A stretch of DNA of 47,698 nt from Candidatus Gallimonas faecavium (GTDB lineage Bacteria; Bacillota; Clostridia; Christensenellales; Borkfalkiaceae). The DNA lies in contig CAJFMF010000002.1 of NCBI GenBank assembly GCA_904391375.1, forward strand, positions 1 through 47,698, in the 5' to 3' direction. The notes below the pieces were generated by a model that saw only the letters and a program-made list of their open reading frames with translations, was not told the origin of the DNA and did not search any database. Below are positions 1-47,698 of this stretch, in pieces. The stretch's first letter is position 1, and every line of letters starts with the position of its first letter. The translations under genes were made by a program, and so were the position numbers.

Positions 1-1611
1 GACGGCGCCGTCGTCACGGTGGACGACCTGTTCTATAACGTCCCTGCCCGCCTGAAATTCTTGAAGTCCGATACGGCGGAAGAGGGAGACATCAGCGGCG
101 TCATGGCGCGGTTCCTTCTGTCGCGTCCCGAAATTTCCTTCACATATCTGAGTGACGGAAAATTGAAATACCGCTCCTTCGGCGACGGGCTTTCTGCCGC
201 GCTGGTCGCGGTCTACGGCGCGGAGACATTGAAAAATTGCACCGAGATCCGCGCGGAGAAACACGGAATCCGCCTGTACGGATTTCTCGGGAATCGCAAC
301 TTCTATAAGGCAAACCGTACCTATCAGAGCCTTTTCGTCAACGGCCGCTATGTCGTCAACCAAACCGTCGGCGCAGCGGTGACGAACGCCTATGCGAGTT
401 ACCTCATGAAGCGGCAGTATCCGTTTTATGTGCTCTTTCTCGAAGTTCCGCCCGAAGTTGTCGACGTGAACGTACATCCCAATAAGGCAGATGTGCGCTT
501 TGCGGATAATCAGATCATCTACGGCTGTGTGTATTCGATTGTATCCGCTGTCTTGGACGGAAATTCCAAGGCGCTCGAATACATCGTTTCAAGTCCGAAA
601 CTTGGAGAAACCGCTGTGCAGGACACGCTTTTTGAAGGAGATTCCGCCTTGCCTCAGGAACGGGCGGATGGAAAATCTTCCGAAAAGCATGAGTCTTTCT
701 CGGCATTCCCTGCGGCAAACTTCGTTGATCGGGCGACGCGCGATTCTTCTTCGCGAAGAAATGACGGCGTTGTACAGACGGGAGCACCGTCCATGTCCTA
801 TGCGCAGGCAAAGAAAGAACTTGCGTTTGACGTGAGCATTCCGAAAGGGGATGAGCCGCAGTTTCTCGATCGGGAGAAGGTCGTCCTGGAAGTGCGTCAG
901 CCTGCGATGCCCTCGCTTGCGCCGTCTTCCATGGAGGGCGCTCCTGCTTCTGCAAAGCCGCAGGAAGACGTCTTTGCGGAAAATCAGCGCTTTTTGCGGG
1001 AGCAGACGGCGAAAATGCGGCAGGATCGCGTCGATCCCGCTTCCCTGGAGTACAAGGGCGAGCTTTTCCGCACATATCTCATCTATCAGGCGGGGGATGT
1101 CGCGTATTTTATCGATCAGCACGCGGCGCACGAACGCATCCTCTATGATCGGCTGAAAGAGGCATGGGAAACGCGTTTTGTTGCGTCCCAGCCGATGCTG
1201 ATACCGTTTGTCCTTACGCTCAACGGGCAGGAATTTGCCTTTCTGGAAAAGAACTTTTCCGTTCTGCGGGAAATTGGTTTTGAAATTGAAGAGTTCGGCG
1301 ATACAAGCGTGCGGGTTTCGGCGGTTCCCGCCGATCTCATGGAGATCGATCTCAATGCTTTTTTCCAGGATGTCTTGTCCTCGATGGAGAGCCTGCGCGC
1401 GATCCGTCTTGTCGATCTTCTCAAGGACAAGCTTGCGACGGCGGCCTGTAAGGCAGCGGTCAAAGGCGGGGAAAGCCTTTCTTTGCAGGAAGTGCGCGCA
1501 CTCATCGAGCAGATGGATGGGGACACGGGCATGAAATGTCCGCACGGTCGCCCTGCGGTCGTAAAAATGAAGAAAAGCGAGTTTGAAAAACTCTTCAAAC
1601 GCATTGTATGA
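1..1611 (+). CDS. mutL: DNA mismatch repair protein MutL, 5' truncated by window edge
   Basis: Frame is open from base 1 (DGAVVTVDDLFYNVPARLKFLKS), MutL N-terminal motif; C-terminal QPMLIPF, DQHAAHERILYD, CPHGRPAV; followed by miaA. Confidence 0.95.
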   Translation, partial: DGAVVTVDDLFYNVPARLKFLKSDTAEEGDISGVMARFLLSRPEISFTYLSDGKLKYRSFGDGLSAALVAVYGAETLKNCTEIRAEKHGIRLYGFLGNRNFYKANRTYQSLFVNGRYVVNQTVGAAVTNAYASYLMKRQYPFYVLFLEVPPEVVDVNVHPNKADVRFADNQIIYGCVYSIVSAVLDGNSKALEYIVSSPKLGETAVQDTLFEGDSALPQERADGKSSEKHESFSAFPAANFVDRATRDSSSRRNDGVVQTGAPSMSYAQAKKELAFDVSIPKGDEPQFLDREKVVLEVRQPAMPSLAPSSMEGAPASAKPQEDVFAENQRFLREQTAKMRQDRVDPASLEYKGELFRTYLIYQAGDVAYFIDQHAAHERILYDRLKEAWETRFVASQPMLIPFVLTLNGQEFAFLEKNFSVLREIGFEIEEFGDTSVRVSAVPADLMEIDLNAFFQDVLSSMESLRAIRLVDLLKDKLATAACKAAVKGGESLSLQEVRALIEQMDGDTGMKCPHGRPAVVKMKKSEFEKLFKRIV

Positions 1612-2516
1612 AAAAATTGATCGTAATTTGCGGACCTACGGCATCGGGAAAAACGGCGCTCGCCGTCGAATGCGCCAGGCGTTTTCAGGGCGAAGTCGTC
1701 TCCTGCGATGCCTACATTGTCTATCGCGGATTAAACATCGGAACGGCAAAGCCTACGGAAGAAGAAAGAAAGGGGATTGTGCATCATCTGATTGACGTTG
1801 CGGATCCCAGAGATAATTTTTCCGTACACGATTTTGAGAAGATGGCGGTCCCTGTCGTTGAAGACATCCTCTCGCGCGGAAAAATCCCTATTCTGTGCGG
1901 CGGATCGGGGTTCTATATGAACTCCGTCCTGTTTCAGAGCGGATTCGGAAATACGGCAGCCGACCCATTGATCCGTGCAAAATATGAGGCGTTTGTACGG
2001 GAGAACGGCAGAGAAGCGCTTCATGCGCTTTTACGAAAATGTGACCCGGAAAGTGCAGAAGTTTTGCATCCGAATGACGTAAAGCGCGTGATCCGTGCGC
2101 TGGAAATTTATGAACTGACGGGCAAGCGGAAATCGGAGCAGCATGATGAACGCGTGCCGCGTTTTGAGTACGTTGCTTTTGCGTTCGATTGGCCGCGTGA
2201 AGTGTTATATGAACGGATTGCCGTGCGTACGAGAGCCATGCTGGACGGCGGTCTCGTCGAGGAAGTAGAGGGACTTCTGGCAAACGGTGTGCCTGCTTCG
2301 GCGCAGTCCATGCAGGGGATCGGCTACAAAGAAGTCGTTGAAATTTTGAAAAATGGCGATAATCGTTGTAATATGTATGACATAATACTGAAAAATACGA
2401 GAAATTATGCCAAACGGCAGGTTACTTTTTTCAAAAAGCTTCCCAACTTGCATTGGCTGAAACCGACAGATCTGCCCACGGCAGTCAAGGAGATCGAAAC
2501 AATCAATGACAGTTGA
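1608..2516 (+). CDS. miaA: tRNA dimethylallyltransferase MiaA
   Basis: KLIVICGPTASGKTALAVECARRF P-loop, CDAYIVYRGLNIGTAKP, RQVTFFKK; ATGA overlap with mutL. Confidence 0.96.
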   Translation: MKKLIVICGPTASGKTALAVECARRFQGEVVSCDAYIVYRGLNIGTAKPTEEERKGIVHHLIDVADPRDNFSVHDFEKMAVPVVEDILSRGKIPILCGGSGFYMNSVLFQSGFGNTAADPLIRAKYEAFVRENGREALHALLRKCDPESAEVLHPNDVKRVIRALEIYELTGKRKSEQHDERVPRFEYVAFAFDWPREVLYERIAVRTRAMLDGGLVEEVEGLLANGVPASAQSMQGIGYKEVVEILKNGDNRCNMYDIILKNTRNYAKRQVTFFKKLPNLHWLKPTDLPTAVKEIETINDS

Positions 2517-3729
2517 AGAGAGAATTTTGGATGCGGAGCAGAAACTTGCTCCGATGTTTGACGAAATTGACAGGATTGCGCTTTTCAATCAGGAGAAGGT
2601 GCTCAATGCGTTTCGGGAGGAACGGATCGCGCTTCGTCATTTTATGGCATCGACGGGGTATGGATACGGCGATGAGGGAAGAGAGAGCCTCGGAAAAGTG
2701 TATGCGCACGCGTTCGGCGCAGAGCGCGCCATTGTCTCTCCTTCGATTTTGAGCGGAACGCATGCCCTGACGGTTGCTCTTTTCGGCGTCCTGCGTCCAG
2801 GGAACCGCGTCTTGTGCATCAGCGGGGTGCCTTATGATACGCTGCGCGGTGTTGTCTGGGGCAAAGGAAACGGCTCTCTTGCGGATTTCGGAATAACGTT
2901 TGAGACAGTTCCGCTCGATGACTTCGGGAAAATCGACCTTTCGGCGGTTCGCAAAGCACTTCAAAGCGGATCTTACGATATGGTCTATCTTCAGCGGTCT
3001 CGCGGATACGAATTGCGCGATTCTTTTACGATCGAGGAAATTTCAGAGGCTTGCCACTGCGTGCGCGATTGCGGCTTTACGGGCTGCATCTTCGTCGATA
3101 ACTGCTACGGGGAATTTGTCGAGACACGCGAACCGACGCAAGTCGGCGCGGATCTCATTGTCGGATCGCTCATCAAAAATCCGGGAGGCGGACTTGCTCC
3201 GACGGGCGGATATATCGCAGGTAAGGCGTCTTATATTGCTATGTGCGAAAATCGCCTTACAGCGCCTTCGGTCGGCGGCGAGGTCGGCTCGTATGCGTAC
3301 GGATATCAGCTGTTCTATCAGGGATTTTTCCTTGCGCCCCATGTCGTCGCGCAGGCGCTCAAAGGCGCTTTGCTGATCGGTCAGTGTATGGCGGAACTCG
3401 GATATCAGAACTATCCGTCCATCGATCGGCTTCCGCCCGATATTACGCGCGCCGTGCGCTTTGATACCGAAAAACAGCTTACGGACTTCATTCAGTCGGT
3501 GCAGGATGTCTCTCCCGTAGACTCCTTCGTCAAACTGGAGGCCTGGGATATGCCGGGCTATGACTGTAAAGTGATTATGGCGGCAGGGACGTTCAATTCG
3601 GGAGCGAGTATCGAGCTCTCTGCCGATGCGCCCATTCGCGAACCCTATGTTGCCTATTTTCAAGGCGGCCTGACGTACGAGCATTGCAAACTTGCAGTGC
3701 GGGAGATTCTGAAGAAGCTCCTTGCGTAA
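2506..3729 (+). CDS. Methionine gamma-lyase / aluminium-resistance family PLP enzyme (YnbB-like)
   Basis: EERIALRHFMASTGYGYGDEGR, SGTHALTVALFGVLRPG, VGSLIKNPGGGLAPTGGYIAGK (PLP lysine region); downstream of miaA. Confidence 0.88.
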   Translation: MTVEERILDAEQKLAPMFDEIDRIALFNQEKVLNAFREERIALRHFMASTGYGYGDEGRESLGKVYAHAFGAERAIVSPSILSGTHALTVALFGVLRPGNRVLCISGVPYDTLRGVVWGKGNGSLADFGITFETVPLDDFGKIDLSAVRKALQSGSYDMVYLQRSRGYELRDSFTIEEISEACHCVRDCGFTGCIFVDNCYGEFVETREPTQVGADLIVGSLIKNPGGGLAPTGGYIAGKASYIAMCENRLTAPSVGGEVGSYAYGYQLFYQGFFLAPHVVAQALKGALLIGQCMAELGYQNYPSIDRLPPDITRAVRFDTEKQLTDFIQSVQDVSPVDSFVKLEAWDMPGYDCKVIMAAGTFNSGASIELSADAPIREPYVAYFQGGLTYEHCKLAVREILKKLLA

Positions 3730-3828
3730 TTTGAATCCTTCGGCGAGTCGCTTTTTCAAATTGTTTTTTTGTTTGGATCCGATGCGGCCTTTCGAGCAGA
3801 AAACAGAGCTTATTCCCAATGAACTGAA

Positions 3829-3869
3829 GAAACCCTGATCGGGGGCCTGCCCGACAGGGTTTCTTTTTT
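3829..3869 (+). terminator. Intrinsic terminator after mutL-miaA-lyase operon
   Basis: GAAACCCTG ... CAGGGTTTC stem followed by TTTTTT. Confidence 0.85.
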
Positions 3870-4159
3870 GAATTTTACGAAATACTATCGGTTTCTTTTC
3901 CATTGATTTCGAAAAGAATGTTTCGGAAAAAGGATTTTTGCCTGAGGGAACCTTGATTCGGGACAATGTGGCGGCGATCGGGATTCCGAATGTGGCGCTC
4001 GGGCTTCCTGCAGACTCGGCATTTTTCCCTTTGAGGCATCTGCCGTTTCTTTGCGGCGAGATTGTCCTTTTCGCAGATGTTTTTCTTTAGTCTTGTATTT
4101 CACAACGAAAAACAAAGGTTTGTTTTTTACGCCATTGTTTGAGAGACAAGGCTTTTCCG

Positions 4160-4188
4160 TCATGTTTGGACAAGGCGCGGCATATCCT
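4160..4188 (+). promoter_or_regulatory. Candidate sigma-E-type promoter of spoIIIA operon
   Basis: TCATGTT (4160-4166), 14 nt spacer, CATATCCT (4181-4188), compared with sigma-E KMATATT-N14-CATACANT; spoIIIA is sigma-E-controlled in Bacillus. Confidence 0.6.
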
Positions 4189-4193
4189 ATACC

Positions 4194-5030
4194 ATGCTTG
4201 AATTTTTACCGCCACGCCTGAGCGCCGCTCTGCGGCACGTCAATCTCAATCTTCTGTATGAACTGCGCGTCCGTGCGGACAAGCCGCTTGTGGCAAATTT
4301 AGGCGGCACATTCTGTTATGTGGGGGAAAACGGTCGAACGACGCAGCGCGAAGCGGCACTTGTCCCTACGGAGAAAGAACTCTCGGACATTGTGTTTGCG
4401 GCAAGCGGATATTCCGTGTATTCCGTCTCCGAGCAGATCAAACAGGGATTTTTGACGGGTGCGGCGGGGGAGCGGATCGGAATCGCGGGGAGTTATGTAT
4501 GCGAAGGCGATCGCGTGCTGTCAGTGCATACGATCACATCGCTCTGCATTCGTGTCCCGCACGCAATCCCTGGTTGTGCGGAGCGGATTTATACCGACTG
4601 CCTTTCAAACGGAATTTGTTCGCTGTTGCTGATTTCTCCTCCGGGATACGGGAAAACCACGTTGTTGCGCGATCTGTCCCGTCTTGTAAGTTTGCGCATG
4701 CGTTTGAATATTCTCGTATGCGATGAGCGGGGAGAGCTTTCGGCGGGGGAATTGGGTGAGACGAGCGATGTCATGCGTTTTTCGGATAAACGGACGGCCT
4801 TTTCAGCGGGAATCCGAGCCATGCGTCCCGATTTAATTGTCACGGACGAGCTCCAGACGGAGGACTACGCGGCGGTCCGTCGAGCGCAGGAAAGCGGCCT
4901 TCATGTCTTTGCTTCCGCGCACCTTGTCCGCGTTGCAGATGTCCCCGAAAAGATCTTTGATCGCTATGTCGTACTCGACGGATTGGGTACGGTCGGAGCT
5001 GTCATCGGAGCGGACGATGTTATGGCTTAA
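4194..5030 (+). CDS. spoIIIAA: Stage III sporulation protein AA (ATPase)
   Basis: LLISPPGYGKTTLLRDLSRLVS Walker A, first of eight spoIIIA genes. Confidence 0.95.
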   Translation: MLEFLPPRLSAALRHVNLNLLYELRVRADKPLVANLGGTFCYVGENGRTTQREAALVPTEKELSDIVFAASGYSVYSVSEQIKQGFLTGAAGERIGIAGSYVCEGDRVLSVHTITSLCIRVPHAIPGCAERIYTDCLSNGICSLLLISPPGYGKTTLLRDLSRLVSLRMRLNILVCDERGELSAGELGETSDVMRFSDKRTAFSAGIRAMRPDLIVTDELQTEDYAAVRRAQESGLHVFASAHLVRVADVPEKIFDRYVVLDGLGTVGAVIGADDVMA

Positions 5031-5487
5031 AATCCTGCTTGCGTGTCTCACGGTAGGGTTCAGCGTTGGAATCGGCTACCTTGCGGCCAATAAATATCGG
5101 AGCAGGTATGCTTTTTACAGGCAGTTTCAGGATTTTAACGAGCGGTATCTGTCGGAATTGGAGTATGCGCGGAAACCGCTTCCCGTCTTTGTGCGGGAAT
5201 ACGAAGCCAAGGGGGATTTTTCGGGACTGCTTGGGGATTGGCTGAAAACGCGCGCGACGCAAGTGAAGCTTTCCTATCTCTCTTCCGATGAGCGCGAGCA
5301 ATGCTGTGCTTATTTTTCGATGCTTGGACGCGGAAACGCACAGGCACAGGCGGAATATTTCGGGACATATAAACCATCGCTTTCGGAGAAGAAGGCAACT
5401 TGTGAAAAGGAGAGCAGGGAGCGGGGAGTGCTCTGTTTGAAGCTCGGATTGCTTGCGGGACTTGCTCTCGTCATTCTTATGATTTGA
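5017..5487 (+). CDS. spoIIIAB: Stage III sporulation protein AB
   Basis: MLWLKILLACLTVGFSVGIGYLAANKYRSR; start trimmed from the ORF track to ATG 5017, overlapping spoIIIAA by 14 nt. Confidence 0.9.
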   Translation: MLWLKILLACLTVGFSVGIGYLAANKYRSRYAFYRQFQDFNERYLSELEYARKPLPVFVREYEAKGDFSGLLGDWLKTRATQVKLSYLSSDEREQCCAYFSMLGRGNAQAQAEYFGTYKPSLSEKKATCEKESRERGVLCLKLGLLAGLALVILMI

Positions 5488-5488
5488 A

Positions 5489-5686
5489 ATGGATATTTCC
5501 GTTATATTTCGGCTGGCGGCGATCGGAATTATTGTGACAGTCGTCTGTCAGCTGCTGAAAAAATCAGATCGGGACGACATCTCGACGGTCGTCTCGATCG
5601 TAGGCCTTGTAATTGCGCTCACGATTGCGGTCACGATGATCGGCGATTTGTTTGATGTAATTCGGGATATTTTCGGAGTGACATGA
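5489..5686 (+). CDS. spoIIIAC: Stage III sporulation protein AC
   Basis: 65 aa, two hydrophobic segments, position in operon. Confidence 0.93.
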   Translation: MDISVIFRLAAIGIIVTVVCQLLKKSDRDDISTVVSIVGLVIALTIAVTMIGDLFDVIRDIFGVT

Positions 5687-6081
5687 CGCCCGTCTTTCAG
5701 TTGATCGGTATCGCGTTCCTGACCGCCGTTGCGGCGATCCTTGTCAAGAATACCAAACCGGAACTTGCTGCGGTCATTACGATTGCAGGCGGCGTTATTC
5801 TCGTACTCTTTGCGTTGGAGGCCTTTCGCGGAAGTCTTGGCATATTTTCCGAGATTGCCTCCATGACAGGCCTGGATGCCGCAATTATCAAGACACTTCT
5901 GAAGATGGTCGGAATCGGATATCTCGTTGAATTCAGCGCCGGAATCCTCAATGATTTCGGGCAGAATTCGCTGGCAGACAAATTGGTATTTTGCGGGAAA
6001 ATCCTCGTCCTGATTTTGGCGATTCCCATTCTTGAAAATATTCTCACGCTTGTGAACGATCTTTTGGGGCTCATTGCATGA
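5683..6081 (+). CDS. spoIIIAD: Stage III sporulation protein AD
   Basis: 132 aa membrane protein, ATGA overlap with spoIIIAC, position in operon. Confidence 0.93.
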   Translation: MTPVFQLIGIAFLTAVAAILVKNTKPELAAVITIAGGVILVLFALEAFRGSLGIFSEIASMTGLDAAIIKTLLKMVGIGYLVEFSAGILNDFGQNSLADKLVFCGKILVLILAIPILENILTLVNDLLGLIA

Positions 6082-7310
6082 AGGAATACCTTTGCTTAAA
6101 GAAGGTCAGGCGATTTTACAAGTTGCGGCACAAAAGGAGAGTATGGTTGTTGCTCGGCGTTCTGTTCGCCGTCTTGTTTTTTGCCGTCAGTCCAGAGCTG
6201 TCTGTGAGTGCCTATACCCCAGAAGAAGAGCAGGCTTTGGAGGAATTCCGACTGCAGATCGATGAACTCCTGGATGCACTCGATACGGATGATTTGCAGG
6301 CTTATCTCAATTCGCTTTCCGAATTTGATCAAAGTGACATCAAAGATGTGCTCTCAGGCGTGATTACAGGCGATTTTGCGCTTGACTATACGTCATTGGG
6401 GCAGTCTGTTCTTGCGATCGTCTGGCAAGAAGGAAGGGCAATGTTGCCTGCCTTTGCCGTCATTTTGGCGGCTGCATTGCTCTGCGGGATTCTTAACTCT
6501 GCAAAAAATGGATTTATGCAGAGTAATATGACAGACATAATAAACTTTTCCGCCTATCTTGCCATCGGTGCCGTTGTGCTTGCGGTCCTTACAGACTTGC
6601 TCAAAGTCGGCTTTGAGGCGATTCAGAGCATGCAGACACAGATGGAGATCGTATATCCGATTTTGCTCACGCTGATGGCGGCGAGCGGCGGGTCTGTTTC
6701 GGTGGGCGTTTTTCGCCCCGCGGTTGCCTTTTTCTCCGGAGCCGTTTGCGAGTTATTTACGGCCGTCGTGTTGCCCGCTTCGGTCGTCGTGATCGTTCTC
6801 GCATTTATCGGGAATCTTTCTCCGGAAGTTCCGACGGAAAAACTGGGGGATTTTTTTAAGAGCATCAGCAAGTGGCTGATCGGGCTTACGCTCGGCTTGT
6901 TTACGCTGTTTCTGACTGTGCAGGGAATCGCCTCTTCGCAATACGACGGGCTGTCGCTGCGCGCCGTAAAATATCTCGTCTCGGGGTCTGTTCCCATTGT
7001 CGGCGGATTTTTATCGGGCGGAATGGATCTGGTGCTTGCGGGCAGCGCGCTCATCAAAAACGCAGTCGGTTCGTTTGCCGTTTTCTTACTCTTTGGCGCG
7101 ATCTTGCGGCCCGTCTTGCTCTTTACGGCATTCCAGCTTTTTCTGCGCCTTGCAGCGGCCGTAACGGAGCCGGCAGGCGGAAAGCTGTCGTCCTTTTTGT
7201 CCCGCCTTGCGACGGACAGCGGATTCTTTCTCGCGGGACTTCTCTGCATTGCGTTCTTATACTTTTTGACGCTCGTCCTTCTGGTCTGTTCCACGGGAGT
7301 GATCTTTTGA
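6078..7310 (+). CDS. spoIIIAE: Stage III sporulation protein AE
   Basis: 410 aa polytopic protein with signal sequence, position in operon. Confidence 0.94.
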   Translation: MKEYLCLKKVRRFYKLRHKRRVWLLLGVLFAVLFFAVSPELSVSAYTPEEEQALEEFRLQIDELLDALDTDDLQAYLNSLSEFDQSDIKDVLSGVITGDFALDYTSLGQSVLAIVWQEGRAMLPAFAVILAAALLCGILNSAKNGFMQSNMTDIINFSAYLAIGAVVLAVLTDLLKVGFEAIQSMQTQMEIVYPILLTLMAASGGSVSVGVFRPAVAFFSGAVCELFTAVVLPASVVVIVLAFIGNLSPEVPTEKLGDFFKSISKWLIGLTLGLFTLFLTVQGIASSQYDGLSLRAVKYLVSGSVPIVGGFLSGGMDLVLAGSALIKNAVGSFAVFLLFGAILRPVLLFTAFQLFLRLAAAVTEPAGGKLSSFLSRLATDSGFFLAGLLCIAFLYFLTLVLLVCSTGVIF

Positions 7311-7765
7311 TGAAAGCGTACATTCTGAGCATCGTCGGCGTGATTCTCCTGACGGCCGTCATCACGATCATCGCGCCTCACGGAAAAATGGAAAAATTCC
7401 TGAAGGGGACGGCAAAGCTCGTCGTTTTAAGTGCCCTGATCGCACCGATCGCCGGATTTCTTACGGAGAAAGCGCCATCCCTTTCCGCGGCGGAAATCGG
7501 GACGGATACCGCATATCTGGAATATTGCGCCGAATGCTATGCCGATGCGGACGAACGGGCGATCAAAAAGTTTTTGGAGGAGGAATATTCGGTTGCGGCG
7601 GAAGTTGTCGTGACAAGAAATGCAGATGCGACATTTTCCTATGAAAAAATCACTGTCAGGATGGAAAACGAAGGAATATCGGGACAAGACGGGAATATAA
7701 ATATTAGCGAAGAGATCAAAAGCGTCCTGGAGGCGCGTTACGGATGTAACACGGAGGTCATATGA
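7310..7765 (+). CDS. spoIIIAF: Stage III sporulation protein AF
   Basis: MKAYILSIVGVILLTAVITIIAPHGKMEKFLKGTAKLVVL; start trimmed from ORF 6872..7765. Confidence 0.9.
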   Translation: MKAYILSIVGVILLTAVITIIAPHGKMEKFLKGTAKLVVLSALIAPIAGFLTEKAPSLSAAEIGTDTAYLEYCAECYADADERAIKKFLEEEYSVAAEVVVTRNADATFSYEKITVRMENEGISGQDGNINISEEIKSVLEARYGCNTEVI

Positions 7766-8121
7766 GCATCCGAAAGCTCTGGGAAAACCGCACGGCGCGC
7801 ATTTTGCTGATTGCAGGTGCGGCGCTCCTGCTTTTGCTGGCCTGTTGGCTCGTATTCGGGGGCGATAAAAGCGCGAATGCGATGGCAGGCGGGGCTTCCA
7901 TGACGGAGGAAGAAGCGCGGTTGTCCGCCATTCTCTCCGAGGTGGAGGATGCGGGAGAGGTGCGGGTCTTTATTACGCAGGAAGACGGTGCTCCTGTGAG
8001 CGCGATCGTCTTGTTCAGCGGCACGGACGGGATACTTGTTCGGCTGCGGCTGACGCAGATCGCCGCACGGGCCTTGGATATTGCCGAGAATAGGGTGCTT
8101 GTGTACCCGTCGGAGACATAG
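7762..8121 (+). CDS. spoIIIAG: Stage III sporulation protein AG
   Basis: Single N-terminal TM, ...LSAILSEVEDAGEVRVFIT...; position in operon. Confidence 0.9.
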   Translation: MSIRKLWENRTARILLIAGAALLLLLACWLVFGGDKSANAMAGGASMTEEEARLSAILSEVEDAGEVRVFITQEDGAPVSAIVLFSGTDGILVRLRLTQIAARALDIAENRVLVYPSET

Positions 8122-8149
8122 AAATTTTTGTTGAGAAGGAGATAGCATA

Positions 8150-8629
8150 ATGTCCAACACGAAGAAGATCGCGCTCATGTCCACGCTTGTTCTGCTGCTC
8201 GCCGTAACCGCTGTGTTCAATTTCGTGCTTGCGGGAACGAGGACGCAGGATGTAAGTGCCGACGTCGAAGCAAATTACTTCACGACCTATCGCGCCGACC
8301 GCAATTCGACGCGCAGCGAGGAGTTTGTCCAGCTCGACAGCGTCATTTCGGCCTATGACGAAGGGTCGGAGGAGCAGACAGCCGCGCTCAAGCGCAAGCA
8401 GGAGCTCGTGGAGGCCATGGAAGACGAGCTGATCATGGAATCCATCATCAAGTCCATGGGATTTTCGGATGCGGCCGTGGCCATCGGGGATACGGAGAAC
8501 ATCAATGTTTTTGTCAATTCCAATGAATTGACGGACGAAATGGTCACAAAGATCTTCTATGCGCTCGAAGTCGAGCACCAGATCCGCGACGGAAATATTA
8601 TAATTATGCCCGTTTATGCGGAAAGTTGA
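8150..8629 (+). CDS. spoIIIAH: Stage III sporulation protein AH (SpoIIQ partner)
   Basis: N-terminal TM, SRSEEFVQLDSVIS-like and SMGFSDAAVAIGDTENINVFV region; SD GAGAAGGAG. Confidence 0.93.
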   Translation: MSNTKKIALMSTLVLLLAVTAVFNFVLAGTRTQDVSADVEANYFTTYRADRNSTRSEEFVQLDSVISAYDEGSEEQTAALKRKQELVEAMEDELIMESIIKSMGFSDAAVAIGDTENINVFVNSNELTDEMVTKIFYALEVEHQIRDGNIIIMPVYAES

Positions 8630-8661
8630 AAAAAATAGTGGTAATTCCTGAAAAGATGTGC

Positions 8662-8667
8662 TATAAT
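8662..8667 (+). promoter_or_regulatory. Extended -10 (TGTGCTATAAT) upstream of Asp23 gene
   Basis: TGn-TATAAT 22 nt before ATG, SD GGAAAGGAG between; -35 weak. Confidence 0.5.
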
Positions 8668-8689
8668 GGTTTTCGGAAAGGAGACGGTT

Positions 8690-9064
8690 ATGGCAAGCAT
8701 CAAATACAATCCCAACGGACAGAAGGGGAAAATCACCTATAACTCCGACATTGTCAGCGGAATCATCGTTCTCAGCCTGAAGGAGACGGAGGGAATCGAA
8801 CTGGTTCCGTCCAAGAACAAGGGGATTAAGGTCTGCTTTGAAAAAGAAGGCGTTTTTGTCGACATCTCTGTCATTGCGTATTATGGATACAAGGTGCCGG
8901 AGCTTGCGTTCCGCATCCAGCAGACCATCAAACAGATGGTCGAGTCCATGACGAAATACAAGATCGCCAAAGTGGATGTCCATATCACGAGCGTCATTTT
9001 CCCTGCCGCCAAGTCGGAGGCAGAACCTGCGGCGGAGCCTGCCGATGACGCGGCAAATGCCTGA
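8690..9064 (+). CDS. Asp23/Gls24 family envelope stress response protein
   Basis: MASIKYNPNGQKGKITYNSDIVSGIIVLSLKETEGIELV; FVDISVIAYYGYKVPELAFRIQQTIKQMVESMT; upstream of nusB. Confidence 0.92.
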   Translation: MASIKYNPNGQKGKITYNSDIVSGIIVLSLKETEGIELVPSKNKGIKVCFEKEGVFVDISVIAYYGYKVPELAFRIQQTIKQMVESMTKYKIAKVDVHITSVIFPAAKSEAEPAAEPADDAANA

Positions 9065-9085
9065 TTGAACTGAACGAATACGGCG

Positions 9086-9115
9086 GCGTTCCCTCTCGCG
9101 TGCGAGGGGGAACGC
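9086..9115 (+). terminator. Strong GC hairpin in Asp23-nusB gap (no U tract; attenuator or RNA processing site possible)
   Basis: GCGTTCCCTCTCGC GT GCGAGGGGGAACGC, near-perfect stem with one G-U, not followed by a T run. Confidence 0.45.
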
Positions 9116-9133
9116 TTGCATGAGGAAAACATT

Positions 9134-9526
9134 ATGAGAAATGACGCGCGCGAAGCCGCTTTCAAGATTATCTTTGCCGATCTGTTCGGAAACGACGGGG
9201 AAAAGAATTTCCGCGCCGCCCTTTATCGGCAGGCAAAACTCAGCGAAGAGGAGTGTTCTTTTGCGGAACACCTTTTTCAGACCTATCGCGCTCACAAAGA
9301 AGAACTCTCCGGACAGTTGGCGGGCGCCGTGACGCGGTACGCCGATTATCGCATTTATCCTGCGGATCGTGCCGCGCTTTTGCTTGCGCTCACGGAAATT
9401 AACTACTGCGACGATATTCCGCCCGTTGTATCCGTTTCGGAGGCAACGGCGCTTGCGCGCAAATATTCCACGGAACATTCTGCCGATTTTGTCAACGGCG
9501 TCCTCGGAGGAATCATCAACAAATGA
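9134..9526 (+). CDS. nusB: Transcription antitermination factor NusB
   Basis: REAAFKIIFADLF, AALLLALTEINYCDDIPPVVSVSEATALARKYSTEHSADFVNGVLG. Confidence 0.95.
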   Translation: MRNDAREAAFKIIFADLFGNDGEKNFRAALYRQAKLSEEECSFAEHLFQTYRAHKEELSGQLAGAVTRYADYRIYPADRAALLLALTEINYCDDIPPVVSVSEATALARKYSTEHSADFVNGVLGGIINK

Positions 9527-10368
9527 CGTGCATTGACGGAAAAAAGATCGCCGCAGAGATCCGCGCCGAGCTTCGCGATGAGGTCGCACGTTTTACACGG
9601 CAAAGCGGGAAAACGGTCGGGCTTGCCGTAGTTCTGGTAGGCGACGATCCTGCGTCGGCTGTATATGTACGGAATAAGATCCGTGCCTGCGAAGAAGTCG
9701 GAATCCGATCGTTTGCCTATACGCTTCCTGCCGATGCATCTCAAAGCGCCGTCGAAGCGCTGGTTACCGAATTGGCTTCCGACAACGCGGTTGACGGGAT
9801 TCTTGTACAATTACCGCTGCCTGCGCACCTCGACGGGGAGCGCATTCTTTCTCTGATTCCGCCCGCAAAAGACGTGGACGGATTTACCGCGGAAAATCTC
9901 GGTCGGCTCGTCTGCGGGGAACGCGGCCCGGTTGCGTGTACGCCTTTAGGTGTCATGGAGCTTTTGCGGCGTTCCGGGATTGACCCGGACGGCATGCATG
10001 CGGTTGTCGTCGGGCGGAGCAACATTGTCGGAAAGCCTATGGCCATGCTTTTGCTCAATGCCAACGCGACGGTGACCGTCTGTCATACGCATACCAAAGA
10101 GCTTGCAAAGGTGTGTGCGCAGGCAGATCTCTTGATTTCGGCAGTCGGCGTCCCTGCGTTTATTACCGCGGACATGGTAAAAGAGGGTGCCGTCGTCATC
10201 GATGTCGGCATTAGCCGCAAGGACGGAAAGCTGAAAGGGGATGTCGACTTTGATGCCGTTGCGCCGAAGACGTCTTGCATCACGCCTGTTCCGGGCGGGG
10301 TCGGGCCGATGACGATTGCGATGCTTTTGAAGAATACGCTCACCTGTGCCATGAGGTCTGCGAAATGA
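9523..10368 (+). CDS. folD: Bifunctional methylenetetrahydrofolate dehydrogenase/cyclohydrolase
   Basis: DGILVQLPLPAHLD, PPAKDVDGFTAENLGRL, VVGRSNIVGKPMAMLLLNANATVTVCHTHT, PVPGGVGPMTIAMLLKNT. Confidence 0.98.
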   Translation: MTCIDGKKIAAEIRAELRDEVARFTRQSGKTVGLAVVLVGDDPASAVYVRNKIRACEEVGIRSFAYTLPADASQSAVEALVTELASDNAVDGILVQLPLPAHLDGERILSLIPPAKDVDGFTAENLGRLVCGERGPVACTPLGVMELLRRSGIDPDGMHAVVVGRSNIVGKPMAMLLLNANATVTVCHTHTKELAKVCAQADLLISAVGVPAFITADMVKEGAVVIDVGISRKDGKLKGDVDFDAVAPKTSCITPVPGGVGPMTIAMLLKNTLTCAMRSAK

Positions 10369-11237
10369 ACTTTCAGGAACAATTTGAAATTTACCGCACA
10401 CATTTTGAGACATATCTCGAAAATCGGTGCGCGGGTATGGCTTTTGAGCCGCAAATTCTCACGGAGAGTATGCGTTATTCCCTGTTATCCGGGGGGAAGC
10501 GCATACGCCCCGTGCTCTTTTTTTCCGCATTGGAGGCGTTCGGGCTCTCTTTTGCGGGCGAGGAGCCTTTGGCGTTTGCGCTCGAGTGCATTCACACATA
10601 TTCCCTCATTCATGACGATCTTCCCGCAATGGACAACGACGATTTTCGCCGCGGACGTCCGTCCAATCACAAGGTGTTCGGAGAAGCCAACGCCATTCTG
10701 GCGGGGGATGCGTTGCTCTCGTATGCATTTGACTGTATGCTGTCGGAATGCGGCAGAGACCGCGCACATCTTTGCGCGGCGCAGGCGCTTTCGCGCGCGG
10801 CGGGAGCGGAAGGAATGGTGGCGGGACAATCACTCGATCTGCTCTCTACGGGAAAGCCCGGAGACGAGAAGGCTCTGCTTGCGATCTATCGCAACAAGAC
10901 GGGGCGGCTCATTGCGGCGCCCGTTGTAATGGCGGCTATTCTTTCGGGGCAATATCAGAAAGAGGCGGAGGCGTTCGGCCTTGCGCTCGGGGCGCTGTTC
11001 CAACTGACGGACGATATTCTCGATGCGGTCGGGAATCGTGCCGCGCTCGGAAAGTCGATCGGAAAGGATGCACAGGAAGGAAAACTGACGGCGGTATCCG
11101 TTTATGGGTTGGAAGGTGCGCGCCGCCGGGCGGATGAATCCGCGCGCAAATGTCTGGATGTACTGCATACGATGGAATCGGCGGACACAGGATTTCTGAC
11201 GCAACTGACGGAATATGTACGCGGACGAGATCGTTGA
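10365..11237 (+). CDS. ispA: Geranyl/farnesyl diphosphate synthase
   Basis: SLIHDDLPAMDNDDFRRGRPSNHKVFGEANAILAGDALL (FARM), LTDDILD (SARM); start trimmed to MNFQEQF. Confidence 0.95.
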   Translation: MNFQEQFEIYRTHFETYLENRCAGMAFEPQILTESMRYSLLSGGKRIRPVLFFSALEAFGLSFAGEEPLAFALECIHTYSLIHDDLPAMDNDDFRRGRPSNHKVFGEANAILAGDALLSYAFDCMLSECGRDRAHLCAAQALSRAAGAEGMVAGQSLDLLSTGKPGDEKALLAIYRNKTGRLIAAPVVMAAILSGQYQKEAEAFGLALGALFQLTDDILDAVGNRAALGKSIGKDAQEGKLTAVSVYGLEGARRRADESARKCLDVLHTMESADTGFLTQLTEYVRGRDR

Positions 11238-11254
11238 CATAGAGGGGAGAATGC

Positions 11255-12961
11255 ATGGACGTCATTACGCGAGAGGAGCTGAAGTCAGCTTCTTTTTCTC
11301 AACTTCAAAATGATTGCGAAGCATTGCGGAAGGAGATTTTTGATACGGTATCGGTACGCGGCGGGCATCTGGCGTCCAATCTCGGCGTCGTAGAGCTCAC
11401 GGTCGCATTGCATCGCGTGTTTTGTTTTCCCGAAGATAAAATTGTCTTTGATGTCGGACATCAATGTTACGCACACAAACTTCTTTCCGACCGTGCGGAG
11501 CGCTTTTCGACGCTGCGGAGCCGCGGCGGAATTTCCGGCTTCCCCAAACGTTCGGAGAGTCCGTATGACAGCTATGAAACGGGCCACGCGGGCACGGCGA
11601 TTTCCGCCGCGCTCGGAATCGCAAAGGCGCGCGATTTAAAGGGTGAAGACTTTTGCGTGATCGCCTTGGTCGGAGACGGCTCTTTCAATAACGGGCTCAT
11701 CTATGAGGCGCTGAACAGTCTGAAAATTCTCAAGACGCGCATTCTCATCGTGCTGAACGACAACGGCATGTCCATCTCGCCCACGGTCGGCGGGACGCAT
11801 GAAGTGCTTTCCGAGCTCAAAGAAGGAAACGGCCCTTTGGCGGACGTCGCTCTGTTCGAGCGCTACGGACTGCACTACATGGGGGTGTACAACGGGAACG
11901 ATTTTTCCGAGCTGCTTCCCGCCATGGAACAGGCAAAATCGCTCCTGTCGACGCAAAGCGTGCTATTGCATGTCACGACGCGCAAAGGACAGGGGTATGC
12001 CTTTTGCGAACAGTGTCCCGACCGCACACACGGCGTCTCGCCCAATCGTCCCGGAAAAGAGTATTCCGCCGCACTCGGAGAGGAATTGAACGCCCTTGCG
12101 GAAAAAGATCCCCGCATCGTTGCCGTGACGGCTGCCATGACCGACTCGTTGGGTCTGCGTCCCTTTTTCAATGCGTTTCCGGAACGGGCGTTCGACGTCG
12201 GGATTTGCGAGGAACATGCCTGCGTTCTGTCCGCAGCGCTTGCGACGGAGGGGATGCATCCCTATTATGCGATCTATTCCACCTTCCTGCAGCGCGCGTA
12301 CGACGAAGTCATCCATGATGTCTGCGGGCAGAATCTGCCCGTCACATTCTGTATCGATCGTGCGGGAATCACGGGAGCGGACGGAGAAACGCATCAGGGC
12401 GTGTTTGACCTTTCCTATCTTGCTCCCGTTCCGAACCTGACCATCGCAATCCCGTCCAATATTTCGGAATTTCGCGCCATGCTCCGCCTGAGCGCATCTT
12501 ATCCCGCGCCGCTCGCCATCCGCTATCCGCGCGAGGGCGAGGAAGGTGAATTTTTGCCTGTCGAAATCGGGAAATTTGCTATTTTGCACAGTAATACGAC
12601 AGACACAATCATCTATGCGGCGGGGGAGCGCTGTATAAAGCTCGCCGCAAGCGTTCTCTCGGCCGCCGAAGCGCAGGGAACGGGATTTACCTTGGTCAAT
12701 GCGCGCTTCTTGAAGCCGATTGACCGCGATTTTATTCTTTCCCGCAAGGAGAAGTATGTGATCACGATCGAGGACAATGTCTGTATCGGAGGCCTCGGCG
12801 ATGCGGTCGCCCGCGTTCTGCGTGGAAGCGACAAGGTCATACAAAGTCTTGGAATTGACGATACCTTCCTGCCGCACGGGACCGTGCAGGAGCTCGCCGA
12901 AGAGTGCGGGTTGAACAAGAAAAATCTTTTGTCCTGTCTGTTAGATTGCCATGCGCGCTGA
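11255..12961 (+). CDS. dxs: 1-deoxy-D-xylulose-5-phosphate synthase (568 aa)
   Basis: GGHLASNLGVVELTVALHRVF, DVGHQCYAHKLL, VGDGSFNNGLIYEALN, CIDRAGITGADGETHQGVFDLSYL. Confidence 0.97.
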   Translation: MDVITREELKSASFSQLQNDCEALRKEIFDTVSVRGGHLASNLGVVELTVALHRVFCFPEDKIVFDVGHQCYAHKLLSDRAERFSTLRSRGGISGFPKRSESPYDSYETGHAGTAISAALGIAKARDLKGEDFCVIALVGDGSFNNGLIYEALNSLKILKTRILIVLNDNGMSISPTVGGTHEVLSELKEGNGPLADVALFERYGLHYMGVYNGNDFSELLPAMEQAKSLLSTQSVLLHVTTRKGQGYAFCEQCPDRTHGVSPNRPGKEYSAALGEELNALAEKDPRIVAVTAAMTDSLGLRPFFNAFPERAFDVGICEEHACVLSAALATEGMHPYYAIYSTFLQRAYDEVIHDVCGQNLPVTFCIDRAGITGADGETHQGVFDLSYLAPVPNLTIAIPSNISEFRAMLRLSASYPAPLAIRYPREGEEGEFLPVEIGKFAILHSNTTDTIIYAAGERCIKLAASVLSAAEAQGTGFTLVNARFLKPIDRDFILSRKEKYVITIEDNVCIGGLGDAVARVLRGSDKVIQSLGIDDTFLPHGTVQELAEECGLNKKNLLSCLLDCHAR

Positions 12962-13712
12962 TCTCTTTTTTGCTGAAAAATACGGGTCGAGAACGCGTGC
13001 GAAAGATGTCCTGAAAGAGGGACGTATTTTGCGGAACGGAAAGCCTCTTTCTCCGTCCGATGAAGTACAGCCGACCGATACTTTCTGCTTTCTTGAAGAG
13101 GGCATACAATATGTTTCGCGCGGCGGGTATAAACTCGTGCGCGGCCTCGACGTGTTCGGAGAGAGCGTTGATGGAATGGTCTTTGCGGATCTGGGCGCCA
13201 GTACGGGCGGATTCACCGAAGTGCTCCTTCGCCGCAAGGCAAGGCATGTCTATGCGGTGGATGTCGGAAAGGCGCAGCTTGCTCCGTCGTTGGCCGCCGA
13301 CACGCGCGTGACGGTCATGGATGAGACAAACGCGCGCTATCTTACGGCAGACATGTTTGAGGAACCCCTGGACGGCGTTGTTTCCGATCTCAGCTTTATT
13401 TCTCTGCGGCTTGTTCTGCCTGCGGTTGCGGCGATCCTTCCCGCGCAAGGGAAGGCGTTTGTCCTGTTCAAGCCGCAATTTGAATGCGGCGGAAAGGGGC
13501 TCGGCAAAAGCGGCATTCTTCCGACCCGTTGTCATCGGGATCTGCTTGCCGACTTTTACGCATTTTGTCTTACGCTTTCGCTTTCCCCGCGTGCGGTCGT
13601 CTGTGCGCCCGTCGTCCCCCGCAAAAATGTGGAATACATCGTTTTTTTGCAGAAGAACGCCGAACCGATTGCTCCGCAGTTATTTCTGAAGGAAGCAGAA
13701 CGCCTTTTTTGA
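12951..13712 (+). CDS. tlyA: TlyA-family rRNA methyltransferase (hemolysin A-like)
   Basis: S4-like N-terminus MRADLFFAEKYGSRTRAKDVLKEGRI, YVSRGGYKLVRGL, FADLGASTGGFTEVLL. Confidence 0.93.
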   Translation: MRADLFFAEKYGSRTRAKDVLKEGRILRNGKPLSPSDEVQPTDTFCFLEEGIQYVSRGGYKLVRGLDVFGESVDGMVFADLGASTGGFTEVLLRRKARHVYAVDVGKAQLAPSLAADTRVTVMDETNARYLTADMFEEPLDGVVSDLSFISLRLVLPAVAAILPAQGKAFVLFKPQFECGGKGLGKSGILPTRCHRDLLADFYAFCLTLSLSPRAVVCAPVVPRKNVEYIVFLQKNAEPIAPQLFLKEAERLF

Positions 13713-13734
13713 GTGGTAATTTTTTGAAAACCTC

Positions 13735-13763
13735 TTGCATATATGCAGGATTTGTTTTATAAT
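13735..13763 (+). promoter_or_regulatory. Sigma-A promoter of nadK-argR-recN
   Basis: TTGCAT (13735-13740), 17 nt, TATAAT (13758-13763). Confidence 0.8.
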
Positions 13764-13770
13764 AGTGAAA

Positions 13771-14559
13771 ATGAAGATCGGTATTTTTTACAATCGGGAT
13801 CAGGCAGATTGTTTTGTCGCGCAATCGCTTGCCTCTGCCATCCGACAAGAAGGGCATCTCGTACAGATCTTTTCGGACCTGGATGAGATTGGCGGCGTGA
13901 ATCGGCTGGTTGCGCTGGGCGGAGACGGCACGATGCTCCGCACGGCAAAGCGTGCTTCGGCGCTTGCCATTCCCATCGTCGGCGTAAATTTCGGCCGTCT
14001 CGGATTTCTGACGGAGTTTGAACGGGACGAGCTTTTTTCCGTCGTCCCGCTTGTCTTGGACGAGCATTGCGCGCGGCTGGAGCGCTCTATGCTGGAGGTG
14101 GAGCTCAACGGAAAAACATTTGAGTGCCTCAACGAGCTGGCGCTCCTGCACCCTGTCGCGCCGAAACACGAAAATAAGGTTGTAACGATCTCGGTGACCA
14201 TTGACGGAAGTCATGCGGGAGAATTTACGGCAGACGGACTGATTGTCACGACGCCGACGGGCTCCACGGCATATTCGCTGTCTGCCGGGGGGAGCATTAT
14301 GACGCCGGACTGTGCGACCTTTCAGCTTACCCCCGTATGCGCGTTTTCGATGCGGAGCCGTCCGATTGCATATTCCGATAAAAGTGAGCTCGGTTTTTCC
14401 TTGCCGCAAGGCGCGCTCGTCCTTTACGGAGACGGCGTATATCTCGGCGAAGCGGGGGCACAGGACAAGCTGGTCGTAAGGAAGTCCGTCCGTTCCGCGA
14501 CATTCCTTACGCGCGGAATCAGCGAGTATTTTCGTCGTCTGACGCAAAAAATCAGTTGA
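13771..14559 (+). CDS. nadK: NAD kinase
   Basis: LVALGGDGTMLRTAKRA, GVNFGRLGFLTEF, NELALLHP, TADGLIVTTPTGSTAYSLSAGG; start MKIGIF. Confidence 0.95.
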   Translation: MKIGIFYNRDQADCFVAQSLASAIRQEGHLVQIFSDLDEIGGVNRLVALGGDGTMLRTAKRASALAIPIVGVNFGRLGFLTEFERDELFSVVPLVLDEHCARLERSMLEVELNGKTFECLNELALLHPVAPKHENKVVTISVTIDGSHAGEFTADGLIVTTPTGSTAYSLSAGGSIMTPDCATFQLTPVCAFSMRSRPIAYSDKSELGFSLPQGALVLYGDGVYLGEAGAQDKLVVRKSVRSATFLTRGISEYFRRLTQKIS

Positions 14560-14573
14560 AATGGAGGACGTTT

Positions 14574-15029
14574 ATGTCAAGAAACCTTCGCCATGAGACA
14601 ATTTTATCCCTGATCGAAGAAAAGGAGATCGAAACGCAGGAAGAACTCTGCCAGGAACTTGCGGCGCACGGATATGCCGTGACGCAGGCGACTGTCTCGC
14701 GCGATGTGAAAGACCTGCGTCTTTTCAAGGTGCGCGGAAAAGAAAAGCGTTTCCGCTATGCCTGCGTACGGGAAAACGAGGGGGGACTCTCCGACAAAAT
14801 GCGCGCGCTTTTTCGCACCTGCGTCGTCAGCATCCGCGCGGTCGGAAATCTTGTCGTCCTCAAAACGCTTCCCGGGAGCGGGCCCAATGCCGGGGTTGTC
14901 ATCGATGAACTTGCGTACCGTGAAGTGGTCGGCTCCATTGCCGGCGACGACACCGTCCTGCTTATCTGCGAAACGGCGGCCGAAGGCGGCGAAATTGCCG
15001 AACGGCTCTCCGCGATCGTGAAGGGCTGA
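14574..15029 (+). CDS. argR: Arginine repressor ArgR/AhrC
   Basis: MSRNLRHETILSLIEEKEIETQEELCQELAAHGYAVTQATVSRDVKDLRLFKV; SD GGAGG upstream of ATG 14574. Confidence 0.95.
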   Translation: MSRNLRHETILSLIEEKEIETQEELCQELAAHGYAVTQATVSRDVKDLRLFKVRGKEKRFRYACVRENEGGLSDKMRALFRTCVVSIRAVGNLVVLKTLPGSGPNAGVVIDELAYREVVGSIAGDDTVLLICETAAEGGEIAERLSAIVKG

Positions 15030-15039
15030 GGGGAGAAAC

Positions 15040-16737
15040 ATGCTTCAGCGACTTGTCATGCGCAACGTTGCGCTGATCGACCAGGCGGAACTGGAATTTT
15101 CCGAAGGTCTGAATGTACTCTCGGGAGAGACGGGCGCGGGAAAGTCCGTGATTCTGGACGCGATCGACTTTGTGCTCGGAGCAAAAGCGGATCGCGGCAT
15201 GATTCGCTCCGGAGAGGATTTCTGCACGGTGCGCGCAGAGTTCTCTGTTACCGATGAGCGCGTCGATGCCGTCCTTGCCGAATACGATATCGAATCGGGA
15301 GAAACGCTGATCCTGTCCAGAAAACTGACATCGGACGGGAAGAGTTCGCTTCGTCTCAACGGATGTGCCGTAACTGCCGCCATGCTGCGCCGCATCACTT
15401 CTCTTCTGGTAGACGTCCATGGACAGAGTGAGCACTTTTATCTTCTGCGGGAAGCGAACCAACTGCGGCTCCTTGACGCGGTTGCGGGAGCGCCCGTTTC
15501 CGAATGCAAAAAAACGCTTGCGGGACAGCTTTCCGAGCGACGAACGATTCTTGCGGATCGGGAAAAACTTGGCGGAGACGAAGGCGAACGCGAACGCAGG
15601 CTGGACATTCTGAAGTTTCAGATCGAGGAGATCGAGCGCGCCGATTTGCGGGAGGGTGAGGAAGAGGAGCTGATTGCCTTCCGTGAAAAATTCCGCAATG
15701 CCGAAAAGATTCTCGATGCGCTTGGCGCGGTGCGCCAATATCTGGCGGAGGACGGCGGAGGGACGGATTTGCTGCGCAGTGCGGGCAGGAACCTTTCGCC
15801 GATTGCTCGCCTGGACGAGCGCTATTCTGCGCTTGCCGACCGAATCGAAAATGCGGCCGCTGAAGTAGAGGATATTGCCGCAACGGCGGAAGATCTTGCG
15901 GCGGAACTCGATGTCGATGAGCGGGAAGCGGAACGCGTGGAAGCGCGTCTGGACGAGCTTCGCGCATTAAAAAAGAAGTACGGCGGATCTGTTTCCGAAG
16001 CGCTTGCATTTCTTTCGCGGGCGAGGGAAGAGTTCGACATGCTCTCGGATAGCGAAGCGCAGTTTGAACGGCTCGGAAAGCGGTTGCAGGAGATCGACGA
16101 TGCGATCTATTCTACCTGTGTTTCTCTTCAGGAAGCGCGGAAAAAAGCGGCTGCGGGATTTACTTCACGGGTCGTCAAGGAACTCGCTACATTGAATATT
16201 GCGTCGCCGCAGTTCGAGATCCGTTTCGGGACATTTGCGCGCGAAGACGTCTCGCGCGCAACGGCAGAGGGACTGGGCGAGGTCACATTTTTGTTCTCGG
16301 CCAATGCCGGCGAGCCGCTCAAAGAGCTTGGCAAGATCATCAGCGGCGGCGAGATGAGCCGGTTTATGCTGGCAATTAAGACGCAGCTCTCCGCCGTCAA
16401 TGCCATCGGAACATATATTTTTGATGAAATTGACGCGGGGATCGGCGGCAAGACGGCGCGTGTGGTCGGAGAAAAATTCTGTAAAATAGCCAGAAATGTG
16501 CAGATCATAGCGGTATCGCACCTTGCGCAGATTGCGGCGTTTGCCGACCGCGAATTCTACATCGAGAAAATTGAATCGGACGGACGAACATACACCGTCG
16601 TCCATACCGTCGAAGATGAATCGCGCGTGCGCGAGATCGCTCGTCTGATCGGAGGAGACCCGGAGAGCAAGACGGCGCAGCTTCACGCAAAAGAGCTTCT
16701 TGATAACGCCGCGGCATATAAGAAATCATTGAAATAA
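15040..16737 (+). CDS. recN: DNA repair protein RecN
   Basis: LNVLSGETGAGKSVILDAIDFVLGAKAD, ELGKIISGGEMSRFMLAIKT, IFDEIDAGIGGKTA. Confidence 0.97.
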   Translation: MLQRLVMRNVALIDQAELEFSEGLNVLSGETGAGKSVILDAIDFVLGAKADRGMIRSGEDFCTVRAEFSVTDERVDAVLAEYDIESGETLILSRKLTSDGKSSLRLNGCAVTAAMLRRITSLLVDVHGQSEHFYLLREANQLRLLDAVAGAPVSECKKTLAGQLSERRTILADREKLGGDEGERERRLDILKFQIEEIERADLREGEEEELIAFREKFRNAEKILDALGAVRQYLAEDGGGTDLLRSAGRNLSPIARLDERYSALADRIENAAAEVEDIAATAEDLAAELDVDEREAERVEARLDELRALKKKYGGSVSEALAFLSRAREEFDMLSDSEAQFERLGKRLQEIDDAIYSTCVSLQEARKKAAAGFTSRVVKELATLNIASPQFEIRFGTFAREDVSRATAEGLGEVTFLFSANAGEPLKELGKIISGGEMSRFMLAIKTQLSAVNAIGTYIFDEIDAGIGGKTARVVGEKFCKIARNVQIIAVSHLAQIAAFADREFYIEKIESDGRTYTVVHTVEDESRVREIARLIGGDPESKTAQLHAKELLDNAAAYKKSLK

Positions 16738-16821
16738 CGGTTTATTTTGGCGAATTTCGCTCGTGCATAGAATGATTTCAGTTTACGCAAATTGACTTCT
16801 GTATAGAAAACGGAGGTCGGA

Positions 16822-17832
16822 ATGCGTAAGCTGAAATTTTTTCTTGCGGGAGCCCTGCTTGCGGTATGTGCCGCGTTCGGATGCGGCGCTCCGCTGCCCG
16901 CCGATGCCGCTGAAACGGAGTATTACCTCGGCGGTATGACGGCGGGGTTTTCTCTCTCTGCCAACGGAGTGGAGATCATTGCGTTCAAAGAGATTCGTAC
17001 GGCGGGAGGAAGTCGGTGTCCTGCCTCGGACGCGGGCATGAAGACGGGAGACGTGATCGTCGCCGTCGACGGGCTCCATACCAGAACGGTGGAAGAGCTT
17101 GGGAATGTGCTTGCACGGGCAAGCGGAAATGCCTCGGAATTTCTTGTGCGTCGAGGAAAAGAGTCGCTGCAATTTACGCTTACGCCCATACGGGACGATA
17201 AGGACGAAAAATTTAAGATCGGCATTCTCATTCGCGATACGCTTTCCGGAATCGGAACGGTGACGTATATCGAAAAAGAAAGCGGGCGGTTCGGCGCACT
17301 CGGCCATGCCGTCTGCGATGAGAACAAAAATTCCTTTCGCCTTGCGGATGCCTGCGTCTACCGTTGCAGCATTATCGGCGTCACGCGCGGTGAGCGCGGG
17401 CGGGCAGGGGAGTTGCGCGGATTCCTTCTGAACGATATGCCCATCGCGCAGGCGGATAACGTCTGCGGGACAGGGTTATACGGCACATTTGAGAGCGGAT
17501 ATGACTTTTCCGAGTTACAGACGGTGACCGCGGCGCCGATGTCAGAGGCGACCATCGGAAAGGCGGTAATATATTCGACCATCGACGGTGTCGAGCCGAA
17601 ACCGTATGAGATCGCCATTGCAAAGGTGGACCCGGGGAACCGCAACAACAAGAATTTTGTCATTAAGGTGACGGACGACACGCTTTTGCGCGAGACGGGC
17701 GGCATCGTTCAGGGGATGAGCGGGAGTCCCATCATACAGAACGGTAAGATGATCGGTGCAGTCACGCATGTATTTCTCAACGATCCGACGCGCGGATATG
17801 GAATCGGGATTGAAAAAATGCTCGGAAACTAA
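16822..17832 (+). CDS. spoIVB: SpoIVB peptidase (sigma-K checkpoint protease)
   Basis: PDZ (ASDAGMKTGDVIVAVDG), S55 peptidase LGHAVCDENK and GGIVQGMSGSPIIQNGKMIGAVTHVFLNDPTRGYGI. Confidence 0.95.
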   Translation: MRKLKFFLAGALLAVCAAFGCGAPLPADAAETEYYLGGMTAGFSLSANGVEIIAFKEIRTAGGSRCPASDAGMKTGDVIVAVDGLHTRTVEELGNVLARASGNASEFLVRRGKESLQFTLTPIRDDKDEKFKIGILIRDTLSGIGTVTYIEKESGRFGALGHAVCDENKNSFRLADACVYRCSIIGVTRGERGRAGELRGFLLNDMPIAQADNVCGTGLYGTFESGYDFSELQTVTAAPMSEATIGKAVIYSTIDGVEPKPYEIAIAKVDPGNRNNKNFVIKVTDDTLLRETGGIVQGMSGSPIIQNGKMIGAVTHVFLNDPTRGYGIGIEKMLGN

Positions 17833-17838
17833 GCATGG

Positions 17839-17863
17839 GCGGCAGGATTTTCCTGCCGCTTTT
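17839..17863 (+). terminator. Intrinsic terminator after spoIVB
   Basis: GCGGCAGGA TTT TCCTGCCGC TTTT. Confidence 0.75.
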
Positions 17864-17902
17864 CGGTGTTATATTTTTCAGAAAACGACGCAAACTGCAG
17901 AC

Positions 17903-19072
17903 ATGAAAAAGGGATGGATTTGTGCCGCGCTCGCGCTGACGCTTGGAGCCGCGGCCATAACGGGGAACATTGACATGACGGCATCTGCGGCCTCCGACGA
18001 AGAGGTTGTAACAGACTGCAAGGCGGCCTATCTCATGGATGACGCAAGCGGAGTAACCTTGTTTGCGCGCGAAGAGACGAAACGGCTTCCCATCGCGAGT
18101 ATGTGCAAGATCATGACGCTTCTTTTGGCACTTGAAGCGGCCGATGCGGGTGATCTCGAGTATGAAGAGGAGATCACCGTTTCCGAGCATGCCGCGGGAA
18201 TGGGGGGATCACAGGTGTTTCTCGGCGCCGGACTTTCCTATCGCGCCGATGACCTGCTGAAGAGCATTGCGGTCTGCTCGGCAAACGATTCGTGCGTGGC
18301 AATCGCAGAGCGTCTGAGCGGGAGCGAAACGGCATTCTGTGACAGGATGAATGCGCGCGCAAAAGAACTCGGAGCGGAAAATACCCTCTTTGCAAATTGC
18401 ACGGGACTTCCGAAAGACCCGCAGTATTCATGCGCAAAAGACGTTGCGCTCATGCTGCGCGCCTTGATCGGTCACGAAAAATACCATGAGTATGCAAAGG
18501 TCTGGCTGGAAGATTTCCATCATCCGGACGGGCGCGTGACGCAGATGACAAATACGAACAAGCTCATCCGTCAATACAACGGCTGCGACGGGGGGAAGAC
18601 GGGCTTTACAAATGAGGCAGGGTTCTGCCTCGCGACATCTGCAAAGCGCGGCGACATGCGCGTTATCGCGGTTGTCATCGGTGCTTCCGATTCCAAAACG
18701 CGGTTTGCCTCGGCCGCATCGCTTCTCAACTATGCCTTCGACCGTTTTGAATCGAGCATCTATCTGACAGCGGGACAGGCAATCGAAGAACATGCCGCAG
18801 TGCGCGGGAGCCGCGTGCATGAAGTTGCCCTGATTCCCGTAAGGACGTTGAGCGTTGTCAAGCGCCGCGGAACGGAGGAATCCTATACGGTATCCTGCGA
18901 AATACAGGAGGCGATCGCTCCGATTGCCGCAGGAGATGTCCTTGGCGAGGCAGTATTGTATCGGGAGGGCGTCGAGGTGATGCGCTCGGAATTGGTGGCA
19001 CAGGAAGCGGCCCCGCGCTTTACTTGGTGGGATGCCTATCAGGAAGGGGCAAGACACTGGAATATAGTGTAA
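17903..19072 (+). CDS. D-alanyl-D-alanine carboxypeptidase (DacF/DacB-like)
   Basis: Signal peptide; PIASMCKIMT (SxxK), CSANDSC (SxN), GGKTGFTNEAGFCLATSAKR (KTG). Confidence 0.92.
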   Translation: MKKGWICAALALTLGAAAITGNIDMTASAASDEEVVTDCKAAYLMDDASGVTLFAREETKRLPIASMCKIMTLLLALEAADAGDLEYEEEITVSEHAAGMGGSQVFLGAGLSYRADDLLKSIAVCSANDSCVAIAERLSGSETAFCDRMNARAKELGAENTLFANCTGLPKDPQYSCAKDVALMLRALIGHEKYHEYAKVWLEDFHHPDGRVTQMTNTNKLIRQYNGCDGGKTGFTNEAGFCLATSAKRGDMRVIAVVIGASDSKTRFASAASLLNYAFDRFESSIYLTAGQAIEEHAAVRGSRVHEVALIPVRTLSVVKRRGTEESYTVSCEIQEAIAPIAAGDVLGEAVLYREGVEVMRSELVAQEAAPRFTWWDAYQEGARHWNIV

Positions 19073-19098
19073 AAAATCATATTTAGCATTGTAATATG

Positions 19099-19142
19099 CG
19101 TGACATAGTATCATTTTTACGGTGCTCTGTCACGTTTTTTTA
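19099..19142 (+). terminator. Intrinsic terminator after carboxypeptidase gene, T tract abutting lysA -35
   Basis: CGTGACA...TGTCACG stem followed by TTTTTTTA. Confidence 0.7.
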
Positions 19143-19172
19143 TTGACCTGATGCTACAAAATGTGGTATAAT
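19143..19172 (+). promoter_or_regulatory. Sigma-A promoter of lysA
   Basis: TTGACC (19143-19148), 18 nt, TATAAT (19167-19172). Confidence 0.8.
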
Positions 19173-19178
19173 ATTTCT

Positions 19179-20507
19179 ATGATACACACAAGAGATACGT
19201 TGTTTGTCAATGAAAAAGGACATCTTACAATCGGCGGTGCCGACTGTGTGGATTTGGCCGAGCAATTCGGTACGCCGCTCTATGTCTTCGATGAGCGCTA
19301 TATCCGACGCATGATGCGGATTTATCAGGATACCATCAATGCGGAGTATGACGGACACGGACTCGTACTCTATGCCTCCAAGGCATTTTCCTGCGAAGCG
19401 ATCTACGCCATTGCGCGCCAGGAAGGGATCGGCGTCGATGTCGTATCGGGCGGTGAACTCTATACGGCAAAGAAGGCGGGATTTCCCGCTGAGAAAATCA
19501 CGATGCACGGCAATAATAAGCTCCCGCATGAGATCAGCGAGGCGCTTTCATGTGGTGTCGGCATGATCGTCGTCGATGCGCATTCGGAAGCCGATCTCAT
19601 CGAGGCTGAGGCGAAAAAACGCGGGATAATACAGGATGTGATGATCCGCATCAATCCGGGCGTCGAAGCGCATACGCATGCCTATGTACAGACGGCAACC
19701 CCCGATTCCAAATTCGGGTTCTCGGTCGCAAACGGTGCCGCAGAGGAGATGACCGGTTATGTCCTCTCAAAGCCGCATCTTCGGCTCAGAGGATACCATT
19801 GTCATATTGGATCGCAGATCTTTGAAAAGCAATCCTTTGTGTTTGCCGTGCAGAAAAATCTCGCGTTTATGGCCGAGATGAAGACAAAGCTCGGGTTTGA
19901 AGCCGATTCGCTCAATATGGGCGGAGGTTTCGGGATCTGGTATGCCGAAGGCGACGCCATGATCGACGTCGAGGGATATGCAGACTATCTCAAAGCACTG
20001 CTGTCCACCATCAAAGAAGGCTGTAAGACGCTCGGGTTGCGTCTCCCGTTTGTCTATCTGGAGCCGGGGCGTTCGATTGTCGGGGAAGCGGGGATCACGC
20101 TCTATACCGTCGGGGCAATCAAGGAAATCCCGGGTATCCGCAAATACGTCGCCATCGACGGCGGCATGTTTGACAATCCGCGCTACGCGCTCTATCAGAG
20201 CAAATACACGGCGGTATTGGCCAATCGTGCGGCAGAGGAGCCGACGGAACTGGTAAGCATTGCAGGAAAGTGCTGTGAAAGCGGCGACCTGATCGGAACG
20301 GATTTCAACTTGCCTGCCGCCGGAACGGGGGACATTCTTGCCGTTCTTTCGACGGGCGCGTATAATTACTCCATGGCTTCCAACTATAATCGGAACTTTA
20401 TTCCGCCTGCGGTTCTTGTCAAGGACGGGAAGGCCGACTATATCGTCCGTCCGCAGTCCTATGAAGATCTCGTCCGCAATGACGTGATTCCCGATCGACT
20501 CAAATAA
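19179..20507 (+). CDS. lysA: Diaminopimelate decarboxylase
   Basis: YASKAFSC, GVDVVSGGELYTA, HCHIGSQI, LNMGGGFGI, EPGRSIVGEAG, GKCCESGD. Confidence 0.97.
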   Translation: MIHTRDTLFVNEKGHLTIGGADCVDLAEQFGTPLYVFDERYIRRMMRIYQDTINAEYDGHGLVLYASKAFSCEAIYAIARQEGIGVDVVSGGELYTAKKAGFPAEKITMHGNNKLPHEISEALSCGVGMIVVDAHSEADLIEAEAKKRGIIQDVMIRINPGVEAHTHAYVQTATPDSKFGFSVANGAAEEMTGYVLSKPHLRLRGYHCHIGSQIFEKQSFVFAVQKNLAFMAEMKTKLGFEADSLNMGGGFGIWYAEGDAMIDVEGYADYLKALLSTIKEGCKTLGLRLPFVYLEPGRSIVGEAGITLYTVGAIKEIPGIRKYVAIDGGMFDNPRYALYQSKYTAVLANRAAEEPTELVSIAGKCCESGDLIGTDFNLPAAGTGDILAVLSTGAYNYSMASNYNRNFIPPAVLVKDGKADYIVRPQSYEDLVRNDVIPDRLK

Positions 20508-20521
20508 TAGAAGCCAAACCC

Positions 20522-20550
20522 TTGCTATTTGGCGGGAAATTCGATATAAT
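20522..20550 (+). promoter_or_regulatory. Sigma-A promoter of M50 protease-scpAB
   Basis: TTGCTA (20522-20527), 17 nt, TATAAT (20545-20550). Confidence 0.78.
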
Positions 20551-20559
20551 AGGGGCATT

Positions 20560-21246
20560 ATGGCGGAATACATCATCTATTTGTTCGCAAGCTTATGCGC
20601 TGTCACGATCGTGCTCACGCTGCACGAGTTTGCGCACGCCTTTGTCGCCTACAAATGCGGCGATCCGACGCCCAAATGGAGCGGGCGTCTCTCGCTCAAT
20701 CCGCTTCGGCACTTTGATATCATCGGCCTTGTGAGCTTTACGCTTGTCGGATTCGGCTGGGCGAAGCCGGTTGCGATCAATCCGGAGAATTTCCGCAAAT
20801 ACCGCCTCGGGCTCGGCCTGACGGCATGCGCGGGAGTCGCAATCAATTATCTGACTGCCTTGTTGTTCTATCCGCTCTACCTGGCCGTTACGTTCTATAT
20901 GCCGTCCGTTCCCTTTGTGACGTCATTTATCGGAACCTTTCTCTGGCTGATCTTTGCGTACAGCCTCAATTTCTTTGTGTTCAATCTTCTGCCGCTCTTC
21001 CCTCTGGACGGATTTCGCATCCTGGATGCCGTAAACCGCAGGCGGGGCAGAGTTTTCCGCTTTTTGCGCAACAACGGACAGTTTATTTTGTATGCGCTCA
21101 TTCTGGAAAGTTTTATCTGTCGGCTTCTGGTGCAAGTCGGGATCGCGCAGATGGGATGGTTTGATATTCTCGGCTGGTTCATGCAATTCGCGACGCAAAT
21201 CCTCGGCTGGCCGATCAAGGCGCTCTGGGGGCTGATTCCATGGTAG
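20560..21246 (+). CDS. Site-2 protease family (M50) membrane metalloprotease
   Basis: TLHEFAHAFVAYK (HExxH) and FNLLPLFPLDGFRILDAV. Confidence 0.93.
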   Translation: MAEYIIYLFASLCAVTIVLTLHEFAHAFVAYKCGDPTPKWSGRLSLNPLRHFDIIGLVSFTLVGFGWAKPVAINPENFRKYRLGLGLTACAGVAINYLTALLFYPLYLAVTFYMPSVPFVTSFIGTFLWLIFAYSLNFFVFNLLPLFPLDGFRILDAVNRRRGRVFRFLRNNGQFILYALILESFICRLLVQVGIAQMGWFDILGWFMQFATQILGWPIKALWGLIPW

Positions 21247-22058
21247 ATTCGGAAAAAATACAATCCATTCGCGACAAGTTTGAGTCGGCTGTCGACTATA
21301 CGACGGTCCTGAGCAATTTTGAAGGGCCGCTCGATCTGTTGCTGTATCTCATCAACCGCGAGGAAATTGCGATTCAGGACATCTTTGTCTCGCAGGTCAC
21401 GGAACAATTTCTCGAATACATGCAGGGGCTTTCCGCACTTGATGTCGACAAAGTGAGCGAATACCTCAATATTGCGGCGACGATCATCAAGATCAAAGCG
21501 CAATCGCTTGTTCCCAATCTGACAGAGGACCCCGAGCTTGACGCGGAGATCGAGGAGGACAAGGCGCAGCTCATTCGCGCGCTGGAAGAGTACAATCTCA
21601 TCAAAGAGGAGACAAAGAAATTAAAAGAGCTGGAGACGCTCGGCGTTTACTTCAAGGATCCGGATAAAAATGTCGGAGAAGTGCGCACCGTATTCACGCT
21701 TGACAATCTGAACATGGACGAACTGATCCGAGTCTTTTCACAGCTTCTTCTCAAGCGGGAAGAGTCGATGAAAGAGGCGGAGATCCGCGAGATTCCGCGG
21801 GATTCGTTCACGGTCGAACAGAAGATACAGTTTGTGCTTGAAAGCCTGGAAAGCCTCAAAGAAGTCCGATTCGAGGATCTGTTTACACGGGACTTCACGA
21901 AATCGGAGATCGTTACGACCTTTCAGGCAATCCTGGAGCTTCTGAAATATCAGTTCCTGCGCGTAAAGCAGGACGGAATGTTCGGGGAAATCACCATATC
22001 GCTCAATCCCGATCGGGACGAGGAGGCAGAACTTGGAACAATTGACGAATACGATTGA
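21240..22058 (+). CDS. scpA: Segregation and condensation protein A
   Basis: VLSNFEGPLDLLLYLINREEIAIQDIFVSQVTEQFLEYM; followed by scpB. Confidence 0.95.
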   Translation: MVDSEKIQSIRDKFESAVDYTTVLSNFEGPLDLLLYLINREEIAIQDIFVSQVTEQFLEYMQGLSALDVDKVSEYLNIAATIIKIKAQSLVPNLTEDPELDAEIEEDKAQLIRALEEYNLIKEETKKLKELETLGVYFKDPDKNVGEVRTVFTLDNLNMDELIRVFSQLLLKREESMKEAEIREIPRDSFTVEQKIQFVLESLESLKEVRFEDLFTRDFTKSEIVTTFQAILELLKYQFLRVKQDGMFGEITISLNPDRDEEAELGTIDEYD

Positions 22059-22767
22059 GGCAATTCTGTTTGCCTCCGGGAAGGGCGTTCCCATCGCGGA
22101 TATTGCCGAAAAGCTCGAGGTCACGGAGGGCGCCGTTAAAAAGTCGCTCAAAGAGCTTCGGGAGCGCTACGGGGAGGACGGCGGGATCGTCCTTCTCGAA
22201 TTCAATCAGAAGGCACAGCTCGGCTCCAATCCGAAATACAAGGAAGGTGTTGCGGCGGTTCTCAATCCGATCCGCGAAAAAGAACTCACGCGGACCATCC
22301 TTGAGACGGTTGCGATCATCGCATACAAGCAGCCGATCACGCGAACGGAGATCGAACTCCTGCGCGGGGTCAACAGCGACTACGCCGTAAATGCGCTTCT
22401 GGAGCTCAAGCTTATCTACCCGTGCGGCAGAAAAGATGCCGTCGGGCATCCCATTCTGTTTGCCACGACGGATGAATTTCTCAAACGGTTCAAACTGAAC
22501 TCGCTTGCCGATCTCCCCGATTACGACACACTGATGGCGGCAATCACGCGGACAGAAGAGGAGCACGACACCTATCTGTATGCCCGCGACGAATTAAAAG
22601 AAGAGACGGCAGCAGCCGAGCAGAAGCCGTCTGAAGACGCAGCTGCGCCCGATCGGGAAGCAGGGAAGACGGAAGAGGCCGCGCCGCCTTCGGAAGAGGG
22701 AGATGACTATGAAATCCCTGACTTTCTGAAGGGATTGGACGACGCAGACATCGTGAAGATCGATTAA
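22033..22767 (+). CDS. scpB: Segregation and condensation protein B (TTG start)
   Basis: TIEAILFASGKGVPIADIAEKLEV, ETVAIIAYKQPITRTEIELLRGVNSDYAVNALLELKLI; SD GAGGAGG. Confidence 0.95.
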   Translation: MEQLTNTIEAILFASGKGVPIADIAEKLEVTEGAVKKSLKELRERYGEDGGIVLLEFNQKAQLGSNPKYKEGVAAVLNPIREKELTRTILETVAIIAYKQPITRTEIELLRGVNSDYAVNALLELKLIYPCGRKDAVGHPILFATTDEFLKRFKLNSLADLPDYDTLMAAITRTEEEHDTYLYARDELKEETAAAEQKPSEDAAAPDREAGKTEEAAPPSEEGDDYEIPDFLKGLDDADIVKID

Positions 22768-22783
22768 ACTTCATAATTTTTTC

Positions 22784-22819
22784 AAATTCGCCCATATTAC
22801 GGTTATGGGCGAATTTTTT
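22784..22819 (+). terminator. Intrinsic terminator after scpB containing the next gene's start codon
   Basis: AAATTCGCCCATA TTACGGT TATGGGCGAATTT perfect 13-bp stem, T6. Confidence 0.85.
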
Positions 22820-23404
22820 GTGTATTCGTTCTTTTTCGGAACGTTGCTGTTCCTGTTTCCCATCTTTGTGGATGCGGACTTATACCTCGACGCCTACGAA
22901 AACCGCGGATGGTTTTCCATATCGCTCTATCATTGTTTGCGTCTGTTCGGGGGGTATGCGGAAGTGCGCGGCGAAGGCCTTGTATTCCACCTCTCGAAAA
23001 AAAAGGCCGTCATCCTTCCGTATGGAGAAATGTCGAACGCGAAAAAGAAATTTGAAGTCACCAAGGGGTTTCAGCCCGTACGGTTTCATCAGCTTCTCGA
23101 GATCGGAGGGGCAAGGGATGCTCGTTCGGTCGTCTTTGCGGCATTGTTTTCTGCCGTAAGCGGTGCGGCGTATTCCGTCTTGCACGAAAAGTACGAGGCT
23201 TTGTCCTTTCGGAATACGGCGATTTTACATCAAGGCGCCTGTCTGAAGGGAAGCATCCGTATTTCTGCCGCCATGAACATCCTTGTTCTCGGAATGGCAC
23301 TGACAAAGAAAATAATGGAGGATTTTTTGAAATGGATGAAAAAAAGAAAATCGACAGCTTCCTGGAAAAAACTGCAGAAAAGCTTACGGGCATCGTCGAT
23401 GTAA
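22805..23404 (+). CDS. DUF2953 domain protein, one N-terminal TM (sporulation-associated YtfI-like)
   Basis: Hydrophobic N-terminus then DADLYLDAYENRGWFSISLYHCLRLFGGYAEVRGEGLVFHL; directly upstream of ytfJ. Confidence 0.75.
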   Translation: MGEFFVYSFFFGTLLFLFPIFVDADLYLDAYENRGWFSISLYHCLRLFGGYAEVRGEGLVFHLSKKKAVILPYGEMSNAKKKFEVTKGFQPVRFHQLLEIGGARDARSVVFAALFSAVSGAAYSVLHEKYEALSFRNTAILHQGACLKGSIRISAAMNILVLGMALTKKIMEDFLKWMKKRKSTASWKKLQKSLRASSM

Positions 23405-23709
23405 ACACGATCATCGGCAAGCCTGTACAGACGGCAAGCGGCGCGCAGGTGATCCCGTTTACCAAAGTTACGATGGGGTATCTGTCGGGCGGAGGCGAAT
23501 ATGGCGAAGTCAAAAAAATCGATGAAGACGAATGCCTGCCTTTCGCAGGCGGTGCGGGTACGATCGTCAATGTAAAGCCCGCCGGATTTCTCATCGACGA
23601 CGGTCATGAATGCCGCATTGTGCGCGTCACCGACGATGCGCTTGACACGCTGATCGAGAAGGCGGGCGAATGGCTGGGAAAGATCGTGAACAAGGGAGAA
23701 AATGCGTAA
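23332..23709 (+). CDS. ytfJ: GerW/YtfJ family sporulation protein
   Basis: VNTIIGKPVQTASGAQVIPFTKVTMGYLSGGGEYGE, GGAGTIVNVKPAGFLI. Confidence 0.93.
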   Translation: MDEKKKIDSFLEKTAEKLTGIVDVNTIIGKPVQTASGAQVIPFTKVTMGYLSGGGEYGEVKKIDEDECLPFAGGAGTIVNVKPAGFLIDDGHECRIVRVTDDALDTLIEKAGEWLGKIVNKGENA

Positions 23710-24712
23710 ACTCTTTTTGCCTGCAATCCTGTTTGTCCTTCTGATTGCTGTTTGCATCCGTACGTCTGCGCCGTCAAAATCCGCTTTTGCCTTTCAGACG
23801 GGGCAGGCGGAATGCGTCGTGGATGCAAGTTCACTCCGTATTCTGCATGAAAAAAATGCGGAGACACCTCTTCCCAATGCAAGTACGACAAAGATTCTCA
23901 CCGCGATCATCATTCTTGAGGACTGCGACCTCGATGAACGTATTTGCATTCCGAATGAGGCCGCCGGAACGGAGGGCTCGAGCATCTACCTGCACGCGGG
24001 GGACATCTATACGGTGGAAGAACTTCTGTACGGACTCATGCTCCGCTCGGGGAACGACGCCGCCGTGACGCTTGCGTTGCATCACAGCGGCTCGATCGAC
24101 GCGTTTGCCTGTAAAATGAATGAAAAAGCCGCCATGCTCGGTGCGACGGGGAGTCACTTTGTCAATCCGCACGGTCTTCCCGACAAGAGGCACCGCACGA
24201 CGGCACGGGATCTTGCGCTCATTGCGGCCTATGCCATGCAGAACGAGACCTTCCGCACGATCGTGTCGACAAAATACTACGCGCCGCGTCACTGGTATAA
24301 CAAGAATAAGATGCTTGCTTCCTATGAGGGCGCAAACGGGATCAAGACGGGCTTTACGACCGATGCAGGGCGTTGTCTTGTCACGGGAGCCGAACGCGAG
24401 GGAATGCAGCTCGTCTGTGTCGTGCTCAACTGTCCGCAGATGTACGAGCGCACCGCGGAGTTATTGGATCAGAGTTTCGCAGAGTACTCCGTTGCGCGGC
24501 TCACGGATTTTGCTCTCATCCCGCAGGGGGTGGGAGCGTGCACCGCATTCGAGTTCCCGCTTCGGAAGGAGGAAATGGCGCTCGTCCGAACCGAACTCTC
24601 GATTGCCGAACCGCTTCCCAAAAAGAAAGGCGCGATTGCAGGATATATAAAAATTTTTCTCACAAATGACTTGATTTTTTCACAGAATTTGTATATCATG
24701 GAAGAACAATAG
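23702..24712 (+). CDS. D-alanyl-D-alanine carboxypeptidase
   Basis: LPNASTTKILTAII (SxxK), LRSGNDAAV (SxN), GANGIKTGFTTDAGRCLVTGAE (KTG). Confidence 0.93.
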   Translation: MRKLFLPAILFVLLIAVCIRTSAPSKSAFAFQTGQAECVVDASSLRILHEKNAETPLPNASTTKILTAIIILEDCDLDERICIPNEAAGTEGSSIYLHAGDIYTVEELLYGLMLRSGNDAAVTLALHHSGSIDAFACKMNEKAAMLGATGSHFVNPHGLPDKRHRTTARDLALIAAYAMQNETFRTIVSTKYYAPRHWYNKNKMLASYEGANGIKTGFTTDAGRCLVTGAEREGMQLVCVVLNCPQMYERTAELLDQSFAEYSVARLTDFALIPQGVGACTAFEFPLRKEEMALVRTELSIAEPLPKKKGAIAGYIKIFLTNDLIFSQNLYIMEEQ

Positions 24713-24729
24713 AGATTGGGACGGAACTC

Positions 24730-25434
24730 ATGCGAATCAACAAATTTTTGGCAGAACAAGGCGTTGCATCCCGTCGCGGAAGCGATGAAATTATCGCGTC
24801 CGGACGCGTGACGATCAACGGAAAGACGGCAAAAGCGGGGGACGATGTCACAGACGATGATGTCGTCATGCTCGACGGGAAAATCCTTTCCCACAAAGTG
24901 AAATTTGAATATTATCTGCTCAACAAACCCAAGGGATATCTTTGTACCGTGTCGGACGATAAAGGCCGTAAAACCGTCATGGACCTGCTCCCCGACGGTG
25001 CGGGAAGGGTTTTTCCGGTCGGGCGTCTGGACTATGACACGGAGGGAATGCTTCTGCTCACCAACGACGGCGATCTTGCCTATCGTCTGACGGCCCCGCA
25101 GAGCGAAATTTCCAAGACGTATCTCGTTCGGGTGGACGGCAGTATCACCGATGTGCAGTTGAATCGCCTTCGCGCGGGCATTGAAATTGCTCCTGGCGTC
25201 ATGAGCAAAAAATGCAAAGTCACGGTGACGGAGACCAATAAGAAATATACCAAGCTGCGCGTCGTTCTGACCGAAGGAAAAAACCGCGAGATAAGAAAGA
25301 TGTTCGATGCGATCGGGAAGCCCGTTGCATTCCTCAAACGCCAGAAAATCGGCGAACTGACGCTCTCCGGCCTCGATCGCGGCGCCGTTCGCCGCCTGAC
25401 GCAGGAAGAGGTCTTTTATCTGAAAAATCTGTGA
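24730..25434 (+). CDS. rluB: 23S rRNA pseudouridine synthase RluB-like
   Basis: MRINKFLAEQGVASRRGSDEII (S4), VFPVGRLDYDTEGMLLLTNDGDLAYRLTAP, LTEGKNREIRKM. Confidence 0.94.
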   Translation: MRINKFLAEQGVASRRGSDEIIASGRVTINGKTAKAGDDVTDDDVVMLDGKILSHKVKFEYYLLNKPKGYLCTVSDDKGRKTVMDLLPDGAGRVFPVGRLDYDTEGMLLLTNDGDLAYRLTAPQSEISKTYLVRVDGSITDVQLNRLRAGIEIAPGVMSKKCKVTVTETNKKYTKLRVVLTEGKNREIRKMFDAIGKPVAFLKRQKIGELTLSGLDRGAVRRLTQEEVFYLKNL

Positions 25435-25513
25435 TTCCTGAATCAGGCAATTCCTGCAATCAACGAAGAATGGCTGTGCAAGATCAAGGTGAAAACGTAA
25501 ATTGTCTTGTACG

Positions 25514-25542
25514 AAAGCCGCCGAAAAATCGGCGGCTTTTTT
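25514..25542 (+). terminator. Intrinsic terminator after rluB
   Basis: AAGCCGCCGA AAAA TCGGCGGCTTTTTT. Confidence 0.9.
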
Positions 25543-25609
25543 CTGCTTTTTTCCGATGTCACCGCCATTTTTTATGAAGCAGGCGATGCCTGCCGAACAC
25601 AAATTCCGA

Positions 25610-25657
25610 AGGTGACGTGTTCCCAAGACGGGAGCCCAAGTGATATGTTCCCAAAAC
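25610..25657. repeat. Two 20-bp direct repeats, 28-bp period
   Basis: AGGTGACGTGTTCCCAAGAC (25610-25629) and AAGTGATATGTTCCCAAAAC (25638-25657), 16/20 identical. Confidence 0.7.
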
Positions 25658-25710
25658 AGAGCAACAATCCGAGAGCTTTGCTCGGTATCATCTGATTTTC
25701 CTACAATGTA

Positions 25711-25741
25711 AAAAAGAAAACCCTGCGCGGGGCAGGGTTTT
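25711..25741 (-). terminator. Intrinsic terminator of lexA
   Basis: AAAACCCTGC/GCAGGGTTTT stem, minus-strand T run after it. Confidence 0.9.
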
Positions 25742-25784
25742 CAGCAGCTCGTATGTAAAATAGGAAAAATCAAGATATGAAAAA

Positions 25785-26384
25785 TCAGCGGAAGGAGCGC
25801 AAAAGGCCGATGACCTTCCCGAGTATCGTGACGTTGTCAAGGACATAGTCGGTGAGGGAGCTGTTTTCCGGATGGAGGATGAATTTTCCGTCACGACGAA
25901 AGAAGCGCTTGACGGTTGCGCCTTCCTCGATCCCGTCGTCAAACATTGCGACGACGATATCGCCGTTTTCGGCGGAGGACTGTTTGCGCACGACAATCTT
26001 ATCCCCGTTAAAGATCCCTGCTTCGATCATACTGTCTCCCCTGACCGTTAGCAAGAAGAGATCTTCGCCGGAAAATTCGGCCGTAGGAAGGGTATAATAG
26101 CCCTCATAGTTCTCGGCGGCAAGAATGGGCGCACCAGCCGTGACAGTACCGATCAAGGGGACGCGCACCGTATTGGAGCTTGCCAAAGAGACGGCTCTTT
26201 TTTTGCCTGCTGTCTTTTGGAGATAGCCCATTTCCTTCAGGCGGTTGACGTAGTCATACGCCGTTGCGGTTGACTTGATCTGTAATTCCGCACAAATATC
26301 GCGGACAGTAGGGGGAAACCCGTTTTCGTCCGTGTATCGGTTGATGAATTGCAGTACAGCATCCAATTTACGTTTGTCCAGCAT
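25785..26384 (-). CDS. lexA: LexA repressor
   Basis: NGFPPTVRDICAELQIKSTATAYDYVNRL HTH, VTAGAPILA cleavage site, RGDSMIEAGIFNGDKIVV. Confidence 0.97.
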   Translation of the reverse strand: MLDKRKLDAVLQFINRYTDENGFPPTVRDICAELQIKSTATAYDYVNRLKEMGYLQKTAGKKRAVSLASSNTVRVPLIGTVTAGAPILAAENYEGYYTLPTAEFSGEDLFLLTVRGDSMIEAGIFNGDKIVVRKQSSAENGDIVVAMFDDGIEEGATVKRFFRRDGKFILHPENSSLTDYVLDNVTILGKVIGLLRSFR

Positions 26385-26403
26385 GGCAGTTCTCCTTTAT
26401 CCC

Positions 26404-26443
26404 ATTATAGCATATCGGGAGAGAAATTGCAAACATTTGTTCT
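26404..26443 (-). promoter_or_regulatory. lexA promoter with overlapping LexA box
   Basis: Minus strand TTGCAA (26432-26427), 17 nt, TATAAT (26409-26404); CAAACATTTGTTCT at 26430-26443 resembles CGAAC-N4-GTTCG and overlaps the -35. Confidence 0.75.
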
Positions 26444-26473
26444 AAATTTTTCCGAATATTTTTTCGGAAATCC

Positions 26474-26502
26474 TTGCTTTTTGAGCAAAAAAGGACTATA
26501 CT
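26474..26502 (+). promoter_or_regulatory. Sigma-A promoter of Cys-rich small protein
   Basis: TTGCTT (26474-26479), 17 nt, TATACT (26497-26502). Confidence 0.72.
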
Positions 26503-26509
26503 TTACGGT

Positions 26510-26716
26510 ATGGAACGAAAAATGTGTGTTTTGGATGAAACCAAAGAATGCGACGGCTGCCTGGAATGCGAAGTCTGCGACCTTGACCCGAACAAAATCT
26601 GCGATAACTGCGGAAAATGTCTCGACATCAAGGAATTTGCGACCATCCGTATTGACAAAGTCTATACCGATCCCGCGCAATACGAGCGCGACCAAAAGAA
26701 AAAGGGGACGCGTTGA
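26510..26716 (+). CDS. Small Cys-rich protein with repeated CxxC motifs, function unknown
   Basis: MERKMCVLDETKECDGCLECEVCDLDPNKICDNCGKCLDIKEFATIRIDKVYTDP; promoter upstream. Confidence 0.8.
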   Translation: MERKMCVLDETKECDGCLECEVCDLDPNKICDNCGKCLDIKEFATIRIDKVYTDPAQYERDQKKKGTR

Positions 26717-26743
26717 ACGTCCCGTCCTGCAAAGATTTTCGAC

Positions 26744-27958
26744 TCATCGAACAAGAAATTGTTCAAATTTTGCGGCGTGTTCTATGGGAATGACGGCACG
26801 GATATGCGTTCCGTCTTCTTCATATTGAACGTCGTTTTCCGTGACAAATGCGCGTAGAGCTGCATAGACAGCGGCTTGCGCATAGGGGACAAACAAATCG
26901 GCACGCACAAAACGTCCTTGAAGGGCTTCAAAGATTTTTTCCTTCAGAAAGTCTAACCCGCGGCCATATTTGGCAGAGATGCAGATCGCATCTTTTGGGA
27001 AATGGCGGGGATCCGAAACCGCGTCGCATTTGTTCATGACGACGAGATAGGGCGATGAGAACTTCATTCCGTTCAAGGTAGAGAGGGTGGTCTCGAGCTG
27101 CATTTCAAAATCGCCGCCCGCGTCGCACACTATAAGGGCAAGATCGCAATGCAGGGCGCTTTCCAGCGTTGACTTGAAGGCCTCGATGAGGTGATGCGGC
27201 AAATCGCGCAGAAAGCCGACCGTATCCGTTATGAGAAAGTCCATTCCCTCGATCTCGACCTTGCGTGAAGTCGGATCCAACGTGGCAAAGAGGGCGTCTT
27301 TCACAAAGACATCGGAACCCGTGAGCGCATTGAGCAGCGTTGATTTTCCCGTATTCGTATAGCCGACGAGCGCAACCGTGCGTGCGCCGTCTTTTTTTCT
27401 GCGTTCTACCTGAAGGCCGCGCCGTTGTTCCGTCTTGGACAGCTTGTCCTCCAGCGAGCGAATCCGCATGCGAATATGGCGGCGATCGGTCTCCAACTGG
27501 GTTTCGCCCGGGCCGCGGGTTCCGATTCCGCCCCCGAGACGCGAAAGCGCTTCGCCCTTGCCTTTGAGCCGCGGATAGAGATAGCGAAGCTGTGCGAGTT
27601 CGACCTGCAGTTTTCCTTCGCTTGACTCGGCGCGCAGGGCAAATATATCGAGAATGAGCGTTGTGCGGTCAATGACCTTTTTCCCGTCGAGCGCTTCGGA
27701 GAGATTTACCGTCTGAGAAGGGGAGAGATCGCCGTTAAAGAGAACGGTTACATCGAGCCCGTCCAGCCGATCGCGCAGCTCAGCCACCTTTCCTTCGCCG
27801 AGAAAGGTCGCAGGATTGATTTCGCGGATTTTGGCATACAGCGTTCCGGCATAGGCGGCGCCGGCGCTTTCGATGAGAGCAATCGCCTCCAGCCGAAGTG
27901 CCTCGGCCGTATTCTCCTGAAATACGGGCTGTACGATATAGACATTTTCCGAAGTCAT
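26744..27958 (-). CDS. hflX: GTPase HflX
   Basis: LGGGIGTRGPGETQLETDRR, VALVGYTNTGKSTLLNALTG, DTVGFLRDLPHHLIEAFKSTLE. Confidence 0.97.
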   Translation of the reverse strand: MTSENVYIVQPVFQENTAEALRLEAIALIESAGAAYAGTLYAKIREINPATFLGEGKVAELRDRLDGLDVTVLFNGDLSPSQTVNLSEALDGKKVIDRTTLILDIFALRAESSEGKLQVELAQLRYLYPRLKGKGEALSRLGGGIGTRGPGETQLETDRRHIRMRIRSLEDKLSKTEQRRGLQVERRKKDGARTVALVGYTNTGKSTLLNALTGSDVFVKDALFATLDPTSRKVEIEGMDFLITDTVGFLRDLPHHLIEAFKSTLESALHCDLALIVCDAGGDFEMQLETTLSTLNGMKFSSPYLVVMNKCDAVSDPRHFPKDAICISAKYGRGLDFLKEKIFEALQGRFVRADLFVPYAQAAVYAALRAFVTENDVQYEEDGTHIRAVIPIEHAAKFEQFLVR

Positions 27959-29028
27959 GCGTCGTCCTCCGAATGATGCAGCTTGACGGCATCGGCGACC
28001 GAACGGCGATGGTCTTCCGTAATGGCCGCATAGTGTTTTCGCGTCGTATTGACGTCACGGTGACCTAAAACGTCCGCCACGACATAGATATCGCCCGTCT
28101 CACGATAGAGCGCCGTACCGTAGGTAGAACGAAGCTTGTGCGGTGTTATCTTCTTGAGCGGGGTTACGATTTTCGCATATTTTTTGACAAGATTTTCTAC
28201 GGCACGCACGGAAATTCGTCTGTATTGCAGGGAAAGAAAGAGGGCATGTTCTTCCGGCGGTACCTTTGTATCGTTCTCCTTTTGCGCAAGGTAAGCGCCG
28301 AGAGCGTCTCCGACTTCCTCCGAAAAATAGAGAATCGCCTGGTTTCCGCCTTTGCGCGTCACGACAAAGGAATTGTTGGAAAAATCAATGCTCTCATTGT
28401 TTAATCCGACCAATTCGGAAATACGGATCCCCGTCCCCAAAAAGAGCGTGAGAATGGCACAATCGCGGACTTTGGTCTTTTCATGATAGCCTGCCGCGTG
28501 CGAAGAAAGTCCGTCTCCGTACTCTGCGGTATCCAGCAGGGTAGAGACCTCATCTCCTTCCAGCCGAATGATTTCTTTTTCGTGAAGTTTCGGCGTAGCG
28601 ACTTTCGTCGACTGATTGACTTCGATCAAGCCCTTGTTGAAGAAATATTTGAACATGGAGCGCACCGAAGAGAGCTTGCGAGCCTTGGCGCGTTCGTCGC
28701 AGGAGAGGTGCTTGTCCCCAAACCGATAGTTGGAGAGATAGCTCAGATAAATTTCAAGATCGGTATCGGTAACAGACTCCAGATCCTCCAAAGAAAGCGT
28801 GCCGACTTCCTTCTTCCCGCGGAATTTTTTTCGCACTAAAAAGTCAAAGAAAATCCGCAGATCGTAGCAATAATTGAGCCTTGTTAGAACGCTCGTACGC
28901 GACTCGATCCCACGCAGAAAATCCTCGCAGAACGGGGGAAGCTCATCAAGCAGGCGGTCGATCCGATCCATATTCTTAAGATTGCGCTCGCGGTAATAAT
29001 CTGTACCGTTTTTCGGAACTTTACCCAT
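27955..29028 (-). CDS. Tyrosine-type site-specific recombinase (XerC/D-like)
   Basis: Catalytic set: GTGIRISELVGL (R), TRKGG (K), PHKLRSTYGTAL (HxxR), LGHRDVNTTRKHY (H...Y); start MGKVPKNG at 29028. Confidence 0.9.
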   Translation of the reverse strand: MGKVPKNGTDYYRERNLKNMDRIDRLLDELPPFCEDFLRGIESRTSVLTRLNYCYDLRIFFDFLVRKKFRGKKEVGTLSLEDLESVTDTDLEIYLSYLSNYRFGDKHLSCDERAKARKLSSVRSMFKYFFNKGLIEVNQSTKVATPKLHEKEIIRLEGDEVSTLLDTAEYGDGLSSHAAGYHEKTKVRDCAILTLFLGTGIRISELVGLNNESIDFSNNSFVVTRKGGNQAILYFSEEVGDALGAYLAQKENDTKVPPEEHALFLSLQYRRISVRAVENLVKKYAKIVTPLKKITPHKLRSTYGTALYRETGDIYVVADVLGHRDVNTTRKHYAAITEDHRRSVADAVKLHHSEDDA

Positions 29029-29034
29029 GCTCTC

Positions 29035-29064
29035 ATTATAACATATCAGAGCATTCCATGTCAA
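29035..29064 (-). promoter_or_regulatory. Consensus sigma-A promoter of the recombinase-hflX operon
   Basis: Minus strand TTGACA (29064-29059), 18 nt, TATAAT (29040-29035). Confidence 0.88.
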
Positions 29065-29079
29065 TTTTACGAATAGTTA
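29065..29079 (+). repeat. Repeat copy A TTTTACGAATAGTTA
   Basis: 15-bp repeat adjoining recombinase -35 box; identical to copy C. Confidence 0.85.
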
Positions 29080-29357
29080 TAGGGGGGAAAATTTGAAATT
29101 AGAGCAAAGGAGGCCATCAAAGACGTGTTTTAAGCCGTGGGCATTTTATCGTTGGCATATTTATATAACGGCAGTTCAGCAAGGCGGAGGTGACTGTGTT
29201 GCTGGGGACACTGCGAAAGATAGAAAAACCCGCATGGCAGGGCATTTGAGAAAGTTTGCGGAAGAGGAGGATTGCGCAACAAAGCGGGACGGTCTCAAAG
29301 AGAAATTAGAGGCTTGGGAGGTGAAGAGCTTGGGGGAGAACGTTGGCAGATCTTAAA

Positions 29358-29371
29358 CGAACGGTTGTTTG
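29358..29371. promoter_or_regulatory. Possible LexA box
   Basis: CGAACGGTTGTTTG resembles CGAAC-N4-GTTYG. Confidence 0.4.
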
Positions 29372-29422
29372 AGGCTCTGAGATCGTTTCGGGAGAGAAAA
29401 AATCGTCACAGGGGAACATGGA

Positions 29423-29458
29423 TAACTATTCGCAAAATGCAGCTTTTACGAATAGTTA
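29423..29458. repeat. 36-bp inverted repeat with 6-bp centre (copies B and C)
   Basis: TAACTATTCGCAAAA tgcagc TTTTACGAATAGTTA; arms match 14/15. Confidence 0.85.
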
Positions 29459-29553
29459 AGGCAAAAATAAGAAAAAAAGAATATTTGCTGAGTTTCGGAT
29501 ATTTTACAAGCTATTTCAGATTGGATTTTCTTCAGGTTAAATTCCTGCAATAC

Positions 29554-29579
29554 ATCCGCTTTTTTTCGGATATTTTTTT
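29554..29579 (+). terminator. Terminator-like hairpin on plus strand
   Basis: ATCCG CTTTTTTT CGGAT followed by ATTTTTTT; short stem. Confidence 0.45.
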
Positions 29580-29676
29580 CGCAAAATGATTTTTGGAAAT
29601 CGTTTCCTTATGGAAACAAATCCGCTTGAAAATGCTTTCAAAACGCCTCTGTCCATTTTTTATTATGAATTCCATA

Positions 29677-29716
29677 TTAAAAAACGAAAAACGGGATATA
29701 GCTCCCGTTTTTCGTT
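29677..29716 (-). terminator. Intrinsic terminator of the glycogen locus
   Basis: AACGAAAAACGGGA TATAGC TCCCGTTTTTCGTT 14-bp stem; minus-strand T run follows. Confidence 0.88.
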
Positions 29717-29748
29717 ATGGAAAGATTTCCAATAGTATGTCACGCATA

Positions 29749-31575
29749 TTACTTTGTTTTTGTGAATATTCCATAGGAATACGAGGGACATTCAAGCCGA
29801 TCGGAAAAGATTTTCCCGCTCAAATGCTCACAGAACGTTCCTCTCACGTAGATGGAATACTCATTGCTGGAATTATTGACCCAGATATAGACGGTCTGAT
29901 CTGCGCTCCCGCGCTTATAGACAAGGCATCCGCTGTCTGCAAAAACTTCGTCATATTCGCCATCTCGGAAGGCCGCATGAAAGTTTTGACGTAATGCGCC
30001 GAGTTGACGGTAAAATCCGAGCAGATCTTCATCGGTGTGCAGCCAATCAAAACAGCGGCGGCAGAACGGATCGAGGTATCCTTCCATGGCGTTTTCGTCG
30101 CCGTAGTAGATACAGGGAATGCCCGGAAGCGTAAATTGCAGGACGGCGGCCATTTTGACTTTTTGTTTTGCTGCCTCGCGCTCCGATTGCGTCATCGAGG
30201 TAATTGCCATCTCATCCTTACTGGAGCAATTCTTTCCGCCGAAAACCGTTAAAATTCGCGGCGTATCATGCGTCCCGAGGATATTCATGAGACAGTCCAG
30301 CGTGTCTTTCGGGTAATTGTCTATGAGCATATAGAGCGTTTCCCGAAGCTGGGCCGTTTTTCCGGACTGAACAAATCCGATGATCGCATCCTTCAACGGA
30401 TAATTCATGACGCTGTCCAGTTCTTTTCCCTGCAGATATTTCCGACGCTGGCTGTAAGCGATCTTATTGGATGCATCTTCCCAGACCTCGCCGATGATGA
30501 CGGCCTCCGAATCGCCGTTCTTGACCGTAGCACGCAATTTCTCCAAAAAGAAATCGGGAAGCTCGTCAGCAACGTCAAGACGATAGCCGCCAATTCCATG
30601 TGCAAGCCAGTGACGAAGAACGCCGTTTTCTCCGAACACAAATTCCTGATAGGACGGCGACTGCTCGTTGACCGCAGGCAGGGTGTCGATCCCCCACCAG
30701 CTGTCATACGAATCGGGGAAGGTACGGAAGTGGTACCAGTCGGAGTACGGAGAATCCTTGGACTGATAGGCGCCGAGGCTGTCATAGTGTCCGTACTTGT
30801 TGAAGTAACGGCTGTCAGAACCGGTATGATTGAGCACGGCATCCAAGACAATCCGAATGCCGCGTTTCTTGGCTTCGCTGACCAGACGATCGAGATCCTG
30901 CTCTGTCCCGAGCAAGGGATCGATCTTCATATAATCGCCGGTATCATAGCGGTGGTTGGAGTATGCTTCAAAAATCGGATTGCAGTAAAGAACGGTTACA
31001 CCGAGCGAAGCAAGGTAGTCCAATTTCTCGGTTATCCCATTGAGATTGCCGCCGAAAAAGTCATTGTTCAGGACTTTTCCGTATTCGTTCGGACGAAAAG
31101 ACGGCAGTCCGCCCCAATCTCTGTGCAAAATTTTTCCTTTTCCGATCGGAAGATCGCCCGATTTACAGAAGCGGTCAGGAAAAATCTGATACATGACCCC
31201 GCCTTTCATCCAGTCCGGAGTATGATATTGTTCGTCGTAGACGGTAATCTGCCAGCTTGTGAGGTTTGCCTGCGGCATAAACGTACCGTCCCGCAGACTT
31301 CCGCAGCCGAAATATTCATCTCCGATACGGAAATAGTAGAAATACAGCCCGGTCTGAAAAAAGCGGAGCGTGACGGCAAATCCGTTTTCCGTCCTGTGCA
31401 TCGAGAGCGGAATCCGCTCTTTTCCGTCCTGCCAGTAGACGAATCTTGCGTCGAGCTGGCGCGGCATTGCATTTTTCTCATCCCAGTACAGCCGAAATGT
31501 CACCAAACTGCCGCGCGGGAAAGCCCCTGTGCGGCTTTTGCAGGCTTTGTCCAGTGGGTTAAAATAGAAACGCAT
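29749..31575 (-). CDS. GH13 alpha-amylase family (neopullulanase/maltogenic type)
   Basis: GGVMYQIFPDRFC, DFFGGNLNGITEKLDYLASLGVTVLYCNPIFEAYSNHRYDTGDY, GIRIVLDAVLNHTG, GYRLDVADELPD, ILGTHDTPRILT. Confidence 0.94.
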   Translation of the reverse strand: MRFYFNPLDKACKSRTGAFPRGSLVTFRLYWDEKNAMPRQLDARFVYWQDGKERIPLSMHRTENGFAVTLRFFQTGLYFYYFRIGDEYFGCGSLRDGTFMPQANLTSWQITVYDEQYHTPDWMKGGVMYQIFPDRFCKSGDLPIGKGKILHRDWGGLPSFRPNEYGKVLNNDFFGGNLNGITEKLDYLASLGVTVLYCNPIFEAYSNHRYDTGDYMKIDPLLGTEQDLDRLVSEAKKRGIRIVLDAVLNHTGSDSRYFNKYGHYDSLGAYQSKDSPYSDWYHFRTFPDSYDSWWGIDTLPAVNEQSPSYQEFVFGENGVLRHWLAHGIGGYRLDVADELPDFFLEKLRATVKNGDSEAVIIGEVWEDASNKIAYSQRRKYLQGKELDSVMNYPLKDAIIGFVQSGKTAQLRETLYMLIDNYPKDTLDCLMNILGTHDTPRILTVFGGKNCSSKDEMAITSMTQSEREAAKQKVKMAAVLQFTLPGIPCIYYGDENAMEGYLDPFCRRCFDWLHTDEDLLGFYRQLGALRQNFHAAFRDGEYDEVFADSGCLVYKRGSADQTVYIWVNNSSNEYSIYVRGTFCEHLSGKIFSDRLECPSYSYGIFTKTK

Positions 31576-31599
31576 AAGGTGTTCTCGGCAAGTGTTTGA

Positions 31600-34029
31600 T
31601 TACTTATTCAACGGTTTCAGATTCCAGATATTGTTCGCATAGTCGCGGATGCTTCTGTCCGCAGAGAAATATCCCGCAGCGGCAATATTCATGAGCGATT
31701 TGCGGTTCCAGGCCATCTTATCGTTGCGATAGAGATCGTTGACCTTGGCCTGTGTCTTGCGATACGACTCATAATCCGCGAGACACATATACGGGTCGGC
31801 AACCGGAGCATTGCGCAACAGGTAATTTGCGATTTCCGCAAACGAGGTGCCGTTAAATCCGACGATCAGAGACTCTACGATTCTGCGCAGTTCCGGATCC
31901 TGGTTGTAGTAGGCGCTCGAATTGTACCCGCGGGACCAAATTTCGTCCACTTCGTCCGCTTTGAGTCCAAAGATGAAGATGTTGTCCTCACCGACGCGCT
32001 GCGCCATTTCTACGTTTGCCCCGTCCAGCGTTCCGACGGTGAGCGCACCGTTGATCATGAACTTCATGTTGCCCGTACCGGATGCCTCTTTTCCCGCCAG
32101 AGAGATCTGTTCGGAGATCTCGCTTGCCGGCATCAGTGCTTCCGACATCGTGACGTTGTAGTTCTCCATGTAGACGACATTGAGTTTTTCCCGAATGCGC
32201 GGATCGCTCTTTTTGATATCCTCGGAGATAAAGCAGATGAGCTTTATGATCATCTTTGCCATCTCATAGCCTGCAGCGGCCTTTGCACCGAAAATATACG
32301 TCTTCGGCTGAACGTCCAGATCCGGATTTTCGCGCAGAGCATTGTACTCGGCAATGATGTGCAGCGCATTCAGAAGCTGGCGCTTGTACTCATGCATACG
32401 CTTGACCTGGACATCAAAGAGCGTATCGGGGTCGAGAATCACGCCCTGATGTTTTTTGGCAAGTGCGGCAAACTGGCGCTTTTTGATGGCCTTGATCTCG
32501 CCGAGACGGGCCAGAACGCTCGAATCATCCGCGAACTTGCGCAGGCCTTCCAGTTTTTCGGCATCCTTGTCGTATCCGTCGCCGATGCAATCCGTAATGA
32601 GCTCGCACAGCTCGGGGTTCGACTGATTGAGCCAGCGGCGATGCGCAATGCCGTTCGTGACATTGCAGAATTTATTCGGCGTGTACTCGTAGAAGTCACG
32701 GAAAACGCTGTTTTTGATGATGTTGCTGTGCAGTTCGGAAACGCCGTTGACGTTATGCGAACCCATGACGCAGAGATTTGCCATGCGCACGGTGTTGTTT
32801 GCGAGAATCGCCATACGGGAAATGCGGTTCCAATCTCCGGGGAAATGCGTCCAGAGATCTTCGCAGAAACGACGGTTGATCTCTTTGAGGATGTTGTAGA
32901 TACGCGGGACTTTGCGCGAAACAAGATCTTCCGGCCATGTTTCGAGCGCCTCTGCCATCACGGTGTGGTTGGTGTACGCACACGTTGCCGTCGTGATATT
33001 CCATGCGACTTCCCAACTGAAGTAGTTTTCATCGACAAGGATACGCATGAGTTCGGGAATGGCAAGCGCCGGGTGTGTATCGTTGATATGAATCGCCGCC
33101 ATCTGCGGAAGCAGAGAAAGCGAGCCGTAGCGACGTTTATGGTCAGAGATAATACATTGCAAAGACGCCGAAACCAAGAAATATTGCTGTTCCAGACGCA
33201 GGGATTTGCCTTCGTAATGGTTATCGGAGGGATACAGGACTTTGGAAATGAGCTGAGCTTCCGCCTCTTCCCGCATGACTTCCGCGTAATTGCCCTGAGA
33301 GAAGAGTTGCATATCGAACTTCTGAACCGAACGGGCGCGCCACAGACGGAGCGTGCTGACGGAATCGGAATCCTTTCCCGATACCATCATATCATATGCA
33401 ACGGCCTCCACTTCGCGCGCATTGCGATAGATGGTCTCCATGCCGTGATCCGTCCACTTTTCCTCGAGCGTCCCGTCAAAGCGCACGATGAAGTGCTTGT
33501 CGGCGCGTTGAATGAGCCAGGACTCCCCTCCCGGCAGCCATACATCGGGAAGTTCGATCTGCCAGCCGTCGACGATCTTCTGCTTGAAGAGACCGTACTG
33601 ATAGCAGATGGAAAAGCCCATGGCGGGATAATTCTGCGTTGCAAGCCCGTCAAGGAAGCAGGCGGCAAGCCGTCCGAGTCCCCCGTTTCCGAGTCCTGCG
33701 TCCGGCTCTTCCTCGTAGAGCTCTTCCAAAGAGACGTGAAACCCTTTGAGGGCTCCGGAGAGCGCATCGTAGATTCCGAGATTATAGACGCTGTTCTTGA
33801 GCGAACGCCCCATCAGAAATTCCATGCAGAGATAGTAGACGCGCTTTGCCTTTGCCTTCTTGGTGCGCAGATGGAATTTCTGGTGCTTTTCCGCCATGAT
33901 GTCGCGTACGCTCATGACAACGGCACGATAGATCTGGTCGCGCGTAGCTTCCTGGGGAATGACACCGAAATACCGCGACAATTTCCCCGTAATGAGGCGC
34001 TGTGCCTCCTGTTCGGTCAACTTGTTCAT
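31600..34029 (-). CDS. glgP: Glycogen/maltodextrin phosphorylase
   Basis: YLCMEFLMGRSLKNSVYNLG, EEPDAGLGNGGLGRLAACFLDGLA, VQVKRMHEYKRQLLNALH, SLAGKEASGTGNMKFMINGALTVGTLDGANVE. Confidence 0.98.
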   Translation of the reverse strand: MNKLTEQEAQRLITGKLSRYFGVIPQEATRDQIYRAVVMSVRDIMAEKHQKFHLRTKKAKAKRVYYLCMEFLMGRSLKNSVYNLGIYDALSGALKGFHVSLEELYEEEPDAGLGNGGLGRLAACFLDGLATQNYPAMGFSICYQYGLFKQKIVDGWQIELPDVWLPGGESWLIQRADKHFIVRFDGTLEEKWTDHGMETIYRNAREVEAVAYDMMVSGKDSDSVSTLRLWRARSVQKFDMQLFSQGNYAEVMREEAEAQLISKVLYPSDNHYEGKSLRLEQQYFLVSASLQCIISDHKRRYGSLSLLPQMAAIHINDTHPALAIPELMRILVDENYFSWEVAWNITTATCAYTNHTVMAEALETWPEDLVSRKVPRIYNILKEINRRFCEDLWTHFPGDWNRISRMAILANNTVRMANLCVMGSHNVNGVSELHSNIIKNSVFRDFYEYTPNKFCNVTNGIAHRRWLNQSNPELCELITDCIGDGYDKDAEKLEGLRKFADDSSVLARLGEIKAIKKRQFAALAKKHQGVILDPDTLFDVQVKRMHEYKRQLLNALHIIAEYNALRENPDLDVQPKTYIFGAKAAAGYEMAKMIIKLICFISEDIKKSDPRIREKLNVVYMENYNVTMSEALMPASEISEQISLAGKEASGTGNMKFMINGALTVGTLDGANVEMAQRVGEDNIFIFGLKADEVDEIWSRGYNSSAYYNQDPELRRIVESLIVGFNGTSFAEIANYLLRNAPVADPYMCLADYESYRKTQAKVNDLYRNDKMAWNRKSLMNIAAAGYFSADRSIRDYANNIWNLKPLNK

Positions 34030-34096
34030 TGGATGTATACTCCCGTAAAAAAGATTACAACAGAAAAGCTCCCCTCCCGCTTTCGGGTCGAGAGCA

Positions 34097-34148
34097 CAAA
34101 AAGAAGAGGCAAGATAGCTGTAGGGAAAGCGTCTTGCCCTTCTTCCTG
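34097..34148 (-). terminator. Terminator-like hairpin between glgA and glgP
   Basis: Minus strand AAGAAGGGCAAGA-N17-TCTTGCCTCTTCTT then TTTG. Confidence 0.6.
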
Positions 34149-34180
34149 TTTTTGTCAGCCGTATGAGATCGTCGGTTTGC

Positions 34181-35803
34181 TTATTTCAGCATTCCGAGAT
34201 ACAAACCAACATAGTACTTTGCAGAAGTAGCCCAGGAGAAATCCGTGAGCATGGCCTTCTTCTGCAATGCCTTCCACGCTTCCTTGTCCCGATAGACGCC
34301 GATGGCCTCATTGATGACATAGAGCATATCATATGCATTGTAGTCGTGGAAAGTAAATCCGTTCCCGCCCGCACCGTACGGCTGAATGCTGTCCCGCAAA
34401 CCGCCCGTCTCGCGGACGATGGCGACTGTGCCGTAACGGGAAGCGATCATCTGCGAAAGGCCGCAAGGTTCGCTCTTGGAAGGCATCAGGAACAGATCGG
34501 CTCCCGAATAGATCTTGCGGGAAAGATCGGAGTTAAAGGAAATAATGGACACGACCTTTCCGGGATATCTGCGCGCAAGATCGCTGAAATAGTTTTCATA
34601 CGTCGAATCGCCCGTCCCAAGAAGGACAAACTGAACGTCCTGACGCAATACCTGCTCGATGACCTCGCGCACGAGATCAAGCCCCTTATGGGCAACGAGG
34701 CGGGTGATCATGGCAATGATGGGCGTATCGGGCTTCACGGGCAGATTGAGCATCCGCTGCAGCTCCTCTTTGCAGATCGCCTTATTGGAGACATCCTCGG
34801 CGTCATAGTTGGCAAAGAGCGACTTATCCGTCTTGGGATTGTAGTAGTCGACGTCAATGCCGTTCAGGATCCCGCAGAGTTTGAATTCGTTTCTGCGGAT
34901 AATGGCGTCGAGGCCGTGTGCATAATAGGGATCTTTGATCTCTCCTGCGTACGTCGGGCTGACCGTCGAGAAGCGTTCGCTGCACTCGATCGCCCCTTTC
35001 ATGAGGTTGATGCAACGGTCGTACTCGACGAGATAGCGGTAGCGATTGGAAATGCCGAACAGATCTTCGAGAATGTCGAGCGAATATTTTCCCTGGTACT
35101 CGATATTGTGAATGGTGAATACCGAGCGGATGAATTGATATTCGGGACGGAAGCAATAGATCGTCTTGAGATACAGCGCAGCCAAAGCGGCCTGCCAGTC
35201 ATGGCAGTGCAGGATGTCGGGATAGAAGTTGAGGAAGGAGAGAATCTCCATGACACTGCGGCAGAAGAAGGCAAACCGTTCGCCGTCGTCATAGTATCCG
35301 TAGCAGCCGGGGCGCTTGAAATAGTATTCGTTGTCCACGAAGTAGAACTTGACGTTGTCCTTCTCGTATTCAAAGATGCCGCAATACTGATTGCGCCAGG
35401 AGAGCGGAACAAAGATGTTTCCAATGAAGCGGAAATCTTTGCGGTACTCTTTTTTGATGTCCTGATAGAGCGGGACGATGACGCGGACGTCAAAGTTTTC
35501 ATCCTTTGCAATCGCCTTGGAGAGCGAGCCGATGACCTCGGCAAGACCGCCCGTCGCAATGAACGGAGCGGCCTCCGATGCGACGAACATGATCTTCTTT
35601 TTGGGGGCGACCCGGACTTCGGGTTCTGCGACGGGCTCCTCTTTGCATGCGGGAGCGGGCGTATCCACGACTTCCACATCGGGGACATTGACGACCGCAG
35701 CGGATGCGACGCTCTCTTTCTCGACGGGTTCGGCCGCGGGCGCAGTCTGCGCCTTGGGTTTCTTTGCCGTGCTCTTTTTCGTGGTATTCTTGGTAGCTGC
35801 CAT
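34181..35803 (-). CDS. glgA: Glycogen synthase with Lys/Ala-rich N-terminal extension
   Basis: KKKIMFVASEAAPFIATGGLAEVIGSL, HCHDWQAALAALYL, KSEPCGLSQMIASRYGTVAIVRETGGL; SD AAGGAGG before ATG 35803. Confidence 0.97.
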   Translation of the reverse strand: MAATKNTTKKSTAKKPKAQTAPAAEPVEKESVASAAVVNVPDVEVVDTPAPACKEEPVAEPEVRVAPKKKIMFVASEAAPFIATGGLAEVIGSLSKAIAKDENFDVRVIVPLYQDIKKEYRKDFRFIGNIFVPLSWRNQYCGIFEYEKDNVKFYFVDNEYYFKRPGCYGYYDDGERFAFFCRSVMEILSFLNFYPDILHCHDWQAALAALYLKTIYCFRPEYQFIRSVFTIHNIEYQGKYSLDILEDLFGISNRYRYLVEYDRCINLMKGAIECSERFSTVSPTYAGEIKDPYYAHGLDAIIRRNEFKLCGILNGIDVDYYNPKTDKSLFANYDAEDVSNKAICKEELQRMLNLPVKPDTPIIAMITRLVAHKGLDLVREVIEQVLRQDVQFVLLGTGDSTYENYFSDLARRYPGKVVSIISFNSDLSRKIYSGADLFLMPSKSEPCGLSQMIASRYGTVAIVRETGGLRDSIQPYGAGGNGFTFHDYNAYDMLYVINEAIGVYRDKEAWKALQKKAMLTDFSWATSAKYYVGLYLGMLK

Positions 35804-35861
35804 TGATGACCTCCTTATCATTCCCCTATTTGCAACATTTTACTGCGTTCCGGCGAAATTA

Positions 35862-36980
35862 TTACAACATTCTTCCCTTTGCGATGAAATAAGGCAATTC
35901 CTCACAGCCCGCCAGACGGCGCTTGTCGCTGATCGAAACGTTCTTATCGGTGATGACGCAGTCGAGCTGTGCTCCCGCGCCGATCGTGGTATCCTGCATG
36001 ATGATGGAATCGCGAACGACGCTTCCCTTTCCGACCTTTACTCCGCGGAAGAGAATGCAGTTTTCCACCGTTCCCTCGATGATGCAGCCGTCGGAGATGA
36101 GGGAATTTTTGACTTGCGCGCAGTCCGCATACTTGCTCGGAGCGGAATCGCGCACCTTCGTGTAGATGTCGCGGGCGCCGAACAGCTCATCGCGGACATT
36201 TTTATCGAGAAGCTCCATGCTGTGCTGATAGTACTTCTGGAGCGAGTCGATCCCTGCATAATACCCTTCGAACTTATAGCCGTAGATCTTGAGCGTATCG
36301 ACGTTTTTGCTGATGATGTCCTTGCCGAAGCTGGTCAGACCGCGCGTCACCGCATCCTGAATGATGTTGATGAGGAACTCGCGGTTAATGATCATCATGT
36401 TCATGTAGACGTCGTTTTTGGACTTCGCCTTGAGCTTCGGGTTGATCTTGATGCCCGTGACCCGTCCGTCCTCGGCCGCCGAGAGCGTGATATAATAGCC
36501 GGAGTCGACAGGCCCCTCTTCCTCATGATAGATCATCGTGATGTCGGCGTTTTTCTCCTCGTGATAGGCAAGGATCGCCGCATAGTCGATGTGCGCGATT
36601 CCGTCGCAATCGGAGATGACGACATAGTCCTCATTGCGGTGATTGAGGAATCCCGTAATCCCTTTGAGGGCTTCCAGACGGTTGGTGTAAGGAGCGTCCG
36701 TCTCGTCGGAGTAAGGCGGAAGCAGAATAATACCGCCGTCCTTGCGTGCGAGATCCCAGTCCTTTCCGCTTCCGAGGTGGTCGATCAGCGACTGATAGTT
36801 GTATTTTGTGACGACGCCGACCGTCGTGATCCCCGCATTCACCATGTTGGAGAGCGTGAAATCGATGAGACGATACCGTCCTCCGTAGGGCACGGACGCC
36901 ATCGTTCTGTGGCGGGAGAGCTCCGGAATGTTTTCATCGTGTACGTTGGAAAAAATGACTCCCACTGCGGAATTTGCCAT
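35862..36980 (-). CDS. glgD: Glucose-1-phosphate adenylyltransferase-like subunit GlgD
   Basis: MANSAVGVIFSNVHDENIPELSRHRTMASVPYGGRYRLIDFTLSNMVNAGI; paired with glgC. Confidence 0.95.
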   Translation of the reverse strand: MANSAVGVIFSNVHDENIPELSRHRTMASVPYGGRYRLIDFTLSNMVNAGITTVGVVTKYNYQSLIDHLGSGKDWDLARKDGGIILLPPYSDETDAPYTNRLEALKGITGFLNHRNEDYVVISDCDGIAHIDYAAILAYHEEKNADITMIYHEEEGPVDSGYYITLSAAEDGRVTGIKINPKLKAKSKNDVYMNMMIINREFLINIIQDAVTRGLTSFGKDIISKNVDTLKIYGYKFEGYYAGIDSLQKYYQHSMELLDKNVRDELFGARDIYTKVRDSAPSKYADCAQVKNSLISDGCIIEGTVENCILFRGVKVGKGSVVRDSIIMQDTTIGAGAQLDCVITDKNVSISDKRRLAGCEELPYFIAKGRML

Positions 36981-36984
36981 TGTC

Positions 36985-38181
36985 TTACTCCCCCTTATAG
37001 TCCTTGTCCAGAATCTGGCCGCCGGCGACCTTCGCGCCCGCGCCGATCGTGATATTTCTGCCGAGCACGGCGATACCGGCTCCCTTTTCCTTGTCCTCGC
37101 CGACGACGGCGCCGCCCTCGATGACGGTGTTCTCGTCCACGATGGAATAGACGACTTTTGCCCCCTTTCTGACAACGCTGCCCGCCATCAGAACGGCGTC
37201 AACGACCTCGGCGCCCTCCTCGATGACGACATTGCTCGAAAGGACGGAATTGACGACCGTGCCGCCGATCTCGCACCCGAGCGAAATGAGCGAATTGGAG
37301 ACAACCGCTCTGTCACCGATATATTCGGGCGGAGCAAGCGGGTTGCGCGAATGGATCTTCCAGTCGGGATCGTTCACGTCGAATGCGGGATTTTCGCCCA
37401 AAAGGTCCATATTGGCCTCCCAGAGCGAGGAAATGGTACCGACGTCTTTCCAGTATCCGCTGAAGCGATAGGAATACATCTTTTCGCCCGCATTGAGCAT
37501 CGCGGGAAGGACGTCTTTCCCGAAGTCCTTGCTGGAATTGGGATTCTCATCGTCCTCCTCGAGGTATTTGAAGAGCTTGCTCGCCGTAAAGATATAGATC
37601 CCCATGGACGCAAGATTGCTCTTGGGCTGCTTGGGCTTTTCCTCGAACTGATAGATGGAGCCGTCCGCGTTGGTGTTGAGGATCCCGAAGCGGGAAGCCT
37701 CTTTCATGGGGACTTCGATCGCGGCGATCGTGCAGTCCGCGCCCGTCGCCTTATGCGCTTTGAGCATGGCCGCATAATCCATCTTATAGATATGGTCGCC
37801 CGAGAGGATGAGGATATAATCGGGATTGTATTTTTTCATGAACGCCATATTCTGATAGATGGCGTTTGCCGTACCCTCGAACCAGGAAGACTTCTTTTTC
37901 GCCTGATAGGGCGACAGGATATGTACGCCGCCGAAGGAACGGTCAAGGTCCCAGGGCTGGCCGTTTCCGATGTACTCGTTGAGTTCGAGCGGCTCATACT
38001 GCGTGAGCACGCCTACGGTGTCGATTCCTGAGTTGATGCAGTTTGAAAGCGGGAAGTCGATGATACGATACTTGCCGCCAAACGCGACTGCAGGTTTTGC
38101 AATGTTGTTCGTGAGCGCATAGAGACGGCTACCCTGTCCGCCCGCAAGCAACATTGCGACACATTCTTTCTTTCTTTGCAT
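36985..38181 (-). CDS. glgC: Glucose-1-phosphate adenylyltransferase
   Basis: [61 protein letters not shown]. Confidence 0.97.
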
Positions 38182-38209
38182 AAAGAACCCCCTAATCACA
38201 GTTTGTTTG

Positions 38210-40249
38210 TTAGATTGTCTTCGGCGATTTCGCCGCAGTTCCCTTTGATTGCGCCGTCTTCTCGGTTGCCGAGGACGACTTCTTTGCCGTGCTCTTTTTG
38301 CCCGCGGAAGCCGATTTCGCAGCCGGATCCTCCGGTTCACGGACGAGATACAGGCAGGACAGCTTTGGCATGTCCACGGGAATGGAATACGGCTTTCCAT
38401 GGCTCGGTTTCTTCACGGCGTTCAAAACGCGCTTTGTGAGCTTCCCGTCCCCGCCGTACTTTTTGTCGTCGGTGTTGAAGACGAGCCTGTATTTCCCGCG
38501 CTGCGGCACGCCGAGCCGATATCCGGGCATGTCCACGCCGGAGAAGCACGCGACGGCGATCACCTCATTCCCCTTCTTGTCCCTGCGGATAAAGGCGACG
38601 ATGTTTTTGTCGGCGTCGTCGGGCGCAAGCCATTCAAAGCCGTCCCACGAGTCCTCGACCTCGTAGAGCGCAGGCGTCATGCGGTAGAAGTCATTGAGTT
38701 CCTTTACCATGACCGAGAGTTTTCCGTGCAGTTCGTAGGTATCGCGAAGGAAGAACTCGAGGCCCTCGTGGTAATCCCATTCCTTGAACTGTCCGAACTC
38801 ATAGCCCATGAAGTTGAGCTTTTTCCCGGGATGCGCCATCATGTAGCCGAGGAAGGAGCGCACGCCTGCAAATTTCTCCTCATAGGTTCCGGGCATCTTG
38901 TTGATGAGCGAGCATTTTCCGTGAACGACCTCATCATGCGAGATGGGCAGGACATAGTTCTCCGAAAAGGCGTACATCATGGAGAAGGTCAGTTTGCTGT
39001 GATTATAGCTGCGGAAGTACGGATTGAGGCAGAGATAGGAGAGCATATCGTTCATCCATCCCATGTTCCACTTGAAGTTGAAGCCGAGTCCGCCGACCGA
39101 GCCGGGTTTCGTGACGAGTCCCCATGCGGTGGACTCTTCGGCGATCATCAGCGCGTAAGGGAAGCGCAGGAAAACCGCTTCGTTGAGCTTGCGCAGGAAT
39201 GCGATCGCTTCCAGGTTTTTATTTTCGCCGTAGATATTCGGCACCCATTCTCCGGGGCGCTTGTCGTAGTCGAGATAGAGCATGGAGGCCACGGCGTCCA
39301 CGCGCAGGCCGTCCACATGGTATTTGTCGAAGAAGAAGCAGGCATCGGAAATGAGGAAGGAGAGCACTTCGTTCCTGCCGTAGTCAAAGCGGCGCGTCCC
39401 CCAGCTCTTGTGTTCCATCCGATCCCACTGACTGCTCTCGTAGAGCGGCTGGCCGTCGAACTCATACAGGCCCTGTGCGTCTTTGGGGAAGTGCGCGGGA
39501 ACCCAGTCGAGGATCACGCCGATCCCCGCCCGGTGAAATTCGTCGACGAGGTGCATGAAGTCCTTCGGCGTCCCCATGCGCGAAGTCACGGCATAATATC
39601 CCGTCACCTGATATCCCCACGACCCTTCAAACGGAAACTCCGTGATGGGCATGAATTCGACGTGGGTATATCCCATCTCCTTGACATAGGGAACGAGCTC
39701 GCGCGCAAGATCCAGATAGGAATAGAAATTTCCGTCCGCGTGACGCTTCCACGAGAGAAGATTGACCTCATAGATATTCATGGGCGACGCGAAGATGTTG
39801 CGCTTTCCGATCGTATCGAAATAGGCCTTGTCCTGCCAGTCATAGCCTTCAAGCTCATAGAGCTTGGACGCTGTCACAGGCGGCGTCTCCGTATGAAATC
39901 CGACGGGGTCTGCCTTGAGAAGCTGTCTGCCGTCGGCGGCGGTGATGCAGTACTTATAGGTGTCATACTGCTTCAGGCCCGGGATAAAGAGCTCGAAACT
40001 CTCCCCGTCCACCATGCGATTCATCACATTCCGCTCGGCTTTCCAGTCGTTGAAATCCCCCACCACGGACACACTGCGCGCGTGCGGAGCCCATACACGG
40101 AACATGTACCCTTCCTGTCCGTCTCGCTCCTCTTTGTGCGCGCCGAACAGTTCATAGATACGCTCATTCTTTCCGTGATGGAAGAGATAAAGCGGAAAAT
40201 CCGTCATGTTTTCTGTGACTTCATTTGCCTGGTTTTCCTTCTTCAGCAT
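38210..40249 (-). CDS. glgB: 1,4-alpha-glucan branching enzyme with Lys/Ala-rich C-terminal tail
   Basis: [64 protein letters not shown] before ATG 40249. Confidence 0.97.
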
Positions 40250-40322
40250 CTTGACTCCTTCAGAAACGTTTCGTTCCCCCTCTTTTTCGCAAAACGGAAG
40301 ATATCCGCCATGCACTGTTTCT

Positions 40323-40351
40323 ATTATACTATATTTTGCGCTCGGTTTCAA
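40323..40351 (-). promoter_or_regulatory. Sigma-A promoter of glgB-led operon
   Basis: Minus strand TTGAAA (40351-40346), 17 nt, TATAAT (40328-40323). Confidence 0.82.
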
Positions 40352-40408
40352 TACCCAATTTGCAATTTTTATTGTATTTTTGAAATTTTTTTTGATAAAA
40401 TTACAGCA

Positions 40409-40438
40409 AATCCCCCTCGGGAAAATCCGAGGGGGATT
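40409..40438 (-). terminator. Terminator hairpin after ilvC
   Basis: AATCCCCCTCGG GAAAAT CCGAGGGGGATT; weak T tract. Confidence 0.6.
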
Positions 40439-40441
40439 GCA

Positions 40442-41491
40442 TTATTTGGTTTCGCTGTATTTATCTTCCTTATTCCAGGAGTACAGCTCCCGAAGCTCTT
40501 CGCCGACCTTCTCCAGCATGTGTGAGGCCTCTTTTTCGCGGCAGGCATTGAAGTGCGCGCGGCCGCCGCTCTTGTTCTCTGTGATCCACTTGGACGCAAA
40601 CGTTCCGTCCTGGATTTCGGAGAGGATTTTCTTCATTTCCTTTTTGGTTTCGTCGGTAATGAGCCGTTTTCCCGTCTCATAGTCGCCGAATTCCGCCGTG
40701 TCCGAGATGGAATAGCGCATCTTCTTGAATCCGCCCGCATAGATGAGATCCACGATGAGTTTCATCTCGTGAATGCACTCAAAATAGGCGTTGCGGGGAT
40801 CGTATCCCGCTTCGACGAGCGTCTCAAAGCCCGCCTTCATGAGCGCCGTCACGCCGCCGCAGAGAACGGCCTGTTCCCCGAAGAGATCGGTCTCCGTCTC
40901 ACAGCGGAAGGTCGTCTCCAGAACGCCAGCACGCGCGCCGCCGATCCCGAGCGCGTAGGCAAGCGCAACGTCCAGCGTATCACCCGACGGATCCTGATGC
41001 ACCGCGACGAGCGCGGGGACGCCGTGTCCCTCCACATACTCGCTGCGCACCGTATGCCCAGGCCCCTTCGGCGCGATCATAAAGACATTGACGTCGGCAG
41101 GCGGCACGATCTGCTTAAAATGGATGTTGAACCCGTGCGCGAATGCAAGGTATTTCCCCTCGGTCAGAACGGGAGAAACGCTTTCCTTATAAATATCCGC
41201 CATTTTCTCATCCGGCGTGAGCATCATGATGACGTCCGCCTTTTCGGCAGCGTCGCGGACGGGCATCACTTCAAATCCCGCCTGTTCGGCAATCGGCCAT
41301 GTTCTTCCGCCCCGATTGAGGCCGATAATGACGTGAATCCCGCTGTCTTTCAGATTGAGCGCATGGGCATGCCCCTGACTGCCGAATCCGATGACCGCAA
41401 CCGTCTTATTTTTCAGGCGTTTCAGATCACAGTCCGCCTCATGATAGATGCGCGCCTCCTGCGTCTCGGGATCATAGATCTTGTGTGCCAT
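40442..41491 (-). CDS. ilvC: Ketol-acid reductoisomerase
   Basis: [71 protein letters not shown]. Confidence 0.97.
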
Positions 41492-41526
41492 TTTCAAACC
41501 TCCGTATTCCTGAATATATTTTCCCC

Positions 41527-41556
41527 ATTATACAACCGCCTTTGCGGACGCGTCAA
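41527..41556 (-). promoter_or_regulatory. Sigma-A promoter of ilvC
   Basis: Minus strand TTGACG (41556-41551), 18 nt, TATAAT (41532-41527). Confidence 0.8.
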
Positions 41557-41595
41557 GTATTATAAGCAAAATTTTTTATTAAAAGCACACTTTTG

Positions 41596-41624
41596 TTGCA
41601 TTTTTTGCATAAATGTGCTATGAT
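41596..41624 (+). promoter_or_regulatory. Sigma-A promoter of DUF815 ATPase
   Basis: TTGCAT (41596-41601), 17 nt, TATGAT (41619-41624). Confidence 0.7.
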
Positions 41625-41648
41625 ATTCAAAAAAACGGAGCCTGTCTC

Positions 41649-42779
41649 ATGAAAACGCTGCAAACGCTCACCGTACTGGCGGGGATTCTGAACGATCCCC
41701 TCATTCAAGCCTATTCGCAGGAGGATGCAATTTCCTTTCTGCGCAAACTCTACGAACGGGGTGCGGAGGAAGGGTTTGCTGCGTATCTTGCAAATGCCGT
41801 TCTGACCAATGCGAACGCGTTTTCGCGCGCCTGCGCCGCAGGGAAAAATTCCTCGGAGTTTGTCCGAAGGGCGTATCTTGACGATCTGAAGGCTATTTCC
41901 GCGGCGATGGAGGAAGAGCCGCACGGGTTCGCATACGGCGAAACGCCCTCGCTGCTTGCAGGCTGGGACGAAGCGGCGATGCTTCGGCTGAAGTCGTATT
42001 ATGCCCAAAACGGGTGCGGGATATGGCTTTCGCACACGGCATTTCGTTATAACGGCACTCTTCAGCCCATTCTGACGCCCTCCGAAGTGACGCTTTCCGA
42101 TCTGAAGGGCTATGAGAGCGAAAAGGCGGAGATCGAGGACAATTTTGACAATTTTGTGCGCGGGCTTCCCTATTCGGATATGTTGCTCTACGGCGACCGC
42201 GGGACGGGGAAATCCTCTACCGTCCACGCAATGGTCAATCGCTATGCCGCACAAAAGCTGCGCCTTGTAGAGATCGACAAGGAGAACATTCTCTCGCTTC
42301 CGCGACTGCGGGCGCTTCTGGCGGCGGAACCGATGAAGTTTGTCATCTTCATCGATGATTTTTCCCTGCGGGAGGAGGACGACCGCGTCTCCACGCTCAA
42401 AGCGGCATTGCAGGGAAGCATGGAGGGACATGCGGGGAACGTCATGATCGTTGCGACGAGCAACCGCCGTCATATCGTGGAGGAAAATTTTGGCACGCGC
42501 AAGGACAGCGTTCACGCGGGAGACAGCGAAGAGGAACTGCTCTCCCTTTCCGACCGCTTCGGAATCACCGTGCTGTTCGCTTCGACGGGGAAAAAGGAAT
42601 ATCTGTCCATTGTGGAAGCGCTTGCCGCGGATGCCGATCTGCATACGCCCACGGAACAGATCGATCTGCTCGCAGAGCGTTGGGCGCTCTTGCGCGGAGG
42701 CCGTTCTCCACGCCGTGCAAGACAGTTCATCGGCTATCTTCTCGCCTGCGAGCGCAAGGGAAAGCCCGTTGAACTCTGA
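41649..42779 (+). CDS. DUF815 family AAA-type ATPase
   Basis: LPYSDMLLYGDRGTGKSSTVHAMVN, FVIFIDDFSLREEDDRVSTLKAALQGSMEG, NVMIVATSNRRHIVEE. Confidence 0.92.
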   Translation: MKTLQTLTVLAGILNDPLIQAYSQEDAISFLRKLYERGAEEGFAAYLANAVLTNANAFSRACAAGKNSSEFVRRAYLDDLKAISAAMEEEPHGFAYGETPSLLAGWDEAAMLRLKSYYAQNGCGIWLSHTAFRYNGTLQPILTPSEVTLSDLKGYESEKAEIEDNFDNFVRGLPYSDMLLYGDRGTGKSSTVHAMVNRYAAQKLRLVEIDKENILSLPRLRALLAAEPMKFVIFIDDFSLREEDDRVSTLKAALQGSMEGHAGNVMIVATSNRRHIVEENFGTRKDSVHAGDSEEELLSLSDRFGITVLFASTGKKEYLSIVEALAADADLHTPTEQIDLLAERWALLRGGRSPRRARQFIGYLLACERKGKPVEL

Positions 42780-42821
42780 CCGCCCGTGCAGACGCTGTAA
42801 CCCTCTTTCCGTTTGTGGCTG

Positions 42822-44156
42822 CTATGATTTGTCGAGCAATCCGCGGACGATCTCATCGATATCGCCCGCGCCGAGCACGAGGATGAGATCGTCTTTTTGG
42901 GCCGTTTCCAGAAGCCTGCGCCGAAGGTCGTGCGGAGACTGGACATAGACGGCTTCGGGAACGCGGGAGACGAGTGCGGGAGCGCTCCCTTCCCAAAAAA
43001 AGGTTTCCCGAGCCGCATAGGTCCGATAGACAACGGGCGATTCCGCTCTTCGGAGGACGGAGACAAAATCCGCCATGAGATCGCGTGTCCGCGTATAGGT
43101 ATGCGGCTGAAAGACAACGCGCACCGTTCCGCGGCAGATCCCCTCGGCCGTGGCGATCGCCGCGCGCATCTCTGCAGGATGGTGCGCATAATCGCATATG
43201 ATCGGGATATGATTGAGAGTTCCCGCGTACTCGAATCGTCTTTTTACGCCGCGGAAATCTTCCAGGCCTTCGGCAATCGTGCGCGCAGGAATCCCTGCAA
43301 GGCGCGCCGCCGCATACGCGGCAAGCGCATTCTGCATCTGCACGCGCCCGAGGACGCGAAGGCGGATTCTGGTGACGGGAATGCCTTTTTCCGACACGGT
43401 AAAACAATATTGTTCGCCGTTTGCGCAGATGCGCGTTGCGCGGATATCTCCCGTATGCACGCCGAAAGAGAGCGCATGCGGAATGCGGACGGCGTTGGCG
43501 TCTTCCGCATTGATGACGACGTGCTGTGCCGCGGCGGCAAAACGGGTGTAGGCGTTCAGGAGGTCTTCGGCGCTTGCGTAACAGTCTGTGTGATCGAGAT
43601 CGGTATTGAGCACAACGGCGATTTCGCTCTTCAGCGAGAGAAAACTGCGACGGAATTCGCACGCCTCCGTCAGGAAGTACTCCCTTCCCGTCGAAAAGTA
43701 ATTTCCGAACGCGGTATCTTCGCCGCCAATATGACAGGTAAACGGCATCCCGGCCGCGGAAAAGATATGCGCGAGCATTGCCGTTGCAGAGGTTTTTCCG
43801 TGACACCCTGCAACGGAAAGGACATGAGGATAGGCTTGGGCAATTTCTCCGAGCAGCATGGCGCGCGTCAGGACTTTTTTCCCCTTTTTTTGCGCCTGCT
43901 CTAAAAGCGTCGTATGACGGTCTATGGCCTCCGTATAGACGATGACGGGTTCGGAAATGGCGGCTTCTGGCACCTCCCCGACTGTGACGGGAATTCCGCG
44001 CGCGCGCAACTTTCTTACAAAAAAACTCTCCCGCGCATCGCACCCCCTTACGGGAACTCCGGCATCGGCAAGCAGATTGGCAAGCGCGCTCATGCTGACT
44101 CCGCCGATTCCGATGAAATATACTCCACCAAAAAGACGATTTGAGAGGAATGGCAT
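42822..44156 (-). CDS. murC: UDP-N-acetylmuramate-L-alanine ligase
   Basis: VYFIGIGGVSMSALANLLADAG, VAGCHGKTSATAMLAHI, DYAHHPAEM, VVFQPHTYTRTRDLMADF; start MPFLSNRLF. Confidence 0.96.
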   Translation of the reverse strand: MPFLSNRLFGGVYFIGIGGVSMSALANLLADAGVPVRGCDARESFFVRKLRARGIPVTVGEVPEAAISEPVIVYTEAIDRHTTLLEQAQKKGKKVLTRAMLLGEIAQAYPHVLSVAGCHGKTSATAMLAHIFSAAGMPFTCHIGGEDTAFGNYFSTGREYFLTEACEFRRSFLSLKSEIAVVLNTDLDHTDCYASAEDLLNAYTRFAAAAQHVVINAEDANAVRIPHALSFGVHTGDIRATRICANGEQYCFTVSEKGIPVTRIRLRVLGRVQMQNALAAYAAARLAGIPARTIAEGLEDFRGVKRRFEYAGTLNHIPIICDYAHHPAEMRAAIATAEGICRGTVRVVFQPHTYTRTRDLMADFVSVLRRAESPVVYRTYAARETFFWEGSAPALVSRVPEAVYVQSPHDLRRRLLETAQKDDLILVLGAGDIDEIVRGLLDKS

Positions 44157-44241
44157 ACCGTATTTTATGAAAAAATCATTTTTTTCGTGCCGAAGATGGT
44201 ATTTTTTGGAAAAAAATTTGATGAAATTTCGAAAAAACCTC

Positions 44242-44270
44242 TTGCAAAGATAGGAAAAAAGTGATAATAT
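44242..44270 (+). promoter_or_regulatory. Promoter of spoVG
   Basis: TTGCAA (44242-44247), 17 nt, TAATAT (44265-44270). Confidence 0.6.
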
Positions 44271-44306
44271 AATGAATACATAGGAGGAAACACAGGGGGA
44301 CCCAAT

Positions 44307-44618
44307 ATGAAGATCGATGATGTACGAATTCGTGAAATCCGCAATCCTGTCGGAAAACTCAAAGCAGTCGTATCCGTTACGATTGACGAATGTTTTGTTG
44401 TTCACGACATAAAAATATTTGAACGTGACAACGGTTATGCCATCGCCATGCCGAGCCGCAAGACGACAGACGGCAAATACAAGGACATCGCCCATCCGCT
44501 CAATTCCGAGACGCGAGAAATGCTTCAGAACATTATTCTCGCGGAATACCAGAACTTCCTTGCCGACAACGCACAGCCCGTCCAGGCAGAGCCGTTTGTC
44601 GCCGCAGAAGAAGCCTGA
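44307..44618 (+). CDS. spoVG: Septation regulator SpoVG
   Basis: [65 protein letters not shown]. Confidence 0.97.
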
Positions 44619-44670
44619 AGCGCTTATTTTCATGAATAACGGGCTCGGGACAGCCTTTCAATGTTCCCGT

Positions 44671-44696
44671 CCGGCGTCACACGGCGCCGGTTTTTT
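44671..44696 (+). terminator. Intrinsic terminator after spoVG
   Basis: CCGGCG TCACACGG CGCCGG TTTTTT. Confidence 0.8.
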
Positions 44697-44753
44697 GTTG
44701 CTTTTTCGGCATTTACAAGAATACTATACTGCCCGATTGTCATAACGTCATAA

Positions 44754-44792
44754 GGCCGCCGTGACATCGCTTTATGCGATGTCGCGGCGGCC
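44754..44792. repeat. 17-bp hairpin, unassigned
   Basis: GGCCGCCGTGACATCGC TTTAT GCGATGTCGCGGCGGCC, one G-U; no T tract on either side. Confidence 0.7.
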
Positions 44793-44961
44793 CTGCATTT
44801 CTCTTAAATGCGTTTGCAAACGTGCTGCCAAGTTCCGAATACCAGACACTTCCTCTTATTGATACAACGGCCCTTCCGACCGAAGTATTTCCTGCTGACA
44901 GACACGATGGCGGTGATTACACGAAAAAAGACGCATCCGAAGATGTGCCTTTTCATTTTGC

Positions 44962-45174
44962 TCAGGAAACAGGTACGACGTTCACCGCACGCAGTTTTCC
45001 GCTGTCCTTAGGATCGGGCTCCGTCTCAAACGTGACCTTCTGCCCTTCCTTCAATGTACGAAATCCCTCCGTCTGGATTGCGGAGAAGTGTACAAACACG
45101 TCGTCTCCCCCTTCATCGTTGGCGATGAAACCGTACCCCTTACCGTCGTTGAACCATTTTACAGTTCCGTTCAC
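44962..45174 (-). CDS. cspA: Cold shock protein (CspA family), GTG start
   Basis: [47 protein letters not shown]. Confidence 0.96.
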
Positions 45175-45253
45175 TTGAATTACCTCCTGTCGGCGCGCAG
45201 TGTAAACGTACGCACCGATGCGTCACGAGTCATGCTTATCCACGCCGAGTATT

Positions 45254-45282
45254 ATTATACCCTATAATTCAGAACTTGTCAA
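45254..45282 (-). promoter_or_regulatory. Consensus sigma-A promoter of cspA
   Basis: Minus strand TTGACA (45282-45277), 17 nt, TATAAT (45259-45254). Confidence 0.9.
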
Positions 45283-45304
45283 TACCCATTTTGGAATATT
45301 TTGG

Positions 45305-47113
45305 TTATTTTTTTAAATAATTCTCAATGAGCATGGTGTTGATCGCGACAAAATCGGTGACTTCATCCGGCGTAAGTGGACGATAATTCATCAGCGCGAG
45401 GTAATAGATCTGCATAGCCGCGTGCTTTTGCGCGTCTTCCGGTGCCCCTTTGAGCGCCTGAACCGCGCTGTTTGCCATATTGACGACCAACGTCATATCG
45501 GCAGGCGATTCGCCCATACCGTAGAACGTGTGCATCTCGCTCAATCGACGTGCGAACTCCGAAACGTTGATTACGGCCGAGACATTGACGTCCTTGAGCT
45601 TTTCTGTTTTCACTGTGACATGCTTTCCTTCCAGCACTTTTTCAAAGATCGCCTTGAGGTCTGCATCCTCCTCGCCGTCCTCTTTGAGTGCGCCTGCCAC
45701 ATCGGCATCGATGCGAAGAAAACGCACGCGGGTCGGATTTTTATATTCAAGGAAGCTCAAAAAGTGCGGATCGATGTAGGTATCGCAATAGATGGCATCC
45801 AGGCCTGCATCCTTGAACATTTTGATATACTGAACCTGTTTTTTCTCGTCCGAGACGTAGTAGACAGGCTGCGGCTCTTTTCCGTTTTTGGCATCTTCCT
45901 CGGAGACCTCTTCCCCATAGAAGGAACTGACAGGACGATATTCGCCTGCGAGGTTCTTGTAGATGATGATGTCCTCGACGCGCTTATAGAACTCTTCGTC
46001 CTTCAGGCACCCGAACTTGACGAACGTGGCAAGATCCGCCCAGGAGTTTTCATAGCGTTCGCGATCGTTTTTATAGAGTTCGATCAGCTTATCCGCAACC
46101 TTTTTCGTGATGTGTTTTGCGATTTTCTGAACCTGCTTGTCGTTCTGCAAGAAGGAACGCGACACATTGAGCGGAATATCCGGGCAGTCGATGACGCCGT
46201 TGAGCAGCATCAGGAATTCCGGAATGACTTCCTTGATATTATCGGCGATAAACACCTGGTTGCAATACAGCTTGACCTTGCCGCGCTCCAGTTCCACCTG
46301 TTTCTTGACCTTGGGGAAATAGAGAATCCCCTTCAGACGGAAAGGATACTCCATGTTGAGGTGAATCCAGAACAGCGGGTCGTTGAAATCGGAGAAAGTC
46401 TCGCGATAGAACTGTTTATACTCCTCATCGGTGCAGTCTTTCGGCTGTTTCAGGTAGAGCGGGTGCGTCGTATTGACAGGCTTATCGTCCTTTCCCGTAG
46501 GGTTGAGATAGATCTCATAGGGCATAAACGAGCAGTACTTGTGCAAAAGCTCGCGGATTTTTGAAGCCTTCAAAAATTCCTTCTCGTCCTCCGCGATGTG
46601 CATGATGATCTTGGTGCCGCGCGCCGTGCGATCGCAGTCGCCGATCGTGTATGTTGAATTGCCGTCCGACGCCCAGTGTACGCCGGCTGTCCCTTCCCGA
46701 TAGGATTTTGTCTCGATCTCGATGAGATCGGAGACCATATATGCGGAATAGAACCCGAGCCCGAAATGCCCGATGATCCCGTCACCGCCCGCCTTTTCGT
46801 ATTTGTCTACGAAATCCGCTGCGCCCGAAAATGCGATCTGCGTAATGTATTTTTCGACTTCCTCTTCCGTCATGCCGATGCCGTTGTCTTCAACGGTCAG
46901 CGTGCCGGCTTTTTCATCCGTCGTTACGGTGACGCGGTAATTTTCTTCTGCCGCAGCCTCGCCGAGGTCGACAAGTTTTTTATGCTTCGTGATGGCATCC
47001 TGTGCGTTTGCCACAATTTCACGGAGAAAGATGTCTTTGTCCGAATACAGCCATTTTTTAATAATCGGCATCATGTTTTCGCTTGCAATGCGAATATTGC
47101 CCTGTTTTTCCAT
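45305..47113 (-). CDS. htpG: Chaperone protein HtpG (Hsp90)
   Basis: LYSDKDIFLREIVANAQDAITKHK, DNGIGMTEEEVEKYI, IGHFGLGFYSAYMVSD. Confidence 0.97.
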   Translation of the reverse strand: MEKQGNIRIASENMMPIIKKWLYSDKDIFLREIVANAQDAITKHKKLVDLGEAAAEENYRVTVTTDEKAGTLTVEDNGIGMTEEEVEKYITQIAFSGAADFVDKYEKAGGDGIIGHFGLGFYSAYMVSDLIEIETKSYREGTAGVHWASDGNSTYTIGDCDRTARGTKIIMHIAEDEKEFLKASKIRELLHKYCSFMPYEIYLNPTGKDDKPVNTTHPLYLKQPKDCTDEEYKQFYRETFSDFNDPLFWIHLNMEYPFRLKGILYFPKVKKQVELERGKVKLYCNQVFIADNIKEVIPEFLMLLNGVIDCPDIPLNVSRSFLQNDKQVQKIAKHITKKVADKLIELYKNDRERYENSWADLATFVKFGCLKDEEFYKRVEDIIIYKNLAGEYRPVSSFYGEEVSEEDAKNGKEPQPVYYVSDEKKQVQYIKMFKDAGLDAIYCDTYIDPHFLSFLEYKNPTRVRFLRIDADVAGALKEDGEEDADLKAIFEKVLEGKHVTVKTEKLKDVNVSAVINVSEFARRLSEMHTFYGMGESPADMTLVVNMANSAVQALKGAPEDAQKHAAMQIYYLALMNYRPLTPDEVTDFVAINTMLIENYLKK

Positions 47114-47151
47114 AGTCGTACTCCTTAATGATGTTCAAAGCATATATAAAC

Positions 47152-47180
47152 AAAAAAATCCGCTTTTAAGCGGATTTTTT
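47152..47180 (-). terminator. Intrinsic terminator of S1-domain gene
   Basis: AAAAAATCCGC TTTTAA GCGGATTTTTT, symmetric A/T flanks. Confidence 0.88.
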
Positions 47181-47206
47181 GAATATCGTCGTTTACAGGC
47201 GATCAA

Positions 47207-47698
47207 TTATTTGTTGTTGTCATCGTTTCCGAGAAGGTCAGCGATGGAAGCTCCACCGTAACCGCCCTCGCTCCACTCTCTGAACTCCGCTTCATCTGCG
47301 TAGTCGCTTGCCGAGCGGCGATTGCCCTTATTTCTCTGACGAGGACGTCTCTCACCGGGCTCTTCGTTTCTGTCACGCTCCTCGCGGTTGTCCCAAGGAC
47401 GGGGCTGAAGTGCTTTGATGGAGAGCGTGATACGACGCGCTTCGGGATCGACGGCAAGAACCTTTGCATCGACTTCCTGGCCGATCGCAAGTGCGGAGGT
47501 AGGATCCTCAACCCACTCGTGCGTGATCTGGGAGACATGGACGAGGCCGTCAATTCCCTTTTCGAGCTCAACAAACGCACCGAAGGGAACAATGCGGACA
47601 ACCTTTCCGTGAACGACGTCGCCTTCTGCATAGCGCTCTGCGGCGGTGTCCCAAGGACGAGGCTGAAGCTGCTTATAGCCGATGGAGACCTTCTTGTT
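47207..47698 (-). CDS. S1 RNA-binding domain protein (30S ribosomal protein S1-like), 5' end outside window
   Basis: Own translation of the minus strand: NKKVSIGYKQLQPRPWDTAAERYAEGDVVHGKVVRIVPFGAFVELEKGIDGLVHVSQITHEWVEDP...ALQPRPWDNREE...LLGNDDNNK*; absent from the ORF track because no start lies in the window. Confidence 0.93.
   Translation of the reverse strand, partial: NKKVSIGYKQLQPRPWDTAAERYAEGDVVHGKVVRIVPFGAFVELEKGIDGLVHVSQITHEWVEDPTSALAIGQEVDAKVLAVDPEARRITLSIKALQPRPWDNREERDRNEEPGERRPRQRNKGNRRSASDYADEAEFREWSEGGYGGASIADLLGNDDNNK

Follow-up and report, generated by a model that had tools for sequence, protein, structure and literature searches.

The window analyzed here, a 47,698-nucleotide stretch of a contig of Candidatus Gallimonas faecavium, encodes a 357-aa product with a Phage_integrase domain (3e-30) among housekeeping neighbors (hflX, alpha-amylase, and glycogen phosphorylase). 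The DNA upstream of its start codon carries three copies of a 15-mer, two in the forward orientation (A and C) and one inverted with a single mismatch (B). Recounting in the window bore out the three copies and the coordinates that an earlier note on this DNA had given them. With up to 3 mismatches allowed, the window holds 4 matches compared to a shuffled mean of 0.69, and 4 matches were reached in 0 of 100 shuffles. The whole-genome search proposed in the same note found the repeat to be rare, as copies A, B, and C are its sole occurrences at ≤1 mismatch in the 1.64-Mb assembly (reversed control, 0). Copies B and C together read TAACTATTCGCAAAA-TGCAGC-TTTTACGAATAGTTA, a 36-bp site of two 15-bp arms flanking a nonpalindromic 6-bp core, which matches the general layout of dif/Xer sites (6- to 8-bp core). 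Its description as a tyrosine-recombinase core site holds, and the arms and the 6-bp core are conserved as a unit across the order. An Rfam search of the window gave no match. The features are collected in Table 1.

Table 1. Features of the recombinase locus in the window and, in the last row, a protein family encoded at related loci (positions within each locus)
Feature	Position	Strand	Basis
Single Xer-type tyrosine recombinase, 357 aa, XerS-like but under the XerS cutoff	27955..29028	-	Profile searches, catalytic residues, tree
-10 box TATAAT of recombinase promoter, extended (TGnTATAAT)	29035..29040	-	Sequence; conserved in genus
-35 box TTGACA of recombinase promoter	29059..29064	-	Sequence; conserved in genus
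Copy A, lone half-site (one arm) beside the -35 box; probable operator	29065..29079	+	Sequence; genus loci
DNA between half-site A and the B+C site	29080..29422	.	Unconserved in relatives; no known gene or RNA family
dif-like recombination site (copies B+C)	29423..29458	.	Sequence, terminus position, integrations in relatives
Left arm (copy B, one mismatch)	29423..29437	-	
Core TGCAGC	29438..29443		
Right arm (copy C)	29444..29458	+	
~310-aa family	L126:7292-8281, L140:7555-8598, L147:7548-8513, L156:8951-9889, L157:7558-8493, L151:5355-6314		

Profile searches place the recombinase closest to XerS, which is its best NCBIfam model, but the score of 203 bits misses the equivalog threshold (cutoff, 267); the XerC, XerA, and XerD models score below XerS, each under its own cutoff. 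The recombinases of relatives score 171 to 191 bits with the XerS model, and of the 299 phylum genomes searched, only 7 had a XerS over the cutoff. Among 19 aligned sequences, R202, K226, H297, R300, and Y333 are invariant and H323 nearly so, leaving the R-K-H-R-H-Y set intact. Of 61 genomes of the order, 58 have a relative of the recombinase, which is an ortholog (approximately 46 to 89% identity) except in genome G054, where the match is only a weak paralog. In a maximum likelihood analysis, the family formed a single clade with an SH-aLRT of 99, next to XerS (94) and separate from XerC/D (100). The clade takes in Candidatus Ornithoclostridium (assigned to Christensenellales by NCBI), Lachnospiraceae, and other Clostridia, and by these names the window itself would belong to Christensenellales. 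The sister relationship to XerS is provisional, as the tree comes from a quick search without bootstrap and contains long branches in XerS. Filing the recombinase as XerS was rejected on its score, the tree, and the structure of the site. A search with the XerD model alone found XerD over the cutoff in 0 of 61 genomes, and no second tyrosine recombinase was found in G009 (99% complete). Several genomes also carry 300-aa tyrosine recombinases of other kinds. The FtsK gamma domain was present in all 13 genomes tested.

The promoter of the recombinase gene has an 18-bp spacer between TTGACA and TATAAT, and in the window, as in most loci of the genus (L012 to L041), the extended -10 box ends about 6 nucleotides ahead of the ATG (at 29028 in the window). 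The mRNA is predicted to be leaderless, probably, because the ATG lies only 6 nucleotides past the -10 box. Copy A directly abuts the -35 box, as had been noted earlier. An arm holds this position in 19 of 33 genus loci by a strict pattern and, by eye, in six more with a slightly variant arm (L016, L018, L020, L033, L039, and L041), for a total of about 25. The hexamer adjoining copy A is the -35 box rather than a core, and no second arm follows it. Because of this fixed register with the promoter and the lack of a core and second arm, copy A is probably an operator and not a recombination partner. The suggestion in the earlier note that the enzyme could bind copy A for its own control is taken over in this form, and autoregulation of the recombinase through copy A appears reasonably likely from the layout. 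A relic of a past integration at dif was rejected as an origin of copy A, since the neighboring hexamer is TTGACA and not the core GCTGCA. In the closest relative (G004), a break in the assembly separates half-site A from the site (C31:1-300 and the end of C32; loci L005 and L013).

A DNA search with 451 bp of the window against 40 relatives recovered the B+C site and half-site A, while the DNA from A to B gave no match in the same search; the site is conserved order-wide as a unit and the stretch between is not. In several relatives, half-site A and the site lie well under 150 bp apart. In related genomes, the same arms and a 6-bp core occur upstream of the orthologous recombinase gene in 49 of the 54 loci having upstream DNA (our own count), and the site lies within 2 kb of the gene in 49 of 78 named loci. 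The distance between the two ranges from 8 bp to several kilobases and reaches 54 kb in G026; at some loci the site is 2 to 3 kb or more from the gene, with serS and a gene for a ~310-aa protein, or unrelated genes, intervening. This ~310-aa family, without a Pfam match, lies between site and recombinase in several relatives, sometimes together with serS. The core varies in sequence at constant length, and there is almost no variation in the inner AAA/TTT or in the CG steps of the arms.

Searching for the pattern TKCGYWAAAN6TTTWRCGMA, with the reversed pattern as a control, identified the site in 86 of 101 genomes of the order, once in 82 and twice in 4 of them, while the control gave 0. The 15 genomes without the pattern (approximately 15%) are in part explained by arm variants or contig ends. 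No pattern match was found in family f14 (G037 and G109), where the ortholog of G037 (L044) has no recognizable site nearby. Both ortholog and site are absent from G031 and G054, and G114 also lacks the site; in G031 (95% complete) no tyrosine recombinase whatever was detected. Two matches occur in G100 (the second at C1:1776193), G068 (C43:463), G103 (C3:576 and C19:15302), and G104 (C1:110686 and C3:2202362). The second match in G100 sits midarm, off the terminus, and such second matches could be elements with dif mimics, chance occurrences, or contamination.

The position of the site was compared with the switch in GC skew that marks the terminus. In the single closed contig of G100 (2.56 Mb), the skew is +0.16 at 2.20 to 2.22 Mb, falls over 2.25 to 2.27 Mb, and is -0.19 from 2.27 Mb onward; the site is located at 2,270,631, opposite the origin, and the reverse flip occurs near 0.91 Mb. 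A 695-kb contig of G025 changes from positive to negative skew at 125 kb; over its first 200 kb, the cumulative skew peaks at 126.0 kb, within 0.1 kb of the site (126.09 kb). The site also lies within 2 to 6 kb of the skew switch in G101, G032, G062, and G007, where the stretches were picked around the site and the change of sign is the evidence. In G026, where the gene is remote from the site, the distance to the skew maximum is 13 kb for the site and 67 kb for the gene. Among the named loci that extend at least 3 kb to each side of the site, skew is higher on the left in 41 of 43 (one-sided P value of approximately 1e-10, with related loci not being independent); the same holds for 9 of 17 loci of a comparison set in which no site was found. 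In the window, the main genes are on the plus strand before approximately 25.7 kb and on the minus strand after, and the cumulative skew forms a shallow plateau at 35 to 40 kb, approximately 6 to 10 kb from the site. The skew of the window is compatible with a terminus, though not sharply.

Elements have integrated at the site in two relatives, and in both the recombinase gene lies outside the element. At locus L166 (SVHU01000001.1; 3131-9525), a 6,368-bp element is bounded by 27-bp direct repeats, each comprising the left arm and core plus TTT. Its products are a rolling-circle protein of the G2P type (4.5e-13), an ATPase resembling Zot (7e-4, marginally below the Pfam cutoff), a repressor, and small proteins, a gene set suggestive of an inovirus-like prophage. 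The Zot-like protein had no relative in the phage collection searched. At locus L022 (G043:C2; 257-1306), 24-bp direct repeats of the core and right arm enclose a 1,026-bp element that carries a repressor gene, and the site is uninterrupted in the related genome G001. These integrations resemble the exploitation of dif by integrative elements, which has been reviewed (PMC5357621) and includes a case in Legionella (PMC9765430). A literature search of limited reach gave nothing on an inovirus with dif in Clostridia.

Collectively, the B+C site and the adjacent gene very probably constitute a single-recombinase dif/Xer module for chromosome dimer resolution rather than an invertible or excisable switch, and the site is almost certainly the single dif site of the chromosome. 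Both statements are read from sequence, namely, the anatomy of the site, its single copy, its terminus position, its order-wide conservation, its co-occurrence with the recombinase, the lack of XerD over the cutoff, and the integrations in relatives; catalysis at the site, control by FtsK, and autoregulation we infer. Each of the near-symmetric arms would be bound by one of two identical recombinase protomers. Once homologous recombination has joined sister chromosomes in a dimer, both dif copies would meet at the septum, probably via FtsK, and strand exchange over the 6-bp core would split the dimer into two monomers. Because the core is not palindromic, the site would have a polarity, favoring resolution of directly repeated copies over inversion, and it would be expected to pair with its counterpart on the sister chromosome. 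Copy A would be a one-protomer site at the edge of the promoter, through which the enzyme probably restrains its own expression.

The headline of the earlier note was an invertible or excisable element, in which the recombinase would flip the A-B segment or excise A-C as a phase-variable switch of its own gene. Inverted and direct copies do bracket approximately 340 to 360 bp beside the promoter, and the core-site part of that proposal stands. However, a complete inverted site on each side of the segment would be needed, and one complete site was found in the genome. Copy A is a half-site, the A-B segment has neither conserved length nor conserved sequence in relatives, and approximately 8 of the 33 genus loci have no copy A by the pattern used, while the complete site is kept order-wide as a single copy at the terminus. 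The phase-variable or excisable segment was rejected on these grounds, and such a switch is very improbable.

A tyrosine recombinase adjoining an att-like site, with elements integrated there in two relatives, could also suggest the integrase and attachment site of a mobile element. An att site owned by this integrase was rejected on account of the near-universal single ortholog and the housekeeping neighbors; the recombinase lies outside both integrated elements, and closed G100 displays vertical inheritance and a terminus position, so that a mobile element is hardly credible. That B+C serves mainly as an operator, for the recombinase or another regulator and without recombination, draws on the site lying upstream of the gene at most loci and on the arm at the promoter, but is highly unlikely given the wide range of distances to the gene, the placement of the site nearer the terminus than the gene in G026, and the elements that have integrated at the core.

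Beyond the window, we consider it rather likely that an undescribed single-recombinase Xer clade with a symmetric dif is the dimer-resolution system of Christensenellales and related Clostridia, autoregulated through a promoter half-site and exploited by inovirus-like elements much as XerCD/dif is in Vibrio. Genome-wide dif surveys sought XerCD-type sites, and single-recombinase systems have been described in streptococci and lactococci, some epsilon-proteobacteria, archaea, and (in 2022) Legionellales. Our literature searches, limited in reach, found no published description of a one-enzyme version in gut Clostridia and nothing on XerS in Lachnospiraceae. A one-enzyme system would mark the terminus across an entire order of gut Clostridia, most of them uncultured, and the site offers a ready terminus marker for metagenome assemblies, a near-symmetric substrate as a simple means to ask how one recombinase orders strand exchange, and a predicted integration target of inovirus-like elements in Clostridia. 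Elsewhere in the phylum, families f73 and f110 encode XerS-like recombinases close to the middle of single-contig chromosomes, and just upstream of the recombinase there is a perfect palindrome with a 6-bp center (L285 to L287, L212, L215, L218, L222, and L225 to L230). These are probably further single-recombinase modules, with mixed skew at four of them.

Among known systems, XerCD/dif of Escherichia coli and Bacillus shares the 6-bp core, dyad-symmetric arms, terminus position, FtsK gamma domain, and exploitation by integrative elements, but has two recombinases where one is found here (0 of 61 genomes over the cutoff in the search with the XerD model alone), and the arms are unlike the usual dif. 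XerH/difH of Helicobacter and Campylobacter is likewise a single recombinase with a linked site near the skew maximum (PMC5357621 and PMC2731167); XerH is only a weak sequence match to the window recombinase (PDB search, 1.2e-5). XerS/difSL of streptococci and lactococci also has one recombinase of approximately 356 aa, a linked site, a terminus position, and FtsK (PMC5357621). The 31-bp difSL has unequal arms, TTTCCGAAAA and TTTTCTTGAAA, around a central region given as 11 bp (PMC5357621), whereas the arms here are near-symmetric with TTCG(C/T)AAAA around a 6-bp core and so are not of the difSL type, and the protein, short of the XerS cutoff, falls in a separate clade; as a positive control, L202 yielded a true difSL next to its XerS. 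The dif/XerL system of Legionellales shares an order-wide single recombinase, long uninterrupted symmetric arms, the terminus position, and an integrating mobile element (PMC9765430). Legionella xerL is >400 kb from dif (PMC9765430), whereas gene and site are usually adjacent here, and the phyla differ. By analogy, the module would work like XerS/difSL and the dif/XerL of Legionellales.
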